A DNA stretch of 64,000 nucleotides from Alloacidobacterium dinghuense. GTDB taxonomy: Bacteria > Acidobacteriota > Terriglobia > Terriglobales > Acidobacteriaceae. The stretch spans positions 5,270,001 through 5,334,000 of the forward strand of contig NZ_CP060394.1 in NCBI RefSeq assembly GCF_014274465.1, written 5' to 3'. Of this stretch, positions 1-64,000 are shown piece by piece; within the stretch, counting starts at the first letter, position 1; each line of letters begins with the position of its first letter. The position numbers and the translations under genes were made by a program. The notes under the pieces were generated by a model, which was not told the DNA's origin, made no database searches, and worked only from the letters and a program-made list of their open reading frames with translations.

Positions 1-2064
1 CTACAGCATGGAAAAGGTTTAAGTGTGGCCAATAACTGGATCTACACGCAAGGCCGTCATACCTGGAACTTTGGCGCAGAATTTCGCCATAGTACTCAGC
101 ATGTTTTCGGACAGAATTGTGTCTGTAACGGGACCCTCAGCTTTAACAGCAATACGACAAGCAACAATGATCCGAACATTTCCGACTTACTGAACATCAA
201 CACCACGGGAAGCGCATTTGCCAGCTTCCTTCTAGGCAATGTCGATTCGGTGCTCCGAAGTAATGCCGCCTTGGGCAAGTTGCGGAATTTCGCTGTTTCG
301 CCATACGTACTCGACAACATCAAGCTATCGCCGCACCTAACAGTCGATGCAGGGCTGCGCTGGGACATCCTGATTCCGTTTACTTCCGTTGGATCTGGAC
401 CTGCGGCTCAGGTTAACTTTTTTGATCCAAACGAGCCCAATCCCGGGGCAATCGGGACGGTTACTGGTCAGCCGTTACGTGGAGCTATCAGTTTACTGGG
501 AACCTGCTCAAACTGTGCGGGCTATGACCGGGCCAATATTCATTGGGACAATTTCGGGCCTCGTCTGGGCTTGGCCTATCAGTTGAGCCAGAAAACCGTG
601 CTTCTGTCCGGTTATGCTGTAAGCTTCCTCATCGGCGGCGCTTACGATTATGGCGATACTAAGGTTGGGGACGACCTCACCGGTCTGCTCGCCGGTTCAT
701 TGCCATCTTCGTATACCACGTCCGGTTATCCTGGTCCGGGTGCGGGACAATGGGATACAAGCTCCAGTTTTCCGCTCCCGTTTCCTCCGCCCATCCCGTT
801 CAGCCCGACCCTTTGTAATGGTCTCTCCACCAACCAGTGCGTCAACTTCTTTTCCCGCGATCCCGGAAAGTATCCCTACAGCGAGAGCTGGAATGCAGGT
901 ATCCAACGCGAACTACCGTGGAACCTGCTTCTTTCGGTGTCGTATGTCGGCAATAGAGGCGTCCATCTGCCATCCGGACTCCAACCATGGAATCAGCTCA
1001 ATCCAGACTTACTAAATTTGTGTGCAAACGATGGCGGAGCCAGCAATTGCGTGCTGGGAGACAGCTGGACCTGCACCACGCAAACCCTTGACAGTAACGG
1101 CAACCCGGCGTTTCCATGCCCCGCGCCAGTTCCGGCTCAGACCGTGCTGCAGAGACTTGGCTACGGAAAAGACAGCAACCGCTTCAACAGCGTTTATCAG
1201 AATTTCTCGAATGATTACGGCCAATCCGTGCCATTGCTGAATGCGTTAGTGCCGTATCCGCAGTACCGCGGCGCCATTCACAACAGCTTCGAGACTCAAG
1301 GGCGTTCTTCGTATAACGCGTTACAAGCGCAAGTTCAGAAGAGGTTTGCCGACGGTCTAGGGTTTCTGGTTAACTACACGCTCTCGCATTCCATGACGAC
1401 TTCTGGCTTCGGATTTGGCGCTTTTGCTGTTCAGGCCTTAAACAAATACAATCTCGCCTCGGAGTATACGATTGCCGGCTACGACCAGACCCACTTCGTG
1501 AACATCAGTGGCGTCTATGAATTGCCCGTTGGTCCCGGTAAGAAGCTTCTGAGTGACGGTGGTTTTATCAAGAAAAACCTGGCAGGTGGCTGGCAGGTGA
1601 GCGGCATCCTCCAATATCAGAGTGGCTCTCCATTAGGTGTCAGCGCTAGCGGCAATCCATTGAACAATGGCTTCAATCGCGCGAATGCCGTGCCCGGGAT
1701 TGAGCCGGTTATTTCCTGGAAGAATGTCGATAAGACCGATACAAGCGGTAATCCTCTTCCAGTTCTAAATCCTAAAGCGTTTTCGGATCCTGGACCGTGG
1801 GTACCGGGTAATGCACCCCGCCTGCTGGAAAGCCTGCGGCTCCCCCCGACCTACAACGAGAACATTGCACTGGCCAAGAAGTTCTTCCTGGGCGACCGCA
1901 TACAGGCCGAACTCAGAATGGAGTTCTTTAACATACTCAACCGCGTGATCAGGAGTTGCATGCCGGACACAAATATCAGCGATGGAGGCTTTGGTCTCGC
2001 TCCTCAACAATGCCAGTCGAATCTTCCACGGCAAGGGCAAGCGTATTTCCGTATAAGCTTTTGA
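1..2064 (+). CDS. TonB-dependent receptor, Oar-like (C-terminal part)
   Basis: The frame is open from the first base, so this is the last 687 residues of a longer outer-membrane protein whose start lies outside the window. It reads as a beta-barrel: alternating aromatic strands, motifs such as NFGPRLGLAYQ, SVSYVGNRG and a late barrel strand with RMEFFNILNR, ending in YFRISF, a typical aromatic outer-membrane C-terminus. Large acidobacterial receptors of this type usually carry an N-terminal carboxypeptidase-regulatory-like domain and plug, which would be upstream. Cys-rich loops (FGQNCVCNG, GTCSNCAG) are probably extracellular. Substrate is unknown; the family takes up large or complexed nutrients. 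It converges with the kinase at 2129-5044, only 64 bases apart. Confidence 0.88.
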   Translation, partial: LQHGKGLSVANNWIYTQGRHTWNFGAEFRHSTQHVFGQNCVCNGTLSFNSNTTSNNDPNISDLLNINTTGSAFASFLLGNVDSVLRSNAALGKLRNFAVSPYVLDNIKLSPHLTVDAGLRWDILIPFTSVGSGPAAQVNFFDPNEPNPGAIGTVTGQPLRGAISLLGTCSNCAGYDRANIHWDNFGPRLGLAYQLSQKTVLLSGYAVSFLIGGAYDYGDTKVGDDLTGLLAGSLPSSYTTSGYPGPGAGQWDTSSSFPLPFPPPIPFSPTLCNGLSTNQCVNFFSRDPGKYPYSESWNAGIQRELPWNLLLSVSYVGNRGVHLPSGLQPWNQLNPDLLNLCANDGGASNCVLGDSWTCTTQTLDSNGNPAFPCPAPVPAQTVLQRLGYGKDSNRFNSVYQNFSNDYGQSVPLLNALVPYPQYRGAIHNSFETQGRSSYNALQAQVQKRFADGLGFLVNYTLSHSMTTSGFGFGAFAVQALNKYNLASEYTIAGYDQTHFVNISGVYELPVGPGKKLLSDGGFIKKNLAGGWQVSGILQYQSGSPLGVSASGNPLNNGFNRANAVPGIEPVISWKNVDKTDTSGNPLPVLNPKAFSDPGPWVPGNAPRLLESLRLPPTYNENIALAKKFFLGDRIQAELRMEFFNILNRVIRSCMPDTNISDGGFGLAPQQCQSNLPRQGQAYFRISF

Positions 2065-2128
2065 ATGCTGCCGAGCATTAACGGTTCAGCATCGATTTGC
2101 AAGTGGATACCATTGCGAATGAACGAAC

Positions 2129-5044
2129 TCAAAAATTCTCCATCATCCAAACATTCACGTTGTCGGAAAAAAATGGCATGGCTACGTGCTTACCATCGGG
2201 CGAGTGTAACGCCCAAACGATTCGCTTGCCATTTGGTTCCCAAAGCACATGCGCATTGCCATGCAAATCAATGTGGAGGAGAACGGCTCCAGGTTGAAGG
2301 CTGCACATGAAGAACCCCTTCCCGTCCGCAGCCCAATCCATACTCACAAGATTGTTCCAATGCTTGACGATGATGTGCTGCAGTGCCTGGGTCTTCAGGT
2401 TGAGCACGTAGATGTTCCCCGTTGCTGCCTGGTTGATGGCAATTCGAGTGGCATGCGGTGACAGCATCCAACCGTAGTCTCCCTTGAAGTTGGGATCCAT
2501 CTTGAAGCGTCCTAATTCACGCCTCTGTTTGAGTTGCGGATCGAAGCTCGTAAAGGTAAGTTCGTTATTCTCTTCCTTCGCATACGCGCATAACTGGATT
2601 GATGGAGCAGCACAAGAAGTTAGGTCCCGAATGTCTCTGGCAATCAGTTCTTCTGGGCCTCCGGTCATGGGCACTCTAAGCAGGTCGTGGTGGGCCCATC
2701 CGACAGAGCCGGGAGACTCACGCTCAATCAGCAACCAACGTCCATCGGGGCTCGTCCGGGGAAATCCGAATTCGCCAGTGTTTTCTACCAGCACCGGCTG
2801 AGCTGCTCCCCCACTCAAAGGCTGCCGATAAATGCCCCATTTCCCGTCGCGGTTCGACGTAAAGACGACTTCACGGCTATCAGCCGTCCATCCGTTTGGG
2901 TATTCCGTACCTTCTGTCAGGCTCAAATGCCTTGGAGGGGTAATCCGAGTGCCTCCAGCTTCGACATCAGCAACATAAACCGCAGCAGAATTTGATCGTT
3001 TCGTAAAGACCAGCTTTTTGCTGTCTGCGGTTGCGGAGATGTCCTCAACGCAGAAGCCGCTGTAATGAGTAAGCTGTCGGGCATTTGATGCGAATGCACC
3101 AGTCTGTTGATCGATTCGCGCGACCCAGAAGTTGCAAGTCACGCCCTCGGTGTCCTCTTCCAGCACATACACAACACGGCCGTCGCGCAACCAATAGAGT
3201 CCGTGAATTTGCGGATTAGAGAGCACAACGTGACTGTCACCGCTTTTGAGGTCTCGAATCTCAATCGATCGTCGAGGACTCGCATCCCTCTTCTGGTAAA
3301 GTAACTTTGTTCCATCCGGCGACCACCGGACCCCCATAACAGCGCCATTCTCGCCTGCGTCGAGCAGTTTTCGCGGATTGCGGCCGTCAGCGTCCATCAC
3401 CCACAGTTCGCGCCCTGTCCCGTTGGTCGCTGCGACCGATGAACCGTCAGGAGAAACACCCCAGGCAAACGCGTCCTCACGAACTTTGTGGAGTACACCG
3501 CCCATTACTGACGCCTCCCATGTAATCACGCCAGCTGAATTATCATCACTCGTTTGCGAGACTGCCAAAAAACGTGCGTTGTCTGGGAACCAGCGAATGC
3601 TCCAAGATACGTGAGCATCTCCAAATTGCGCTGGGTTAGGCATGTCACGAGTTTCACCGCTCTCGAGAGATCGAACTTGAAGACCGAAATTGTCCCCAAA
3701 AGCAAGATACTTTCCATCCCCTGAAATTTGCGGACCGACGATAGGGTTGTCGCTGGAACTCGTGGTGAGCTTTCGCTCTTTGATTTCTATGGGAGGAGAA
3801 AGGTGGGAGTACTTCCACCAGAGGAAACTAATGGCAGCTAAGAGAAGGACCAATCCTCCGCCAATGAATGTTTTCGCGCGCAGTGCCCAATGGGATGATG
3901 AAGAAGACTCGCCTGGGGCCGTGGAGATGCTCTTCAGCTCTGCGAGCATCTCAGCTGCTGTCTGGTACCGCGACTCACGGTCTTTCTCCAGCGCTTTGCG
4001 AATAATTCCTTCGAGCTTAACGGGCAACTCGGGATTCAATTCGCTCACGGGAGGCAACGTCCGATGAAGAATGGCATCCTGGACAACTGCTGCCGTATCT
4101 CCGCTAAACGCGCGCTGCCCAGTCGCCATCTCAAAAAGGACCAAGCCAAACGAAAACAGGTCGGTGCGGGAATCAACCTTTTCGCCGCGTACCTGTTCAG
4201 GCGACATGTAGCCGGCCGTACCCATCGCAATTCCAGTACGGCTTAGGCTTTGCTCAACAGAAAACTCGCGCCCGAACGCCGTCTGAGAACTGCCATGCCG
4301 ATCCTCCTCGGTAGGGTCGGATGGGATATCTGTTTCAGTCTTTGCAAACTTCGCCAGCCCAAAGTCCAGTACTTTGGATTCGCCATGAAGGGTGAGGAAT
4401 ATATTCGCAGGCTTGAGATCGCGATGCACGATGCCGCGCCGATGGGCGGCATCGAGCGCATCGGCAACCTCGGCCGCATAGTGTAGCGTCAACTCGAGCG
4501 GGAGCCGTCCTTTTTGCAATCGCTTCGCCAGCGTCTCGCCTTCCAGGTGCTCCATGACCAGGAAGTGCGTTCCGTCCTGCTGGCCGATGTCATGTAAGGT
4601 GCAAATGTTGGGATGCTGCAGTGCCGAAATCGCCCTAGCCTCGCGTTCGAAGCGCTGCTGTCGAAACGGATCGGATGACAGCGCATGGGGGATTACCTTT
4701 ATAGCTACGGTGCGATTGAGCCGTATATCTCGGCCGCGGTACACCTCGCCCATGCCTCCCGCTCCCAGGAGAGCCTGAACCTCGTAGGGCCCGAGTCGAG
4801 TTTCCGCCGCCAGCATGGTGTTGCCCGTAGCAGTAACCAGCGCGACATGGTGTGCCGCCGGAGACTCCAGAAAGTCCGGATCCAACTTGCCCTCGATGGA
4901 AAGGCACTCATCGACGTCGTTACGTAGCGACGGATCACCGGAACACTTGCTATCGAGAAACGCAGCTCTCTCTCCCGGGGGCAATTCCATCGCGCTTTGC
5001 AGGATCCCGCGAACCATCTGCCAGCGCTCCGGAGTCATGCTCAA
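2129..5044 (-). CDS. Serine/threonine protein kinase with TolB/WD40-like sensor
   Basis: 971 residues. A short N-terminal region (1-80) typical of acidobacterial kinases precedes a Hanks-type kinase domain at about 86-370: glycine loop GAGGMGEVY, invariant Lys116 in VAIK, catalytic HRDLKPAN (Asp209), DFG at 227, SPEQ after the activation segment. One membrane helix follows (about 393-411), then a long extracytoplasmic region with PD40/TolB-type beta-propeller repeats ([26 protein letters not shown]). Such proteins are thought to sense envelope or periplasmic signals and phosphorylate cytoplasmic targets; the signal here is unknown. The ATG overlaps the stop of the upstream ECF sigma gene by 4 bases, so the two are translationally coupled and probably act in one pathway. 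Confidence 0.93.
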
Positions 5045-5613
5045 GCCTCTCCGCTCAGCTGCTGGTAGAGCCAGATCCGCGCGGTCGACCAGTGCCGCTT
5101 CACCGTCGCCGGTGAAATACCCAGGACCTCGGCCGTCTCTTCAATCGAAAATCCGCCGAAGAAGCGGAGCTCCACAATGCGGCCTTGCTCCGAATCCAGC
5201 CGCGAGAGCTCAGTCAACGCGCGGTCCAGATCGAGCAGGTCTACAGGCTGGCCCTTCATGACCGCATGCACGTCCTCAAGGGTGCATTTGTTTAGCCCGC
5301 CGCCCCGTTTTGCCGCCCGCCTATCGCGCTCGTAACTTACAAGAATCTGGCGCATCAGCAATGCGCAAATGGCAATGAAATGCGACTTGTTCTGGAATTG
5401 TCCCCGAAACTGCTGGTGCAACCGGAGATAGGCCTCGTGGACTAGTGCCGTGGTCTGCAGCGTGCGAGCGGAGGGCGCTCTGCGCAGCTGCTGGCAGGCA
5501 ACCCGGCGAAGCTCGTCGTATAGGAGCGGAATCAGGCCGCGCAGCGCATCCCGGTCGCCTTCTCCCCACTTGGCCAAGAGTGCATCAATTTCAGGCGAAT
5601 CGGTTATCGGCAT
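5041..5613 (-). CDS. ECF-family RNA polymerase sigma factor
   Basis: 190 residues, the normal size for the ECF subgroup common in Acidobacteria and Planctomycetes (TIGR02999 type). Region 2 is seen in [16 protein letters not shown] through [10 protein letters not shown] and the helix around [16 protein letters not shown]. Region 4 holds the [18 protein letters not shown] helix-turn-helix followed by SPATVKRHW for -35 recognition. No anti-sigma gene follows; instead the stop codon overlaps the start of a membrane serine/threonine kinase. In this sigma class regulation by a linked kinase has been proposed, so phosphorylation control is a reasonable inference. Confidence 0.93.
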
Positions 5614-5816
5614 CGGACCTCCTTACTGAGCAGGGGTCGCGATTGGAACTACCTCGGGGAACGCGACGAGGCCGTCACGGTGCGTGCCCACATGATACTG
5701 CCGATTCCCGGTTCCGACACGACTTGTGTTGAGCCAATTCATGCGCGGATTTCCTTTTAGGAACCAGAGGTGATCTCGCGAGTCGCCTCAGCCTACCTGG
5801 CTGAGGAGTTCTGGAA

Positions 5817-6725
5817 ATGTTCAACCTGAAGGGATTTGGATGCATCGTCTTTGCGATAACCGCAGTTGCGACTGTGACTGCTGAAACGTACTGCCCGGGA
5901 AAAGTGGCCAGTGTACCCTACCATCTCGTGAATCGGCACCAAATGGTCGTTGAAGTCTCCATCAACCATGGTGGACGCTACAGCTTCCTGCTCGACACTG
6001 GGACCCAGATGACCTTGATCGATCCCGCCATTGCCTCGTCACTCCAACTTCCTGAGTACGGCAACACAAAGGTGGCTAGTGCCGGCATGAGCTCTTCGGC
6101 CTCGTTCTCAAAGCTAGCCCTGGTGGAAACCGGCCTGCACAAGGTCACGGACTTGAAAGTGTTAGTGTACGATCTGTCGAATCTGCGGGCTACGGGACTG
6201 ACCATCCAGGGCGTTCTTGGTGAGGATTTCCTCGAGCACTTCGATGTGCTGATCGACAACGTACACAAGCTGCTGTGTCTCGACAGCTCCGGAGCCATGC
6301 GCGCGGACGTAAGAGGACCGCATACGGCGCTGATCATTCCATCGGAGATCACAGACGGATCGCCCCCGCCAAACCTGATCATCGTCGAGGCTCGCCTGTC
6401 CGATGCGACGCGCCCCGTTCGCCTTATGCTCGACTCCGGTGCGAACGGCGCCATTCTCTTCAACACATCGGAGTACCTGGCTCTACGGCAAACAGCTCGT
6501 TTGCCGGGGACTGGGGTGGATGGAAGGCAGCGGATATTCTCCGTTCTGCCTCCGCAAGACGTGAAGATCGGCTCACTCAGGCTTCCCGCAGTGCCCGTCG
6601 TCAGCCTTGCCGGCACCCAGAAGGATCCACGTGGCAAGGGGTTCGATGGCGTCTTGACGATCAGCCTCTTCCGGCGGGTCTTCATTGAATATCGCGATCA
6701 CTTCGCCGTTCTGGACCCGCTGTAA
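5817..6725 (+). CDS. Secreted retropepsin-like aspartic protease
   Basis: 302 residues with an N-terminal signal sequence (hydrophobic stretch 8-22, then Ala-Glu-Thr). Two aspartic-protease half-sites are visible: FLLDTGTQMTLID with Asp60-Thr-Gly and a second RLMLDSGANGAIL with Asp206-Ser-Gly. This double arrangement fits the bacterial retropepsin-like (gag-asp/clan AA) family that often appears in Acidobacteria as exported proteins. Substrate is unknown. The gene is divergent from the sigma/kinase pair across about 200 bases. Its predicted site of action is the periplasm or cell surface. Confidence 0.82.
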   Translation: MFNLKGFGCIVFAITAVATVTAETYCPGKVASVPYHLVNRHQMVVEVSINHGGRYSFLLDTGTQMTLIDPAIASSLQLPEYGNTKVASAGMSSSASFSKLALVETGLHKVTDLKVLVYDLSNLRATGLTIQGVLGEDFLEHFDVLIDNVHKLLCLDSSGAMRADVRGPHTALIIPSEITDGSPPPNLIIVEARLSDATRPVRLMLDSGANGAILFNTSEYLALRQTARLPGTGVDGRQRIFSVLPPQDVKIGSLRLPAVPVVSLAGTQKDPRGKGFDGVLTISLFRRVFIEYRDHFAVLDPL

Positions 6726-7069
6726 CAGAGAGAACGCGTATCACGTGTTTCGGGATGATGGGTCATCAAATTCGGAAGCATGGATTAACAAGTTGCATTC
6801 CTATTTCTGCTCCAGCGTCTTTATATTTAAGCCGGGTTGCCGACACCGCCCTAAAGTGCCGTTAGCCGTCGATCAAATGTTGTGGCAACATAGGATCGCG
6901 TGTAAGCTAGGACGGCTTTCCATACGCGCGTGAAATCGGTCGAGTTGGTAGGCAAGAACAATACGGGAACAACCTGGGGAGGAAACCATCCCAAATGATT
7001 CCAAACGATCCTAAATGGGCGCTGCTCTAAGGTCTTTCGTATCAATCGCGCCCGCTGATTCTAAGCAAC
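6726..7069. other. Non-coding stretch before tRNA remnant
   Basis: About 340 bases without a convincing gene on either strand. It is relatively AT-rich in its middle and leads into the tRNA-Phe remnant. No terminator with a T-run is clear after the protease gene. Confidence 0.5.
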
Positions 7070-7136
7070 TTAGGTCCATTGGTAGGGAGCCCTGAAAAGG
7101 CCGGCGTCGGCGGTTCGATCCCGTCTCTGGCCACCA
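7070..7136 (+). pseudogene. Decayed tRNA-Phe (GAA), 3' half conserved
   Basis: The 3' half matches a bacterial tRNA-Phe: anticodon loop CTGAAAA (GAA anticodon), T-arm stem GGCGG (7109-7113), T-loop TTCGATC, stem CCGTC, acceptor strand TCTGGCC (7126-7132), discriminator A and encoded CCA (7134-7136). Upstream, TTGGTAG of a D-loop is recognisable. The 5' acceptor strand GGCCAGA is absent, the D-stem is mispaired and several bases are missing between the D-arm and the anticodon stem, whose outer pairs no longer match. It should not fold as a functional tRNA. Such 3'-end copies are left when an integrase-bearing element inserts into a tRNA gene. Confidence 0.75.
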
Positions 7137-7174
7137 CATTAAAAAAGACTTACGGGATTTTCCTCCAAGAACGC

Positions 7175-7196
7175 GACCCACACTTGACCCACACTC
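7175..7196 (+). repeat. Tandem 11-bp direct repeat next to tRNA remnant
   Basis: Two adjacent copies of GACCCACACT followed by T or C (7175-7185 and 7186-7196), 38 bases downstream of the tRNA CCA end. Direct repeats of this size next to a tRNA 3' end resemble arm-type binding sites of tyrosine integrases. No integrase gene is present nearby. Confidence 0.55.
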
Positions 7197-7618
7197 ACTC
7201 TGCCGATGCCCTTTCCGCATCATGGGGAAACGCATGTTCCCCGCCTTCGAGCGCCGTATTCCGCATGGAATGCGCCACGGCTTCTTCCCCGCGACGCTGC
7301 CGGGTTCCGTCATCGCAATTCTGCTCAGTCACAGTTACATAATCTCTGGCTAGGATTTCGACATGGGAAAGCGGGAAAACCCATGTTCTCTTCCTTCGAC
7401 TGACACTTCCCATGACACTTTCCCACCCGCAACAGGAAATCAAGCGGCAGGTGGTAGGAGGTTGCACTTTGCAAAATAGTGAGCAACATCGGGGCTCCAC
7501 TCCTACGATAAACCGGTTTGAACGGCAACCTGGGTTACTTCCGCATAGCCCATTACTCGGGAGCTTGGGTGGTGCTTTGGAGTCGGGCGGGCATAAGATT
7601 GGGGGTGGAGATATTGAG
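7197..7618. other. Non-coding stretch with short inverted repeats
   Basis: No gene with a ribosome-binding site or coherent composition is visible. The stretch contains short dyads, for example CATGGG ... CCCATG around 7363-7386 and ATTCC/GGAAT around 7258-7271. It may be the degraded edge of an integrated element. Confidence 0.4.
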
Positions 7619-7882
7619 ATGCTATACAAAAAGATCAATGTCGAACTGATCGTCGTCGCTGATGAAGCCGAGGCCTTTGTCGCGGACTTGAACGCTGCGC
7701 TCGATCGACTGGAAGAGAAGCATACCCTTTTCGGGGGTGGGATCGAGACCGTCGCTTTCGAGCACACGGGAACACGGAAGAGATCAGCACTCGCGCATAC
7801 GATGGCCGCAGGTGAGACGGTCGCCATCTCTCTCAGGGCTGCACGTGAGAGCGTGACTACTGCCCTCCGAGCAGTCATCTGA
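7619..7882 (+). CDS. Small conserved hypothetical protein
   Basis: 87 residues. The frame is open further upstream, but this ATG is preceded by GGGGGTGGAG at suitable spacing and starts the well-behaved protein MLYKKINVELIVVADEAEAF. It has an alpha/beta pattern: a beta strand (VELIVVAD), a helix (EAEAFVADLNAALDRLEE), a Gly-rich turn (FGGGIETVAF) and a C-terminal helix. No membrane segment or catalytic motif. It resembles small hypothetical proteins often seen in Acidobacteria, but I do not know a function. It converges with the chemotaxis-like fusion gene ending at 8028. Confidence 0.68.
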   Translation: MLYKKINVELIVVADEAEAFVADLNAALDRLEEKHTLFGGGIETVAFEHTGTRKRSALAHTMAAGETVAISLRAARESVTTALRAVI

Positions 7883-8027
7883 TGTAGGCCGTTCGTAAAG
7901 ACCATCCCGTCGAAGCGAAGGTCATAGAACGCGCGGAGACACTCAGCGGAAGCGGCTCGCCCGATGAGCATTCCCGGGCGGTTCGACGCGCAAACCCCTT
8001 GGCAGGAAGGCGTCTCGGCAAGAAGGT

Positions 8028-11000
8028 CTATGCTCTGCCAGGCAATTGGGTGGGAAGAAAGATGGAGAAACAAGTCCCGCTCTTGCCAGAACGCACGCTG
8101 CTGCGCACACGAATTGAGCCAGCCAGCCGGCTGATGATCCCGCTCGCCACCCATAGACCGAGCCCTGTACCCTGTTCTCCCTTGGTAGTAAAAAAGGGTT
8201 CAAAGATTCGAGCAACGTTGTTCTGAGGAATTCCAATGCCGCTGTCTGCGATGGTCATTCGCACCCCATCGCTCACTGGATTATTCCCGTCAAATGATCG
8301 GCGAATGCGCAGGGCGATGGTACCACCCGCAGGAACGGCCTCGATTGCATTGAGAAGCAAGGTTGACAATACCTGGCGAATCTCGCCTGGATAACTATCG
8401 ATTGTGGCTCCGTCCAACACATAGTTCTTGGTTACGATAATTTCTTTTGCAAGTAGCCGCTTGGCATACAAGTCCAGGACACTATCGAATACGATCTCCA
8501 GGTTCACCGAAGTGGGCTGACTTGACTCTCGATAGAAACTCAGCGACTGCTGAGTCAGGTGTGCCACCCGGTCGAGTTCCTCCGCCGCGAGTGCTGCAAA
8601 TGAGCGGTCTTGCGTATCTAGCTTTGGAGACTGCTTCAATAAAGTGACCAGATTCGTAACAGCCTGCAGGGGATTGTTAATCTCATGCGCCAGGGTGGCG
8701 GCCAAACGTCCCGCGGCAGCCAGTTTTTCCGATTTGATTAGAGCCGCTTCGGCGAGTTTGCGGTCGCTGATGTCGTAAAAGCAATTGACTGCTCCTGTGA
8801 CCTCTCCGCGCTGATTATTCAGCGGACGGATATTCACCACCGCCGTGATTCGCGAGCCGTCGGGTCGCTCAATAAGCACCTCCTGGTCATGCACCTCCTG
8901 TGTTTTGCCGCTCACCACTTCCGCCATAGGGCACTCATCGTGAGGCATGAAAGTGCCGTCGGGGCGGAACATCTTAAACGAACCGCAAAAGCGCTCGTCG
9001 GTGTCTCCCGGCTCCGGCGTGCGGCCCCACAATTCCTGGGCGCGATGATTGAAATTCTGGATGACCCCGGAGGCATCACAGTAATAGACCGCGACAGGCA
9101 CCAGATCAAACAAAGCGCGAAAGCGTTCTTCGCTTTCGCGCAACGCCGCCTCTGCCCGCGCCCGTTCGGTGACATCCTCGAAGGCCAGAAGAATCATCGG
9201 CTGCTCATCGTGCGCCGAAAAAAGCGTCTGCGCATTCAGGAGTATTTTTCTGGGACCAATGCTCTCAAAATCGTGCTCAACCATGAAATCATGAATGGTC
9301 TGGTGTTTCGGTAGAACCTCCTCGAGCAAGATACGCAACTTCGCGATGTTCCACTGCCCATTGCCAAGGTCATAGATAAATCTATTGACGGTCTGGTCCG
9401 CGAATACCTTGAAGGAGCTCAGAAAGGCCTCGTTCGCCATGATGACTCTGAGCTCTGCATCGAGCACCAGCAAGGGCTCGATTACGGTGTTCATCACTCC
9501 CCGGAAAAACTCCGTCGACTTTCTCAGCTGTTCATTGGCGACCTTCATGGCATCGATATCGTGCAGGGCGAGCACCACGCCATCGATTTTTTCGTCCTGT
9601 GTCCGATAGGGCAGGATGCTTAGGGAATGCCAACTGCCTTTAAGGTCGCGCACCTCACGCTCCGCCGGTTGCAGGCTCTCCAGCACCCAGGCGATCATCG
9701 ATTCCATCTCGGGCGCATCAACATTAAGCTTTATATCGGCGATTGGCCGACCAATATCGGACGGAACTACCTTGAGCAGTTTGTTCGCTATCGGAGTCAT
9801 GCGGCGTATGCGTGATCCGCGGTCCAGCATGACGACCGGAATCCGCGTGCTGTTCAGCAAGTTTGAGATATCGTTGCCCAATTCGTGCAGGTCATCGTTC
9901 TTCTGGCGAAGTTCCGTATTCAGCGTGTTCAATTCCTCATTGGCCGACTGGAGTTCCTCTTTCGAGGTCTCCAATTCCTCATTGGTGCTTTGCAACTCTT
10001 CGTTGGCTGAGAGGATTTCCTCATTCGCAGATTGGAACTCTTCCTTGAGGGAGTCTTCCGACTCGATAGCGGAACGCAATGCATCCTGTGCGTCGGCAAG
10101 CTCTCGTTTCAGCCGCTTCGATTCAGACTTATCTCCGGCGCTTCCTTTCGCCCTGCTACGAAAAACGTCGCTGGCGGGAATCGATTGCGGGGTAACGTCG
10201 TCAAAGAGGACCAGGAAGTGGATTTTGTGCTCAGAGCCTTTCTCCCCTAGCGGGGTGACTGAGAGGTTCAGGATTCGCTTATGACTATCCCCGTCAAAGA
10301 GGACTTGGTCCTTTCTGACCGAGGCGCCTTTTTTCCTGGCGGCACTGATTAGCGTACGGAGTTCAACAGCGAGTCCATTCCGCGCCAGTTTCAGCACATT
10401 CAGGCTGGGTCTACCAGGCGCAGGTTCCAGGTACGGAGTCGTCCGTCCCCGAAACTGAACCACTTCCATCGCGCTGTTGATGACCACTCCGACCGGGGCG
10501 TGGTTCTTCAGCACAAGACGATCGGCTTCGGCCTGCACATCGAATTCGCTGTTCGCCGGATCTTGTGACTTCGGGGCTTTGCTGGGAATATCGCGACTGA
10601 TCACAGTGGGATAGTAGCTTTGAACAAAGTCATAGTGCAGCCTCGACGCAATCGCCTTCTTCGCATAGATCCTGTGCTTTTTATCCACGGTGGAGAAGAG
10701 ATTCGGGAAAGCCGCAACGCTCTCTGAACCTCCTAAAACCAGAAATCCCGAAGGCTTCAGTGCATAGTGCAGGATGGGGATGATCTTCTTTTGCAGCACC
10801 GGCTGGATGTAGATGAGCAGATTGCGGCAGGCCACCAGGTTCATTTGTGAAAAAGGTGGGTCGATGGCCAGGTTTTGCCGGGCAAAGACGCACATATCGC
10901 GCACTGCTTTGTTGACACGATAGCCGCCCTCAATCTTGACGAAGAATCGCTGCATGCGCTCCTGCGATATCTCGTCTGCAATGCTCTCCCGATACAGGCC

Positions 11001-12191
11001 CGAGCGCGCTTTCTGAATGCCTTTCTCGTTCAAGTCAGTTCCAAAGATCTGTATCTGAAAGCTTGCGGCCTTATCACCCAGGAATTCGAGCAAGGTCATA
11101 GCCAGGGAATAAGTCTCCTCGCCGGTGGAGCAGCCCGGCGCCCACATGCGGATGGCGCCTTTGTTGCCCTTGTCTTTCACAATGGCGGGATAGACCTGGG
11201 CCTTCAGGGCCTCGAAAGCCTCGAAATCGCGGAAAAAGCTGGTCACAGGGATGAGCACGTCGTCGTAGAGCTTTGGTCCCTCTTCGGGATGCTCCTTTAG
11301 ATACCTCGCATATTCACCAAGCGTGTTCAGTTTCAGGATCACTGTGCGCCGCAGCGCACGCCGGTGAATGGTATTGGGCTTGTACTGATGGAAATCCACC
11401 CCGCTCGCCTTCCGCAGCTGGTCAAGGATGGCTGCGAAAGCCTCCTCTTGCGGGGGAGGGGCCACGGAATCCTCTAATTCTTTGCTTTGCTCTTCTGCAC
11501 CTCGTTCCTCCTGGCGTATATACGGATGTCGTTGAATCCTTTGCAGTTCTTTCGCGATCTCTCTGGGTGGCAAAACGAAGTCCACGCACCCGGAATCGAT
11601 GGCGCTGCGTGGCATGCCATCGTATTTGGCGGTTTCAGGGTCCTGGGCAAAGGTGATGCCTCCTTCCGCCTTGATGCTCTCTAAGCCGAGAGTGCCGTCG
11701 GCCCCCGTGCCAGAAAGGATGACTCCAATTGCCCCGCTTTTGCGCTCTTCCGCCAGCGAACGCATGAAGAAATTGACCGAGAGATGCTGGCCCGAACCCT
11801 TGTTTCGCGGCGTCAGTCTGAAGGTCGCAGCGGTAATTGCCATGAACGCGTCCGGCGGAATCACGTACACATGATTTGGTTTTATCCTGCCCCCCGACTT
11901 GACCTCATCGACCGGCAGTTTGGTCGCCTTGGAAAGGATTTCCGCCAACAGGCTATGATGGCTGGGATCGAGGTGCTGAATCAGGACGAACGCCATTCCG
12001 GTATCTACCGGTAGCGCATGAAAGAATTCCTTGTATGCCTCCAGCCCACCCGCAGAGGCTCCGATCGCTACTACGGGAAAGGAATCGCTGGGCAAACTGG
12101 CGCTCTTTCTTGCGGATGTTCTTTTCGATGATGAAGCGGATTTGGATACGCTCGATTTCATCTTCGCGTTAGCCCTTTTCATTCGGTGCAC
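8028..12191 (-). CDS. CheB-CheR-PAS hybrid sensor histidine kinase
   Basis: 1387 residues, a multi-domain fusion. Residues about 38-225 are a CheB methylesterase with triad Ser46 (GASAGG), His73 (IQHLDP) and Asp165 (GTGADG). Residues about 250-510 are a CheR methyltransferase, with SAM-binding APGCSTGEETYSLA, FGTDLNEKGIQKA and NLVACRNLLIYI. A coiled coil follows, rich in SANEELQSTNEELE. Then come three or four PAS domains (about 750-1140), a HisKA helix with His1169 in LAHEINNPLQ, and an HATPase with DSGIGIP and GTGLGLW. There is no transmembrane helix, so it is cytoplasmic. The CheB part lacks its usual receiver. Homologous fusions occur outside chemotaxis operons and are thought to couple methylation to kinase signalling. 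A single-domain receiver gene lies just upstream on the same strand. Confidence 0.94.
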   Translation of the reverse strand: MHRMKRANAKMKSSVSKSASSSKRTSARKSASLPSDSFPVVAIGASAGGLEAYKEFFHALPVDTGMAFVLIQHLDPSHHSLLAEILSKATKLPVDEVKSGGRIKPNHVYVIPPDAFMAITAATFRLTPRNKGSGQHLSVNFFMRSLAEERKSGAIGVILSGTGADGTLGLESIKAEGGITFAQDPETAKYDGMPRSAIDSGCVDFVLPPREIAKELQRIQRHPYIRQEERGAEEQSKELEDSVAPPPQEEAFAAILDQLRKASGVDFHQYKPNTIHRRALRRTVILKLNTLGEYARYLKEHPEEGPKLYDDVLIPVTSFFRDFEAFEALKAQVYPAIVKDKGNKGAIRMWAPGCSTGEETYSLAMTLLEFLGDKAASFQIQIFGTDLNEKGIQKARSGLYRESIADEISQERMQRFFVKIEGGYRVNKAVRDMCVFARQNLAIDPPFSQMNLVACRNLLIYIQPVLQKKIIPILHYALKPSGFLVLGGSESVAAFPNLFSTVDKKHRIYAKKAIASRLHYDFVQSYYPTVISRDIPSKAPKSQDPANSEFDVQAEADRLVLKNHAPVGVVINSAMEVVQFRGRTTPYLEPAPGRPSLNVLKLARNGLAVELRTLISAARKKGASVRKDQVLFDGDSHKRILNLSVTPLGEKGSEHKIHFLVLFDDVTPQSIPASDVFRSRAKGSAGDKSESKRLKRELADAQDALRSAIESEDSLKEEFQSANEEILSANEELQSTNEELETSKEELQSANEELNTLNTELRQKNDDLHELGNDISNLLNSTRIPVVMLDRGSRIRRMTPIANKLLKVVPSDIGRPIADIKLNVDAPEMESMIAWVLESLQPAEREVRDLKGSWHSLSILPYRTQDEKIDGVVLALHDIDAMKVANEQLRKSTEFFRGVMNTVIEPLLVLDAELRVIMANEAFLSSFKVFADQTVNRFIYDLGNGQWNIAKLRILLEEVLPKHQTIHDFMVEHDFESIGPRKILLNAQTLFSAHDEQPMILLAFEDVTERARAEAALRESEERFRALFDLVPVAVYYCDASGVIQNFNHRAQELWGRTPEPGDTDERFCGSFKMFRPDGTFMPHDECPMAEVVSGKTQEVHDQEVLIERPDGSRITAVVNIRPLNNQRGEVTGAVNCFYDISDRKLAEAALIKSEKLAAAGRLAATLAHEINNPLQAVTNLVTLLKQSPKLDTQDRSFAALAAEELDRVAHLTQQSLSFYRESSQPTSVNLEIVFDSVLDLYAKRLLAKEIIVTKNYVLDGATIDSYPGEIRQVLSTLLLNAIEAVPAGGTIALRIRRSFDGNNPVSDGVRMTIADSGIGIPQNNVARIFEPFFTTKGEQGTGLGLWVASGIISRLAGSIRVRSSVRSGKSGTCFSIFLPTQLPGRA

Positions 12192-12329
12192 CTTGCAGCA
12201 CGCGAAGTATTCAAGCCTCTCAGCAGAAGGCCCGGATCGTCACAGGGAGTATCCTACAGAACGCTATTTAGAACAAACTCGTGCGCTTCTCTCCGCATAC
12301 AGATTATTGAGATGCTGAAAGTGGCCCCT

Positions 12330-12725
12330 TCATTCTTCCGCATTTTCTGGGGGTACGACCCGTTTGATGGCTGCGAGAAGGTCGGCAGGATGGACGGGTT
12401 TCAGAAGTAACTCGAAATCATGGCCCTGTTCCCGAGCGGCTCGAAGAAGGTCGGCCGTTGCAGCTTGTCCGGAAAACAGCAGGATCTTGCAGTCAGGATG
12501 GAACGCCCGTAACTTGATGGCAAGTTCCACCCCTGACATCTCCGGCATCATGACATCGGAAATGAGCAAATCAGGAGGCGTCGAAGCCGCCTCCGTCAAT
12601 GCTTCCAGGGGATTTATAAAAGATTCCGCTAAAAAGCCGCTTTGCCTCAGAAGGACGGCGAGCGATTGAGCGATCACCTTTTCGTCATCGACCACGAAGA
12701 CTCGTAAGCTATTCCGATTCTGCAA
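12330..12725 (-). CDS. Single-domain response regulator (CheY-like receiver)
   Basis: 131 residues if the TTG at 12725 is used; it has GGAGAGG seven bases upstream, which makes it a better start than the TTG at 12746. The whole protein is one receiver: acidic pair DD at 13-14, phospho-acceptor Asp57 in LLISDVMMPEMSG, Ser in LLFSGQ and conserved Lys in LLLKPVHPADL. No output domain. It lies 138 bases upstream of the CheB-CheR-kinase gene on the same strand and is probably its partner. Confidence 0.88.
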   Translation of the reverse strand: MQNRNSLRVFVVDDEKVIAQSLAVLLRQSGFLAESFINPLEALTEAASTPPDLLISDVMMPEMSGVELAIKLRAFHPDCKILLFSGQAATADLLRAAREQGHDFELLLKPVHPADLLAAIKRVVPPENAEE

Positions 12726-12922
12726 TGTAAATCCTCTCCGGAGCAATTATCTGGGTACAGGACGTCGGGACCCTCTTGAAGAATACTCCCGGGGGTTGCC
12801 CTTGCAATCCCCCAGAATCTTAGAGGCGTGCCCTATGTGAATTCACGGTCTCCGATCTTACCTGATTTCGAAATCAATCCAACCGAAAGTCCTAATTCGT
12901 ACTCAGACAAGACAGGGTGTAA

Positions 12923-13726
12923 ATGCAGCAGGCACGCCAAACTAGAAATGGGCTATTCATGCATGAGGCGAGCCAGACGGACCTTAAGCAAAGACTTCGG
13001 CAGGTAGAAGGGGCTCTCGAACAGTGCCAGAGGATGGCTTTAGCGAGCCGCTTGGCTGGTGCGCTGATGCACGAAGTCAATAATCCACTCGAAGCCATCA
13101 CCAATCTCGTATATCTCACCAAACTCCGCAAGGACGATCCTGCCTTGGTCTGGGAGAACATGGGGATTATCGAGCAGCAGCTAGCCATCCTCAGCAAGGT
13201 GACAAGCCAGGCTCTGACATTTCATCGCACACAGGCCGAGGCCCAGAATTGGGATCTGGTAGCCATCGCAGAATCCGCCCTGAAACTGCACGCCGACAAG
13301 ATTACGCGACACGGAGTAACCGTCGACTCTAGATTTCAACGGCCTGCCGTGACCCGAGCTTTTGGGACTGAGATTTTGCAGGTAGTCTCGAATCTCATTT
13401 TGAACGCATTGGATGCCCTGCCGCGAGAAAACGGCAGGCTCTCTTTCCGTGTGAGGACTCATGGAGAAGCGATTCATATAACACTCGCGGACAATGGAAG
13501 CGGCATCCCTGCACATGTAGCGCAGCGGCTCTTCGAACCCTACATGACGACCAAAACGCAAGGAACCGGCCTCGGCCTTTGGTTATCGCAACGAATCATT
13601 GTCAAACACAGTGGCACGTTGCGTTTCCGGACCTCCCAGAAACCAGGGCGAAACGGGACTACATTCCGTATTACTCTTCCCTTGATTTCATTGAGCAGGC
13701 CGGAACCGGCGAAGATGACGGCCTGA
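12923..13726 (+). CDS. Soluble sensor histidine kinase
   Basis: 267 residues. An N-terminal helix leads into a HisKA dimerisation domain with His50 in LMHEVNNPLEAI, followed by an HATPase_c domain with N-box NLILNALDALP, DNGSGIP and GTGLGLWLSQRI. No membrane segment and no sensory domain are present, so its input must come through a partner. It is divergent from the CheB-CheR/receiver pair across about 200 bases. The kinase core resembles that of the neighbouring fusion (both HE-x-NNPL boxes), so it may phosphorylate the same receiver. The first ATG has only a weak ribosome-binding site; an ATG at 12959 is an alternative. Confidence 0.88.
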   Translation: MQQARQTRNGLFMHEASQTDLKQRLRQVEGALEQCQRMALASRLAGALMHEVNNPLEAITNLVYLTKLRKDDPALVWENMGIIEQQLAILSKVTSQALTFHRTQAEAQNWDLVAIAESALKLHADKITRHGVTVDSRFQRPAVTRAFGTEILQVVSNLILNALDALPRENGRLSFRVRTHGEAIHITLADNGSGIPAHVAQRLFEPYMTTKTQGTGLGLWLSQRIIVKHSGTLRFRTSQKPGRNGTTFRITLPLISLSRPEPAKMTA

Positions 13727-13831
13727 TGGAAAAGCCCCGCCGGAGCGGGTCTTTCAGCGGGGAACAGAACTAGGCGATCGAACGACCACGATCTAGGGAG
13801 GGCTACGTGAATCAGTTACGAGGTTGGAAGC

Positions 13832-14056
13832 TTATGCCTTAGCGCGAACTCCAGCGACGACTAATCCGACTCCAGCGATCAAGGAGATGGTACTCAAGAT
13901 CGGCGAGATAGGTACAGTACTGGTCTCATTATGCGAAACCTGAACAGGGCCCACGTCCACATCTTTCTTCTGATGCGTGAAACTGATTCCACCCACGGCA
14001 AAACCGACGATTGCCAGGACGACAAGGAGAATTCCGACTACGGTAGTTGTTTTCAT
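13832..14056 (-). CDS. DUF3185-like small membrane protein
   Basis: 74 residues from the ATG at 14056, chosen because GAGG lies five bases upstream and because a membrane helix then starts at residue 4. Two hydrophobic segments (TTVVGILLVVLAIVGFAVGG and PILSTISLIAGVGLVVAGV) flank a polar loop with KKDVDVGPVQVS. This matches the DUF3185 pattern of small inner-membrane proteins, of unknown function. The BON and YflT-like stress genes follow nearby on the other strand. Confidence 0.72.
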   Translation of the reverse strand: MKTTTVVGILLVVLAIVGFAVGGISFTHQKKDVDVGPVQVSHNETSTVPISPILSTISLIAGVGLVVAGVRAKA

Positions 14057-14492
14057 GATTGCCTCAGTAGTGGGATGCAATCTATCGCCGCTTCCTAACG
14101 AGTCAGAAGAAGTATTCTGCATCCACTAACCAGAACGGTCTATGTCCAGAACGGTTGAAAGCAGCATTTAAATGGCCTGACCAATCTATCGATGCTCTCC
14201 GTGAGATGTAGAGAGCCAGCTTACAGTGTGGGAGTTAGACCCCCTGCAAGAAATCGATTATTTACCAAATAAATTGACCGGTTAATTTCAGCTGGCAGGC
14301 CGACTTCAAGGTTTTAGTAAAAGCTCCGCGCTCCTGCACGCGTTCATTCAAAGGACATTTCTCCGACAGTACAACTCCGTCGCCTAATTAGTCCATCTGA
14401 GTTAATGACTGCGTTTAAACGAGAGGGCCGTCTTACATACAGCCAGCCTACGGAGCCTCTGTTCAGCAATCAGAATTGGGAAGGTTCCAACT
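14057..14492. other. Intergenic region between divergent stress genes
   Basis: About 435 bases between the DUF3185 gene and the BON gene. No convincing gene. AT-rich around 14255-14290, where an imperfect palindrome sits (listed separately); promoters for both flanking genes are expected here. Confidence 0.5.
14271..14288. promoter_or_regulatory. Operator-like palindrome
   Basis: AAATTGACCGGTTAATTT is an 18-base dyad, symmetric except for one G/T position in each half. It lies about 205 bases before the BON gene and about 215 bases before the DUF3185 gene. Its role is inferred from symmetry only. Confidence 0.3.
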
Positions 14493-14885
14493 ATGACTTT
14501 ACTGCGTTTTGGTATCGTGGCTTCCGCCGCGATCGCCATCTCATGTTCGACCAGCATTCCTTTTGTATTACAAGCATCTGCGCAGACCGATAGCGCACAA
14601 ACAGCACCCGACAATACGAAGAGCAACAAAGATCACGCACAAACAGCAGATAGCCAGTCGAACGCTAAAGCCGACCGCCAAATTACGGCAAGTGTTCGTA
14701 AGACGATTTTGGCGGATAAAGATCTCTCGACGTACGCCCACAATATCAAGATCGTCACGCTTAATGGCGCGGTCACGCTCAAAGGCCCCGTCAAATCAGA
14801 GGACGAGAAGCAAAAGATCGCCTCCGATACCGCGAGCGTTGTTTCTGCTGACCAAATCACCAATGAGCTCACCGTCAAACAGTAG
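14493..14885 (+). CDS. Exported BON-domain protein
   Basis: 130 residues, with GGGAAGG eight bases before the ATG. N-terminal signal peptide (hydrophobic 5-27, cleavage likely near QASAQT), a Gln/Asp/Ser-rich linker, then one BON domain from about 62: ITASVRKTILADKDLS, then KIVTLNGAVTLKGPVKS and a final helix with DQITNELTVKQ. BON proteins bind phospholipid and are induced by osmotic or envelope stress (OsmY family). It is followed after 58 bases by a YflT/17M-like gene on the same strand. Confidence 0.88.
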   Translation: MTLLRFGIVASAAIAISCSTSIPFVLQASAQTDSAQTAPDNTKSNKDHAQTADSQSNAKADRQITASVRKTILADKDLSTYAHNIKIVTLNGAVTLKGPVKSEDEKQKIASDTASVVSADQITNELTVKQ

Positions 14886-14943
14886 AAGCACTATCCATGT
14901 TAATTCAGATCTACGCTGCATTTAGCAGCAGAGGAGCAGCATC

Positions 14944-15603
14944 ATGTCCAGCAAAAATACAGCCGTCTTCGGCATCTACGCTACGGCAGCTACGGCAGAA
15001 GCCGCTGTCGATCACTTGATTGCCAGAGGCTTCACAAACTCTGCCATCTCCGTCCTTCTTCCTGACGACGAGAGCACTCGTGCATTTGCCCACGAAAAGA
15101 GCACCAAAGCACCAGAGGGAGCAGCGACAGGCGTAACAACTGGCGGCGTCGTCGGAGGGACTCTCGGGCTATTAGCGGGAATCGGGGCTCTTGCAATCCC
15201 AGGTGTCGGCCCGCTCATTGCAGCTGGCCCCATCATGGCGGCCCTTGCAGGCTTGGGCGTCGGCGGGGCGGTAGGCGGCATCGTTGGAGCGCTGGTAGGT
15301 ATGGGCATTCCTGAATACGAAGCGAAACGATACGAAGGTGCCGTGAAGGGTGGAGGCACATTACTTTCAGTGCATTGTGATACCTCCGAGCAGGTTGACG
15401 TCGCCAAGACTTCTCTCAAGGAAACAGGTGCAAAAGATATCTCGTCCACTGGGGAAGCGGCGTCAAAGGACACAGCAGGTGGCCGGGAAACCTTTGGAAA
15501 TATCTCTGAACCCTCAGCAGTCCCGGCCCATGCCCGGGGAGGGGAGATAGTTGACGTAGATCGCGACGAGGTTCTCGAACCCGCCACGACAAGGAAACTC
15601 TGA
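14944..15603 (+). CDS. YflT/general stress protein 17M-like protein
   Basis: 219 residues with AGAGGAG eight bases before the ATG. The N-terminus (AVFGIYATAATAEAAVDHLIARGF) has the pattern of the heat-induced stress protein YflT / GSP17M domain. A long Gly/Ala-rich hydrophobic stretch (about 60-120: GGVVGGTLGLLAGIGAL and GVGGAVGGIVGALVGM) could insert in a membrane or form a glycine-zipper. A second ferredoxin-like half follows (GGGTLLSVHCDTSEQVDVAK). The C-terminal tail is polar and disordered. Probably co-transcribed with the BON gene and ended by the hairpin at 15622-15653. Confidence 0.8.
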   Translation: MSSKNTAVFGIYATAATAEAAVDHLIARGFTNSAISVLLPDDESTRAFAHEKSTKAPEGAATGVTTGGVVGGTLGLLAGIGALAIPGVGPLIAAGPIMAALAGLGVGGAVGGIVGALVGMGIPEYEAKRYEGAVKGGGTLLSVHCDTSEQVDVAKTSLKETGAKDISSTGEAASKDTAGGRETFGNISEPSAVPAHARGGEIVDVDRDEVLEPATTRKL

Positions 15604-15621
15604 GCTCGAAGATCGATACCG

Positions 15622-15653
15622 AAAACGGGGTCGCGCCTTAGCGACCCCGTTTT
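15622..15653 (+). terminator. Rho-independent terminator
   Basis: A perfect 13-bp stem, AAAACGGGGTCGC paired with GCGACCCCGTTTT, around a 6-base loop and followed by TTCTTCT. It lies 19 bases after the YflT-like stop codon. Its A/T flanks also allow function on the other strand for the ferritin-like gene. Confidence 0.88.
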
Positions 15654-15795
15654 CTTCTATCCCATCTCATCACGATCCTTTGGGAAAATCGCCTAAATGG
15701 GGGCAGGATTTGGACGACCTTCAGCTTAGTGTCGCGAAATCTATGTCCAAATTGCTGTGACCGCATTTGCTACTCAGAACAAAATCTAAAATGGG

Positions 15796-16260
15796 CTAGT
15801 CAGCGATTCCAGGATTAGGTGGATCGATTCCGAGCGCGGTCGCCAGCGCGATCAGATGATCCTGTTCCTGAACCAGGATATTGCGAAGGCTCTCCGTGAT
15901 GGCAAACTCATTGAGCTCGTCCGACTGTTTTATACGGCGACGGTATTGACGGATTGTTTCTTTCTCGTTCTCCAGATCGAATCGAAGCATTTCTTCAGCC
16001 TTCTCCGAGGTCTTGACGGGCTTGGGAGTGACGCAAGGCATGCCGCCTAGATAGTCGATATGATTGGCCACCTGCAGCGCATGAGAAAGCTCTTCGGCGG
16101 CGTGAACTGCCAGCTCGTCGGCGATATTCATGTATGCAGCCCCTTTGAGCACTTGCGAATAATTCACGTACGAGATGATTGCCTGGTATTCCCGGGAAAG
16201 ATCTTCATTGAGTGCGTCGATTAGCTTCTCACGGTTCATCTTGCCATTCTTAGTCGTCAC
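15796..16260 (-). CDS. Ferritin-like domain protein
   Basis: 154 residues, GTG start with AAAGGA eight bases upstream. A four-helix ferritin-like fold is indicated by iron-ligand residues in helix order: Glu in DLSREYQAIISYV, Glu-x-x-His in HAAEELSHALQVA, Glu in LENEKETIRQYRR and Glu-x-x-His in LVQEQDHLIALA. It is shorter than ferritin cages but typical of the bacterioferritin/DUF2383-like soluble proteins that accompany bacterial stress genes. Role: iron storage or peroxide protection (inferred from family). A Lys-rich small gene lies 17 bases upstream on the same strand. Confidence 0.85.
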   Translation of the reverse strand: MTTKNGKMNREKLIDALNEDLSREYQAIISYVNYSQVLKGAAYMNIADELAVHAAEELSHALQVANHIDYLGGMPCVTPKPVKTSEKAEEMLRFDLENEKETIRQYRRRIKQSDELNEFAITESLRNILVQEQDHLIALATALGIDPPNPGIAD

Positions 16261-16277
16261 TTTTTGGTTCCTTTCAG

Positions 16278-16514
16278 TTAGTCGAGATCTTCATCTCGCA
16301 CCGTAGCAGCAGAAGCTGAGGCTTTTCTATTTCGACCAGATGTACGGGGCGCTCTCCGCTTTGCGGGCTGTTTTGCGACTGCTCTTCCCATCGCATCATT
16401 GACAGTCTGCTCAAGCTCGTCTTGGGGAACGCCCTTCTTCACGGCCTTTTTGACAGCCTTGTCGAGCTTTTGCACTGCTTTTTTTCGCGCTTTGACTGAG
16501 CTCTTTTTTGCCAT
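16278..16514 (-). CDS. Small Lys/Ala-rich protein
   Basis: 78 residues from the ATG at 16514, preceded by GAGGATGTTCCC. The N-terminal 40 residues are strongly basic and helical (KARKKAVQKLDKAVKKAVKKG), followed by an acidic patch (PQDELEQTVNDAMGRA) and a second basic, disordered tail. It could bind nucleic acid, as in small histone-like or DNA-protection proteins; this is only inferred from composition. A frameshifted relative is found at 23551-23650. Likely co-transcribed with the ferritin-like gene. Confidence 0.65.
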   Translation of the reverse strand: MAKKSSVKARKKAVQKLDKAVKKAVKKGVPQDELEQTVNDAMGRAVAKQPAKRRAPRTSGRNRKASASAATVRDEDLD

Positions 16515-16635
16515 ATCGGGAACATCCTCGGTCTGTATGATGCCCACGTTTGACGTTTCGCTGGCGATTTATCTACTGAGATGTCCTAAATCAACCGGTA
16601 TGAACCGTTTCCGCATCTGACGCTTCAGGGCTGCG

Positions 16636-16815
16636 ATGATCACTCCTGTCGTTCATGAAGCCGAATGGATGTCACTTTTGTCGGATTTGCCACGTTGGCA
16701 ACCACCCGACAAACTGACGGTCGTTATCTCCCCTCATCCTGACGATGAGACGTTAGGTACACGCGAACGTGTGGGCCACAGAAACGTATCTCGCCGCCGC
16801 AGGACGAGAAATTGA
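16636..16815 (+). pseudogene. N-terminal remnant of a PIG-L/LmbE deacetylase
   Basis: The frame starting MITPVVHEAEWMSLL reads into TVVISPHPDDETLG, the zinc-binding PHPDDE motif of PIG-L/LmbE N-acetyl-sugar deacetylases. The similarity breaks off right after this motif and the frame ends at TGA 16813-16815. About 200 residues of the family are missing, so this is a truncated remnant. Confidence 0.7.
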
Positions 16816-17042
16816 TGAATCATACTCGGACTGTAACGCCGCATTGTTTTGCCAGAGCTTATGGTCTCCATCCACAGACAATGGTCGGCGAGACATCCTG
16901 TCGCTATCACGAGCTGGACCTGTATTTACGTCAATCCCATGCAGAGCGAGATCTGGAATCTCTCGGCCGCAATTTATTCACAGGAGGGCCATTGGGGTTG
17001 AATAAGCATTTCTATCTAACCGTATTTCGCCATCCCATGTAA
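16816..17042 (+). other. Possible fragment of a truncated gene
   Basis: An open frame (from ATG 16812) ends at 17042 with a protein-like C-terminus (GLNKHFYLTVFRHPM). No ribosome-binding site and no recognised motif. It directly follows the deacetylase remnant, so it may be the tail of a neighbouring gene fused by a deletion. I cannot assign a function. Confidence 0.25.
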
Positions 17043-17082
17043 CAGTAAGCAGGTATGTGAAGGCGCCAGAGAGGTGTGACAA

Positions 17083-17614
17083 ATGAAGTCTTTGACGGAT
17101 CCAACAAAGTTGAAACCGATTAATAAGAAGGATGACCTTCTTCAGGTCATTATTGAAACTCCAGCTGGCAGCCGAAACAAATTCGCATACGATCCGGACC
17201 AGGGTATTTTCGCGCTCAAGAAAGTTCTGCCGGCAGGCATGGTGTTCCCCTACGACTTCGGCTTTCTACCTCAAACCATCGCTCCAGACGGTGATCCGCT
17301 GGATGTGCTTCTGCTGATGGACGAGCCCGCATTCCCAGGTTGCGCCGTTCACGCTCGACTCATCGGAGTTATCGAGGGCGAACAGCTCGACGGCAAAAAG
17401 AAAATTCGGAATGATCGTTGTCGCTGTTGCCGAAGCCAATCACATGTACGCTAACGTGCGAAAGTTGAAGGACCTTCCTGCCAAATGGATAAAGGAACTC
17501 CAGGATTTCTTCGTGAACTATCACAACCTCGAAGGCAAGAAATATCGATTGCTTGGATGCAAAGGCGAAGACACGGCATTTCGCTTGATCAAGGAAGCAA
17601 AAAGGGCGGCCTAA
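17083..17614 (+). pseudogene. ppa: Inorganic pyrophosphatase, frameshifted
   Basis: Family I soluble pyrophosphatase (PPi hydrolysis) split over two frames. The first part (from ATG 17083) has NKFAYDPDQGIFALKKVL, FPYDFGFLPQT and the signature DGDPLDVLLLMDEP. After KKKIRNDR the match moves to the next frame, continuing VVAVAEANHMYANVRKLKDLP to KEAKRAA at 17614. One extra base near 17419 (CGTTGTC) explains the shift; without it the protein would be about 176 residues, normal for the family. This is either a real loss-of-function mutation or a base-calling error. Confidence 0.85.
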
Positions 17615-17709
17615 TTAGCACTTTCCCGGATAGAGCCCGATGGATCGAATCTCAGATCTCACTCTCACGTTCTCACGAGGTTCGGCATCCTATTTAAGGA
17701 GACTTTGTC

Positions 17710-17898
17710 GTGATGAACAGAATGCAAATCGAAGCGAGCGTCTCAAGGGAAACGGAAGCCATCCTGGCCTTACAGGTACATCTGAAATCCAGTAGGTTGT
17801 CGAAACTGCGGAGAGGTCAACTCGAGGTCGATCTCTACAATCGGATACACAAGCGATACATTGCGGTCCAGGCTCTAAAGCAATTCCTCAGTCGTTAA
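17710..17898 (+). CDS. Small hypothetical protein
   Basis: 61 or 62 residues; GTG 17710 or the adjacent ATG 17713 can start it. A good ribosome-binding site, TAAGGAGA, lies about eight bases upstream. The protein is polar and helical with many Arg/Lys (SSRLSKLRRGQLEVDLYNRIHKRYIAVQALK). No known motif. Its end overlaps the end of the convergent iron-permease gene by 11 bases. Confidence 0.55.
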   Translation: MMNRMQIEASVSRETEAILALQVHLKSSRLSKLRRGQLEVDLYNRIHKRYIAVQALKQFLSR

Positions 17899-18214
17899 CA
17901 TCTGCCATCTTGCCGGAACGAGCTTGACTTTCTCGCTGATTGCATTCTCCCTTGATCTTTTCGTACTTCGCGTGAAGTTCATCGAGTTCCAGATCGCTCA
18001 GGTTTTCGATATCGATCATCTGGTCACGTGCTTTATCAATAGAGCGTATCAACTCGTTGAGTTTGAGATTGATTGCCCGGGCATCTCGATTCTGGGTGTT
18101 TTGAATGAGAAAGACCATCAAAAAGGTTACGATCGTTGTTCCTGTGTTGATTACGAGCTGCCAGGTATCGGAGAAATGAAAGATCGGACCGAGTACAGCC
18201 CAGATCACGATCAC
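17888..18214 (-). CDS. Low-affinity iron permease-like protein, short N-terminus
   Basis: 108 residues. The core DTWQLVINTGTTIVTFLMVF followed by LIQNTQNRDARA is characteristic of the bacterial low-affinity iron permease family (PF04120), with two membrane helices and a charged cytoplasmic tail. Related sequence continues upstream of the GTG at 18214 (LRQVAYKPAAGAGL in frame) up to a TGA, but without an ATG. Either translation starts at this GTG (GGAG upstream), which leaves the first helix short, or the gene has lost its N-terminus. Transport activity is not certain for this family. Confidence 0.65.
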   Translation of the reverse strand: MIVIWAVLGPIFHFSDTWQLVINTGTTIVTFLMVFLIQNTQNRDARAINLKLNELIRSIDKARDQMIDIENLSDLELDELHAKYEKIKGECNQRESQARSGKMADVND

Positions 18215-18422
18215 CAGTCCTGCTCCGGCGGCAGGTTTATAAGCAACTTGCCGAAGATACAGATCGATCTTTATAGGTCAATGAGCGCTGTAGAGCGTGG
18301 CCTTCCATCAACTTCAAAGCTTTGGCCTTCAAATCCGAGCATCTTATACAAGCTAACAATCTCCCGATGCCTGAATTATTCGCCAGAACGCATCTAATGT
18401 AGTCACGAGGTGTGATCGAGAG

Positions 18423-20366
18423 ATGCGAGAGGTGGGGGATGGGCGTCTTATCGGAAAGCATTGTTCGATAGGAGCCATCCCATACGCTCGAGGCACACAA
18501 TTTCGCATTTGGGCGCCGGTTGCCCGCAACGTTGAGGTCGTAGTCGAGGACAAAGATCTCCGGTACCCACTTGGGGCGGAAGAAGACGGTTACTTCTCCG
18601 GCCTTTTGCAAGAAGTTCGCGTCGGCAGCCTTTATAGATTCAGCCTGGATGGCGGTGAAGCATTTCCTGATCCTGCCTCACGTTACCAGCCCGAAGGGCC
18701 CCATGGACCGTCGCAGATCATCGATCCAGGCTCATATGTTTGGAGCGAAGCTGAAACGCACTGGCTTGGAGTCTCTATCGAAGGACAGGTGCTTTACGAG
18801 CTGCATATTGGAACCTTTACTCCCCAAGGCACTTTTCTTTCAGCGCTTCATGAGTTTTCACGCCTGCGAGACCTTGGGATCACACTTTTGGAATGTATGC
18901 CGTTGGCTGAGTTTCCCGGCAACGTGGGCTGGGGCTATGATGGCGTCGATTTATTCGCTCCCTTTCACCATTACGGCCACCCCGACGATCTCCGTCGAAT
19001 GATAGACGCAGCTCATCAGCTTGGACTCGGCGTGATCCTCGACGTGGTGTATAACCATCTGGGCCCGGACGGCAATTACCTCGGCAAGTATTCCAATCAT
19101 TACTTCTCAGACAAGAACACTGAGTGGGGAAACGCCATCAACTTTGATGGAGAAAACAGCAAACCAGTGCGCGACTTTTTCTTAGCCAACGTCACTCATT
19201 GGATCGATGAATATCATTTTGACGGCCTCCGGTTGGACGCTACACAATCGATTCATGACACTGGATCGCACGGGATCCATATCATTGCAGAGATTGGCGA
19301 TTGTGTCCGTGCATCGGCAAATGGACGCAAGACCATTGTCCTTGCAGAAAACGAGCCGCAAGATGCGTGCCTCATCCGCAGCGTCGAGCAGAACGGCTAC
19401 GGCCTTGATGCCGTGTGGAACGACGACTTCCACCACAGCGCTGTTGTCGCGGTCACTGGTCGGCGTGAGGCTTATTTCAGCGACCATCTCGGGCATCCCC
19501 AGGAGTTTATCTCCGCTGCCAAATACGGCTATCTATATCAGGGCCAATACTATTCTTGGCAGCAGCATCCACGTGGCACGTCGAGTCTCGATGTCGGTGC
19601 CAAAGCTTTCATCACCTTCCTGGAAAATCATGACCAGATAGCTAACTTCGGTAGATCACAACGCCTTCGGCTTCTTTCGAGCCCTTCGCGCTATCGAGCC
19701 ATGACGGGACTCTGGCTGCTTAGTCCTGGTACACCAATGTTTTTTCAGGGTCAGGAGTATGGCGCGCAGACGCCCTTTCATTACTTTGTCGGCCACGCTG
19801 GCGAACTTGCAGCCGCGGTCACTCGAGGACGCGGAAGTTTCATGCTCCAGTTTGCAACTCAGGACACACCTGAAATGAAGATCTGCGTTGCTAGTCCTGA
19901 GGATCCTGAAACATTCCGACAATCACAGCTCGATCCGGCCGAGCAGGAGCGGCATCCTGAAATCGTGCAGCTTCACATCGATCTGCTTGCTTTACGCCGT
20001 ACTGATCCCGTACTTAGCCGCAGAGATTGCCGTGTCGATGGGGCCGTCCTTGGGCAAGGCTGTTTCGTTCTTCGCTATCTCACTTCCAGTCGCGAAGATC
20101 GTCTCCTACTCGTCAACTTTGGTGTCGGCCTCGACTTACCACACCTTCCAGAACCTTTGACTGCTCCACCCGCTGGCTGTGAATGGCGAGTTCAATGGTC
20201 CAGCGAATGGCCAGTATACGGAGGTTGTGGATCGTATGCTCCGGATCGTTTTGGACCATGGCACATTACCGGCGAAAGCACCCAACTCCTCGTGCCTGTG
20301 AAAACCAGCGCCCCATTTAGTCCCGAATCTCCGAAGTCCGGCTTTACGGGTTCAGATGCCAACTAA
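18423..20366 (+). CDS. treZ: Malto-oligosyltrehalose trehalohydrolase
   Basis: 647 residues, GH13 family with an N-terminal CBM48-like domain (TQFRIWAPVARNVEVVVED). The catalytic barrel shows ILDVVYNHLGPDGNYL, nucleophile Asp in FDGLRLDATQSIHD, acid Glu in IVLAENEPQD and ENHDQIANFG. The order of motifs and length fit TreZ, which releases trehalose from maltooligosyltrehalose. Its usual partner, maltooligosyltrehalose synthase (TreY), is not in the window. The debranching enzyme follows after 55 bases, so a shared transcript for glycogen-to-trehalose conversion is likely. Confidence 0.9.
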   Translation: MREVGDGRLIGKHCSIGAIPYARGTQFRIWAPVARNVEVVVEDKDLRYPLGAEEDGYFSGLLQEVRVGSLYRFSLDGGEAFPDPASRYQPEGPHGPSQIIDPGSYVWSEAETHWLGVSIEGQVLYELHIGTFTPQGTFLSALHEFSRLRDLGITLLECMPLAEFPGNVGWGYDGVDLFAPFHHYGHPDDLRRMIDAAHQLGLGVILDVVYNHLGPDGNYLGKYSNHYFSDKNTEWGNAINFDGENSKPVRDFFLANVTHWIDEYHFDGLRLDATQSIHDTGSHGIHIIAEIGDCVRASANGRKTIVLAENEPQDACLIRSVEQNGYGLDAVWNDDFHHSAVVAVTGRREAYFSDHLGHPQEFISAAKYGYLYQGQYYSWQQHPRGTSSLDVGAKAFITFLENHDQIANFGRSQRLRLLSSPSRYRAMTGLWLLSPGTPMFFQGQEYGAQTPFHYFVGHAGELAAAVTRGRGSFMLQFATQDTPEMKICVASPEDPETFRQSQLDPAEQERHPEIVQLHIDLLALRRTDPVLSRRDCRVDGAVLGQGCFVLRYLTSSREDRLLLVNFGVGLDLPHLPEPLTAPPAGCEWRVQWSSEWPVYGGCGSYAPDRFGPWHITGESTQLLVPVKTSAPFSPESPKSGFTGSDAN

Positions 20367-20421
20367 GAACAGATTGCATATGGGTCGCGGCCTGTACCCA
20401 AGAAATGAGTAGAGGAGAAAA

Positions 20422-22488
20422 ATGGATATCTTTCGCACCCCACAACTTGTCCGACACATCGAAGTCGATCAAACTTCCGCCGAACTCGACCGTGAGTGGA
20501 TTGTGACAAATGGCCTGGGGGGTTACGCGTCTGGAACGATTGCAGGTCTGAATACGCGGCGCTTCCACGGTTGGCTGATTGCTGCGTTGCCAGCACCCCA
20601 TGGGCGCATGATGATGATGAATCAGATCGCTGAGACACTTCGCATCGACGATCGCACTTACCAACTGACCGCAGATAATCTTAGCCTCGCAACGCAGACG
20701 GATACCGTTAGTCCGTTTTTGAAGAGCTTCCGTCTGGAAATTGGCTTGCCCGTGTTTACCTACGCTTCGGACGAGTTCACTCTCGAAAAGCGTCTCTGCA
20801 TGGTGCACGCGCAGAACACAACATACATCACCTATCGCTTGTTGAAAGGCAAAGCAGCGCAGTTGGAATTGTGCCCCGCTATCGACATCCGTCCTCATGA
20901 AGGATCACTCGCCGGTCCAAGGCACGAGGACTACCGTTTCAGCGCTGTCTCGGCGGGGTATGAGCTTTCGGTGGCTGGCGATCTACCACCGCTCTGTCTT
21001 GCATGGCGAGGTGAAGGCACTTCGTTTCGTCTCATGCTCGAACAGGTGACAGAACTCCGCTATCGCATCGAGCAAAGCCGCGGCTACGACTGGAAGGGAA
21101 ATCTATGGAGCCCGGGCTGTTTTTCTGTCGACCTTACAGAGAGTTCCAGCGCTTCGTTGGTGATTTCCACCGAAAAATGGGAGCATGTCAACGCTCTTAG
21201 TCCAGAGAATGCTTTTGCTGCAGAAACCGAACGGCGGCGGCGCTTGCTTCGTACTGCGCCGAAGGAAGCGCGCTCTGGACTGGCAGCGGAACTTGTGCTC
21301 GCAGCGGACCAGTTTCTTATCAGTCCCGTCGGGCGCACAGCGGAAACGGTCCAGGCCCACAGCATTGGCGATGAAGTTCGCACCGCCATAGCCGGATACC
21401 ATTGGTTTACCGACTGGGGCCGTGACACGATGATCTCGCTCGAAGGCCTCACCATCGCCACGGGACGCACCCATGAAGGCGAATACATTCTTCGCAGCTT
21501 TGCCAAGTACATACGCGATGGCCTGATTCCCAATATGTTTCCGGAAGGAAAGATTTCCGGCCTTTATAACACCGCCGACGCGAGCCTTTGGTTCTTCCAT
21601 GCTGCCGACCGCTATATTCGTGCGACCGACGACAGTGAGACTCTCGAGGTTCTTCTGCCCAGGTTACTCGACATCGTCGAGTGGCACCAGAAAGGAACAT
21701 CCTTCGGCATCGGTGTAGATCCGGCTGATGGCCTCCTTCACCAAGGCGCGCCCGGTCTCCAACTCACATGGATGGATGCGAAGGTCGACGACTGGGTCGT
21801 GACCCCTCGCCGTGGCAAGGCTGTCGAGATCAATGCCCTCTGGTATAACGCTCTGTGCGTCACTGCACGCTGGCTTGAGATGGTAGGCGATGCGGGCCGC
21901 GCCAAACAGCTCTCGAACGCCGCTGCCAAGGTCTATGAAAGCTTCAATGTCCGTTTCTGGTCATCTCAGCTCGGTTATTGTTATGACGTTGTGGATCAGG
22001 AGGGCGGCGGGAATGACTCTTCTCTTCGTCCCAATCAGGTACTCAGCATCTCGCTTCCTCATGCCGTGCTTGCAGAGGATAAGTGGAAGCCCGTCCTAAG
22101 TGTCGTTCGTGAGCAGTTGCTCACCCCATTTGGACTCCGCTCGCTCGCACCGAGTGATCCCGATTTCAAAGCTCGCTATGATGGGGACCTTCGCGCACGT
22201 GATGCCGCATATCACCAGGGTACGGTCTGGGCCTGGCTTATCGGCCCTTTCTTCGATGCATGGCTTCGCGCCAATCCCGGCGATTGGGAGACCGCAGAGG
22301 CGCTACTCGCGAGCTTTGATACGGAGATGAGCGAAGCAGGGATCGGTACCATCAGCGAGATCTTCGATGCCGAATCTCCGTTCACTGCTCGCGGCTGTAT
22401 CGCTCAAGCCTGGAGCGTCGCGGAAGTTCTGCGTTGTGAACTGAGTCTGCGTGCTGGCCGACAATGCGGGCCCATCCACAACAGCTAA
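20422..22488 (+). CDS. Amylo-alpha-1,6-glucosidase / glycogen debranching enzyme
   Basis: 688 residues with AGGAGAAAA directly before the ATG. N-terminal GDE domain (REWIVTNGLGGYASGTIAG, NTRRFHGWLIAAL), then an alpha/alpha toroid C-terminal domain with WFTDWGRDTMISLEGL, DASLWFFHA and EIFDAESPFTARGCIAQAW. These features define the GH133-type debranching enzymes that hydrolyse alpha-1,6 branches in glycogen. With treZ upstream and the treS-like gene downstream it forms a glycogen/trehalose cluster. Confidence 0.92.
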   Translation: MDIFRTPQLVRHIEVDQTSAELDREWIVTNGLGGYASGTIAGLNTRRFHGWLIAALPAPHGRMMMMNQIAETLRIDDRTYQLTADNLSLATQTDTVSPFLKSFRLEIGLPVFTYASDEFTLEKRLCMVHAQNTTYITYRLLKGKAAQLELCPAIDIRPHEGSLAGPRHEDYRFSAVSAGYELSVAGDLPPLCLAWRGEGTSFRLMLEQVTELRYRIEQSRGYDWKGNLWSPGCFSVDLTESSSASLVISTEKWEHVNALSPENAFAAETERRRRLLRTAPKEARSGLAAELVLAADQFLISPVGRTAETVQAHSIGDEVRTAIAGYHWFTDWGRDTMISLEGLTIATGRTHEGEYILRSFAKYIRDGLIPNMFPEGKISGLYNTADASLWFFHAADRYIRATDDSETLEVLLPRLLDIVEWHQKGTSFGIGVDPADGLLHQGAPGLQLTWMDAKVDDWVVTPRRGKAVEINALWYNALCVTARWLEMVGDAGRAKQLSNAAAKVYESFNVRFWSSQLGYCYDVVDQEGGGNDSSLRPNQVLSISLPHAVLAEDKWKPVLSVVREQLLTPFGLRSLAPSDPDFKARYDGDLRARDAAYHQGTVWAWLIGPFFDAWLRANPGDWETAEALLASFDTEMSEAGIGTISEIFDAESPFTARGCIAQAWSVAEVLRCELSLRAGRQCGPIHNS

Positions 22489-22788
22489 ACACTCTTCATC
22501 GTCCTCACTTCCAAAGGCAATTTCGTTCGGCTATGCTGAGATCCAATTGCAGTCCCTTTCACCAGATTCTGCCAGCGGCATTCAAAGAACACTGTCACCT
22601 TACCTCCGCTATACGTCCGAAGGCGGCATCCCGCCTTGGATGCGCGTATCTCTTTATTTCTCACACTCGGTTTAGAGCCTCCGAAGACGGAGCCAACTCA
22701 TGGCGAGTCTTAATCGGGGCACATTAGATAACCACATTCCTACTGTGGCAATCCAACATGCAACGACGAACTTCGATCTGGAGGCCCC
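22489..22788. other. Non-coding stretch
   Basis: About 300 bases between the debranching enzyme and a small gene. I see no gene, terminator or clear repeat. Confidence 0.4.
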
Positions 22789-23022
22789 ATGGAAAGGCCG
22801 AACGAATACAAGATAGAGTATGTAGCGGTTCAGGATGTCCCATATCAAGCTCCCGACCCTGCCTCAAAAGGTACTCACGCGGGTCAGGGCGTTTGCCATG
22901 AAGGCAGAGTGGTCTGGCTTGCAAAGGAGATTCCTGCCAGCACTTCCGAATCTGAGGTGACCGCGTGGGTAGAAGGTGCGGGCATCGTTACCCTCAAGCC
23001 ACGATTTCTGAGGCCCTGTTGA
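22789..23022 (+). CDS. Small hypothetical protein
   Basis: 77 residues with GGAGG four bases before the ATG. The protein is soluble, with a compact beta-rich pattern (YKIEYVAVQDVPYQ, GRVVWLAKEIPA, WVEGAGIVTLKPRFL) and two Cys. No recognised domain. The HhH lipoprotein gene follows after about 75 bases. Confidence 0.55.
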   Translation: MERPNEYKIEYVAVQDVPYQAPDPASKGTHAGQGVCHEGRVVWLAKEIPASTSESEVTAWVEGAGIVTLKPRFLRPC

Positions 23023-23096
23023 CGAAGATTCTAAGTATTATGATCGGCCCGTCGAGGGGCGAACATCGGAGGGTCGTCCGTGTTGACCACAGAAAT

Positions 23097-23459
23097 ATGC
23101 ATCCGAAGGGCATGAAAGCAAGCTTGACTTCGTTAGTTTGTACCCTCTTGCTCTCTGGGTGCTTTGATTCGAACAATACCCGTTCTCTTCAGCAGCACAC
23201 TGCTGATGCGACCGCGGCGGCTAAACGCGACGCAGGGGCGATTGCAAGAGGCGTAGTTGAGGGACTAACCCGAAAGGGACTGACAGATATCAATACCGCT
23301 TCCGCCCAAGATCTGGAAAAGCTGCCGGATGTGACTGCGGCAGAGGCGCAGGGCATCATTGCTGGAAGACCGTATGAGAATACTTCTCAATTGGTGAAGA
23401 GGCATATCCTTTCCAGAGCCCATTACAACAAGATTCAAGCGCAGATTGGCGTGAAATAA
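23097..23459 (+). CDS. HhH (ComEA-like) lipoprotein
   Basis: 120 residues from ATG 23097 (ATG 23112 also possible). A signal peptide ends in lipobox LLLSGC, so it is probably a membrane-anchored lipoprotein. After an Ala/Asp-rich linker comes a helix-hairpin-helix domain: TDINTASAQDLEKLPDVTAA then IIAGRPYENTSQLVKRHILS. This is the ComEA/T2SK-like fold, which can bind DNA nonspecifically. A role in DNA uptake is possible, but small HhH lipoproteins of this kind are also common near stress genes. Confidence 0.72.
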   Translation: MHPKGMKASLTSLVCTLLLSGCFDSNNTRSLQQHTADATAAAKRDAGAIARGVVEGLTRKGLTDINTASAQDLEKLPDVTAAEAQGIIAGRPYENTSQLVKRHILSRAHYNKIQAQIGVK

Positions 23460-23550
23460 CAATTGCATATATAGGACCACACGGCCTTCTACGAGCAATC
23501 GTCCATATCTGTGATCCGTAAGCATAACTTTTAGTATCTGAGGAGGTCGA

Positions 23551-23650
23551 ATGGCCAAGTCGGTGAAAGAAGAAAGCCACCAGAAAGATTGAGAGAGCCG
23601 TCAGAACGGCTGTGTGCAAGCAGGTCTCTCAGGTGTCGCTCCGTTTTAGT
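23551..23650 (+). pseudogene. Frameshifted paralogue of the Lys-rich small protein
   Basis: A strong AGGAGGTCGA precedes ATG 23551, but the frame stops after 13 codons (TGA 23590). Removing one base near 23569 continues the protein as KKKATRKIERAVRTAV and then KQVSQ, close to the Lys-rich protein at 16278-16514. The similarity is lost by the stop near 23650, which lies within the end of the convergent TreS-like gene. Confidence 0.55.
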
Positions 23651-25293
23651 AGATAATCCAAGCCGCAGACGCGGTACCACCGATAGCCATACGGCTCGAC
23701 CAGGATGTGATGGGGGGCACCCTTCTCAGCGCGGCTGTGATCGTCGGACAGAAGATTGGCCAAGATGCAGTCTGCTTCGCCCTCTCTCTTCAACGCAAGG
23801 CGCACCTCTCGCGGCTCAGAACTGAGATTGTGCACAAACAATACCGAATTGTTCCGCCAGTCATACCGCATTGCCAAAACTTGTGGTGTTCCCGTGGATA
23901 TAAATGAAAAGTCACCCCAGCCGATCTCGGGGACCTCTTTGCGCATGCGAATGGTGCGTTCCATCCAGTTAAGCAGCGAATTGGGATCGCGGCGTTGTGC
24001 AGCTACGTTGACATGCTGGAAGCCATACGGGCCTACGCTGATTGTTGGCAGAATTGGCTTGTCGTTCTTAGTAAATCCGGCATGAGGCTCCGTTGACCAT
24101 TGCATCGGTGTCCGAGCACAGTTTCGTTCGGGAAGATGAAGGTCATCGCCCATCCCGATCTCGTCGCCATAACGAATTACTGGCGTGCCTGGCAGCGTCA
24201 TCATGAGGCTATATGCCAGTTCGAGTCTCCTCCTATCGCCCTGCAACATAGGTGCTAGGCGACGGCGAATCCCTCTCCCATACAACTGCATGTCCAGATC
24301 CGCGCCGAATGCAGCGAAGACGGTTTCACGGTCTGCTTCATTGAGGCGTCCAAGATCCAGTTCATCGTGATTGCGGAGAAATTGTCCCCATTGAGCGGTC
24401 GCGGGACGGCTCTTTGTGGCACGCATCGCTTTTACCAGTGGCCGAGAATCGCTAGTTGCCAGTGCGAGAAAAAGATTTTGATTGACTTCAAAATTGAACA
24501 TCATCTGCAACCGTTCACCGGCACCGCCAAAATACTCCATGTCAGTATCGGGCAGTACATTTGCCTCGCCCAGGATGATCGCCTCCCCCTCTCGCCAATT
24601 AAGGAACTGAGTGAAGCCTCGAAGCATTTCATATTGCTCTTTGGGCCTCGCAATCTCAGGGCCCTTTTCCGCGATAACAAATGGTACGGCGTCCATCCGA
24701 AAGCCTGAAACTCCCAGTTGCAGCCAGAAGCCCATGATCTTGAGAATCTCCGCTTGGACTTTTGGGTTCGCAGTGTTCAGGTCAGGCTGAAAATCATAGA
24801 ACCGATGGAAGTAATAGGCCTTAGCAGTTTGATCATGGGTCCATGTGGATTTCTGCACGCCGGGGAAGACCATTCCGGAGGCAGCATTCCGGGGTTTCTT
24901 TTTCGACCAGACGTACCATTCACGATATTTCGACTTCGGATCACGCCGTGCCTCTTTGAACCAGGGATGTTCGTTCGATGTGTGGTTTACAACCAGATCA
25001 ATGAGCAGGCGCATACCTCGCTGCCGGCATCCGTGTGCAAACTCTACGAAGTCTCCGAGAGTGCCATATCTTGAATCCACGCCGTAATAATCGACAATAT
25101 CGTATCCGTCATCTTTAAAGGGCGATGGCTGAAATGGCATAAGCCATAGGGCGGTCACGCCGATGCCCTGAAGATAATCGAGGCGGCGCGTCAGGCCTTG
25201 AAAATCACCAATACCATCTCCATTTGCATCCATATAGGTTGCGACAGAGAGGCAGTATATAACCGCGTTTTTATACCAAAGATCGTTAATCAT
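23629..25293 (-). CDS. Trehalose synthase / alpha-amylase family protein (TreS-like)
   Basis: 554 residues starting at ATG 25293; the longer GTG start at 25329 lacks support. GH13_16 pattern: LWYKNAVIYCLSVATYMD, DGIGDFQGLTRRLDYL, LLIDLVVNHTSNEHPWF, nucleophile Asp in GFRMDAVPFV, acid Glu in IILGEANVLP and LRNHDELDLGRL. TreS interconverts maltose and trehalose. It lacks the C-terminal maltokinase domain of fused forms. Some acidobacterial members are annotated only as alpha-amylases, so the exact reaction is not certain. It is convergent with treZ, the debranching gene and the small genes after them. Confidence 0.85.
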   Translation of the reverse strand: MINDLWYKNAVIYCLSVATYMDANGDGIGDFQGLTRRLDYLQGIGVTALWLMPFQPSPFKDDGYDIVDYYGVDSRYGTLGDFVEFAHGCRQRGMRLLIDLVVNHTSNEHPWFKEARRDPKSKYREWYVWSKKKPRNAASGMVFPGVQKSTWTHDQTAKAYYFHRFYDFQPDLNTANPKVQAEILKIMGFWLQLGVSGFRMDAVPFVIAEKGPEIARPKEQYEMLRGFTQFLNWREGEAIILGEANVLPDTDMEYFGGAGERLQMMFNFEVNQNLFLALATSDSRPLVKAMRATKSRPATAQWGQFLRNHDELDLGRLNEADRETVFAAFGADLDMQLYGRGIRRRLAPMLQGDRRRLELAYSLMMTLPGTPVIRYGDEIGMGDDLHLPERNCARTPMQWSTEPHAGFTKNDKPILPTISVGPYGFQHVNVAAQRRDPNSLLNWMERTIRMRKEVPEIGWGDFSFISTGTPQVLAMRYDWRNNSVLFVHNLSSEPREVRLALKREGEADCILANLLSDDHSRAEKGAPHHILVEPYGYRWYRVCGLDYLLKRSDT

Positions 25294-25416
25294 GCGACCA
25301 CAGCGCCGGAGACAAACAACAGGAGGCACTATTGGGATGCATGGATTCTAGTTCAGGGAAGAGCGAGAGGAGTTATGATCTGACGGGTCCAGAAGAAAAG
25401 TATGGCCGCCGGTTAG

Positions 25417-26502
25417 AATCAGGAAATCTGGGTCAATGGCAGACATCGCGGATATTTCTATACAGCCCCAACAGGAAGCAGTGCGGCTCCGTATCTCGTA
25501 AACAGCGCAACCGATTGGGTGGGGACAGAACGCATGCACGCGGATCGCTCGGGCAACCAGATTGTCACCTTCTGCAGTCTTCCTTTCGGAGATCAGGTGC
25601 AAAATTGTGTGATTTCCCCAACGAATACGGGCCCTTCCGATCCCACGCTCTTTACCGGCAAAGAACGAGACTCCGAATCCGGCAATGACTACTTCGGGGC
25701 CAGGTATTTTGCATCTTCAATGGGGAGAATGCTGTCGCCTGATCCCGTGGGCGGGAGCCTTGCCAATCCGCAGACGTTGAACAAATACGCCTATGTGCTA
25801 AACAACCCGCTGCGGTACACCGATCCAACCGGCTTGTATGCGTGCGCAGATGACGCGGCGGGTGCAAAGGAGCATTGCACGTCGGATGCTGACAAACGGT
25901 TTGAAGCATCGCGGCAGCATGACTTGCAATCGAAGAATGCTGCGGTTCGCGCAGCAGCGGGAGCTTATGGAGACCCCGGCAATGAAGTTGTAGACGCACG
26001 CGGCGACAAGGTCACAGTGGCTTTTTCTAGCGATGTTGCTAGTAATGGCGAGGGTGGGGTTACACATTCCGTGCTCGATGCCAATGGCAATACGCCGATA
26101 TCGAATTCAACCGTCACGTTTAATCCAAACGACAAAGGAACAGCCTTGGATGCAGACGTCGGTCATGAAGGAAGCCACGTCGAGGACGCTCAAACTATGG
26201 CGGCCAACATCACATTTACAACCACGAGCCTCCACCTGGGGCAGGACATCAGCCAGTACACATCGGAGCAGCGAGCATACGCCATAACGGACTCCATCTA
26301 CAGGTCCGCCAATGAGTCTTACAACGGCTGCGGCAATGCCAACTGCGCACTCGGAGCCGGGTCAAGCCCGATTGGGATACCAGGGCGAGTCGATGCGATA
26401 TTACTCGCAAACCCGGGAATATATAAATCAGCGATTAACGGGAAACCGTTGACTCCAACCAATCAAGGCGCAAACGTGCTGGGTATCGTGGTTCCACACT
26501 GA
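25417..26502 (+). pseudogene. Orphan RHS C-terminal tip with HExxH toxin-like domain
   Basis: Open from 25417 after an in-frame TAG, with no own start; GTG 25519 opens the clean part (327 residues). It contains the RHS-associated core: TGKERDSESGNDYFGARYF, SSMGRMLSPDPVGG and YVLNNPLRYTDPTG (about residues 46-105). Hundreds of upstream RHS residues are missing. After DPTG comes a variable tip of about 220 residues with Cys pairs (ACADDAAGAKEHC, NGCGNANC) and a HEGSH motif at 216-220, matching the HExxH zinc-protease signature. Such tips act as polymorphic toxins when intact; here it is an orphan module. An exported TonB-C-domain gene follows 10 bases later. Confidence 0.7.
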
Positions 26503-26512
26503 GGTTGCGGAT

Positions 26513-27406
26513 ATGAAGGCGCAAAGAAAAATCGTTTGGTTGTTACCGTTGCTGCTTGGTGTGAACATCCAGGTCAGTGCCGCAGCACCGACGCCCGACA
26601 AAGTGCCTCTCTGCGACTTGCAGCGAACAGCTAAGCAAGGAGAGCAGCGGTCAGTTCAAGTTGGGGGGATTTACATCACCGGGTTCGAAGGGAGTGTTCT
26701 TACCGACGCTGCCTGTCCGGATCAAAGCACCTGGGTTGAACTCGACCTTAAATCGACCGCAAACAAAGAGCAGCTACGATCCATGCTGGATACAGCGGGC
26801 AAGGCGGATGTAGTGTTCGAGGGGGAGTTCTACGGACCGGGAATGCCTTCCCCCAACTTGCCGGAAGGTGTCAGAAAGTCGTATCAGCCTGGCTGGGGTC
26901 ATCTCGGGGCGTTCAAAACCAAGTTGGTTGTTCAAGCGATCCAGAGTGTCAAGCCTGTGCCCGCAGATCATCCGGGGAGCGCGGACTTGAGCGGCCAGCT
27001 CCCGATCCTCCAGGAAGCGGCTCTGCCGGTCTACCCACCTATCGGGCGGGCGGCGCGCATCACCGGCAAGGTGGTTGTGGAGTTCACAGTCAGCAACGGG
27101 AAGGTGACGGCTACGGAGGTGAAATCCGGTCCTCGCCTTCTGGCCGGTGGCACGGTCGCCAATCTGCAAACGTGGCAGTTCGCATCCGACGTGAACGGCA
27201 AGTTCACAGTGACGTATACCTACGTCATGTCCGATGAGGAGACGGACAGCCCAACCAACCCCACGGTTGAAATGCTGCCGTCGCTGGATGTGAAGATCAC
27301 GGCGCACCCGGTCAAGCCGATCCCCATGTACAGCGCCCAGGGCGTTCCTGCCACGGACACGTCGTTGCACGAAGCGGGCCATGTGCAGGCCGCTGTCCAG
27401 CCATAG
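26513..27406 (+). CDS. Exported protein with TonB C-terminal-like domain
   Basis: 297 residues, starting 10 bases after the RHS tip. Signal peptide (residues 1-24, ending near VSAAAP). The middle part is beta-rich with two Cys. Residues about 175-240 resemble a TonB C-terminal domain: PIGRAARITGKVVVEFTVS, NGKVTATEVKSGPRLL, NLQTWQF. It lacks a TonB Pro-rich spacer and N-terminal anchor, so it is unlikely to energise a receptor. Its place directly behind the toxin-like tip suggests a periplasmic immunity or partner role, which is inference. Confidence 0.65.
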   Translation: MKAQRKIVWLLPLLLGVNIQVSAAAPTPDKVPLCDLQRTAKQGEQRSVQVGGIYITGFEGSVLTDAACPDQSTWVELDLKSTANKEQLRSMLDTAGKADVVFEGEFYGPGMPSPNLPEGVRKSYQPGWGHLGAFKTKLVVQAIQSVKPVPADHPGSADLSGQLPILQEAALPVYPPIGRAARITGKVVVEFTVSNGKVTATEVKSGPRLLAGGTVANLQTWQFASDVNGKFTVTYTYVMSDEETDSPTNPTVEMLPSLDVKITAHPVKPIPMYSAQGVPATDTSLHEAGHVQAAVQP

Positions 27407-27762
27407 GCTGCCTACAGCCCATCTCCGGCAGCCGTGGCGTACCCGCCGAAGAGCAACGCTGCCTATGGCAGCGGGTTGAGGGTGACACGTCTCACCCAGA
27501 TGGGAGCTGCAGAGTAACTTCGGTTGCTGTGCGGTAACTCAGAGCCGACAAGCAGCGTCTAAAGAAAAAACATGCTCTGGGCGGTCGCGGCCTGGAGCGG
27601 GGCGCACGTTGCTCTCGGTGACAGCAGATGAGCCGACTCGCACACGATCCAGTCAGAAGAGATTTTTCCTTTAGCTGCCCGTCCTGTTAGCCCGAGGCCG
27701 CACGATGCGTCATGCGGCCTTGTGGCGTCTGCCGCCTTGGAATCCCAACGCCAGGGTGCGCG
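27407..27762. other. Non-coding stretch with hairpin
   Basis: No gene is visible over about 355 bases. A 7-bp hairpin GGCCGCA / TGCGGCC (27696-27719, 10-base loop) lies shortly before the mobilization-type remnant. Confidence 0.4.
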
Positions 27763-27956
27763 ATGAAGCGTGAAGTGCGGAGCAAATCGGTAGGCACGAA
27801 AGTCTCGGAGCCGACGTGCGGTTGCTGGAGTCGCGGGCGGAGCGAGCCGGACTGACGCTGTTGGAATGGATGGTAAGGTGCGCCGGTGTGAAGCTGACCC
27901 GCCGAAAACTCTCGCCCCACTTGGCCTCGTGTTACTCGATTTTGCAAGCAAATTGA
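27763..27956 (+). pseudogene. Frameshifted mobilization-type ribbon-helix-helix remnant
   Basis: ATG 27763 starts MKREVRSKSVGTKVSE, the pattern of small ribbon-helix-helix proteins of mobilization (MobC-like) systems. The expected helices follow only after a one-base shift near 27810: ADVRLLESRAERAGLTLLEW then MVRCAG. A compensating frame runs to TGA 27954. The protein is therefore broken. It suggests that this part of the window was once a mobilizable element. Confidence 0.5.
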
Positions 27957-28030
27957 AAGCACAACCGGGCATTCTGGCACTTTCTCCACTTTGCTCACTA
28001 TTTGGAATGTGTAAGTTGCAGATTCTAATA

Positions 28031-28065
28031 AGCCAAAGAGACTCCGATCCCGTCTCTGGCTACCA
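28031..28065 (+). repeat. tRNA-3'-end-like direct repeat (possible att site)
   Basis: CGATCCCGTCTCTGGC at 28045-28060, then T-ACCA, repeats the tRNA-Phe remnant at 7116-7136 with one mismatch, in the same orientation and 20.9 kb away. It is also the 3' half of an interrupted hairpin (AGCCA, bulge, GAGAC ... GTCTC TGGCT; 28031-28061). No tRNA body is present. Confidence 0.5.
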
Positions 28066-28140
28066 TTTTCCAGAAGGATGTATGGGATTTTCGGCAATGT
28101 TTGGCGGCGTCTCAGAAGCGACATTGAAGCTCATCGCAGA

Positions 28141-29154
28141 TCAGAAACGATATCCGGGTTTAAGTTCACAACGGTAGACCGTGGTCTTCTCTTTTTCGTT
28201 ATCAGTCCGGACAGAACAGCTGGCCCAGCTCAAATTAAAGTCCGGACTCAGCGGAAACACGACAGGAGAGCCATCGATCTCCGCCTCAAGACTCACGCCT
28301 TCCTGGGTTGGGGGCAGTGTAAAGTTGAGCGTCTGACCAAAAATGACAGGATATAACTCGCGGACATTGGAAACGATTGCGTTATGAAAGACCTCGGCCT
28401 CCAGCAGGAAGGTCGCGGTATCCGACCAGTTCAGGGCAGTGACTCGGATGTTGCGCCCTCCATGAACAAATCCGCTTGAGTCGATCCGTGTAAACGGGCA
28501 CGGCCCTGCAATGCAAGAGGCTCTAACATTGCCGAACGTGTTGTCCGCTCCGGCATCCAACGACGCAGATGCAGCGGATGCCTTCCATTTTCCATCCGGT
28601 GAACATAGGAACTGTTGATTGCAGGGCACATTCCCCTTATTGACGACCTGAAAGGTTTTGACTGCGCTCCCTATATTCGTCTCGCTCCGGGAGTTGATCG
28701 TGTATCTCACCCTGATATTGGATACTACAGTTTCCGGGCGCTTCGATGCAGCCAGGTCCTTCGCAGGAATCGGAGTCATTGCCGCAACATATAGCTCTGT
28801 CGGGGTCTTCAATCTTCCCGTTTGAACCGTCAAGTTGAGCGGTTCGTAATATGGATGTCGGAAACTGACAATCACAGGTTTTTCTGACAAGGGTTCCTTT
28901 TGAAAGACAACCTTGAAATATCCGGAAGCTTCGGAACGAGTCGTGACAGTCTTCACGCCGTCCGATGCTGTGATCGCAACGTCTGCGATCGGCAACTCTT
29001 TCTCCGTATCAGCGTCGCGCCCAATCACTGAACCTTCAATCGGGATCGCTTGCCGTATGGAAATCGATCTCAGTCGGTGTGCACGCAGCAACAGCACAGT
29101 GACCACTACTGCGACAACTGCGATAATCGCCCAAACAGCTTTTTTCCCTATCAT
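28141..29154 (-). CDS. Membrane-anchored carboxypeptidase-regulatory-like protein
   Basis: 337 residues. One N-terminal membrane helix (about 6-24: VWAIIAVVAVVVTVLLL) without a cleavage site, then an extracytoplasmic region. Residues about 38-125 look like a carboxypeptidase regulatory-like (Ig-type) domain: IEGSVIGRDADTEKELPIAD, SGYFKVVFQ, VSFRHPYYEPL. The rest is beta-rich with several Cys that could form disulfides (NVPCNQQFLCSP, ASCIAGPC). No enzymatic motif. Function unknown. Confidence 0.72.
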   Translation of the reverse strand: MIGKKAVWAIIAVVAVVVTVLLLRAHRLRSISIRQAIPIEGSVIGRDADTEKELPIADVAITASDGVKTVTTRSEASGYFKVVFQKEPLSEKPVIVSFRHPYYEPLNLTVQTGRLKTPTELYVAAMTPIPAKDLAASKRPETVVSNIRVRYTINSRSETNIGSAVKTFQVVNKGNVPCNQQFLCSPDGKWKASAASASLDAGADNTFGNVRASCIAGPCPFTRIDSSGFVHGGRNIRVTALNWSDTATFLLEAEVFHNAIVSNVRELYPVIFGQTLNFTLPPTQEGVSLEAEIDGSPVVFPLSPDFNLSWASCSVRTDNEKEKTTVYRCELKPGYRF

Positions 29155-29283
29155 TCAAAGACCGATATATGTTGTATGCACTTGGATACGGTGCCCATGG
29201 GTCGTTCTAACTAGGGCGTCGTTGCGTCTATTATTCAATAAGTGTCACCTAGAATCGATTTTTCCCAGAAAAGCGATGGTCTG

Positions 29284-30720
29284 ATGAGCATAGATGAAAG
29301 TGCAGGTGAAATCGATGGAAGAAACGAGACGCAAATTCGCGAAATAACCGATAGGCGCGAGAATCGCGGTTCCAGGCGTCAGCTGCTGCGCCAAATGGCG
29401 GGTGTCTCCCTCGGTTTGCCGCTCGCCCAATGGAAGGGCTTTCCTGTGTTGGCGCAGGCACCCGTGCAACAGCGGGCTGGGAGTGAGCGTACGGAACGAA
29501 CACCCGTCCCTCTGGCGACCACGGTGTCGCCTGAAGATGATCAGTTTCTGGACGAACTTGAACGAAGCAATTTCCTCTTTTTCTGGGAGCAAACTAATCC
29601 GCAGACGGGATTGATTAAGGACCGTTGCAACGTTCGTACAGCGGACACCACTGTGGCTGCAAGCATCGCGTCAACGGGCTTTGGCCTGACAGCAATCTGT
29701 ATCGCAGAAAAACGCGGCTTCATATCCCGCCAGGACGCACGTCTGCGCGTCATCACGACACTTGAATTTCTTTGGAAGAAGCTGCCGACGCATCGCGGAT
29801 TTTTCTATCACTTTGCCAACATGAATACCGGCGAAAGAATATGGGATTCCGAAGTCTCCTCCATTGATACTTCAATTTTGCTCTGCGGTATTCTTACCTG
29901 CCGCCAGCACTTTCGGGATCGCGACATTATCGAGCTTGCCCATGCAATTTTTGACCGCGTGGATTGGACCTGGCTATCAGAAGACATCACACTTCTGCCG
30001 ATGGGATGGACGCCTGAGTTCGGGTTTCTCGCTTCCAAGTGGGACTACTACAGCGAATTGATGATGATCTATCTGCTCGGAATGGGCTCTTCTTCTCATC
30101 CCCTGCGGCCTGAGGCTTGGTTGGCATGGAAAAGAACGACCTTTGAATACGAGGGGCTTCGCTATATTGGCTCATTTGCACCGCTGTTTGTGCACCAATA
30201 CTCCCAGGCTTGGTTCGACTTCCGCCACATGCGCGACAAGTACGCGGATTACTTTCAGAACTCAGCCATTGCCACCGAAGTTCACCGTCGCTTCTGCGTG
30301 GGTCTTAATAATAACTTTCCCGATTACAGTGACGATCTGTGGGGCATCACTGCCTCCGACTCTGAAAACGGTTATGTGGTCTGGGGCGGCCCACCGGCTA
30401 CAGGCCCTATCGATGGGACGGTGGTCCCGGCAGCTTGTGGAGGGTCATTGCCTTTTCTAACGGACGCCACCATGCGCGTCTTGAAGAATATCAAAACTCA
30501 TTATCCGCAAGCCTGGTGCCGCTATGGGTTTGTCGATGCGTTCAATCCGTTGAAAAAATGGTACGACAATGACGTCGTCGGGATTGACACCGGTATCACC
30601 ATGCTCATGGCGGAAAATGTACGCACCTCCTTCGTATGGGAGACCTTCATGAAAAACCCGGAGGCGCAACGCGGAATGGCCAATGCCGGTTTTAAGAGTT
30701 ACAGTCCAACTGCTGCTTGA
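29284..30720 (+). CDS. Glucoamylase-family protein (PF10091 type), exported
   Basis: 478 residues from ATG 29284 (GTG 29242 would add 14). An Arg-Arg containing region followed by a hydrophobic stretch (RGSRRQLLRQMAGVSLGLPL) looks like a Tat-type signal. The mature part is an alpha/alpha toroid with FFWEQTNPQTGLIKDRCN, ASIASTGFGLTAI, GFFYHFAN, EVSSIDTSILLCGIL, SKWDYYSELMMIYLLG and a C-terminal NDVVGIDTGITMLMAEN. This is the glycoamylase-like family, which includes GH144 beta-1,2-glucanases. Substrate is not certain; a cyclic or linear beta-glucan is possible. Confidence 0.85.
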   Translation: MSIDESAGEIDGRNETQIREITDRRENRGSRRQLLRQMAGVSLGLPLAQWKGFPVLAQAPVQQRAGSERTERTPVPLATTVSPEDDQFLDELERSNFLFFWEQTNPQTGLIKDRCNVRTADTTVAASIASTGFGLTAICIAEKRGFISRQDARLRVITTLEFLWKKLPTHRGFFYHFANMNTGERIWDSEVSSIDTSILLCGILTCRQHFRDRDIIELAHAIFDRVDWTWLSEDITLLPMGWTPEFGFLASKWDYYSELMMIYLLGMGSSSHPLRPEAWLAWKRTTFEYEGLRYIGSFAPLFVHQYSQAWFDFRHMRDKYADYFQNSAIATEVHRRFCVGLNNNFPDYSDDLWGITASDSENGYVVWGGPPATGPIDGTVVPAACGGSLPFLTDATMRVLKNIKTHYPQAWCRYGFVDAFNPLKKWYDNDVVGIDTGITMLMAENVRTSFVWETFMKNPEAQRGMANAGFKSYSPTAA

Positions 30721-30826
30721 CCCTCATGCTTTGACTGCAAACGAGGCGTCGATGTCCTTCGAAAAAAGCGACACATCTGAGATATGAAAGACGCCCTCGA
30801 ATAGCGGAGTTACTAACGGACCGAAG

Positions 30827-30855
30827 ATAAGTAACGCGTTCGCAGTGTTACTTAT
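30827..30855. repeat. 9-bp inverted repeat
   Basis: ATAAGTAAC ... GTTACTTAT with an 11-base spacer, about 110 bases after the glucoamylase-family gene. Could be a weak terminator or an operator; there is no T-run. Confidence 0.4.
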
Positions 30856-30899
30856 AAAAGGCTAGTTGCCAGTTATCCCGTCGTGTACTATCACGGACA

Positions 30900-31217
30900 T
30901 TGATGAACTCTGATGCCTTTGATCTGCCTACCAAGAAGGGGTTGATAGATCGTCTTACTCCTTCGATGCCGCTCCTCGTTTTCACCGTGTCCATGTTCTT
31001 GAATGACATCTTTGTCACACAAGCGCAGCGCGATGCCGGAAAGATGCCGTCGGTTTGGGTAGTGATGGCTCGCGAGCCAGCCGACCTGCATACCCTGGCT
31101 TCCGGCACGAGTGCTCCATTTCGCTGGGAGCCTCTTCATGGACAGCCTCAGTCGCGTTTGTGGACAGATGACTACTCAAACCTGCTGGGAGCAATCAAGT
31201 TTTTCGCGAACGATTAG
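30900..31217 (+). pseudogene. Remnant resembling the C-terminus of a spermidine synthase-like protein
   Basis: A frame of 105 residues ends in QSRLWTDDYSNLLGAIKFF; the WTDDYSNLL motif is typical for the C-terminus of spermidine synthase-like proteins, including those fused to transporters. The preceding part has FLNDIFVTQAQRDAGKMPS and no ribosome-binding site or SAM-binding domain. It therefore looks like the tail of a deleted gene. Confidence 0.4.
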
Positions 31218-31346
31218 TTACCTCTTTCGTCGAGTGATGCTGCTTCCTGTCACTGGCATCGATTTGCAAATATATCAACGGTACACCTGTCGTCTTTGGT
31301 CATCGATTTCCGATTTCCATATGTAGACGAAAGGAGACGAGTCCAA

Positions 31347-32420
31347 ATGAGTACAACACAGGCATCTGCGATCGATATGGGCCAACTCAATTGCTTTATC
31401 GGTCAGTTTGTAACTGATCTCGGGGCCGCAGTCCACACGGGCATGGTCGTAATTGGGGAGAAGTTAGGCCTTTACAAGGCCCTTGCCGGAAAAGCAATGA
31501 CCTCGGCACAACTCGCCACGAAGACGAACACCGACGAGCGCTACCTGCGCGAATGGCTGGCTTCACAAGCTGCCGGAGGATATATCACCTATGATGCGAA
31601 GAGCGACAAGTTCAGTCTGAACGACGTACAGGCTCTCACACTTGCGACGGAAGACAGTCCCGCGTATCTGCCTGGAGCATTTGAACTGGCGTTAGGTTCG
31701 CTTGCCGCAGTCCCGAGAATCGCAGAATCGTTTCGCACGGGCGCGGGAATGGGTTGGCATGAGCATGCCGACGGCGTCTTCCATGGATGCGAGAAGTTCT
31801 TTCGCCCCGGTTACGTTGCCAATCTTGTGAGCGCCTGGATTCCTGCGCTGGATGGCGTGAAAGAGAAGCTGGAAGCTGGAGCGAGAGTTGCGGACGTCGG
31901 GTGCGGCAAAGGGGCTTCGACCTTGCTGATGGCGAAAGCGTTTCCGAAGTCGCAGTTCTTCGGATTTGATTATCACGACAAGTCGATTGAAGCGGCGCGC
32001 GAATCTGCGAAACGCGAGGGCGTTGCGGGTCGCATGAGCTTCGAAGTATCCAGCGCGAAAGATTTTCCCGGCAAGGACTACGATTTCGTCGCTGTGTTTG
32101 ATTGCCTGCATGACATGGGCGATCCGATCGGGGCCGCAGCGCACGTTCGAAGCTCTGTGGCGCGCGATGGAGTATGGATGATTGTTGAGCCCTTTGCCAA
32201 TGATCACTTGAAAGACAATCTGAATCCGGTGGGACGTGTCTATTACTCTTTCTCGACGCTGCTGTGCACGCCGTGCTCACGATCTCAGGAAGTTGGGTTG
32301 TGTCTGGGGGCGCAGGCCGGCGAGGCGCGCATTCGCGAGGTTGTGACGTCGGCTGGATTCACTCGCTTTCGGCGGGCAGCAGAAACACCATTCAACTTAG
32401 TCTACGAAGTCCGACCTTAA
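31347..32420 (+). CDS. Class I SAM-dependent methyltransferase with winged-helix N-terminus
   Basis: 357 residues; ATG 31347 has AAAGGAGA nine bases upstream, better than the earlier in-frame start at 31296. N-terminal dimerisation/winged-helix part (MTSAQLATKTNTDERYLREW) followed by a Rossmann methyltransferase: VADVGCGKGASTLLMAKAFP (motif I), FGFDYHDKSIEAAR (motif II), FVAVFDCLHDMGDP (motif IV) and MIVEPFANDHL. This layout is shared with small-molecule O-/N-methyltransferases. Substrate unknown. Confidence 0.86.
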   Translation: MSTTQASAIDMGQLNCFIGQFVTDLGAAVHTGMVVIGEKLGLYKALAGKAMTSAQLATKTNTDERYLREWLASQAAGGYITYDAKSDKFSLNDVQALTLATEDSPAYLPGAFELALGSLAAVPRIAESFRTGAGMGWHEHADGVFHGCEKFFRPGYVANLVSAWIPALDGVKEKLEAGARVADVGCGKGASTLLMAKAFPKSQFFGFDYHDKSIEAARESAKREGVAGRMSFEVSSAKDFPGKDYDFVAVFDCLHDMGDPIGAAAHVRSSVARDGVWMIVEPFANDHLKDNLNPVGRVYYSFSTLLCTPCSRSQEVGLCLGAQAGEARIREVVTSAGFTRFRRAAETPFNLVYEVRP

Positions 32421-32542
32421 CTTGAGCTGCCGCCCCGGGGTCGAATATTTCGCTCCGGGCTCGGGCTCTGCCTGTAGCTAAGGTTGCTCTTGCTGTGCAG
32501 CACAACATGGTTGCTTCGGAAATCCAGGATGGAGATGCGAGA

Positions 32543-33097
32543 ATGCGAACGACTACGAAAGACGCACGCGCGAGTCAGGCTTTCAGCAAGATCAACGGAG
32601 CGCCAGCAAGTCGTCGCGCCGCGGCATTGGCGGATCGCATTGAAGAGTGTGCTGAACTGCTCGCCGCGTTTGCCGAAGGACTTTCGGAGGCAGAGTGGCG
32701 CACCCCGGTGCCCGAGGGTCGGAAGGATGGGCGTTCCGTGGGCGTAATCGTGCATCACGTTGCCAGCGTCTACCCCGTCGAGATTAATCTGGCGCAAAGC
32801 GTCGCGGCCGCGAAGCCTGTTACGGATATTACCTGGGATGTGGTTGCTGAGTTGAACGCTGAGCACACCGAAGAACACGAAGAGATAAGCAAGGCTGCAG
32901 CGCTCGAACTCCTGTTGTGGAATAGCCGTGCCGCCGCCTCGGCGGTACGCGGGTTCACGGATGAAGAGTTAGACCAGGCCGCACCTTTTTCATTGAACTC
33001 GGACGCGCCGGTCACTGCGCAGTTCGTGATTGAGGATCACGCTCTTCGGCACAGCTGGCACCATCTTGCCCGCATTCGGAAGGCCTTGAGACGGTAA
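32543..33097 (+). CDS. DinB-like family protein
   Basis: 184 residues from ATG 32543, which has GGAG nine bases upstream (a start at 32495 would add 16). Helical bundle with His residues typical for DinB-like metal proteins: GVIVHHVASVYPVEINLA and a late EDHALRHSWHHLARI. The family includes bacillithiol- and mycothiol-dependent transferases and damage-inducible proteins of unknown role. No closer assignment possible. Confidence 0.7.
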   Translation: MRTTTKDARASQAFSKINGAPASRRAAALADRIEECAELLAAFAEGLSEAEWRTPVPEGRKDGRSVGVIVHHVASVYPVEINLAQSVAAAKPVTDITWDVVAELNAEHTEEHEEISKAAALELLLWNSRAAASAVRGFTDEELDQAAPFSLNSDAPVTAQFVIEDHALRHSWHHLARIRKALRR

Positions 33098-33163
33098 TCG
33101 GTCGCAGTGAGAAGAACGAACGCCTTCTGAGCAGCTCTCTATATCCAATATGATAGAGACAGC

Positions 33164-36157
33164 TTGCCAGCACGACGAACGTTGAATCTTAGCAACTCAT
33201 ACAAGGTCTTTCCTCTGCTCCTTGCATTGACCCTCAGCGCAAAGAGCGTGAAGGCGTCGGATCCTCAACCATCGCTCCGCGATGAGGTATTGACTACCTG
33301 GACGACTGAACAGGGACTTCCTCAGAATTTCATCACATCACTTGCGCAGACATCCGATGGCTTTGTCTGGGTGGGGACGATGAATGGACTGGTGCGCTTT
33401 GATGGGCTTCATTTCCGTGGATTCGGCCAGGACGGACCGCCGGAACTGCAAGGGTTTATTGGCGGCCTCGTGAGAGACGGTGGCGACGGTCTTTGGATTG
33501 TGACAGCTTCAAGCTTCTTTCATTACGAGCATCATCGATTTGTGCCAATTCTTTTTGAAGGGCGACCGCACTATCGGATTGACGCGATTGCCCGCTCAAA
33601 GGACGGAGAATTATGGGTCTGCTTTGAGGGCAGACTGGAGCGAACCCAAGCGGGCAGATTGGTTCCCGCACGCTTGCCTGACGGAGTGCATCGCGTCAGC
33701 GATCTGGCAATTGGAAACGATGGCTCTCTCTGGATCGCAGACGGCGAGAATATCTTCCGCATGCGCAAGGATTCGGTCGTTGCAAAATACAATCTGCGGG
33801 ATTCTCGTTTTCTATATTCTGACCGCTTTGGCGATCTTTGGGCAGGCGACGGTCATCGCTTGTTTCATTTTGACGGGAACGGCTTCACGAGAGTCAACAA
33901 GCCTGGCTTGGGTAACTTTGTCAGCGTGATGGTTGACAGCCATCATCGGCTCTGGATGGCGAGCGGCGGACTTCATGGACTCACGCGCAAATCCGGCGAT
34001 GAAGTAGAAACCCTCACCCAAGCCAACGGGCTTGCGAGCAACGATGTTCGTACGATTCTCGAAGACCACAACGGAGATTTCTGGCTGGGGACGATTGCCG
34101 GTCTTCAGCGTCTTCATCAGGGCATCTTTACGAGCTATTCCGTAACGAACAGAGTGGCAGGACAACACACCCAGACGGTTTCCATCTTTGAACAAAGAGA
34201 TGGCTCCATATGGACGGGGACCCTCGAAGGAGGCGTGGTCCGTTGGTGGGAAGGTCACTCGCACCGGTTCGATAAAGCACAGGGACTGTCTCCGGGACAG
34301 GTTCGAGGGTTTTTTGAACACGGTGCCGCTCCGGCAATCGCGATCGCAGACTATGGGATATTCGAGAAGCGTGGCAGCAGGTTTGCGAAGATGACGCGGA
34401 TTCCGCATGGATATGTGAGCACTCCAGTTGTTGACGGTGTTGGAAGCGTCTGGTTCCGCATTGAACATGTAGGAATTTTCCGATTTAGGAACGGCGAGGT
34501 TGCCGAGTTTGGAACCAAGGACGGTCTCAGCGGAAAGCCAGTTTCGTGGCTGGGTCTTGATCCTCGTGGCGATTTGTGGGTCGGAGATGCGGCAGGGATG
34601 GAACGCTGGAATGGAAGCCGCTTTGAACGCGGGTTTTCCACCGATGGACCGGTTCTTTGCGCGGCGTGGCCACGAGATGGATTGGCTATTTGTACATTCA
34701 ATGGCTTGTTGCTGCGAAGTGAAACGAATGGCCGCCAACGTTTGCTAACACAGAAAGAGGGACTGCCCGGTAATACTGTGCTTGATGTAATGAGCGATGA
34801 TGCGGAAAATCTCTGGATTGTGACAGCAAGCGCCATTGCTCGCATTGTGCATGAACAATGGAAGGCGTATGCCGAGGGTAGAAGTTCACGAATTGATCCA
34901 GAAGTATTTACCGAAGCGGACGGCCTCAAGAGTCGCTATGTTTTGCCGCTGAATGGTGTGACAGCCATACGGGCGCACGATGGGCGCATGTGGTTTGCAA
35001 CGATCAAAGGGCCGGCTGTTATTGATCCACATCTCATGGCCACACAGCCTGCGCAGGCAGTCCTCGACAGCATCGTTGTGGACGATCAACATAACCTGTC
35101 CGGAGATTTGATCATAGGTCCGGGCCGGCATCGCATTACTTTTGCCTACACAGCTCCGGCCACGGTTGCTCCAGAGCAGACCCATTTTCGTTATCGCCTG
35201 GTGGGGTGGGACCGCGATTGGGTTGACGCGGGAACATCGCGCGAGGTATCGTACACAGGCCTTCGGCCCGCTCATTATGCATTCCAGGTGATGGCGACGA
35301 ACCGCGAAGGTGGCTCAAGTGGACAGCCAGCGCAGGTGGAGATTCAGATCCGGCCGTTCTTCTGGCAGACGAAGTGGTTTCTCATTGTTGTCATTTGTGC
35401 GGCGATCGGCATCATTGTCGAAGTTACACGGCGATTCACTCGCCGCAGAGCGGAACGGCTCAGCATGCGATTTCAGGAGCGTGTTGCAGAGCGCGAGCGA
35501 ATTGCGCACGAGATTCACGATACGGTGATTCAAGACCTGATCGGCGCAACGCTGCAACTTGAGCTGATTGGATTTGAGATAGCCGATCAGCCTGGAAAAT
35601 CGAAGGCGTCACTGGCAACACTGGCAGGACGAATGCGCGAGACGATTGCGCGCAGCCGGAACATGGTCTCGAACCTTCATTCGACAGCTGTAACCCAATA
35701 CAGTCTGGTGGAAGTGCTACGGCACTCGGAGGCGGAGTTCCGATCAGGACCGCTGCCCGTATTCGATCTGGTTTCCCAGGGTGAGCCGCGCGAGGTGCAG
35801 CCTCTGATTCGGGATGAGGTTTACCGCATCTGTCGTGAAGCCCTGGCAAATGCTTTTCGCCACGCACATGCAGAATATGTAACAGTGGAGGTACGTTTTC
35901 TTCCCGATATGCTTGAAGTTGAGATCGCCGATGATGGAAATGGCATGACCGAAGACCTCTTGCAGCACGGCCGCACCGGACACTTCGGATTGCGCGGAAT
36001 GCACGCTCACGCACAACGCATCGGCGCTACGCTGGTAATCGAAAGTGAACCGGAACAAGGGACGAACGTTATACTGCGCGTAAAGACATCCAGTTCTTCA
36101 CTGTGGCGACGCAATGGCAGAGGCAGATTCAGGGGAAATGATGCAGACGCAAGTTGA
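33164..36157 (+). CDS. Propeller-type sensor histidine kinase (Reg_prop, Y_Y_Y, HisKA_3)
   Basis: 997 residues with a TTG start and an N-terminal signal region (VFPLLLALTLSAKSVKAS). A two-component-regulator propeller fills about 40-640: repeats such as TSDGFVWVGTMNGLVRFDG, NGDFWLGTIAGLQRL and DPRGDLWVGDAAGMERW. A Y_Y_Y Ig-like domain follows, then one membrane helix (about 735-755), and a cytoplasmic HisKA_3 domain with His785 in AHEIHDTVIQDL, and HATPase with NAFRHAHA and DDGNGM, GLRGMHAHA. It senses an extracytoplasmic, often carbohydrate-linked, signal. Its end overlaps the NarL-type regulator gene. Confidence 0.92.
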   Translation: MPARRTLNLSNSYKVFPLLLALTLSAKSVKASDPQPSLRDEVLTTWTTEQGLPQNFITSLAQTSDGFVWVGTMNGLVRFDGLHFRGFGQDGPPELQGFIGGLVRDGGDGLWIVTASSFFHYEHHRFVPILFEGRPHYRIDAIARSKDGELWVCFEGRLERTQAGRLVPARLPDGVHRVSDLAIGNDGSLWIADGENIFRMRKDSVVAKYNLRDSRFLYSDRFGDLWAGDGHRLFHFDGNGFTRVNKPGLGNFVSVMVDSHHRLWMASGGLHGLTRKSGDEVETLTQANGLASNDVRTILEDHNGDFWLGTIAGLQRLHQGIFTSYSVTNRVAGQHTQTVSIFEQRDGSIWTGTLEGGVVRWWEGHSHRFDKAQGLSPGQVRGFFEHGAAPAIAIADYGIFEKRGSRFAKMTRIPHGYVSTPVVDGVGSVWFRIEHVGIFRFRNGEVAEFGTKDGLSGKPVSWLGLDPRGDLWVGDAAGMERWNGSRFERGFSTDGPVLCAAWPRDGLAICTFNGLLLRSETNGRQRLLTQKEGLPGNTVLDVMSDDAENLWIVTASAIARIVHEQWKAYAEGRSSRIDPEVFTEADGLKSRYVLPLNGVTAIRAHDGRMWFATIKGPAVIDPHLMATQPAQAVLDSIVVDDQHNLSGDLIIGPGRHRITFAYTAPATVAPEQTHFRYRLVGWDRDWVDAGTSREVSYTGLRPAHYAFQVMATNREGGSSGQPAQVEIQIRPFFWQTKWFLIVVICAAIGIIVEVTRRFTRRRAERLSMRFQERVAERERIAHEIHDTVIQDLIGATLQLELIGFEIADQPGKSKASLATLAGRMRETIARSRNMVSNLHSTAVTQYSLVEVLRHSEAEFRSGPLPVFDLVSQGEPREVQPLIRDEVYRICREALANAFRHAHAEYVTVEVRFLPDMLEVEIADDGNGMTEDLLQHGRTGHFGLRGMHAHAQRIGATLVIESEPEQGTNVILRVKTSSSSLWRRNGRGRFRGNDADAS

Positions 36158-36773
36158 AACTCCGGTTCAGGTGCTGATTGTCGACGATCATCCCATGGTG
36201 CGCGAAGGGCTCGCGGGTGTGCTGGAGCGGCAAAATATGAGAGTCGTTGGACTCGCCGCTACGGGGAAACAGGCAATCGAAATGTATTCGGTCCTCAGAC
36301 CGGATGTTGTCCTGCTGGATCTTCGGCTGCCAGACCAGAGCGGATTTGATGTCGTGCGCACTGTGCTCGGCAATGATCCACAGGCGCGTATCATCATTCT
36401 GAGCTCAGCCCAAGGCGATGCTTCGATTTACAACGCGATCAGCCTAGGTGTCCGCGGATATCTCCTGAAGGGGATCGACGGCGCTACGCTTGCCGATCAG
36501 GTACGGCACGTCGCGGCAGGCGGCAGCTGCCTTTCGCCCGAGACCGCCGAGAAACTAACGCAATACATCTCTTCGCAGAAACTGAGCGAGCGCGAAATCG
36601 AAGTTCTCGGCCTCATCTCAAAAGGCAAGAGCAATAAAGAGATTGCCGATCTTATCTTTGTGACCGAGAACACGGTCAAGATGCACGTAAAGAAAATTCT
36701 TCTAAAGCTACAGGCCAATGACCGCACGCAGGCCGTGGTGATTGCGATCCAGCGCGGACTCCTCGACGCCTGA
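36141..36773 (+). CDS. NarL/FixJ-family response regulator
   Basis: 210 residues from ATG 36141, five bases after AGGGG; ATGs at 36138 and 36114 are alternatives. Receiver domain with VDDH and phospho-acceptor Asp in VVLLDLRLPDQSG, Ser in IILSSAQ, Lys in YLLKGIDGATL. C-terminal LuxR-type helix-turn-helix: LSEREIEVLGLISKGKSNKE and VTENTVKMHVKKILLKL. Its gene overlaps the upstream propeller kinase, so the two form a pair. The large sedolisin gene downstream may be a target (inference from position). Confidence 0.92.
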   Translation: MQTQVETPVQVLIVDDHPMVREGLAGVLERQNMRVVGLAATGKQAIEMYSVLRPDVVLLDLRLPDQSGFDVVRTVLGNDPQARIIILSSAQGDASIYNAISLGVRGYLLKGIDGATLADQVRHVAAGGSCLSPETAEKLTQYISSQKLSEREIEVLGLISKGKSNKEIADLIFVTENTVKMHVKKILLKLQANDRTQAVVIAIQRGLLDA

Positions 36774-36776
36774 TGC

Positions 36777-36796
36777 AACTACCCTTTCGGGTAGTT
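36777..36796 (+). terminator. Hairpin terminator after kinase/regulator pair
   Basis: AACTACCC-TTTC-GGGTAGTT: perfect 8-bp stem with a 4-base loop, directly after the regulator stop, followed by TGAAAA rather than a strong T-run. Confidence 0.6.
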
Positions 36797-36957
36797 TGAA
36801 AACTATCCTTCGTATTTCGAGCTTTGATTCCAGCTAGAGTGTTAACCTTTCGAAAATTTCCCACCTTGGATGCCACGAGGCCTATGCGGAGATGAGCAAC
36901 AGCTGCTGAGCATGGGACTGGCATCTCCACCCACGCTTTCTTCCGGAGGTTGGTTGC

Positions 36958-39900
36958 ATGAAAATCTACTGTCGCCGAGCGCTGAAGCTCGTTACGTCGA
37001 TGACTGGGATGCTGCTGATGCTTGCGCCTATGGCATACACGCAGGTCAAGCCGAAGATCACCCGTACGATTGATCCCACACAGAGAAAAATGCTTGCTGG
37101 CACGGTGCACCCGCTGACCAGAACGGCAAGCGATCAGGGCCGAGTGGATGCCGGCCTGACCATGAAGGACATGCTGCTCACGCTACGTCCATCGGCAGAT
37201 CAACAAGCCACTTTAAAGAAATATGTGGATGATCTCCACAACCCGAACTCCCCAAACTTCCACAAATGGCTTACCCCCGCGCAGTACGCAGCACAGTTCG
37301 GAGGAAGCGACGAAGATGTTCAAGCCATTAGCAGTTGGCTCTCAGCCAATGGGTTTTCCATCGAAGAAGTATCACGCAGCAAGAGCTGGATTCGTTTTAG
37401 TGGAAACGCGGGACAAGTAGAAACTGCCTTCCAGACAGAGATCCATCAGTACTCCGTCAAGGGCGTGAAGAAATATGCCAACGCGACCAACTTGTCGATC
37501 CCGGTTGCGCTTGAGCCGGCGGTTACAGGCGTGGTAAGCATGAATAACTTCCTCGCAAACCCGCAACACACTTCACCTGCAACCATCGCCCGCAATGAGA
37601 ACGGAAAGCTGGCGCGTGTTGCAAGTACCAGCACGCCAGCCACGGCGTCACCTTCGTTTACTTCGGCAGGGAGCCAGATTGAGACCTATCTTCTACCTGG
37701 GGACTTTTCAAAGATTTACGACACGCAGCCCGTTATCAACAACGGCATCAATGGGACCGGAGTTTCAATCGCCGTTGTGGGGCGTTCCGACATCAGCATG
37801 TCAGATATAGAAGCATTTCGCACGATTGCGGGGCTTCCGTTCAATGATCCGAACGTCATCTATGCCACAACCGATCCAGGCGTAGTCGAGGGGGACAATG
37901 TCGAAGCTTCACTCGACCTTGAGTGGGCGGGTGCAGTTGCTCCTAAGGCGAGGATAGACTACGTGATCGGCGCGACCACATCCACCACGGATGGCGTGGA
38001 CATCGCCGCATCCTACATCGTCGATAAGGCGCTTGCTCCCATCATGACGGTGAGCTTTGGCCTTTGCGAAGCTGACATGTCGGATTCGCAGATATCCTTC
38101 TACCACCTGCTCTGGCAACAGGCTGCGGCCGAAGGCATTACGGTTTTTGTTTCTTCCGGAGATGCGGGTGCGAGCGGGTGTAACGATCCCGGTGCGGAAT
38201 CCACGCACTTTGGTTTCGGTGTCAATGGTCTTGCTTCTACTGCTTACAACGTGGCCGTAGGCGGGACCGAATTCAATGACGCCGACCTGAATACTTATTG
38301 GAATCTGAACAACGCTAAGAATCTGTCTTCCGCAATTGGTTATATTCCTGAGGCAGTGTGGAATGAATCCTGCGCCGCTGATGTTGCCCCGAGCTTTACG
38401 AACTGCAATTTTCCTCCGTACTATCTCTACTCCTATGCAGGAGGTGGAGGCGCAAGCTCATGCGCGACCCGCACCACGGACGATTCCGGCACGGAATATT
38501 GCGCAACGGGGTATACAAAGCCGTCATGGCAGACAGGTGTTGGCGTTCCCCAGGATGGTGTGCGCGATCTGCCTGATCTCTCGCTTGCAGCGGCAGCCGA
38601 GCATGACGGCTACATGCTCTGCTATGAAGGCAGTTGTCAATGGACAAAGAACAGCGACGGCTCCATCACCCTCGAACAGGCTTCCATTGTCGGCGGCACT
38701 TCCGCAGCTGCACCTTCCATGGCCGGCATTATGGCCCTGGTGGAGCAGAAGCATGGACAATTTCAGGGCGTAGCAAATTATCAGTTCTATCAATTGGCGA
38801 ATGCGCAACAAAACGGCAACTGCAACTCCAGCCAACTCACGGACCCGACGCAAAAGAGCGCATGCGTCTTTCACGACATTACGCTTGGATCAAACGCTGT
38901 GCCTTGTTTTAAAGGAGGACAAGACTGTCAAGGTACTGATTCGCCTGTGGTCGTCGGCCTGAGTTTGCCTCCCGCCCTTTTCCCGCCTAACAGCTTTACG
39001 GATGGACATGCCGCAACAGCTGGATACGATCTAGCCAGCGGCCTGGGCTCCGTCGATGCTGCCAATCTCATAAATTCATGGGATGTGCATCGGACACTTC
39101 GTTCCGCAACCACATTGAGCCTCTCGCAAACCACATTCAAGCACGGCACATCTGTCGTACTGAGCGGCAAGGTGAGCGCTTCATCGGGCAAGGGTATGCC
39201 TTCAGGGGACGTCCTGATCACGGCGAACTCTGCTGAGTCAGTCGCGAGTGCCGCATTGAGCGCAGGCATGTACAACGCATCCACCATTAATCTGCCTGGC
39301 GGTCACTACACGCTCACGGCAGAATATTCCGGGGATGCTACATACGGAACCAGCAACTCTAATCCAGTTGCTGTGACCGTTGCTCCCGAAGACAGCACTG
39401 TAACCGGAACGAGCTATGCGTACAGCCGCTTCTACATTCTGGGCAACAGGCCAATCGTTCAACTGAACAACACTTCGTTTGGCAATCCATACTGGCTTCG
39501 GTTCCAAGTTGCCGGTCTGTCAAGACCTACGGACGCGACCGGCTCTATCCAACTGTCGCAAGGTGGAAAATCTGTCGGCACGTATCCCGTCGATAAGACC
39601 GGGATGATTTATATACAGTGTGGGCCGCAAACGCCGTGCGATTACACGCCGGGCACATACACATTCAATGCAGCGTATTCAGGGGATGGCAGCTTCCACG
39701 CGAGCAGCGCGACCTTGACATTCACCATCGCCAAAGGCACGACCTACTGGGAGACTGCAGCCAGCAACACGACTCCGATTGCAGGTACACGAATTACCGG
39801 CTATGTCTACTTCGGCTCCGATCCGGCTGCTCCGCCATCAGGCGCCGTAACCCTTGCGCGCTCTGACACTGGAGCAACTCTGGGCACGGGCATACTTGAT

Positions 39901-40668
39901 AAGACCGGAACAGCAAGCATACCGTTTAATGCGCCTGCCGGTGCCTACTTTCTGGTCGCGAACTGGGCTGGCGATGCGAATTACACCAATGGGGGCAGGA
40001 AGACAGAGCAAGAGATCATTACGGAGAGTACGGCTGGGACGAAGGCGGTAAACATCAGCCTGAATCTCGGAACAAATTCGTTCCCACTTGGACAGAGGAC
40101 GGAATACTCCGTTACGGTCACACCTGCAACGCAGGGAAGCACAGCTGTTCCGATAGGCTACGTTACCTTGTATTCGAACTACGGGCAGATCAGCGGTCAA
40201 CTCGCTCTCTCCGGTGGACGCGCAAGCGGCATCGTAGAGTGGGACACCGTGGGATCGCAGAGCGTTTATGCGGTGTATAACGGGGACGGAAATTATGCCG
40301 GAGCCAACAGTACACCCATAACTGTGCACGTGGCCCAGGGTGTTCCCACAGTCAGGCTACAGGCAGAAGCGACCCGTGTGCAGGCGGGCGCGCAAATAAG
40401 CGTTACCGCTTCGCTGATTAGTTCGCTCGCATCCACGAATGTCGCGGCACCGACCGGCACGATTCAGTTCTTCGATGCAGAGGACGGCCAAGCTCGACCA
40501 ATCAGTGTCCCGCAGGCGGTTGTCGGTGGCAATGGCGGGACGCTCATCGCGACGCTTGCGGCGACGCTACCAAAAGGCACGAACCTTATCACAGCTGTCT
40601 ATTCAGGTGACGCCAATTGGAAGAGTGTCATATCCGTGCCAGTTACGGTTATCGTCAACGGTCATTGA
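36958..40668 (+). CDS. Secreted sedolisin (S53) protease with Ig-like repeats
   Basis: 1236 residues, GGAGG eight bases before the ATG. Signal peptide (about 1-29). A pro-kumamolisin activation domain (about 35-200) contains FHKWLTPAQYAAQFG. The S53 catalytic domain (about 240-700) has Glu316 and Asp320 in EGDNVEASLDLEWAG, Asp402 in SSGDAGASG and Ser582 in GGTSAAAPSMAG; the C-terminal calcium site is near ASGLGSVDA. Three to five bacterial Ig-like repeats follow (about 715-1236), each with YSGD and YT or TAVYSGDANW-type endings. Such acid proteases are abundant in acidophilic Acidobacteria and digest external protein. Confidence 0.93.
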   Translation: MKIYCRRALKLVTSMTGMLLMLAPMAYTQVKPKITRTIDPTQRKMLAGTVHPLTRTASDQGRVDAGLTMKDMLLTLRPSADQQATLKKYVDDLHNPNSPNFHKWLTPAQYAAQFGGSDEDVQAISSWLSANGFSIEEVSRSKSWIRFSGNAGQVETAFQTEIHQYSVKGVKKYANATNLSIPVALEPAVTGVVSMNNFLANPQHTSPATIARNENGKLARVASTSTPATASPSFTSAGSQIETYLLPGDFSKIYDTQPVINNGINGTGVSIAVVGRSDISMSDIEAFRTIAGLPFNDPNVIYATTDPGVVEGDNVEASLDLEWAGAVAPKARIDYVIGATTSTTDGVDIAASYIVDKALAPIMTVSFGLCEADMSDSQISFYHLLWQQAAAEGITVFVSSGDAGASGCNDPGAESTHFGFGVNGLASTAYNVAVGGTEFNDADLNTYWNLNNAKNLSSAIGYIPEAVWNESCAADVAPSFTNCNFPPYYLYSYAGGGGASSCATRTTDDSGTEYCATGYTKPSWQTGVGVPQDGVRDLPDLSLAAAAEHDGYMLCYEGSCQWTKNSDGSITLEQASIVGGTSAAAPSMAGIMALVEQKHGQFQGVANYQFYQLANAQQNGNCNSSQLTDPTQKSACVFHDITLGSNAVPCFKGGQDCQGTDSPVVVGLSLPPALFPPNSFTDGHAATAGYDLASGLGSVDAANLINSWDVHRTLRSATTLSLSQTTFKHGTSVVLSGKVSASSGKGMPSGDVLITANSAESVASAALSAGMYNASTINLPGGHYTLTAEYSGDATYGTSNSNPVAVTVAPEDSTVTGTSYAYSRFYILGNRPIVQLNNTSFGNPYWLRFQVAGLSRPTDATGSIQLSQGGKSVGTYPVDKTGMIYIQCGPQTPCDYTPGTYTFNAAYSGDGSFHASSATLTFTIAKGTTYWETAASNTTPIAGTRITGYVYFGSDPAAPPSGAVTLARSDTGATLGTGILDKTGTASIPFNAPAGAYFLVANWAGDANYTNGGRKTEQEIITESTAGTKAVNISLNLGTNSFPLGQRTEYSVTVTPATQGSTAVPIGYVTLYSNYGQISGQLALSGGRASGIVEWDTVGSQSVYAVYNGDGNYAGANSTPITVHVAQGVPTVRLQAEATRVQAGAQISVTASLISSLASTNVAAPTGTIQFFDAEDGQARPISVPQAVVGGNGGTLIATLAATLPKGTNLITAVYSGDANWKSVISVPVTVIVNGH

Positions 40669-40676
40669 AAACCGAA

Positions 40677-40708
40677 TCTGGAGATGACAGCAGCATGTCA
40701 TCTCCAGA
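40677..40708 (+). terminator. Strong hairpin after sedolisin
   Basis: TCTGGAGATGACA / TGTCATCTCCAGA, a perfect 13-bp stem with a 6-base loop, nine bases after the stop. No T-run follows, so it may act as an RNA 3'-end stabiliser or a factor-assisted terminator. Confidence 0.7.
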
Positions 40709-40865
40709 CTCACCTCCCTCGCCATCTGTTCCCTTAAACGTTTTACTTAAGCACATTCTGCGCATATACTGGCTCGGGCCGAAGGTCAAACTTCGCGTTG
40801 TCGCAAGGAGACCAGTATGTGCGCTCGCATTCGTTGCTTCGTTTTCCGCAGACCCTGTCACCTAG

Positions 40866-41753
40866 GCTACGGCAGCGGGTTACTCGCTCATTGAGGTTAA
40901 TAGCATCCTCGGTAAGCTAGGCCATCCGATCGGCATCGCAAGTTACAAACCGTATCAGTCTCTTGGCGAAGACTTCCTCCAGAACTACCTCGGCATGATC
41001 GGACTGCCCATCGACATCCGTCCTGAGTTCCCGACCGATGCCCACACCGTCCTGCTCACTGGCAGGCTAAGTATGATCCCGATATCGTCGACAAGGTCAA
41101 AAAACACCTTGAGCAGAGTGGCAACGTGGTGATCACCGCGTCTCTATTGAAGGCGTTGGAGGGAAAAGGGATCGAGCAAATCGCCGAACTGCATGTCACT
41201 GGCAATGTGCTGAAGATGGATTAATTCTGGGGCGGTTTCGGCACTGGCCCAATGGCGGCCAACGATATTCTGGTTCCTGAAGTGGCCTTCCAGGCCAACG
41301 ATGCCTGGCCCGTCGTGCGCGGCATTCTAACGGCGGCGGCGCTCCGCTGCTGCTCATGGATAAATATTCGCACGGCATTCTTTACGTCCTCGCCATCCCC
41401 GAGGACCCCAGGGGATCTCTACGCGCTTCCCCAACAGGCGCTTACGCAGATCAAGCGCTATATTATGGCAGGGTTTCCAGTCTGGATGGATGCCCGGCCA
41501 AGGTAGGCTTCTTCGCCTACGACAACAAAACGATGGTGGTAGAGTCGTTCCTCGATGCTCCCGCGCCGGTTACGCTCTCCATACCTGGGACAGCGAATCC
41601 CGGCGCGCCCCTATGCACATAAGAAACCTGGCCACGGGTGAACTCATTGAAGGCAAGACCGCCGCGAGCACCAGGTTCACTTACGATCCAGAGCGCATCG
41701 AGTTCAAGGTAGAAGTTCCGCCTCATAGCTTTACAGGATTTGCCGAGGAATAG
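40866..41753 (+). pseudogene. Heavily decayed gene of unknown family (C-terminal part)
   Basis: Protein-like text jumps between frames: YSLIEVNSILGKLGHPIG to HTVLLTG, then (shift near 41065) YDPDIVDKVKKHLEQSGNVV to LKMD with a TAA at 41222, then on through WGGFGTGP, MDKYSHGILYVLAIPEDP, DLYALPQQALTQIKRYIM, VGFFAYDNKTMVVESF and finally IRNLATGELIEGKT to HSFTGFAEE at 41753. At least four frameshifts and one nonsense codon. The order of motifs resembles the C-terminal half of a large carbohydrate-active or hypothetical protein, but I do not recognise the family. Confidence 0.6.
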
Positions 41754-41789
41754 TCCTCGCCAGCGTATAACAAGCTTGGATCAGAGAGG

Positions 41790-42623
41790 ATGGGGCTACA
41801 GATCATGCCGACAGTCGATCTCTATGACAGCGCATACGGAAACTATGAGGAAGACGTTTATCGGCAAATCCGTATAGCAACTTACGGAGAGGATTTTGGC
41901 CAGACGAGTTGGGTGACAAACGATGAGTCGAGTGAGATTCCTCAATTATTGGCTGTCACACCGAACTCCCATACGCTTGAAATCGGATGTGGCTCAGGCA
42001 GGTATGCCCTGCAAATTGCTGAGACAACCGGTTGCAGCATTGTGGGCCTGGACGTCAATGAGGCCGGAATACGCAATGCCAAGGCTCTTGTGAATGCACG
42101 CGGTCTTTCAGGCCGAGTGTTCTTCGAGCATTGCGATGCATCCGAGGGTCTGCCCTTTCGCCATGCCAGCTTTGATGCTGCCTTTGCGAATGACGTTATT
42201 TGCCACATTCCCAGACGGCTCTCATTGCTGCTGGAAGTCTTTCGGGTTCTGAAGCCGCTGGGACGTCTTCTGTTCAGTGATGCTCTGGTTATTGGCGGGG
42301 CGATTTCGCATGAAGAGATCGCAACACGTAGCTCAATCGGATACTACCTCTTCACTCCACCGGGGCACAACGAAGAGCTAATTCGGAAAGCAGGTTTTCG
42401 CCTGCTCAGGGTCAGTGATACAACCGCGAACACCACCCGCATTGCCATGCGTTGGCGAGACGCCCGCGATTCACGTCGGGACGAGTTGATCGCCGTGGAA
42501 GGCGAACCTAACTTTGATGGTCTCCAGCAATTTCTTTCTTGCGTGTGCGCGCTCAACAGTGAGAGACGTCTGCTTCGTTATGTCTATCTCGCGGAAAAAG
42601 ATCCGGTTCCGGTTGGTGATTAA
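41790..42623 (+). CDS. Class I SAM-dependent methyltransferase
   Basis: 277 residues; the ATG at 41805 is an alternative start. A UbiE/Methyltransf_11 type fold: TLEIGCGSGRYALQIAE (motif I), IVGLDVNEAGIRNAK, FFEHCDASEGLPF, AAFANDVICHIP and VFRVLKPLGRLLFSD. The tail (about 190-277) is family specific. It is monocistronic between a decayed gene and the small membrane-protein gene. Substrate unknown. Confidence 0.85.
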   Translation: MGLQIMPTVDLYDSAYGNYEEDVYRQIRIATYGEDFGQTSWVTNDESSEIPQLLAVTPNSHTLEIGCGSGRYALQIAETTGCSIVGLDVNEAGIRNAKALVNARGLSGRVFFEHCDASEGLPFRHASFDAAFANDVICHIPRRLSLLLEVFRVLKPLGRLLFSDALVIGGAISHEEIATRSSIGYYLFTPPGHNEELIRKAGFRLLRVSDTTANTTRIAMRWRDARDSRRDELIAVEGEPNFDGLQQFLSCVCALNSERRLLRYVYLAEKDPVPVGD

Positions 42624-42688
42624 GACAGCATTACCGCTCAGGCGGAGATGAATCTCATCCGTGGCTCATAAGTCCATTTCAGATGCCG

Positions 42689-42868
42689 TCACCGTATCCA
42701 GCGTGATTCCGCCATCCTGACTTTCCGTCGAGCGGAACTCACCTCACTCTCAGTCTTCTTTGTTCCAGGTCGTTGAACAAATTCCTCCAATCCGTCGATT
42801 ATGAAAGCGACAAAGAGGGTCGTCAGGATTAGTACAGCGAAGACGGCGATGGCAATAATGTCAGTCAT
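42689..42868 (-). CDS. Small single-helix membrane protein
   Basis: 59 residues: the hydrophobic N-terminus MTDIIAIAVFAVLILTTLFV is followed by AFIIDGLEEFV and a basic C-terminal tail ending RRKVRMAESRWIR. GGAG lies just before the ATG. The composition (one helix, negative after the helix, then positive) suggests an inner-membrane small protein. It recalls KdpF-like or toxin-like small proteins only in size; no homology is claimed. Confidence 0.5.
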   Translation of the reverse strand: MTDIIAIAVFAVLILTTLFVAFIIDGLEEFVQRPGTKKTESEVSSARRKVRMAESRWIR

Positions 42869-42974
42869 GTCTCCGCATCCCGCGATCTATCGAGGGTGTT
42901 CTTTATCGGGAGTTGTGACAACAGCACCGATCAAGGAGTTGCTGCAAAGAATTCCGGCGTCCAACGACTGAGGC

Positions 42975-43937
42975 TCATTGATGAGTTCCGAGAGGTGCTC
43001 CTGGGGCCGAGATCTCTGCCAGCCATGCGTCATAACGCCGCCGCGAAATTTTCACGGCGGCGCGTACGGTGTGGCCGCCTTCTGCGATATAGGGATGAGG
43101 CAGAAGTAGAGATCCCTTTGTACCTGTCTCCACCAATGATGTTGTTAGCGAATCGGATATGGCCTCAGAGTCGAGGTTGGAGGATGCAGTAACTTCATAT
43201 TCAAATTCAACATGTCCGCTATAGTGAATTCCAAACTGAAAGGTACCGCCGTTTTCAACCAACCTGCCGAGCGCAGGGTCAAGTCGAATCAGGACATCTT
43301 GTATCTCTTTGTTATTGACAGGCGCGTCGATGAGGCACCATGTCTCGTCATCGCGGCGCAGGTGGTTCAGCCGTTCAACAATCGAAGGATCTTCCTCGCT
43401 GCCATCGAGGTTGCGGTCAATCTCCTGGCGCACACTGTCGATGGACCCGAACAGGAGTATTTTAGAATCGAGAATGGCTAGTGAGCGCACCTCGTCGAAG
43501 TCCCTGCGCTCGCGTGCAAACGGCGGAACCGCCAGGATGCTGATACTACGGTAGCGACCGACGGTTGCACCGCCGGCCGCCGCAGATTTATAGATACCCT
43601 GTTGATCGAAGTGCCCGTTCGCCAGAAGACTGTGCTCGCTCAGTTCACCCTTTTTGTCAGCAATAGCCACGAAAACGACCTGATGGATGTCGCGCGTGCT
43701 GTCGGCGCCGGTCAGGGCAAGAAAATCATTGAAATCGGTGGCACTGTTGTGGGTGAGGACAACAAAGTTGCCGTGACCGCCTGGGGATGATGGAGCAGTG
43801 ATTCCCGCAACCGACTGAGCACCAGGAGGAATCATAGAAAGAAGCTTACGATCCGTCGACACTGCGAAACTCACGGAGGCGATGAGCGGCAAGAGAGACG
43901 CTATTAAGAAGACTTTCTTAGTGGTAAATCGCGGCAT
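42975..43937 (-). CDS. Exported hypothetical protein
   Basis: 320 residues with an N-terminal signal peptide (about 1-25, KKVFLIASLLPLIASVSFA). No conserved catalytic motif. Alternating alpha/beta segments (QVVFVAIADKKG, SILAVPPFARERRDF, LAILDSKILLFGSIDSVRQE) recall periplasmic proteins that monitor a self-encoded value, but no family can be named. It may be one of the Acidobacteria-specific secreted hypotheticals. Confidence 0.7.
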   Translation of the reverse strand: MPRFTTKKVFLIASLLPLIASVSFAVSTDRKLLSMIPPGAQSVAGITAPSSPGGHGNFVVLTHNSATDFNDFLALTGADSTRDIHQVVFVAIADKKGELSEHSLLANGHFDQQGIYKSAAAGGATVGRYRSISILAVPPFARERRDFDEVRSLAILDSKILLFGSIDSVRQEIDRNLDGSEEDPSIVERLNHLRRDDETWCLIDAPVNNKEIQDVLIRLDPALGRLVENGGTFQFGIHYSGHVEFEYEVTASSNLDSEAISDSLTTSLVETGTKGSLLLPHPYIAEGGHTVRAAVKISRRRYDAWLAEISAPGAPLGTHQ

Positions 43938-44162
43938 ACGACCTCCCTTTTACCTGGCCGACGAATCGACGTTGCATGCTGCTATCAACGACGACTTTGG
44001 GAATATCCCTTCACGAGAGAGTTAGAAGTGAATCATCAAGCGTTGTGGAGAGAATGGAGGAGGTTGGCTATTTATCGATTACAGACAATTACTCTCGCGA
44101 CGAGTTAAGAAAATGGGCCCAGAGCCGTTTGGCTCCAGGCACATCAGCAACGAATATCCTCT

Positions 44163-44573
44163 TCACTTGAATGCGACAACGGTTTGAGTGGCAGCGCGAA
44201 GCGAAGCCTCTTGCCGTTGAGCATCCTTTTCCAACTTCGAGACAGAAAACGCTAGATTCATCTGTCCGGAGGTGCAGAGAATTTCGCTGAGGAAGTATTG
44301 ATCGCCATATTTATGGAAGACCAACTTATTAGTCTTTGTTTTCTCGCCGTCAGCGTTGACAATGCCTATCGCATGAAACTTGTTTTTGTTGACATTTCGA
44401 ATCTCAACGACATTGGGGTCAATCGAAACAAGCCTGTAAGTTCCAGAGGGGAGTAATTTGCTGGCAACCGTGAAGTCAAATGGGATGTTAGCCTGCACGC
44501 CATTCTCTTGGGCCGAGGCGCCAACCGCAGCAAAGCCGGCTAGAAGAATTGTGATTGCGGTGATTCGTTTCAT
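44163..44573 (-). CDS. Exported small beta-rich protein (acidobacterial type)
   Basis: 136 residues from ATG 44573, with AAGGAG eight bases upstream. Signal peptide ending in GASAQE. The mature protein starts with QANIPFDFTVASKLLPSGTY, a pattern I associate with short secreted proteins in Acidobacteria (beta-sandwich prediction). Further strands: VEIRNVNKNKFHAIGIV, KTNKLVFHKYGDQYFLSEI. Function unknown. Confidence 0.7.
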   Translation of the reverse strand: MKRITAITILLAGFAAVGASAQENGVQANIPFDFTVASKLLPSGTYRLVSIDPNVVEIRNVNKNKFHAIGIVNADGEKTKTNKLVFHKYGDQYFLSEILCTSGQMNLAFSVSKLEKDAQRQEASLRAATQTVVAFK

Positions 44574-44802
44574 GGGCCTTTCTCCTTTCAACTCTGTGAA
44601 GCGTCGTTTTTCTGACTGCCTTCATTCCATAAAGCGCAGTTCAGAGGTGAAAAGGGCAATCGGCTTCAAGGGGAGATTCATCGACAATTGCAATCTGTGG
44701 CTCGCGAAGCCTAGCCTAGGGTTAGAAAAAGCGCGGTTTCATCCGCACATGAAAGCGTGACCGCCGGGCCTGTATCCACTGAGATTGCTATGAGCCATCG
44801 CC

Positions 44803-45396
44803 ATGCATGCTGCTGACAGTCAAGTTACGCTCCTCTTGCAGGCCATGAGGAAGGGAGACGCATCCGCGGCCGATAAACTGATGCCCCTCGTTTATAAAGA
44901 ACTTCATCGGTTGGCGAAGTCCTATATGCGACGCGAGCGAACCGACCACACGTTACAACCGACTGCGCTGATCAATGAGGCCTACCTGCGCCTTGCTTAC
45001 GACGCTGTCGACTGGCAAAATCGCCAGCACTTTGTCGCGGTCGCTGCAAACGTGATGCGTCGCCTACTTGTCGACCACGCACGAACTCGTCAGGCTGAAA
45101 TGCGAGGAGGAGATCTTCAGCGAGTTGAATTGAACGAAGAAATTGCGATTTCTGCCAAGCACTCAGGTGAGGTGTTGGCTCTGCACGAGGCGCTAAATCT
45201 TCTTGCAGAGGTGAATACCAGGCAGGCAAAAGTGGTCGAGCTGCGCTATTTTGCAGGGCTCTCCGTTGAAGAAATAGCGGGAATTCTAAACGTGTCACCC
45301 CGAACTGTGAAAAGCGACTGGGCCCTGGCAAGGGTATGGCTGTTCAATGAGATACAGCGGTCTCGTGCCTCGAAACTCGACAAGCAAGGAACCTAG
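44803..45396 (+). CDS. ECF-family RNA polymerase sigma factor
   Basis: 197 residues. Same ECF class as the factor at 5041-5613: region 2 in LVYKELHRLAKSYMRRER to ALINEAYLRLA, the NRQHFVAVAANVMRRLLVDH helix, and region 4 with ELRYFAGLSVEEIAGILN followed by SPRTVKSDWALARVWL. The gene is followed, after 224 bases without a gene, by a second, different sigma factor and the CHAT protein. Possible control of that module is inferred from order only. Confidence 0.92.
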   Translation: MHAADSQVTLLLQAMRKGDASAADKLMPLVYKELHRLAKSYMRRERTDHTLQPTALINEAYLRLAYDAVDWQNRQHFVAVAANVMRRLLVDHARTRQAEMRGGDLQRVELNEEIAISAKHSGEVLALHEALNLLAEVNTRQAKVVELRYFAGLSVEEIAGILNVSPRTVKSDWALARVWLFNEIQRSRASKLDKQGT

Positions 45397-45662
45397 AGGA
45401 AATTCAATACCTTCCGTCCACGTCACCGGACTCGACAACGTCGGGTCTTTGTCAATTACCTAAAGAAACTACACCACACTAACGGTGCGAAAACGCTGGC
45501 CGTGGCTGTACGCTGCAATCACTATCAGAGCACAGCCGTCTCGCTGTCGAATCTGTTGTCTGCGCTTACTTTGCTAACGAATTCGGGCAGCCGACTCTTC
45601 CAGTTCCTCGTGTAGAATTCGTGCACTGCGTTTCCGAGGCTGCGTTGATTCCCTACTCTTCC

Positions 45663-46301
45663 ATGGCAGTAGAGGAGTTGCTCCGTGCTTGCGCTGAATC
45701 GAATGACAGTGCGGCTTGGGAAGAGTTCGTTGCGCGTTTTCAACGCGATATTAGTCTGTCAATCATTCGCACAGCTCGCCGATGGGGATTTAGCCCTCCG
45801 GAAGTCGTTGACGACCTGGTGCAGGATACGTATCTCAAGCTTTGTGCTGATAAATGCCGCCTTTTGTATGAGTTTGCGATCGCTCATCGTGAGGCCATTA
45901 ACGGATATGTCAAAACCGTGGCGATTAATGTCGCTCACGACTATTTCAAGTCTCAGCAATCCAGAAAGCGTGGGGGCAAAATCGTCGTGCAAGCGAATGA
46001 AGAGTTGGAGCCGAAGGCTGCAAGCGAGAGCCTGGGGGGCCAGAGCACCATGGAGCGCGAGATTCTCCTTCGCCAGATTGACTCATGCCTGCAAAACTGC
46101 ACGGAAGGACCCAGCCAGGAGAGAGATCGCACCGTCTTCTGGCTTCACTATCGGCAGGGTATGACCGCCAAGGAAATTGCTGCACTACCGACAACAGGGT
46201 TAACGGTCAAAGGCGTGGAGAGCGTCATTCTGCGGCTGAAATGCATGATTCGAGAGAAGATAAGAGATCTGCCATCCGGCTCCTCTACCAAGGCTGAGTA
46301 G
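45663..46301 (+). CDS. Sigma-70-like factor linked to the CHAT protein
   Basis: 212 residues from ATG 45663 (GTG 45621 would add 14). Region 2: AWEEFVARFQRDISLSIIRT, VVDDLVQDTYLKLCADKC and the INGYVKTVAINVAHDYFKSQ helix with SRKRGG, then a variable linker and region 4: TVFWLHYRQGMTAKEIAALP with LTVKGVESVILRLK. It differs from the upstream ECF by a longer linker. The CHAT-domain protein starts 53 bases downstream and has anti-sigma-like zinc motifs, so the two likely form a sigma/anti-sigma pair. Confidence 0.87.
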   Translation: MAVEELLRACAESNDSAAWEEFVARFQRDISLSIIRTARRWGFSPPEVVDDLVQDTYLKLCADKCRLLYEFAIAHREAINGYVKTVAINVAHDYFKSQQSRKRGGKIVVQANEELEPKAASESLGGQSTMEREILLRQIDSCLQNCTEGPSQERDRTVFWLHYRQGMTAKEIAALPTTGLTVKGVESVILRLKCMIREKIRDLPSGSSTKAE

Positions 46302-46354
46302 GCTCGGAAGGATTCTGGTCGAGAAAGTCGTCCTCATATAAGGAGAGTTGCTTT

Positions 46355-49300
46355 TTGGAGCGCCCAGTAGACAAACATCTTGACGACGTTGATATCGAAG
46401 ATTTCCTGTCGGCATCAGGGGATGCTGTCGTCACGGATGGCCCGGTAACGAGGCAATCTGCGGAAGGCGTTGAAAGACACCTCGATTCTTGCCTGGAATG
46501 TAGTCGAAAGGTGCGGATGCATAGAGATGTGCAAGACGTACTGCGGAGCCTAAAAGGTTTACGCACCAGTGGGCCCGATCCGGAGTGCCCTGACACTATT
46601 GATTGGACAGCCGTGGCCGCCGGGCTCTTGCCTGCGGCGGAATCCGAGCTGCTCCTCAGACACGCGGCGAATTGTGAGCGTTGCGGAGCGTTATTGAGCG
46701 ACGCTATGCACGTTCTTTCCGATGAGGTAAGCCCCAATGAAGAGGTTATGCTCACCAGCCTGAAGAGCAACGATCCGTCGTGGCGCAGGTCGATGGCACA
46801 GAAGATGAGCAGAGCTGCACAGCCGCCTCTTGAAAGCAAATGGTGGATCCGGATATGGGAAGCTCTCAGACCGCAACTTCTTCCGGTCTCCGTCGCATTG
46901 GCGTCCGCTGTGATTGTCGGATGGATTGCATTTCACTTCTTCCTCTCCCATCCTCACCAAGGCCCCGCTGCACCCCTGGCACTTATTGCGTCTGCTTATA
47001 CTGAACATCGAACATTGGAACTGCGTATTCCCGGAGCGAGCAACGCACCCATCCGCGTGGAACGTGGCACTAGCGGCTCAAACTTGGACAAACCGGAAGA
47101 TTTGCTTCGAGCTGAAGCCTTGATTGGTGAGGGATTACACAAGAATCCGGACGATACCACGCTACTGGATGCCAAGGCTCGTGCAGATTTGCTTGATAAC
47201 AACTACGAGGCCGCGATCAAGTCGTTACAGCGAGCACTGGAAACCGAATCTAACTCGGCGCCGCTGAAGATAGATCTAGCCACAGCCTATTTTCTGCGGG
47301 CTGAGAAGACAGGTAGAGATGGCGACTACCATTCCGCAGATGAGTACTTAGGCGAGGTCTTAGCTACAACTCCCGACAATAGCGTTGCTCTGTTCAATCG
47401 AGCTGTCGTGGCAGAACGCATCTACTTATATGGAGCGGCGGAAGAAGATTGGAAGAAGTTTCTACAGATCGAGACTGATCCGGGATGGCTATCGGAGGGC
47501 AAGCATCGATACGAACTGCTGCAGCAGAGAATACAAAAGCAGGAACAAAACAATTCGCGCGCATCGCCGATTCGCGACCCGGCATCCGCCCTATCAGCCC
47601 TGCGTTCTCACGCGATTAACCCCAATGACAAAACTTGGCCCCTGCCCCTCGACGAAGCATATCTCGACACAGCTCTAACTGAATGGCTCCCCACAGTTGC
47701 CAGCCACAGGCAACTGGCAGAGAAGAAATCATCGACAGAATGGGCTGCTCTGAATGCGCTCTCTGACATCCTGCGTACGCAGCACGGCGATGAATGGCTA
47801 TCTGATCTCCTCAAAGGTCCGCATTCGTCAGCGTGGGCTGACGGAGCGCTTGAACTCTCCGCGGCCGCGCAAGCGAATGCGCAGGGTGACATGGATGCAG
47901 TCATTGCTCATGCCACCCGATCCATGAAGCAATTTCAATTGGCGAGAAATGACGCAGGTGAGGTCGGGGCGAGATACGAATATTTCACTGGCTCGAATCA
48001 GTCTCAGTTGGAAGATCGATGCATGTCCATCGGCTCAAGCGGACTCCAAGGGGTGCATCGCCATCATTATGCGTGGTTCGAAACTCAAATCCTGTTTGTG
48101 GTCTCGGATTGCTACTTCTTTAAAGGTAATACAGAGCAAGCGATGCTGTACGCAGCACACGCGGTAGCATTGGCTGATCAGGCGCGCTATGCGGTCCTGC
48201 AGCTCTGGGGTCAATATTATCTCGATGGTGTCCAGACACCGTGGGTAGCTTCACCCGATTCATGGGCTCGCATCTCGGCTGGCCTTCGTGAGTTCAGCCA
48301 GGGGTGGTATCCGCCTGTGAACGGATATGTCTTCTGCGTAGATATGGGCCATGCTGCCGAGTCCAGGGAAATGTGGCAACTGGCAGAAGCCGCAGCTAAA
48401 GAAGCTGTACGAATGTCTTCCGGAATAGCTCGCACGTATGAGGCCTTTGCTCATCATTGGCTGGCACGGGTAGCCGAAGCCGCCAATGACACAAAGTTGG
48501 CGGAAATAGAGTATGAAAAGGCCAGCGAATTATTCAGCGGGTTGGGGACACGGGAGGCTCGTGCGCTCCTTTTAGAATCTGAAATTGACCGTGCATCTTT
48601 GGAAGTAAAGCAAAAGAAATTCGAAGCGGCAGGGGCTCGTCTTGAAAGGGTGAAGGCCGGTCTTTCTTCGGGCAATTATGACTATGCCTATGTTGTTTCG
48701 CACTGGGCATCATTGGGGGAACTCCACCTCCGCACAGGTAAACTGCAACTGGCGGAGACCGAACTTCTGGAAGCAGTAAGACTGATCGAAAAGAACGAAG
48801 ACTCGCTTTCGTCGGAAGCAGATATCCTCACATGGCAACGAGAAACCGCAGGAGTTTATCGCGCTTTGCTGGAAATTTACAGCGAGAATTACCGCGATGG
48901 GGCAAAGTCGTTTGGATTTCTGGAGTGGTATCGAGGCGAGCCTCTGTGGCTTGTTGTTCGCTCCAGGCGGCAGCCCGGAGTGCCGTCTATCGCTCAGGGA
49001 AAATCTTCTTCAGGCTTGACATCAGTTTTTGCCCCGCGAGAGTACGCGCTTAAACCGGGAGATGCGGTGATAACGTGGGCTTCCCTGCCCAATGGACTCG
49101 CTGTGTGGCTGCTGGATAGCAACGGCGTGCATTTCTCCTGGGTAAATGTAAGTGCAGCGTCACTGCTTGCCACTGTTACCAGGTTCACTCGGTTGTGTGC
49201 TGATCCCTCATCGGATCCAAATGCAATCGATCGAGATGCCCATCAGTTGTACGACTGGTTGGTTCGGCCCGTGGAGACGAATCTTAAGGGTTCTGCCAGG

Positions 49301-50059
49301 CTTCTTGTTGAACCGGATGAATCTCTCACTTTCATCCCTTTCCAGGCACTCAAAGCGCCCGATGGCAGATACCTGGGTGACCTTTTGCCAATGGTTGAGT
49401 CGCCAGGTCTCGCATACTCGCAAATACTTCGGCCCGCCACAGCCGTGTCAGCGCATAATGCGATTTTGGCTGTGGGCAACCCGCTGTTAACAGACCCGGA
49501 CCTGACGGAATTTACTCCTCTACCGGAAGCAAATCTGGAGGCTCACGATGTTGCGGCTAAGTTCGATCACCGGCATCTCCTGACGGGTACGGACGCTACC
49601 CTGACAAAGGTCAAGGAGATGCTGCCGCAAGTGGAGATCTTTCACTTTGCCGGTCACGCCCTTTCAGGAAATCACGGATCTGGCCTGATACTCGCCCCGG
49701 AGGCGGGGAATGCCGATGAGGCAGGATTGCTTGGAGAAACCCAGCTTCGTGGGCTGGAACTGGCAAACCTGAAGCTCGTCGTTCTTTCAGCGTGCGAAAC
49801 TGCCGTCTCAAACGAGGGCCTGGTGGATCCGAGCAATTTGGCGCGCGTATTTATGCGCGCCGGCGTCCCCGATGTGGTCGCAAGTAAATGGCGCGTCGAT
49901 TCACAAGCGAGCAGCGATTTGATGCACGACTTTTACACGCACTTGCTGCAAGGACAGGCCGCCTCCAATGCGCTCAAGGAGGCTGAGCATGATCTCAGAT
50001 CCAAACCGGAGACATCTCATCCATACTATTGGGCAGCGTTTTCCATCTTTGGTGGCTAG
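46355..50059 (+). CDS. Zinc-binding, TPR and CHAT (caspase-like) protease fusion
   Basis: 1234 residues; TTG start, AAGGAGA eight to nine bases upstream. N-terminus: two HxxxCxxC motifs, His42-Cys46-Cys49 (RHLDSCLECS) and His103-Cys107-Cys110 (RHAANCERCG), as in ZAS anti-sigma factors. One membrane helix (about 175-197). TPR-like helical repeats (about 230-860) include YEAAIKSLQRALETESN. The C-terminal 350 residues are a CHAT protease with catalytic His1101 (FHFAGHAL) and Cys1147 (VVLSACETA), ending HPYYWAAFSIFGG. CHAT proteases belong to the caspase clan; relatives act in bacterial defence and cell death. A sigma factor gene precedes it, a C11 protease gene converges. Confidence 0.92.
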   Translation: MERPVDKHLDDVDIEDFLSASGDAVVTDGPVTRQSAEGVERHLDSCLECSRKVRMHRDVQDVLRSLKGLRTSGPDPECPDTIDWTAVAAGLLPAAESELLLRHAANCERCGALLSDAMHVLSDEVSPNEEVMLTSLKSNDPSWRRSMAQKMSRAAQPPLESKWWIRIWEALRPQLLPVSVALASAVIVGWIAFHFFLSHPHQGPAAPLALIASAYTEHRTLELRIPGASNAPIRVERGTSGSNLDKPEDLLRAEALIGEGLHKNPDDTTLLDAKARADLLDNNYEAAIKSLQRALETESNSAPLKIDLATAYFLRAEKTGRDGDYHSADEYLGEVLATTPDNSVALFNRAVVAERIYLYGAAEEDWKKFLQIETDPGWLSEGKHRYELLQQRIQKQEQNNSRASPIRDPASALSALRSHAINPNDKTWPLPLDEAYLDTALTEWLPTVASHRQLAEKKSSTEWAALNALSDILRTQHGDEWLSDLLKGPHSSAWADGALELSAAAQANAQGDMDAVIAHATRSMKQFQLARNDAGEVGARYEYFTGSNQSQLEDRCMSIGSSGLQGVHRHHYAWFETQILFVVSDCYFFKGNTEQAMLYAAHAVALADQARYAVLQLWGQYYLDGVQTPWVASPDSWARISAGLREFSQGWYPPVNGYVFCVDMGHAAESREMWQLAEAAAKEAVRMSSGIARTYEAFAHHWLARVAEAANDTKLAEIEYEKASELFSGLGTREARALLLESEIDRASLEVKQKKFEAAGARLERVKAGLSSGNYDYAYVVSHWASLGELHLRTGKLQLAETELLEAVRLIEKNEDSLSSEADILTWQRETAGVYRALLEIYSENYRDGAKSFGFLEWYRGEPLWLVVRSRRQPGVPSIAQGKSSSGLTSVFAPREYALKPGDAVITWASLPNGLAVWLLDSNGVHFSWVNVSAASLLATVTRFTRLCADPSSDPNAIDRDAHQLYDWLVRPVETNLKGSARLLVEPDESLTFIPFQALKAPDGRYLGDLLPMVESPGLAYSQILRPATAVSAHNAILAVGNPLLTDPDLTEFTPLPEANLEAHDVAAKFDHRHLLTGTDATLTKVKEMLPQVEIFHFAGHALSGNHGSGLILAPEAGNADEAGLLGETQLRGLELANLKLVVLSACETAVSNEGLVDPSNLARVFMRAGVPDVVASKWRVDSQASSDLMHDFYTHLLQGQAASNALKEAEHDLRSKPETSHPYYWAAFSIFGG

Positions 50060-50280
50060 CATGAGTCAGCATGCTCTCAAAGCGGAACATACAACTGGGT
50101 GCGCTTGAAAATGACCGGTGTGTATCGCAAGATAAAGTTTGCATCGAGAGGCGGGATTGGGGGATAGTGCCGGGCCATCCAAATGACGCACGGGCAGTGC
50201 GATGATTTTGCCCGCCCGTACATCATGTAACCCACTCCGATAACCGGGTATTGACGCGGCTTAAAGTCGCCCCAGTCAGA

Positions 50281-51930
50281 TCATGCCACTGAGCGCTCGG
50301 CAGGCTGTGCGACTTCTATCGTTCTACTCATCAGATCTGCTATCGTTCTACTCATCAGATCTGCATTTCCACCCAGTAGTTGACATACCAAATTTGCCCA
50401 GCGCGTGTCCTGGTTGAATTTGAGTTTCAGGTAGTCACCCCATAGGATTTCATATCCGGTAATTTGTGGGCCGTCTCCTTTATGTGGAGTACCGGGGGTT
50501 TTGTGTGGAGTGCCTGGAGTCTTTACGTCGTCACGTGGCATCACCTTTGGCACCACCTCTTGTTTCACTGCATCGTCGATCAGGGAGGTAATAATGTCGA
50601 GAGTTTGCGGGAAGTAAATGGCAAGACCATACGGATCGATCGATCCGTCCTCCCCTGCGTCACGATGGTAGAGGATGTACGGGGAGCTCACGAGCACATC
50701 GAGGGCGTTCTTTGCCTGATTGGACACGGCGGCGTAATTTTTATTGCGTTCGGGCTCTTCGACGTGTTCCTGGGAGAAAGACTGTGAGAGCTCTTTGCAG
50801 AAGACGCCAAAATCAATGTATGTGACCTCATCAGGAGTGCGTGACGCATCACGTGCGCGAAATATCATACTTTTCGCTTTCACATCCGCATCCCATTTTG
50901 TGGCAGCGTCCAAGGCATTGACCAACTCTGTCATTGCCTTCACAAGGTCGCTGCTCTTCGACAAATTCATTGAAGACAGGGAAACCCTGGTCTTGCTGCC
51001 TTTCTGGGTGTACCTCTCCCGGAATCTGCTTATGATAGCTGCTGACAGAGTGTTGGCATCCATCCCCGGGAATTTGCTCAAGTCGCCCAGGATGGTATCG
51101 TAGGGCCAACTTTGGTCGGGCACCACTTCATCCGAAGCAACCACGAGCGACACTGATCCGGCAACTTCGTGACAAATTTCGGTCATCGCCATCAGGCAGG
51201 AGTCAAAACCCAACAAGTCAATCTTGAAGTCGACCGCCTTGGGATAATTCTTGAGAAGGTCCTCCTTAGAATATTTCTCGAGAATCTCCTCCTCGGAGTA
51301 TTTCTTGAGAAGGTCCTCCTTAGAATATTTCTCGAGAATCTTCTCCCGGGAACATTTCTTGGAATAATTCTCGAGAATCTCATCCTTGGAATAATTCTCG
51401 AGAATACCCTTGCGAACCACCCCCGCGGAATATTTCTCGAGGATTGTTCCAAGTTCGATGTTTGTCACGTAGAGGTTAGGGTTAGGAACGTTCGGACTCA
51501 GTGAGTCTTTCGGCAGAGGATTCTTGTAGAAGTAAAGGTGGTCAAGACCAGCGCCATGTCCCCAGAGAATAAGAGCAATCCTCTGTCTTTCTGGAGGCGT
51601 CGCCGTCGATCCCTCTGGCGTTGCCGTCGATACGTGAGGCATTGCGGTCGGTAACTTACCCGCTGCCTCCTCCAAGCTGAGGAAATCCTTTAACCGTTGC
51701 GCCCGGTTTATGTTTACATAGTTCTTGTCCGCTTCCCAAACCAGTTGTTTCTTGCCCCCGACGCATCTGTAGCGAGACCCCTGCCCGGGGCTGGGCCCAT
51801 CGAGTTGGACAACAATATCAACATTGTTCAGTGAACTAGCATCGGTTAACTGACGCAGGCTGACCAGAGCGTCATCGTAGAGCGTGTTGTCAGCGGAAAT
51901 ATAGACGAGCATCTTCCAAGGTTGATCCAT
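50281..51930 (-). CDS. Clostripain-family (C11) cysteine protease with repeat insert
   Basis: 549 residues, cytoplasmic (no signal peptide). Start of the C11 fold: WKMLVYISADNTLYDDAL, with NNVDIVVQLDGP. The catalytic His125 lies in LILWGHGAGLDHL and the catalytic Cys245 in LLGFDSCLMAMTEI. Between them, residues 163-230 form seven copies of a short Lys-rich unit (ILEKYSKED type). In clostripain and PmC11 the segment between His and Cys carries the autocleavage site after Arg or Lys, so the repeat is in the activation linker. C-terminal features: TPGTPHK twice and a duplicated LMSRTIAD. Convergent with the CHAT gene. Confidence 0.88.
   Translation of the reverse strand: MDQPWKMLVYISADNTLYDDALVSLRQLTDASSLNNVDIVVQLDGPSPGQGSRYRCVGGKKQLVWEADKNYVNINRAQRLKDFLSLEEAAGKLPTAMPHVSTATPEGSTATPPERQRIALILWGHGAGLDHLYFYKNPLPKDSLSPNVPNPNLYVTNIELGTILEKYSAGVVRKGILENYSKDEILENYSKKCSREKILEKYSKEDLLKKYSEEEILEKYSKEDLLKNYPKAVDFKIDLLGFDSCLMAMTEICHEVAGSVSLVVASDEVVPDQSWPYDTILGDLSKFPGMDANTLSAAIISRFRERYTQKGSKTRVSLSSMNLSKSSDLVKAMTELVNALDAATKWDADVKAKSMIFRARDASRTPDEVTYIDFGVFCKELSQSFSQEHVEEPERNKNYAAVSNQAKNALDVLVSSPYILYHRDAGEDGSIDPYGLAIYFPQTLDIITSLIDDAVKQEVVPKVMPRDDVKTPGTPHKTPGTPHKGDGPQITGYEILWGDYLKLKFNQDTRWANLVCQLLGGNADLMSRTIADLMSRTIEVAQPAERSVA
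50317..50364 (-). repeat. Perfect 24-bp tandem duplication
   Basis: Two identical adjacent 24-base units (50317-50340 and 50341-50364) within the end of the C11 protease gene. They encode LMSRTIAD twice and keep the frame. Recent slippage is likely. Confidence 0.85.
51241..51444 (-). repeat. Short coding tandem repeat (27-bp basic unit)
   Basis: About 204 bases encode seven repeats of the pattern [IL]-L-[EK]-[KN]-Y-[SP], most 9 residues apart and two 13 apart, in the C11 protease. On the plus strand the unit reads as variants of TATTTCTCGAGAATCTTCTC. The degenerate copies show divergence after duplication. Confidence 0.85.
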
Positions 51931-52278
51931 TTCTTACCTCACATGGTTTTCCCTTATGTCTCACTTAAACGACCTCACAGAGCAAAAGCCTGTACTGGCT
52001 TAAGAATTATTCGGCTATAAGAGCCTGATGTCCACGCGCAGTGCTTCTTTTGTTAGGCGACAGTGTGGAGTTCTGGATAGCCTGGGCATCAACGCGCCAT
52101 CTCAGGATCAGATCATTACACCAGCGCGAAAAGGTTTTTTCGACCATCTGTCGTCTGCAGAGTCAGAGATGATGCGCCGAATAGAAACTTCGCACAGCGC
52201 ATACATTCAGGGCCAACGGAAGGTCAACAATCCAAAGATAAGGGCCTTCATAAGTCTTTAGCCGGTCGGATTAGAAGT
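51931..52278. other. Divergent intergenic region, C11 protease / kinase
   Basis: 348 bases between the divergent starts of the C11 protease and the serine/threonine kinase. A 77-codon frame (52028-52261, starting MSTRSASFVRRQCGV) has no ribosome-binding site and no motif; it is not called as a gene. Promoters of both genes should be here, and TATAAG near 52015 could be a -10 element for the kinase side. Confidence 0.4.
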
Positions 52279-53670
52279 ATGGCATCTCAGAGACACTTGG
52301 TGGAGAAGTTATTTGAGGGGGCTCTCGCGCTCAAGGCCACGGAGCGATGTGCCTTCCTCGATGAGGCATGCAATGGCAATCCTGAGTTGAGGAGGATGGT
52401 TGAAGACCTTCTGGCTGATGACGCCAGGGCGGGCAGTTTTCTCCAGCATGCGCCGTTGGAATTTCTTGGGGTGGCAGACGAGAACCCTCACACTAAGAAC
52501 GGTAATGCGTCGTCAGGCAGCGCTCCTGCTGGTAGATTTTCCCCGGGCCGAGTGCTCCTCGGTCGTTTCGTAATTGTTCGTTTCCTTGCCAAGGGCGGAA
52601 TGGGGGAAGTCTATGAGGCGGAGGACAGATTTCTACATGGTGCGCATGTAGCCCTGAAGACGATTCTTCCTCACATGGCCGATGATCCTGGTCTGCAAGA
52701 GCGTTTCGCGCGTGAAGTCGTGCTCGCGAGGGAAGTGATCCATCCGAACCTCTGCCCCATATACGACATCTTTCATTGTGACGAGCAACAGTCAGGCTGC
52801 ATGTTCCTGACCATGAAGCTGCTAAAGGGTGAGACCCTTGCGGAACGATTGAAAAGGCGTGGTGCGATATCGCTTGACGAGGGACTCGCAATCCTGAGGC
52901 AGATTGTTGCCGGGTTAGCAGCCATCCATGCGGCTGGGATCGTTCACCGTGACATAAAGCCGAACAATATCATGCTCGACGGGACGGGTCCGGACGTGCG
53001 GTTATGTATCACTGATTTTGGTCTGGCGAGGGCATTGGAGTCCGAGCTAACTGTTTTAAACGGCGGAGCAGTCATTGGGACACCCGACTATATGGCGCCG
53101 GAACTATTTCTTGGCCAGCCACCAACTCAGGGCACTGATCTCTATGCACTCGGTGTCGTTCTGCACGAAGTATTCACAGGTAGAAAGCCGACGATCGCCC
53201 CCGACATGTCTCTTGTTGCGGTGCGTCAATTGAACGGCTCAAATCTGCCTCTATACTGTGTCCAGCTAATCCGGCACTGCCTGGATCGTGATCCCGTGCG
53301 CAGGTGTGAGGCTTTTAAGCGCGCTTTCGATCTTCTGGTTCCCAACTCTGTTCGCGATGGCCCGATTCACGGAACAAGCGAGGTGCGGAGACGAAGCAGC
53401 TTCGCTGGCACAACTCCAACCATTTGCGTAATCGGGGTTGGATCATGGTTGGAATGGGAGCAATTCGAAAGCCTGCTTCATCCCCTGTCACTGAGAAGTT
53501 TTGTTGCTCCATTGAGCTTGCCAAAGACATGCGATGCCCGAATGACACCTGCCTTGACAGGAGTTCTTGGCGCAATCGAACGCGAGCTCTCGCGTCTTGA
53601 TGAATTTGATCGTGATCTCGTCGAGTCTGGATCTGAAGATGTGAACCCGGATGCTCAGGATCCGTTATAA
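52279..53670 (+). CDS. Serine/threonine protein kinase (soluble)
   Basis: 463 residues. The N-terminal 80 residues match the leader of acidobacterial kinases (SQRHLVEKLFEGALALKATE and AFLDEACNGNPELRRMVEDL). Kinase domain about 92-350: AKGGMGEVYEAED, invariant Lys127 in VALKTI, catalytic Asp225 in HRDIKPNN, DFG at 246, MAPE at 272-275. No membrane helix, unlike the kinase at 2129-5044; the C-terminal 110 residues have no recognised domain (GTTPTICVIGVGSWLEWE). It is divergent from the C11 protease, so it may control a response involving the neighbouring proteases (inference). Confidence 0.9.
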   Translation: MASQRHLVEKLFEGALALKATERCAFLDEACNGNPELRRMVEDLLADDARAGSFLQHAPLEFLGVADENPHTKNGNASSGSAPAGRFSPGRVLLGRFVIVRFLAKGGMGEVYEAEDRFLHGAHVALKTILPHMADDPGLQERFAREVVLAREVIHPNLCPIYDIFHCDEQQSGCMFLTMKLLKGETLAERLKRRGAISLDEGLAILRQIVAGLAAIHAAGIVHRDIKPNNIMLDGTGPDVRLCITDFGLARALESELTVLNGGAVIGTPDYMAPELFLGQPPTQGTDLYALGVVLHEVFTGRKPTIAPDMSLVAVRQLNGSNLPLYCVQLIRHCLDRDPVRRCEAFKRAFDLLVPNSVRDGPIHGTSEVRRRSSFAGTTPTICVIGVGSWLEWEQFESLLHPLSLRSFVAPLSLPKTCDARMTPALTGVLGAIERELSRLDEFDRDLVESGSEDVNPDAQDPL

Positions 53671-54190
53671 GAAGAGCACAGCGATATGCTCGACGATTTC
53701 CTGGACGATCATTGCATAGAGCGACCGAACAAACAGATGAGATCAGGCGTAACTTGCGTATTGTATTTCCCCAATACTTGCGTCATTTCCACGCCGCGAA
53801 ATTTCTCAGAACTACTTGCATTCACCTGGTCTGGGAGTATGCTTCTCCTCAACGGAAGAGAGATCTTCCAGCGGGAGAGAGCAGACAACGACCATTAGGA
53901 GAACCGGCGACGGATCTCGCGAAGCGACTGGGCAACTGGAAGCTTTGAATGGAGCCGAAGAAGCTCTTACAACGGATAGCGCGACGGGAAAGTGAGGAAA
54001 GCGCGGGCCTCAAGGTTCGCAGGTTCTGAACGTTTCCGAAGCGACAATCGGTTGTCGTCTGGAGGCCGAACCAGATCTTCAAAAAAATCGGAAAAGAAGG
54101 GGCGAAATCCCGAAAGGGAATCGCCCCTTCGCTTTAGATCCAGAGAGGGTGAACGAATTCCCCTCTGCATTTTCAAAGGCACCGCATCCA
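53671..54190. other. Stretch without a clear gene
   Basis: About 520 bases between the kinase and the end of gnd. One plus-strand frame (53712-53948) reads protein-like, ending AKRLGNWKL, with IRRNLRIVFPQYLRHFHAAK and CIHLVWEYASPQRKRDL, but it starts with TTG, has no ribosome-binding site and cannot be assigned. Another frame starts at ATG 53686, 15 bases after the kinase stop. A large hairpin lies at 54096-54130. Confidence 0.35.
54096..54130 (-). terminator. Terminator hairpin for gnd
   Basis: GAAGGGGCGA / TCGCCCCTTC is a perfect 10-bp stem, whose apical part adds TCCC-GAAA-GGGA with a GNRA tetraloop. Read on the minus strand it is followed by TTTTCCGATTTTTTT, so it best terminates gnd, 60 bases after its stop. 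It may also end the upstream plus-strand kinase transcript. Confidence 0.82.
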
Positions 54191-55213
54191 CTATTTTGCG
54201 GCTGGTTTCTCAAGATGCCCACCGAATGCGAAGCGCATGGCGGAGAGAAGTTTGTCGGAGTAGTCTGCAAGTCCGCGTGAGCTGAATCGTTCGTAGAGCG
54301 CGGCGGTGAGTACGTGCGCAGGAACTCCCTCATCGATGGCGGCCTTTACTGTCCAGCGGCCCTCGCCGGAATCTGAGACTCGGCCACCAAACTTCGAGAG
54401 TTCAGGATCGCCGTGAAGCGCCGATGCGGTCAGGTCGAGCAGCCAGGAAGCAATGACACTGCCGCGCCGCCACACTTCGGCGACATCCGGCATATTGAAA
54501 TCGTATTGATAGTGGTCGGGGTCGCGCAGAGGCGTTGTCTCGGCATCGATCTCGTGGGTATCTTTGCCAACATTGGCGGCTTTCAGAATGCCGAGGCCTT
54601 CAGCGTACGCCGCCATGATGCCGTACTCGATGCCGTTGTGCACCATCTTGACGAAGTGGCCACCACCGCTTTCTCCGCAGTACAAGTAGCCCTGTTCGGC
54701 TTGGGTCGGCTCGCCTTCGCGGCCCGGGGTCCGTGGAGTGTCTCCGATACCAGGTGCTATGGCCTTGAAAATCGGGTCAAGATGCTCAACGACTTCCTTG
54801 TGGCCGCCGATCATCATGCAGTATCCACGCTCCAGGCCCCACACTCCGCCGCTCGTTCCCACGTCGACGTAATTGATGCCCTTCGGCGCGAGTTCTTTGG
54901 CGCGGCGGATATCGTCGATGTAGTAAGAGTTGCCTCCATCGATAAGGATGTCGCCTTTTTGCAGATGAGGAACAATCTCTGCGATCGTGTCATCGACGAC
55001 TGCCGCAGGAATCATCAGCCAAATCGCGCGCGGCGTTGTCAATTTGTTTACGAAGTCGGCCAGCGACGACGAGCCGCCCACTCCCTTTTCCTTTGCCAGA
55101 TCTTCAACAGCCTTGGCTGACCTGTCGAACACGACACATTCGTGTCCGTTACGGGCGAGGCGGCGAACCATGTTCGCTCCCATTCTTCCGAGTCCCACCA
55201 TTCCAAGTTGCAT
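54191..55213 (-). CDS. gnd: 6-phosphogluconate dehydrogenase (decarboxylating), short form
   Basis: 340 residues from ATG 55213 with AAAGGAG four to five bases upstream. NAD(P)-binding GLGRMGANMVRRL, then ILIDGGNSYY, GTSGGVWGLERGYCMMIGG, GGGHFVKMVHNGIEYG and the C-terminal helical domain. The length of about 340 is that of the short, often NAD-dependent GndA/YqeC class rather than the 470-residue enterobacterial Gnd. It oxidises 6-phosphogluconate to ribulose-5-phosphate and CO2 in the pentose phosphate pathway. Confidence 0.92.
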   Translation of the reverse strand: MQLGMVGLGRMGANMVRRLARNGHECVVFDRSAKAVEDLAKEKGVGGSSSLADFVNKLTTPRAIWLMIPAAVVDDTIAEIVPHLQKGDILIDGGNSYYIDDIRRAKELAPKGINYVDVGTSGGVWGLERGYCMMIGGHKEVVEHLDPIFKAIAPGIGDTPRTPGREGEPTQAEQGYLYCGESGGGHFVKMVHNGIEYGIMAAYAEGLGILKAANVGKDTHEIDAETTPLRDPDHYQYDFNMPDVAEVWRRGSVIASWLLDLTASALHGDPELSKFGGRVSDSGEGRWTVKAAIDEGVPAHVLTAALYERFSSRGLADYSDKLLSAMRFAFGGHLEKPAAK

Positions 55214-55466
55214 AGTGCTCCTTTTCAAGTATTTCGCGATGCGCTAATCCGAAGGGTGATCGACCTCTGTAAGATAGCCTACTACTTTTAGAAACACATG
55301 AATCGCACAGCGCAGGCCGGATCAGGTCTAAGGTCGACCTCACTTATTGGGCTTAGACGCTGCAGCAACCTTAGACGATGCAGCAACTCATCCGGTTACG
55401 AGAGATCGGTCTCGACGAATCGGACATTTAAGCGGAAAATGATGTGGCTGTACAACGGAGGGTTGA

Positions 55467-55733
55467 ATGGCGCAAGCAACGTGTCCCCATGTCAAGGATC
55501 ACGAGAAGAAGGTGAAACCTGGCAGCAAAGGATGTGAAGAATGCCTGAAGACCGGCGATAGCTGGGTTCATTTGCGCATGTGCATGGAATGCGGCCACGT
55601 CGGCTGCTGTGACTCATCCAAAAACCGCCACGCCCGAGCGCACTTTCACACGACGCAGCACCCTATTATCAAGTCGGCTGAACGAGGCGAAAACTGGCGA
55701 TGGTGCTACATCGACGACATGTATCTGCAGTAG
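55467..55733 (+). CDS. UBP-type zinc-finger protein
   Basis: 88 residues, GGAGGGTTGA before the ATG. A single zf-UBP domain fills the protein: Cys and His ligands in CPHVKDHEKK, GCEECLKTGDSWVHLRMC, MECGHVGCCDSSKNRHARAH and HPIIKS, with the aromatic end ENWRWCYIDD. In eukaryotes this fold binds ubiquitin C-termini; the bacterial versions have no known ligand and usually lie near redox or nitrogen-stress genes. Here a CDGSH protein gene follows 10 bases later, suggesting co-transcription. Confidence 0.87.
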   Translation: MAQATCPHVKDHEKKVKPGSKGCEECLKTGDSWVHLRMCMECGHVGCCDSSKNRHARAHFHTTQHPIIKSAERGENWRWCYIDDMYLQ

Positions 55734-55743
55734 GGATGCCGCC

Positions 55744-56382
55744 ATGGGCAAGATCAGAGAGTACGAAGGCAAGGACATCACTATTCTGTATGACGTGGCT
55801 CGCTGTTACCATGCCACGGAGTGCATTCACGGCGCGCCGGCGGTCTTCAAAAAGGATGCCCGGCCGTGGGTCCATCCGGATGGCGAAGATGCCGCCAAAA
55901 CGGCGCAGATCATTCAGCGGTGCCCAACCGGCGCCTTGCACTATCGCCCGAAAGACGCATCACTGAACGAGACTCCGCAACCCGAAAATGTGGTCACAGT
56001 CACGGAAGATGGGCCGCTTCTGGCACGCGGCGACTTTGAAATCGCACTTTCTGATGGGACACTGCGAGAGACACGCGCCGCGTTCTGCCGGTGCGGGGCT
56101 TCTGCGAACAAGCCCTTCTGCGATGCTTCCCATATAAAGATTGGATTTCATGATCCCGGTCCAGAGGCTGCAAATGCCACTGGATCCTCTGTGTCGACCG
56201 GGATCGTCAAATTCAATCCTGCGAGAAACGGACCGTTGCTAGCCTCAGGCAGCCTGACTGTCAGGAATGCCGCCGGTGAGCTAGCCGCACAACTTCAGCA
56301 GACAGCATTCTGCCGCTGTGGCGCATCTGCAAATAAGCCATTTTGCGACGGCAGCCATCAGGGCATAGCATTCGCTGGCTGA
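55744..56382 (+). CDS. Ferredoxin-like plus double CDGSH iron-sulfur protein
   Basis: 212 residues from ATG 55744 with AGGGATG upstream. N-terminal Fer4_19 domain (about 1-65): DVARCYHATECIHGAP, then QRCPTGALHY. Two CDGSH-type iron-sulfur motifs follow: AFCRCGASANKPFCDASH (about 118-136) and AFCRCGASANKPFCDGSH (near the end), each with the C-x-C-x2-S/A-x3-P-x-C-D-x2-H spacing. It is expected to carry one [4Fe-4S]-type and two [2Fe-2S] clusters and act in electron transfer or cluster storage. Confidence 0.88.
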   Translation: MGKIREYEGKDITILYDVARCYHATECIHGAPAVFKKDARPWVHPDGEDAAKTAQIIQRCPTGALHYRPKDASLNETPQPENVVTVTEDGPLLARGDFEIALSDGTLRETRAAFCRCGASANKPFCDASHIKIGFHDPGPEAANATGSSVSTGIVKFNPARNGPLLASGSLTVRNAAGELAAQLQQTAFCRCGASANKPFCDGSHQGIAFAG

Positions 56383-56415
56383 CTAGATGAAACAGGTATC
56401 CTGTGACTGGTTCGT

Positions 56416-57786
56416 ATGAAACAGGATCAGGCACTGCAACTCTTTAGCGAGGCCCTGCCCAGGTTACAACAGGCTTTCTCGCATCTACCATCGTCCGATC
56501 CATCGGCAGAGACGGCATCAACGGATGCTATGCGCGCAGTTCTAGACGAACTCACCGAACGGCTCGCGGATAACTATCCGTATTTCCATCCGCTTTACGC
56601 GGGGCAGATGCTCAAGCCGCCTCATCCGATCGCGCGGGCAGCATACGCGCTGGCCATGTGGATCAACCCGAATAATCATGCTCTCGACGGCGGCCGGGCC
56701 AGTTCGCGCCTCGAAGTTGAAGCCGTCCGGGAAATCGCTGCCATGTTTGGTTGGACCGAGCACCTGGGCCACCTCACCAGCGGCGGCACCTTCGCCAATC
56801 TTGAGGCTCTGTGGGTAGCGGGACGACTCGTACCGGGAAAAAAGATCGTAGCTTCAGAAAATGCTCACTACACGCATCAGCGCATCGGCAGTGTACTCGG
56901 CCTCGCGTTCGAGAATATTGCTGCAGATACGCGCGGGCGCATGGACTTATCCAGTCTTGAGACAGCGCTGCAGTCCGGTGAGGTCGGGACAGTCGTTGTT
57001 ACATTGGGTACCACTTCCGCGGGTGCTGTTGATCCACTAGACAAGATATTAGATCTGCGCCAGCGCCATAGATTCCGCATTCATGTGGATGCGGCGTATG
57101 GCGGCTATTTCAAGCTCGTGTCGGATCTGGGGCCAGATGCTGCGCGAGCCTACGCAAGAATCGACGAGGCTGACTCGATCGTGGTCGACCCACATAAGCA
57201 CGGGCTGCAGCCCTATGGTTGCGGTTGCATTCTGTTCAACGATCCCTCGGTGGGACGCTTTTATAAGCATGACTCGCCTTACACATATTTCACATCCAAC
57301 GAACTGCATCTTGGCGAGATCAGCCTGGAGTGTTCGCGGGCAGGGGCTACGGCGACGGCCCTGTGGGCAACTCAGAAACTCCTGCCGCTAACTCCTGACG
57401 GTGAGTTTGCGCAGGGGCTTTCGTGCGGCCGAATGGCAGCCTTGCGCGTCTATAACAAAATAAGGCAAGACAAACGATTTTTTCCCGGCCCCGAACCTGA
57501 ATTGGATATCTTGGTCTGGGCCGTGAAAGCGTGTACATTGGAGGAGTCTTCGCGGTTGGCCACCGCGGTTTTTGATCTTGCCGCGAAGCAAGACCTTCAT
57601 CTGGCACTTGCTCAGGTGCCGGTCAACTTTTTTGGTCCTGAGACGTGGCCTGGAGCGCCGGCCGACGGCAGGGTTACTTGTCTTCGGTCAGTGCTGATGA
57701 AGCCGGAACATCTGAACTGGGTGGATGCTATATGGGAAAAGTTGAGCCACGCAGTGTCGAAGGCGATCGAACCCGAAACCCTCTAG
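56416..57786 (+). CDS. PLP-dependent group II decarboxylase
   Basis: 456 residues. Fold-type I PLP enzyme of the aromatic-amino-acid/glutamate decarboxylase type: DGGRASSRLEVEAVREIA, HLTSGGTFANLEAL, SENAHYTHQRI, IHVDAAYGGY (Asp225) and cofactor Lys261 in VVDPHKHGLQPYGCG. Substrate is not certain; aromatic amino acids, aspartate or related acids are possible. The aldose epimerase-like gene starts inside its last codons, indicating coupling. Confidence 0.87.
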   Translation: MKQDQALQLFSEALPRLQQAFSHLPSSDPSAETASTDAMRAVLDELTERLADNYPYFHPLYAGQMLKPPHPIARAAYALAMWINPNNHALDGGRASSRLEVEAVREIAAMFGWTEHLGHLTSGGTFANLEALWVAGRLVPGKKIVASENAHYTHQRIGSVLGLAFENIAADTRGRMDLSSLETALQSGEVGTVVVTLGTTSAGAVDPLDKILDLRQRHRFRIHVDAAYGGYFKLVSDLGPDAARAYARIDEADSIVVDPHKHGLQPYGCGCILFNDPSVGRFYKHDSPYTYFTSNELHLGEISLECSRAGATATALWATQKLLPLTPDGEFAQGLSCGRMAALRVYNKIRQDKRFFPGPEPELDILVWAVKACTLEESSRLATAVFDLAAKQDLHLALAQVPVNFFGPETWPGAPADGRVTCLRSVLMKPEHLNWVDAIWEKLSHAVSKAIEPETL

Positions 57787-58703
57787 AGCAAGCTGTGCTT
57801 GAGAACAGCAGGATGCGAGTGGTCGTCCTTCCTTCGCTGGGCGGCAAGATCGCATCCATTCAAATTCCGACCGGAGAGGAGCTACTGCAGCAGCCTCTAC
57901 AGCCCTATGCCCTACGCACGCGCTATATGAGCTTTGACGCCAGTGATGCCAGCGGATGGGATGAATGTCTGCCTTCCGTCGCTGCCTGCGAAGTTCCAAT
58001 AGCATCCGGAACTGTTCAAATTCCCGATCATGGAGATTTCTGGCAGGTACCCTGGGAAATCAGCGCCCAGAACGGGAACGAACTGGCAATGTTCGCGGAT
58101 GGCTTTAGCCTCCCTTTGCGATTCGGCAAAACTTTGCGGCTTGACGAGCATCAGCTACATATTTTCTACGAGGTGCGAAATCTGAGTGACGAACCGGTGG
58201 AATATGTCTGGTCGGCGCATCCTTTGTTCGCTGTCGAGCCTGGGGATCGCATTGTTCTCCCGGAGTCAATCTCGGAGGTAACAGTCGAGGGTTCTGCGAA
58301 GAATCGGCTGGGCGAGCCGGGAACGAAGCAGCTGTGGCCGCAGGCGCGAATGAACGGGAAGTCAGCGGATTTAACCATTGCAGGTAAGAAAACAGACGGC
58401 ATCGGTGACAAGCTTTTCACTGCCGCACCGAAGGAGGGTTGGTGCGCCATTGAGCGTCGTCGGCTGAAAAGCCGGGTCGAACTGCGGTTCGATTCCCAGG
58501 AATTACCTTACCTGGGGCTTTGGATTTGTTACGGCGGTTGGCCGGGCAACGGAGCAAACCGCCAGCAGTGCGTCGCTCTCGAACCGTGTACTGCTCTGGG
58601 CGACTCACTGGCATCGGCAGCAGAACAAGGCCGTGCGCGGAAGCTGACTGCGAGTACTGAAGATCGCTGGTCGCTTGAATTGCGTGTAGCTGGTGTATTG
58701 TAA
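57732..58703 (+). CDS. Aldose 1-epimerase-like protein
   Basis: 323 residues from ATG 57732, overlapping the end of the decarboxylase gene by 55 bases. Galactose-mutarotase-like beta-sandwich: NSRMRVVVLPSLGGKIASI, SGWDECLPSVAACEVP, PDHGDFWQVPWEI, HIFYEVRNLSDEPVEYVWSA with the conserved HPLF. This family interconverts alpha and beta anomers of aldohexoses. With galactokinase 36 bases downstream it probably supplies alpha-galactose in the Leloir pathway. Confidence 0.8.
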   Translation: MGKVEPRSVEGDRTRNPLEQAVLENSRMRVVVLPSLGGKIASIQIPTGEELLQQPLQPYALRTRYMSFDASDASGWDECLPSVAACEVPIASGTVQIPDHGDFWQVPWEISAQNGNELAMFADGFSLPLRFGKTLRLDEHQLHIFYEVRNLSDEPVEYVWSAHPLFAVEPGDRIVLPESISEVTVEGSAKNRLGEPGTKQLWPQARMNGKSADLTIAGKKTDGIGDKLFTAAPKEGWCAIERRRLKSRVELRFDSQELPYLGLWICYGGWPGNGANRQQCVALEPCTALGDSLASAAEQGRARKLTASTEDRWSLELRVAGVL

Positions 58704-58739
58704 TCACGGGTTCCCTATTTTTATCGAGGCCTGCCCAAA

Positions 58740-59906
58740 ATGCTAGATGTAAGCGGTATCAGAGAGCTGCACCGGGAGAAATTCGGCAAGGAACCCATCC
58801 TCTTTCTTGCTCCCGGCCGCGTCAACCTGATCGGCGAGCATACCGACTACGCTGACGGCTTTGTCATGCCGGCAGCAATTGATTTTGCAACGATTGCAGC
58901 AATTTCCCCGTGCAGCGATGCAAGTGCAACCGTCTGCTCGAAAAACTTCGGGGAGGGTATCTCGCACGCATTGGGCGAGATTGGCGCCCACGGTTCGCAT
59001 CACTGGAGTGACTATCCATTTGGCGTGCTCGCCATCCTGCAACAGGAGGGGATTGCAGTTCCCGGTTTTCATCTGACACTTGAGGGAGACGTTCCGCTCG
59101 GTGCTGGATTAAGCTCTTCAGCATCCATTGAAGTTGCGAGCATGCTGGCGATGTTGCATGTTGCCGACGCCTCGCTGCCATTGCCCAAAATTGCTCTGTT
59201 GTGCCAGCGCGCGGAGAATGACTACGTTGGTGCTCCGTGCGGGATCATGGATCAATTTGTGTCGTGCTGCGGTGCTGCTGATCACGCTCTATTGCTGGAC
59301 TGCCGCAGTCTTGATTACCGGCTCGCACCGATTCCGAAGCACCTGAGCCTGGTGATCTGTAACACGATGGTGAAACACTCCCACGCGGGGGGTGAGTATG
59401 GTTCGCGACGCGCTGAAGTTGAAGAAGGCACCGCGATCCTACAGAGGCATCGCCCAGAGGTCCGCCTGCTCCGCGACGCTACGGTTGAGGACCTCAAGCG
59501 CTGGGGGCATGAGATGCCGCCCAACGTGCTGAAGCGCTGCCGCCACATCGTTACTGAGAATGTCCGAACGGTGGCTGCAGCGGACGCACTGGAAGCGAAT
59601 GATCTGAACACGCTGGGACGGTTGATGGCTGAGGCCCATGTAAGTTATCGCGACGATTTCGAAGCGAGCTGTCCTGAGGCTGACATCATGGTTGAATTGG
59701 CCAACAAGCTGGAAGGCTGCGTTGGAGCTCGACTTACGGGTGGTGGATTCGGCGGCTGCACAGTGAATTTGGTCGAGTCAGTGCACGCGAAGCAATTCGC
59801 GTCGAAGATTTCTGCCGCTTACGAAGCGCGCACAGGCATTCATCCTGAGATCTATCAGAGCCATGCATCGGCAGGAGCACACAAACTGGAGCAGGATGCA
59901 TCTTAG
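58740..59906 (+). CDS. galK: Galactokinase
   Basis: 388 residues, the usual size. GHMP-kinase family: galactose-binding signature GRVNLIGEHTDYADGFVMP, ATP-binding PLGAGLSSSASIEVASM, and C-terminal LTGGGFGGCTVNLV. CGIMDQFVS is the catalytic Asp region. It phosphorylates alpha-D-galactose at C1. Located 36 bases after the epimerase-like gene. Confidence 0.94.
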   Translation: MLDVSGIRELHREKFGKEPILFLAPGRVNLIGEHTDYADGFVMPAAIDFATIAAISPCSDASATVCSKNFGEGISHALGEIGAHGSHHWSDYPFGVLAILQQEGIAVPGFHLTLEGDVPLGAGLSSSASIEVASMLAMLHVADASLPLPKIALLCQRAENDYVGAPCGIMDQFVSCCGAADHALLLDCRSLDYRLAPIPKHLSLVICNTMVKHSHAGGEYGSRRAEVEEGTAILQRHRPEVRLLRDATVEDLKRWGHEMPPNVLKRCRHIVTENVRTVAAADALEANDLNTLGRLMAEAHVSYRDDFEASCPEADIMVELANKLEGCVGARLTGGGFGGCTVNLVESVHAKQFASKISAAYEARTGIHPEIYQSHASAGAHKLEQDAS

Positions 59907-60124
59907 TCACACGGTAAAGTATTCATTTCCCGAAATGATGTTGGCGACGTTGCCGACTCATCGTTTTGTCGGAAACTTTCAGCGGTGTGCTTGGTAAAAT
60001 CTGAGAGCTGGATTGCTTGCTGTGCTGCTGCGATAGATGGCAGATGGCATTAGAAATTGTGTCCGTGCAAACCTTGATCAACAGCCAAGATCTGTTGACT
60101 GTTGTGCACGGGGAGAAGAGTTGA

Positions 60125-61885
60125 ATGAGTCTTTCAAGTGGTTTTGTCTCTCTCAACCCCAATGAGAGTTCACGTATTGCCTATTTTTCCATGGAAATTG
60201 CAGTTGCCCCGCATATGCCCACCTACAGCGGAGGATTGGGCGTCCTTGCCGGCGACACCTTGCGTTCCGCCGCCGATATGGGTTTGCCACTCGCAGCGGT
60301 CACGCTGGCGCATCGCAAAGGTTACTTCAGACAGCACCTTGATAAAGACGGCGTGCAGACCGAAGAGCCACAGCCATGGAAGATAGAAGAAAAGCTCACC
60401 CCGGAGAAGCCGGTTGTCACCATCACTCTGGAAGAGCGCGAAGTGGCACTGCGTGCCTGGCGGTATGACCTGATCGGCGTGTCGGGACATCGGATACCGA
60501 TTTACTTTCTCGATACCGACCTGCAGCAGAACGACCCCGCCGATCGTACGCTTACCGATCAACTGTACGGCGGTGATGGCGACTACCGCTTGCGTCAGGA
60601 AATCGTCCTCGGCATGGGTGGTGTTCGATTCCTGGATGCCCTCGGATATAGGGCAACGGTCTACCACATGAACGAGGGACACGCGGCTTTACTGACCCTT
60701 GCATTGATGGAAGATCAGATGAACGGTGCTCCTCTTTCATCGGCTAAAGAGGCCAATGCGGCGGCTGTTCGCCAGCACTGCGTTTTCACCACGCATACGC
60801 CGGTACCTGCCGGACACGACCGCTTTTCTCTCGAACAGGCGAACCGTATTCTTGGCCGGGATCGCCTCGCCTTTCTCGAACGCAATGGCTGTATTCACGA
60901 GGGCCTGTTGAATATGACGTACGTTGCGTTGAGCTTTTCACGCTTTGTGAATGGCGTAGCCATGCAGCATGGCAAGGTGTCTCGCTCAATGTTTCCCGAG
61001 TACAACATCAGCGCCATCACCAACGGCGTTCATGCTGCGACGTGGACTTCAGCCGCATTCCAGAATATCTTCGACCGGCACATGCCTCGCTGGCGTCAGG
61101 ACAACGTGACGCTGCGCTACGCAATCGACATCCCGGAAGAGGAAATTGAGAGTGCCCATGCCGCCGCCAAGCAGTTGCTGGTAGACGCAGTCGCACAACG
61201 TACCGGTGTTGCACTGAGGACCGATGTCTTCACGATCGGTTTTGCCCGCCGTGCAGCGACGTACAAACGGGCTGATCTTCTCTTTACTGATCCGGAGCGG
61301 CTCGTGCGATGTGCGCATGAACACGGCGGTTTGCAGATCCTTTACAGCGGCAAAGCCCATCCGGCAGACGAGCCCGGAAAGGCCAAGATTCGCCACGTTA
61401 TTGAACTGGCAAAGAAGCTGAACTCTGATGCTCTGCACATTGTTTACCTCGAAAACTACGAATGGACGCTCGGCGCTCTGCTCACCGGCGGCGTAGATGT
61501 CTGGTTGAATACTCCCAAGCGCCCCTATGAGGCCTCCGGCACCAGCGGAATGAAGGCGGCGTTAAATGGCGTCCCCAGCCTCAGTATTCTTGACGGCTGG
61601 TGGATCGAAGGCTGGATTGAGGGAGTGACCGGGTGGGCGATCGAAGATCACGAGGACGAAGCCGCCGAGGCCAACTCTCTTTATGAACATCTCGAACACG
61701 TATTACTGCCGCTTTTTTATGAGCAGCCGCAGCAATGGCGCCGAATTATGCGTTCCACCATCGCCTTGAATGGATCGTTTTTCAATACGCAACGCATGCT
61801 GGAACAATATGTTGTCAATGCCTATTTTCCAGAGCAGCGTGTTACTGAGCCGGCAGCGGAGCCTGAACCGGCCCTTGCAAGGTAA
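60125..61885 (+). CDS. glgP: Alpha-glucan phosphorylase (short GT35 form)
   Basis: 586 residues with GGGGAGAAG before the ATG. IAYFSMEIAVAPHMPTYSGG and LGVLAGDTLRSAADMGLP are the N-terminal hallmarks of the short glucan phosphorylases; VYHMNEGHAALL and FTTHTPVPAGHDRF follow, and the PLP Lys477 lies in EASGTSGMKAALNG. It releases glucose-1-phosphate from glycogen or maltodextrins. Shorter than the E. coli enzymes by about 200 residues, as is usual for this subfamily. It fits the glycogen/trehalose genes at 18-25 kb. Confidence 0.93.
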   Translation: MSLSSGFVSLNPNESSRIAYFSMEIAVAPHMPTYSGGLGVLAGDTLRSAADMGLPLAAVTLAHRKGYFRQHLDKDGVQTEEPQPWKIEEKLTPEKPVVTITLEEREVALRAWRYDLIGVSGHRIPIYFLDTDLQQNDPADRTLTDQLYGGDGDYRLRQEIVLGMGGVRFLDALGYRATVYHMNEGHAALLTLALMEDQMNGAPLSSAKEANAAAVRQHCVFTTHTPVPAGHDRFSLEQANRILGRDRLAFLERNGCIHEGLLNMTYVALSFSRFVNGVAMQHGKVSRSMFPEYNISAITNGVHAATWTSAAFQNIFDRHMPRWRQDNVTLRYAIDIPEEEIESAHAAAKQLLVDAVAQRTGVALRTDVFTIGFARRAATYKRADLLFTDPERLVRCAHEHGGLQILYSGKAHPADEPGKAKIRHVIELAKKLNSDALHIVYLENYEWTLGALLTGGVDVWLNTPKRPYEASGTSGMKAALNGVPSLSILDGWWIEGWIEGVTGWAIEDHEDEAAEANSLYEHLEHVLLPLFYEQPQQWRRIMRSTIALNGSFFNTQRMLEQYVVNAYFPEQRVTEPAAEPEPALAR

Positions 61886-62041
61886 TCAGTTGAGAGGGCG
61901 CGTAAGTACCGAGTTGTAACAATCAGGGCCTTACGAAAGACTCTGAATGTAAGAACCAATTCGGCAGAACAAAATGATTGAACTCGTGTTTCAATTCCGA
62001 TAGCGACCCCCGGCATCAAATTACTGAGGTAGGAGTTCGCG

Positions 62042-62284
62042 GTGGCGGATAAGAACATGATCGAGAAATTTTCGATGGCGGAGCTTTCCCGGCTGCGTCA
62101 GGAATTGATGCAGTCGGGGATTGACTCCAGGCAGGCCGCCGAATTAGTCGTCGCATTTCTCGGTGCCCATGGCTACGGCACGGATTCGAAACTGGTTTCT
62201 GATGTGCTGCCTCGGCTCGAAGGCTTCGGTTGCTCCGTAGACTGCCTCCAGGCGGAGCTTGAGCGCGTCGCGCTGGTGATGTGA
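62042..62284 (+). CDS. Small hypothetical protein
   Basis: 80 residues with GTG start and TAGGAG upstream. Soluble, helical, with a repeated short pattern (FSMAELSRLRQELMQSG, DSRQAAELVVAFLGAHGYG, SDVLPRLEGFGCSVDCLQAE). No known motif. Confidence 0.55.
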   Translation: MADKNMIEKFSMAELSRLRQELMQSGIDSRQAAELVVAFLGAHGYGTDSKLVSDVLPRLEGFGCSVDCLQAELERVALVM

Positions 62285-62327
62285 CGCCTCCCCTCCCAGC
62301 TCTGCTCTGAGATTCGTCTTATTTGCC

Positions 62328-63005
62328 TTATACGACTTTCTCCTTCGCGAATGACTGAAAAACTCCGACGATTGTTCGTGAGAGTTCATCTTCATTTCGC
62401 TTTGTCATAAGCTCATGCCCCGCGCCTGTGATTTCGCACAGTTCCGTTCGGGCTGGGATGAGTGTTAAGGCCGCAACCATTTCCGAGGTAGTAGCGAACC
62501 CATCTCGGGTACCGTGGACGAACAAAGCCGGCGTCCGGAGCGAAGAGAAATGCCCGGTCCTTAGCTCCTCGGGCTTCTGCGGGGGATGAAGTGGGTAAGA
62601 CAGCAGCAACAGCTCATCGATGAGACCAGGTTCAGCTGCGGCCAGCATCGATGCCTGCCTTCCACCATAGGAATGCCCACCCAGGAACATTCTGCCGGAA
62701 GACTGTTGTCGCATCGAACCCAGCGCGGCTCGAAGTCCCTTTTGGTCACGCTCCGCACTTCCCCGCGGAGGAGAGCCGTGCGGACGCGCCTGGCGAAACG
62801 GAAGATCACAGCGGAGAACGGTTAATCCGGAAGCGCAGAACGTTTCCGCCAGCTTGATAAGGAGTGGAGCATTGCAATTGGCTCCTGCGCCATGTGTCAG
62901 AACGAGGCAGTCTCCCCCACCGATAACCGGCAAATGCAGAAAGCCTCGAATAGAGACCCCATCGACAACATCAAGAAACGCTCGACAATTGTTCACGCTC
63001 GGCAT
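62328..63005 (-). CDS. Alpha/beta-hydrolase (KANL3/Tex30-like)
   Basis: 225 residues from ATG 63005 (ATG 63032 is an alternative). Alpha/beta-hydrolase with [12 protein letters not shown] (oxyanion HGAGA), nucleophile Ser in [12 protein letters not shown], Asp in [11 protein letters not shown] and His in ITGAGHELM. The HGAGA and HSYGG combination fits the KANL3/Tex30 or dienelactone-hydrolase-like group. Substrate unknown. Its start overlaps the end of the frameshifted hydrolase upstream. Confidence 0.8.
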
Positions 63006-63846
63006 CTGATTTAAGCGAATCCGTTTCCCCATTGATAAATGCGAGGAGATCGGCGTTGACCTTGTCCTTAAGGGTAGAACACATGCCGTGGGGCGCGCCG
63101 GGATAGATTTTCAATATGGCCCCTTTGACAAGTTTCGATGAGAGGAGTGCCGACGCGCCGATTGGCACGATCTGGTCATCATCGCCGTGCAAGATGAGCG
63201 TAGGAACATCAAACTTCTTCAGGTCTTCCGTAAAATCGATCTCCGAGAAAGCCTTGATGCAGTCATAAACGGCCTTGTGTCCTGCCAGCATACCCCGCAA
63301 CCAGAACGAGTCACGTAGACCTTGCGAGACTTTGGCGCCCGTCCGGTTGAACCCATAAAAGGGTTCGCTAAGATCCTTGAAAAACTGCGAGCGGTCTCCG
63401 AGAACACCAGCACGAATCTGATCAAATACCTCAATTGGCAGGCCATTGGGGTTGGCTTTTGTTTTCAACATCAGCGGAGGCACAGCTCCAATCAGCACCG
63501 CTTTTGCAACCCGCTTTGTTCCATGGCGGCCAATGTAACGAGCGACCTCGCCGCCACCCGTGGAGTGGCCAATATGAACGGCGTCCTTGAGATCAAGTGT
63601 TTTCGGTCAGCATAGCCAGATCGTCGGCATAAGTGTCCATCTCATTGCCATCCCATGGCTGGCCTGAACGTCCATGGCCGCGGCGGTCATGAGCGATGCA
63701 GCGGTATCCCTTGCGGCCAGAAAAATCATCTGGTCTTCGAAAGCATCCGCGTTCAGCGGCCATCCGTGGCTGAAAACAACGGGCTGTCCACTGCCCCAAT
63801 CTTTGTAGTAAAGCTGCGTTCCGTCAGGCGTGGCTAGGTAAGGCAT
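62971..63846 (-). pseudogene. Chloroperoxidase-type alpha/beta-hydrolase with two frameshifts
   Basis: The protein follows three segments: [20 protein letters not shown] to MIFLAA (from 63846), then [20 protein letters not shown] to DDLAMLTE in the next frame, then [20 protein letters not shown] and [20 protein letters not shown] to the stop at 62971 in the original frame. One base is missing near 63710 and one is extra near 63600, so they compensate. All catalytic elements are present: Ser in GHSTGG, Asp in [10 protein letters not shown] and His in [10 protein letters not shown]. The restored length of about 291 would be slightly long for the family's 270-280. Confidence 0.82.
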
Positions 63847-64000
63847 TTTGGAGTTCCTCCTGTGCTGTGATTTCGAGAGCGATTGAAGGCGTAGCGGATG
63901 GTGAACAGGATTTCAGCGCGGAGAGGCTTTCTGCATCATCTCCGCAGAAATCAAGCGCCGCGAATGCGGTTAGGAGTTTGCGGTTGGCTCGTTGAATTGA

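Follow-up and report, generated by a model that had tools for sequence, protein, structure and literature searches.

Genes of the locus

The window, meaning the whole stretch of 64,000 nucleotides that was analysed, belongs to the genome of the soil bacterium Alloacidobacterium dinghuense. Five of its genes, all confirmed at the places given in the first-pass annotation, encode two sigma factors (sig1 and sig2), a membrane protein with zinc-type modules, TPRs and a CHAT protease (P0003), a C11 peptidase and a serine/threonine kinase (Table 1).

Table 1. Features of the locus, with coordinates in the window.
Feature	Coordinates	Strand	Basis
sig1 (P0001), TIGR02999/PF07638-type ECF sigma factor	44803..45396	+	Pfam/NCBIfam match
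TGTAGAAT, extended -10-like element upstream of sig2	45611..45618	+	read by eye, without statistical test
sig2 (P0002), divergent ECF sigma factor, partner of membrane anti-sigma; probable start ATG 45663	45621..46301	+	profile match, gene order
P0003, DdvA-like transmembrane anti-sigma: zinc modules, TM, TPR solenoid, CHAT protease	46355..50059	+	profile matches, hydropathy, predicted structure, alignment
First zinc-type motif, HLDSCLEC, residues 42-49	46478..46501	+	alignment of close-group proteins
Second zinc-type motif, C78...H103xxxC107xxC110	46586..46684	+	alignment
Single transmembrane segment, about residues 170-195, K/R richer on zinc side	46862..46939	+	hydropathy and K/R counts
CHAT domain; dyad His1101 (49655-49657) and Cys1147 (49793-49795)	49232..50053	+	PF12770, alignment
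C11 clostripain-family peptidase (P0004), dyad His125/Cys245	50281..51930	-	Peptidase_C11 match (5e-23), alignment
Putative sig2-type promoter upstream of C11, GACGACA-N14-CCTTTT	52129..52155	-	motif search, upstream alignment
Short Ser/Thr kinase (P0005) with VALK, HRD and DFG motifs	52279..53670	+	Pkinase match (9e-43)

The product of sig2 is a member of the sigma-70 superfamily (TIGR02937, 49.5 bits against a cut-off of 42.9), its Pfam matches falling under their cut-offs. Its start is more likely to be ATG 45663 than GTG 45621 because the promoter-like TGTAGAAT lies just ahead of the latter; several relatives have elements like it, as read by eye, ahead of their sig2.

A predicted transmembrane protein of the DdvA type

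Pfam and NCBIfam profiles recognise in P0003 a CHAT domain (PF12770, E 1.6e-59) and TPRs, with a zf-HC2 match just under the cut-off. A search for related loci with P0003 as the single query returned none. Conservation was assessed in a close group of 56 loci and a distant group of 19, counted after removal of four duplicates; part of the fetched loci were chosen by the analyst from longer match lists, and both L047, a half locus, and L042, which is probably its other half on a different contig of the same genome, are counted.

The two HxxxCxxC motifs begin at residues 42 and 103, as first annotated. Among the close-group proteins that have the columns, the second motif is kept almost throughout (Cys107 and Cys110 51/51, His103 53/54, Cys78 50/52), as is the first (Cys46 37/37 and Cys49 34/35, with gaps in 24 and 26 of 61 proteins, respectively). 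In the distant group the zinc cysteines are not kept, Cys107 being found in only 6 of 19 proteins. The CHAT histidine and cysteine, which like the C11 dyad agree with the residues assigned previously, are kept in all 55 close-group proteins whose sequence extends that far, as well as in 18 of the 19 distant ones; judging from its sequence, the CHAT protease of P0003 is apparently intact.

Hydropathy flags a hydrophobic segment between the zinc domain and the TPRs in 15 of 18 full-length proteins and no transmembrane segment in the other three, and the zinc side has the excess of lysine and arginine in 15/15 of the flagged proteins. In the predicted topology the zinc modules are cytosolic and the TPR-CHAT part is periplasmic. 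Cys556 and Cys586, present in 54/54 close-group proteins and in 0/19 and 1/19 of the distant ones, are compatible with a periplasmic disulfide. Where the TPR-CHAT part is a separate orf, six of nine (L040, L049, L064, L066, L212, L258) have a hydrophobic start resembling a signal or anchor, and the other three (L048, L050, L063) begin without a hydrophobic segment. The first-pass annotation had supposed that CHAT could release a sigma factor directly by proteolysis at the zinc modules; with a membrane segment between them and CHAT predicted on its far side, CHAT would be unable to act on the modules directly.

In the Foldseek search with the predicted structure of P0003 (pLDDT 77.8), the first two ranks are DdvA of Myxococcus xanthus (PDB 8rw5, TMt 0.71, and 8rot, TMt 0.73), with separase and Csx29 ranking below it. 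A profile of the P0003 family aligns DdvA over the transmembrane/juxtamembrane-TPR and CHAT segments, the histidine and cysteine included, and its zinc segment was aligned to HLADCEKC of DdvA, a match that by itself is not significant; phmmer with the TPR-CHAT part found no match in the PDB. DdvA shares with P0003 a zinc-type N-terminus, one transmembrane segment, TPRs and a CHAT domain with both catalytic residues, and it is described as having an ECF sigma partner, DdvS (PMC4374960, PMC12288465), as P0003 adjoins sig2. By structure match and profile alignment, the sigma/zinc/TPR/CHAT combination, which had been taken for a new one, already exists in M. xanthus. The suggestion that the zinc modules hold a sigma factor fares better: P0003 looks like the anti-sigma factor of sig2, which it would bind.

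CHAT would lie in the cytosol if the hydrophobic segment were not a transmembrane helix and the protein worked like Csx29 with an anti-sigma factor fused to it. The presence of Csx29 among the structural matches, the three detached orfs without a signal-like start, and the cytosolic appearance of C11 and some G3 proteins (see below) would fit this arrangement, but it is made highly improbable by the constant place of the segment and its charge bias, by the signal-like starts of most detached orfs and by the fact that the best structural match is itself a transmembrane anti-sigma factor.

Partner genes in Acidobacteriota

The pair of sig2 and the anti-sigma-CHAT gene has a patchy distribution in Acidobacteriota. 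In 49 of the 56 close-group loci the CHAT gene is preceded by a sigma factor gene of the same orientation; five of the others stop at a contig edge and two have inverted halves. An ECF sigma factor gene is adjacent in 14 of the 19 distant loci. Around more distant CHAT genes, a sigma profile of limited sensitivity matched an orf in 9 of 66 named loci, and CHAT genes are generally not tied to sigma factors.

Downstream of the pair there is usually a fast-evolving third gene, G3 (47 of the 56 close-group loci). Six loci, including that of the window, have a convergent C11 gene instead, three have neither, and none has both. The six C11 loci are monophyletic (support 1.0 in a tree of 50 leaves), and when 398 genomes of the family were searched for C11, eight matched, the six strong matches being the C11-type CHAT loci. 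These loci and this search led to rejection of C11 as an accidental neighbour; that the C11 gene belongs with the zinc/CHAT protein, as first proposed, is supported by six of six loci of a single clade.

The C11 dyad is kept in all six proteins. C11 is predicted to be a cytosolic peptidase of clan CD, no signal peptide having been seen in its sequence. The G3 member tested had no Pfam match, and its model had no match in the PDB at E <= 0.001; of 58 matched G3 orfs, 20 have no export signal. Since C11 and some G3 proteins have no export signal, neither need meet a periplasmic CHAT domain. Genes downstream of the distant-group pairs were rejected as G3, their hhalign comparison with G3 giving a 39-column N-terminal match at a probability of 2-6%.

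The sig1 gene and the kinase

Genes of the sig1 type in relatives usually lie near a gene for a serine/threonine kinase of about 950 amino acids. The kinase of the window is shortened at its C-terminus, having 463 amino acids versus 932-953 in six fetched homologues, and so lacks their C-terminal half. At five of these six kinase loci sig1 is nearby, all without the CHAT unit. Among the six C11 loci, sig1 and the kinase were found in the window and in L246 only; the stretches fetched for the remaining four, one with just 457 bases upstream, yielded neither. The first-pass annotation would have been refuted by CHAT and the C11/kinase genes lying in unrelated places in close relatives, and on this point the outcome is split: CHAT and C11 stay together in relatives, and CHAT and the kinase do not. 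With the kinase, sig1 forms a pair of its own, which has become linked to the CHAT unit in the window and one relative. They were rejected as core parts of the unit, as was a simple insertion of the CHAT unit into an adjacent sig1/kinase pair, the orientation of the pair being variable.

The first-pass annotation had read all five genes as one defence module in which the kinase and both sigma factors are parts and CHAT cuts the zinc modules. The identical five-gene order of L246, which is from another genus and also has a shortened kinase, speaks for such a module, as does the control by DdvS of an antiphage island (CBASS/type III-B CRISPR) described in M. xanthus (PMC12288465). Against it stand the membrane segment, the four C11 loci where the pair was not found, and the genome itself, in which searches for Cas1 (PF01867) and SMODS (PF18144) gave no match. 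With PADLOC, a match to an antiphage defence model beyond the generic kinase domain was not found: sig2 and C11 had none, CHAT matched SAVED_CHAT weakly (E 0.002), sig1 had an E of 0.02, and the kinase matches cover the kinase domain. A single module of this kind is therefore quite unlikely; control of a CBASS/CRISPR island is a trait of a single member rather than of the DdvA fold family.

A putative sig2-type promoter

After earlier motif searches that yielded coding sequence or nothing clear, the motif ACG-N17-CCTTT was found ahead of sig2 at 10 of 31 loci (the window plus loci whose sig2 has at least 40% identity and scores above 120 bits, four duplicate loci excluded), with 0 or 1 locus at each of 18 other spacings. 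In its CCTT form it is absent from 20 of the 31 upstream regions, that of the window's own sig2 among them. The sole exact match of the refined motif in the 6.27-Mb genome sits about 200 bp upstream of C11, the refinement having been made after this site had been seen. In the sister locus, L246, the site is intact but for its last base (CCTTTC, one mismatch), and a 13-base half of it is the longest identical stretch in the alignment of the two C11 upstream regions. When up to one mismatch is allowed, 10 matches are found in the genome, one of them exact, versus 22 for a reversed-pattern control, so a wider regulon is not supported; the nine other matches point to no clear family of targets.

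It is conceivable, if rather unlikely, that the unit is of the DdvS/DdvA type with CHAT as a purely structural signalling module and release by conformational change, C11 being a hitch-hiking neighbour outside the control of sig2. C11 is convergent to the CHAT gene and has its own start, a good site precedes it at only two of the six C11 loci, and the motif is not enriched genome-wide. A structural role for CHAT is at odds with the near-universal conservation of its dyad, and hitch-hiking with the confinement of strong C11 matches to one clade, their absence beside G3 and the unique exact match upstream of C11.

Relation to known systems

The usual neighbour in Acidobacteriota, G3 or C11, may distinguish these loci from DdvS/DdvA. 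In Craspase (type III-E CRISPR), a TPR-CHAT protease is likewise connected, by way of a sigma inhibitor, to a sigma factor, but Csx29, Csx30 and CASP-sigma, described as having related chemistry, are separate proteins triggered by a guide-RNA complex (PMC10028731), whereas the inhibitor and CHAT of the window are one membrane protein; no CRISPR or type III-E partner was seen among the window genes examined. In regulated proteolysis of the RseA/DegS type, a protease responsive to envelope stress cuts the anti-sigma factor (PMC10028731); DegS is a separate protein, whereas the protease-like domain of P0003 is within the anti-sigma chain. ECF54 sigma factors also have CHAT genes nearby and are described without an anti-sigma factor (PMC8999054), in contrast to the fused one of the window. 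Literature searches for CHAT anti-sigma factors returned nothing, or the Craspase paper alone.

Proposed function

From the computed gene order and its conservation, the conservation of the dyad and zinc residues, the predicted topology and fold, the partner switch and the promoter match, the window most likely, and with good probability, contains a DdvS/DdvA-type signalling unit with C11 in its regulon. In the working that we infer for it (sigma binding, signal, cleavage, targets of C11, input from sig1 and the kinase), the cytosolic N-terminal zinc modules of P0003 would hold sig2, and the single transmembrane helix would connect them to a TPR solenoid in the periplasm, with CHAT at its end. 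The TPR-CHAT part may sense an envelope signal, perhaps contact with an invader, and sig2 would be set free either through a change of conformation or through a periplasmic CHAT cut followed by further proteolysis. Once free, sig2 would transcribe a small regulon, which in most relatives is the operon of sig2 itself, G3 included; the clade of the window has no G3 and carries C11 instead, preceded in the window and the sister locus by an apparent sig2-type promoter. One caspase-clan domain could then be a sensor outside and the second, C11, an output inside.

A bolder version can be offered only tentatively: a relay of two proteases across the inner membrane, in which periplasmic CHAT senses attack and frees the tethered sigma factor, the sigma factor switches on C11 as a cytosolic executioner, G3 and C11 are interchangeable effectors because G3 takes this output role in most close relatives, and sig1 and the kinase provide a second input in the lineage of the window.

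With these loci the DdvA-type anti-sigma factor, in the literature cited known from one myxobacterium, gains an acidobacterial family in which a third component is usual and one partner has clearly been swapped. Now that a specific putative promoter and a candidate for the output gene are at hand, the role of a periplasmic caspase-like domain, as sensor, protease or both, becomes directly addressable, and the system lets one ask what DdvA-type switches turn on outside CRISPR islands.

Gene content of the cluster

The window covers G000:C1:5270001-5334000 in a genome that consists of a single contig of 6.27 Mb. The analysis bore out the five genes of the first-pass annotation, at the positions and with the domains that it had assigned, as well as the two cysteines that it had named, Cys1147 of CHAT and Cys245 of C11, whose partner residues are His1101 and His125.

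Coordinates of the genes, putative site and neighboring features
Feature	Position	Strand	Description
sig1	44803-45396	+	TIGR02999-type ECF sigma factor
sig2	45621-46301	+	sigma factor upstream of P0003
P0003	46355-50059	+	zinc/TM/TPR/CHAT protein
P0004	50281-51930	-	C11 peptidase
Putative site upstream of C11	52129-52155	-	GACGACA-N14-CCTTTT; motif match
Kinase	52279-53670	+	Ser/Thr kinase, 463 aa
Another kinase	2129-5044		Ser/Thr kinase, 971 aa, with PD40 repeats
Second locus, same genome	L052:7844-12608 (G000:C1, about 706843-711607)		ECF-like sigma, zinc/TM anti-sigma-like protein, separate 908-aa CHAT protein

A probable DdvA-type architecture

P0003 comprises two HxxxCxxC motifs, TPRs, a CHAT domain and one hydrophobic segment at approximately residues 170-195. 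When residues 35-1234 were modelled by AlphaFold with 14 sequences (pLDDT 77.8, pTM 0.70), the top two PDB matches found by Foldseek were both DdvA, the transmembrane anti-sigma factor of Myxococcus xanthus (8rw5, E 5e-21, TMt 0.71; 8rot, E 3e-20, TMt 0.73), with separase and Csx29 ranking below it. An 18-member family profile gave matches to two parts of DdvA, the TM/juxtamembrane-TPR region and CHAT, and placed the DdvA His and Cys in the columns of His1101 and Cys1147; it also aligned the zinc segment, but without significance for that segment on its own. P0003 is likely to have the architecture of a DdvA-type anti-sigma factor. A literature search for a published CHAT anti-sigma factor, which took in few subscription papers and is little guide to what is in print, returned as relevant the Craspase papers and a remark on ECF54 (PMC8999054).

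Among 18 full-length proteins, that of the window included, a TM between the zinc domain and the TPRs was flagged in 15 (not in L034, L043 or L051), all 15 with an excess of K/R on the zinc side. TPR-CHAT is a separate orf in nine loci, six of which (L040, L049, L064, L066, L212, L258) give it a hydrophobic signal- or anchor-like start; the orfs of L048, L050 and L063 have no such start and may be frame breaks. Cys556 and Cys586 are each present in 54/54 proteins of the close group of CHAT loci that reach those columns, and in 0/19 and 1/19 proteins, respectively, of the distant group. Overall, a periplasmic location of TPR-CHAT is favoured as a prediction from sequence, which is at odds with the earlier proposal that CHAT acts directly on the zinc modules. 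The C-terminal part of DdvA is periplasmic.

Distribution and neighbors of the CHAT unit

Long family matches among named records are from Acidobacteriaceae, other Acidobacteriota and Bryobacterales (L053-L064, L066). P0003 found matches in 63 of 398 genomes of the taxonomic family of the window (E <= 1e-60) and the family profile in 39 of 396 genomes of the phylum (1e-60); the unit is therefore patchy. Dropping four duplicates left 75 scored loci, the window among them: 56 belong to the close group and 19 to the distant one. A same-strand sigma gene lies upstream of the CHAT gene in 49 of the 56; of the seven exceptions, five are missing it at a contig edge (L032, L042, L065, L248, L252), and in L040 and L258 the anti-sigma and TPR-CHAT halves face each other with G3 in between, as if inverted, and sigma precedes the anti-sigma half. 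The downstream gene of the close group is the fast-evolving G3 in 47 loci, C11 in six, both in none, and neither in three (L062, L265 and the half locus L047). The distant group has sigma in 14/19 loci and G3 by profile in 1/19; in most of the others the downstream slot is filled by a diverged orf, roughly 240-320 aa long, with no demonstrable kinship to G3. Among 150 sampled family genomes, 18 have CHAT (E <= 1e-40) and 17 have G3 (E <= 0.001), the latter being exactly the CHAT-positive genomes minus that of the window.

CHAT genes of approximately 890-970 aa also occur near L033, L044, L048 and L063. Nine distant CHAT proteins (L200, L201, L203, L205, L206, L208, L210, L211, L218) have before the TM an N-terminal domain that lacks zinc cysteines and, by eye, reads like YLLG...E.ELI.DY, and their genes adjoin a sigma gene; this is perhaps an anti-sigma domain without zinc.

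Identity to the first member is 13-38% in an alignment of 19 G3 proteins, in which one G, one H and one P column are invariant. Of 58 profile-matched orfs (a few of them fragments or badly anchored), 38 have an N-terminus that looks like an export signal, frequently of the twin-arginine or lipobox kind as judged by eye, and 20 do not. The one member modelled is mostly beta (pLDDT 69.6), with no PDB match at E <= 0.001 and no Pfam match. Some G3 proteins (L060, L061, L064, L066) end in a Gly/Cys-rich tail.

The added sigma factor and kinase

Kinase homologues at six fetched loci are 932-953 aa, about twice the length of the window kinase, and a search of the rest of the window for the absent half gave no score above chance. 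A sig1-like gene is near five of the six; the genome of the window itself contributes a paralogous pair. The sister locus L246 has the five genes in the same order, with a kinase of 432 aa; therefore the five-gene layout first described is real in two genera, and within it sig1 and the kinase are a pair added to the CHAT unit.

The C11 peptidase and its putative control

P0004 was matched at E <= 1e-10 in eight of the 398 family genomes: six strongly (the window, G579, G610, G548, G487, G711), each with the C11 gene adjoining a CHAT gene and convergent with it, and two partially, at 29-30% identity. The CHAT proteins of these six loci group as a single clade (support 1.0) in a 50-leaf tree, nested among other loci, the rooting being rough. 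All six C11 proteins keep the His and Cys, and no signal peptide was found in them by eye. The window protein has an internal EKYSKEDLL-like repeat between its His and Cys blocks, and the homologues in L248/L249 have KFPPTIG/KFPPTMG tandem repeats near the C-terminus.

A promoter-like motif was first noticed upstream of sig2 in L250, L251/L053 and L254. ACG-N17-CCTTT is present upstream of sig2 in 10 of 31 regions, compared with roughly 0.01 per region expected from its rate over all loci; each of 18 other spacings occurs in 0 or 1 of the 31. It is absent from the sig2 upstream region of the window; the putative site there is upstream of C11 and is the one exact match to RACGACA-N14-CCTTTT in the whole genome, a uniqueness that is suggestive but no clean test because the pattern was sharpened only after the site had been noticed. 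If one mismatch is allowed, the genome has 10 matches versus 22 for the reversed pattern. L246 has a site at the same place, ending CCTTTC, and no identical stretch in the alignment with the window is longer than the GCAGACGACAGAT half of this site. L214 and L247 retain the motif upstream of sig2 instead. We infer from these sequences that sig2-dependent control may have shifted to C11 in the window and L246. As a predicted mechanism, it is plausible that a signal would be sensed outside the inner membrane and the sigma factor released inside, with C11 as the output.
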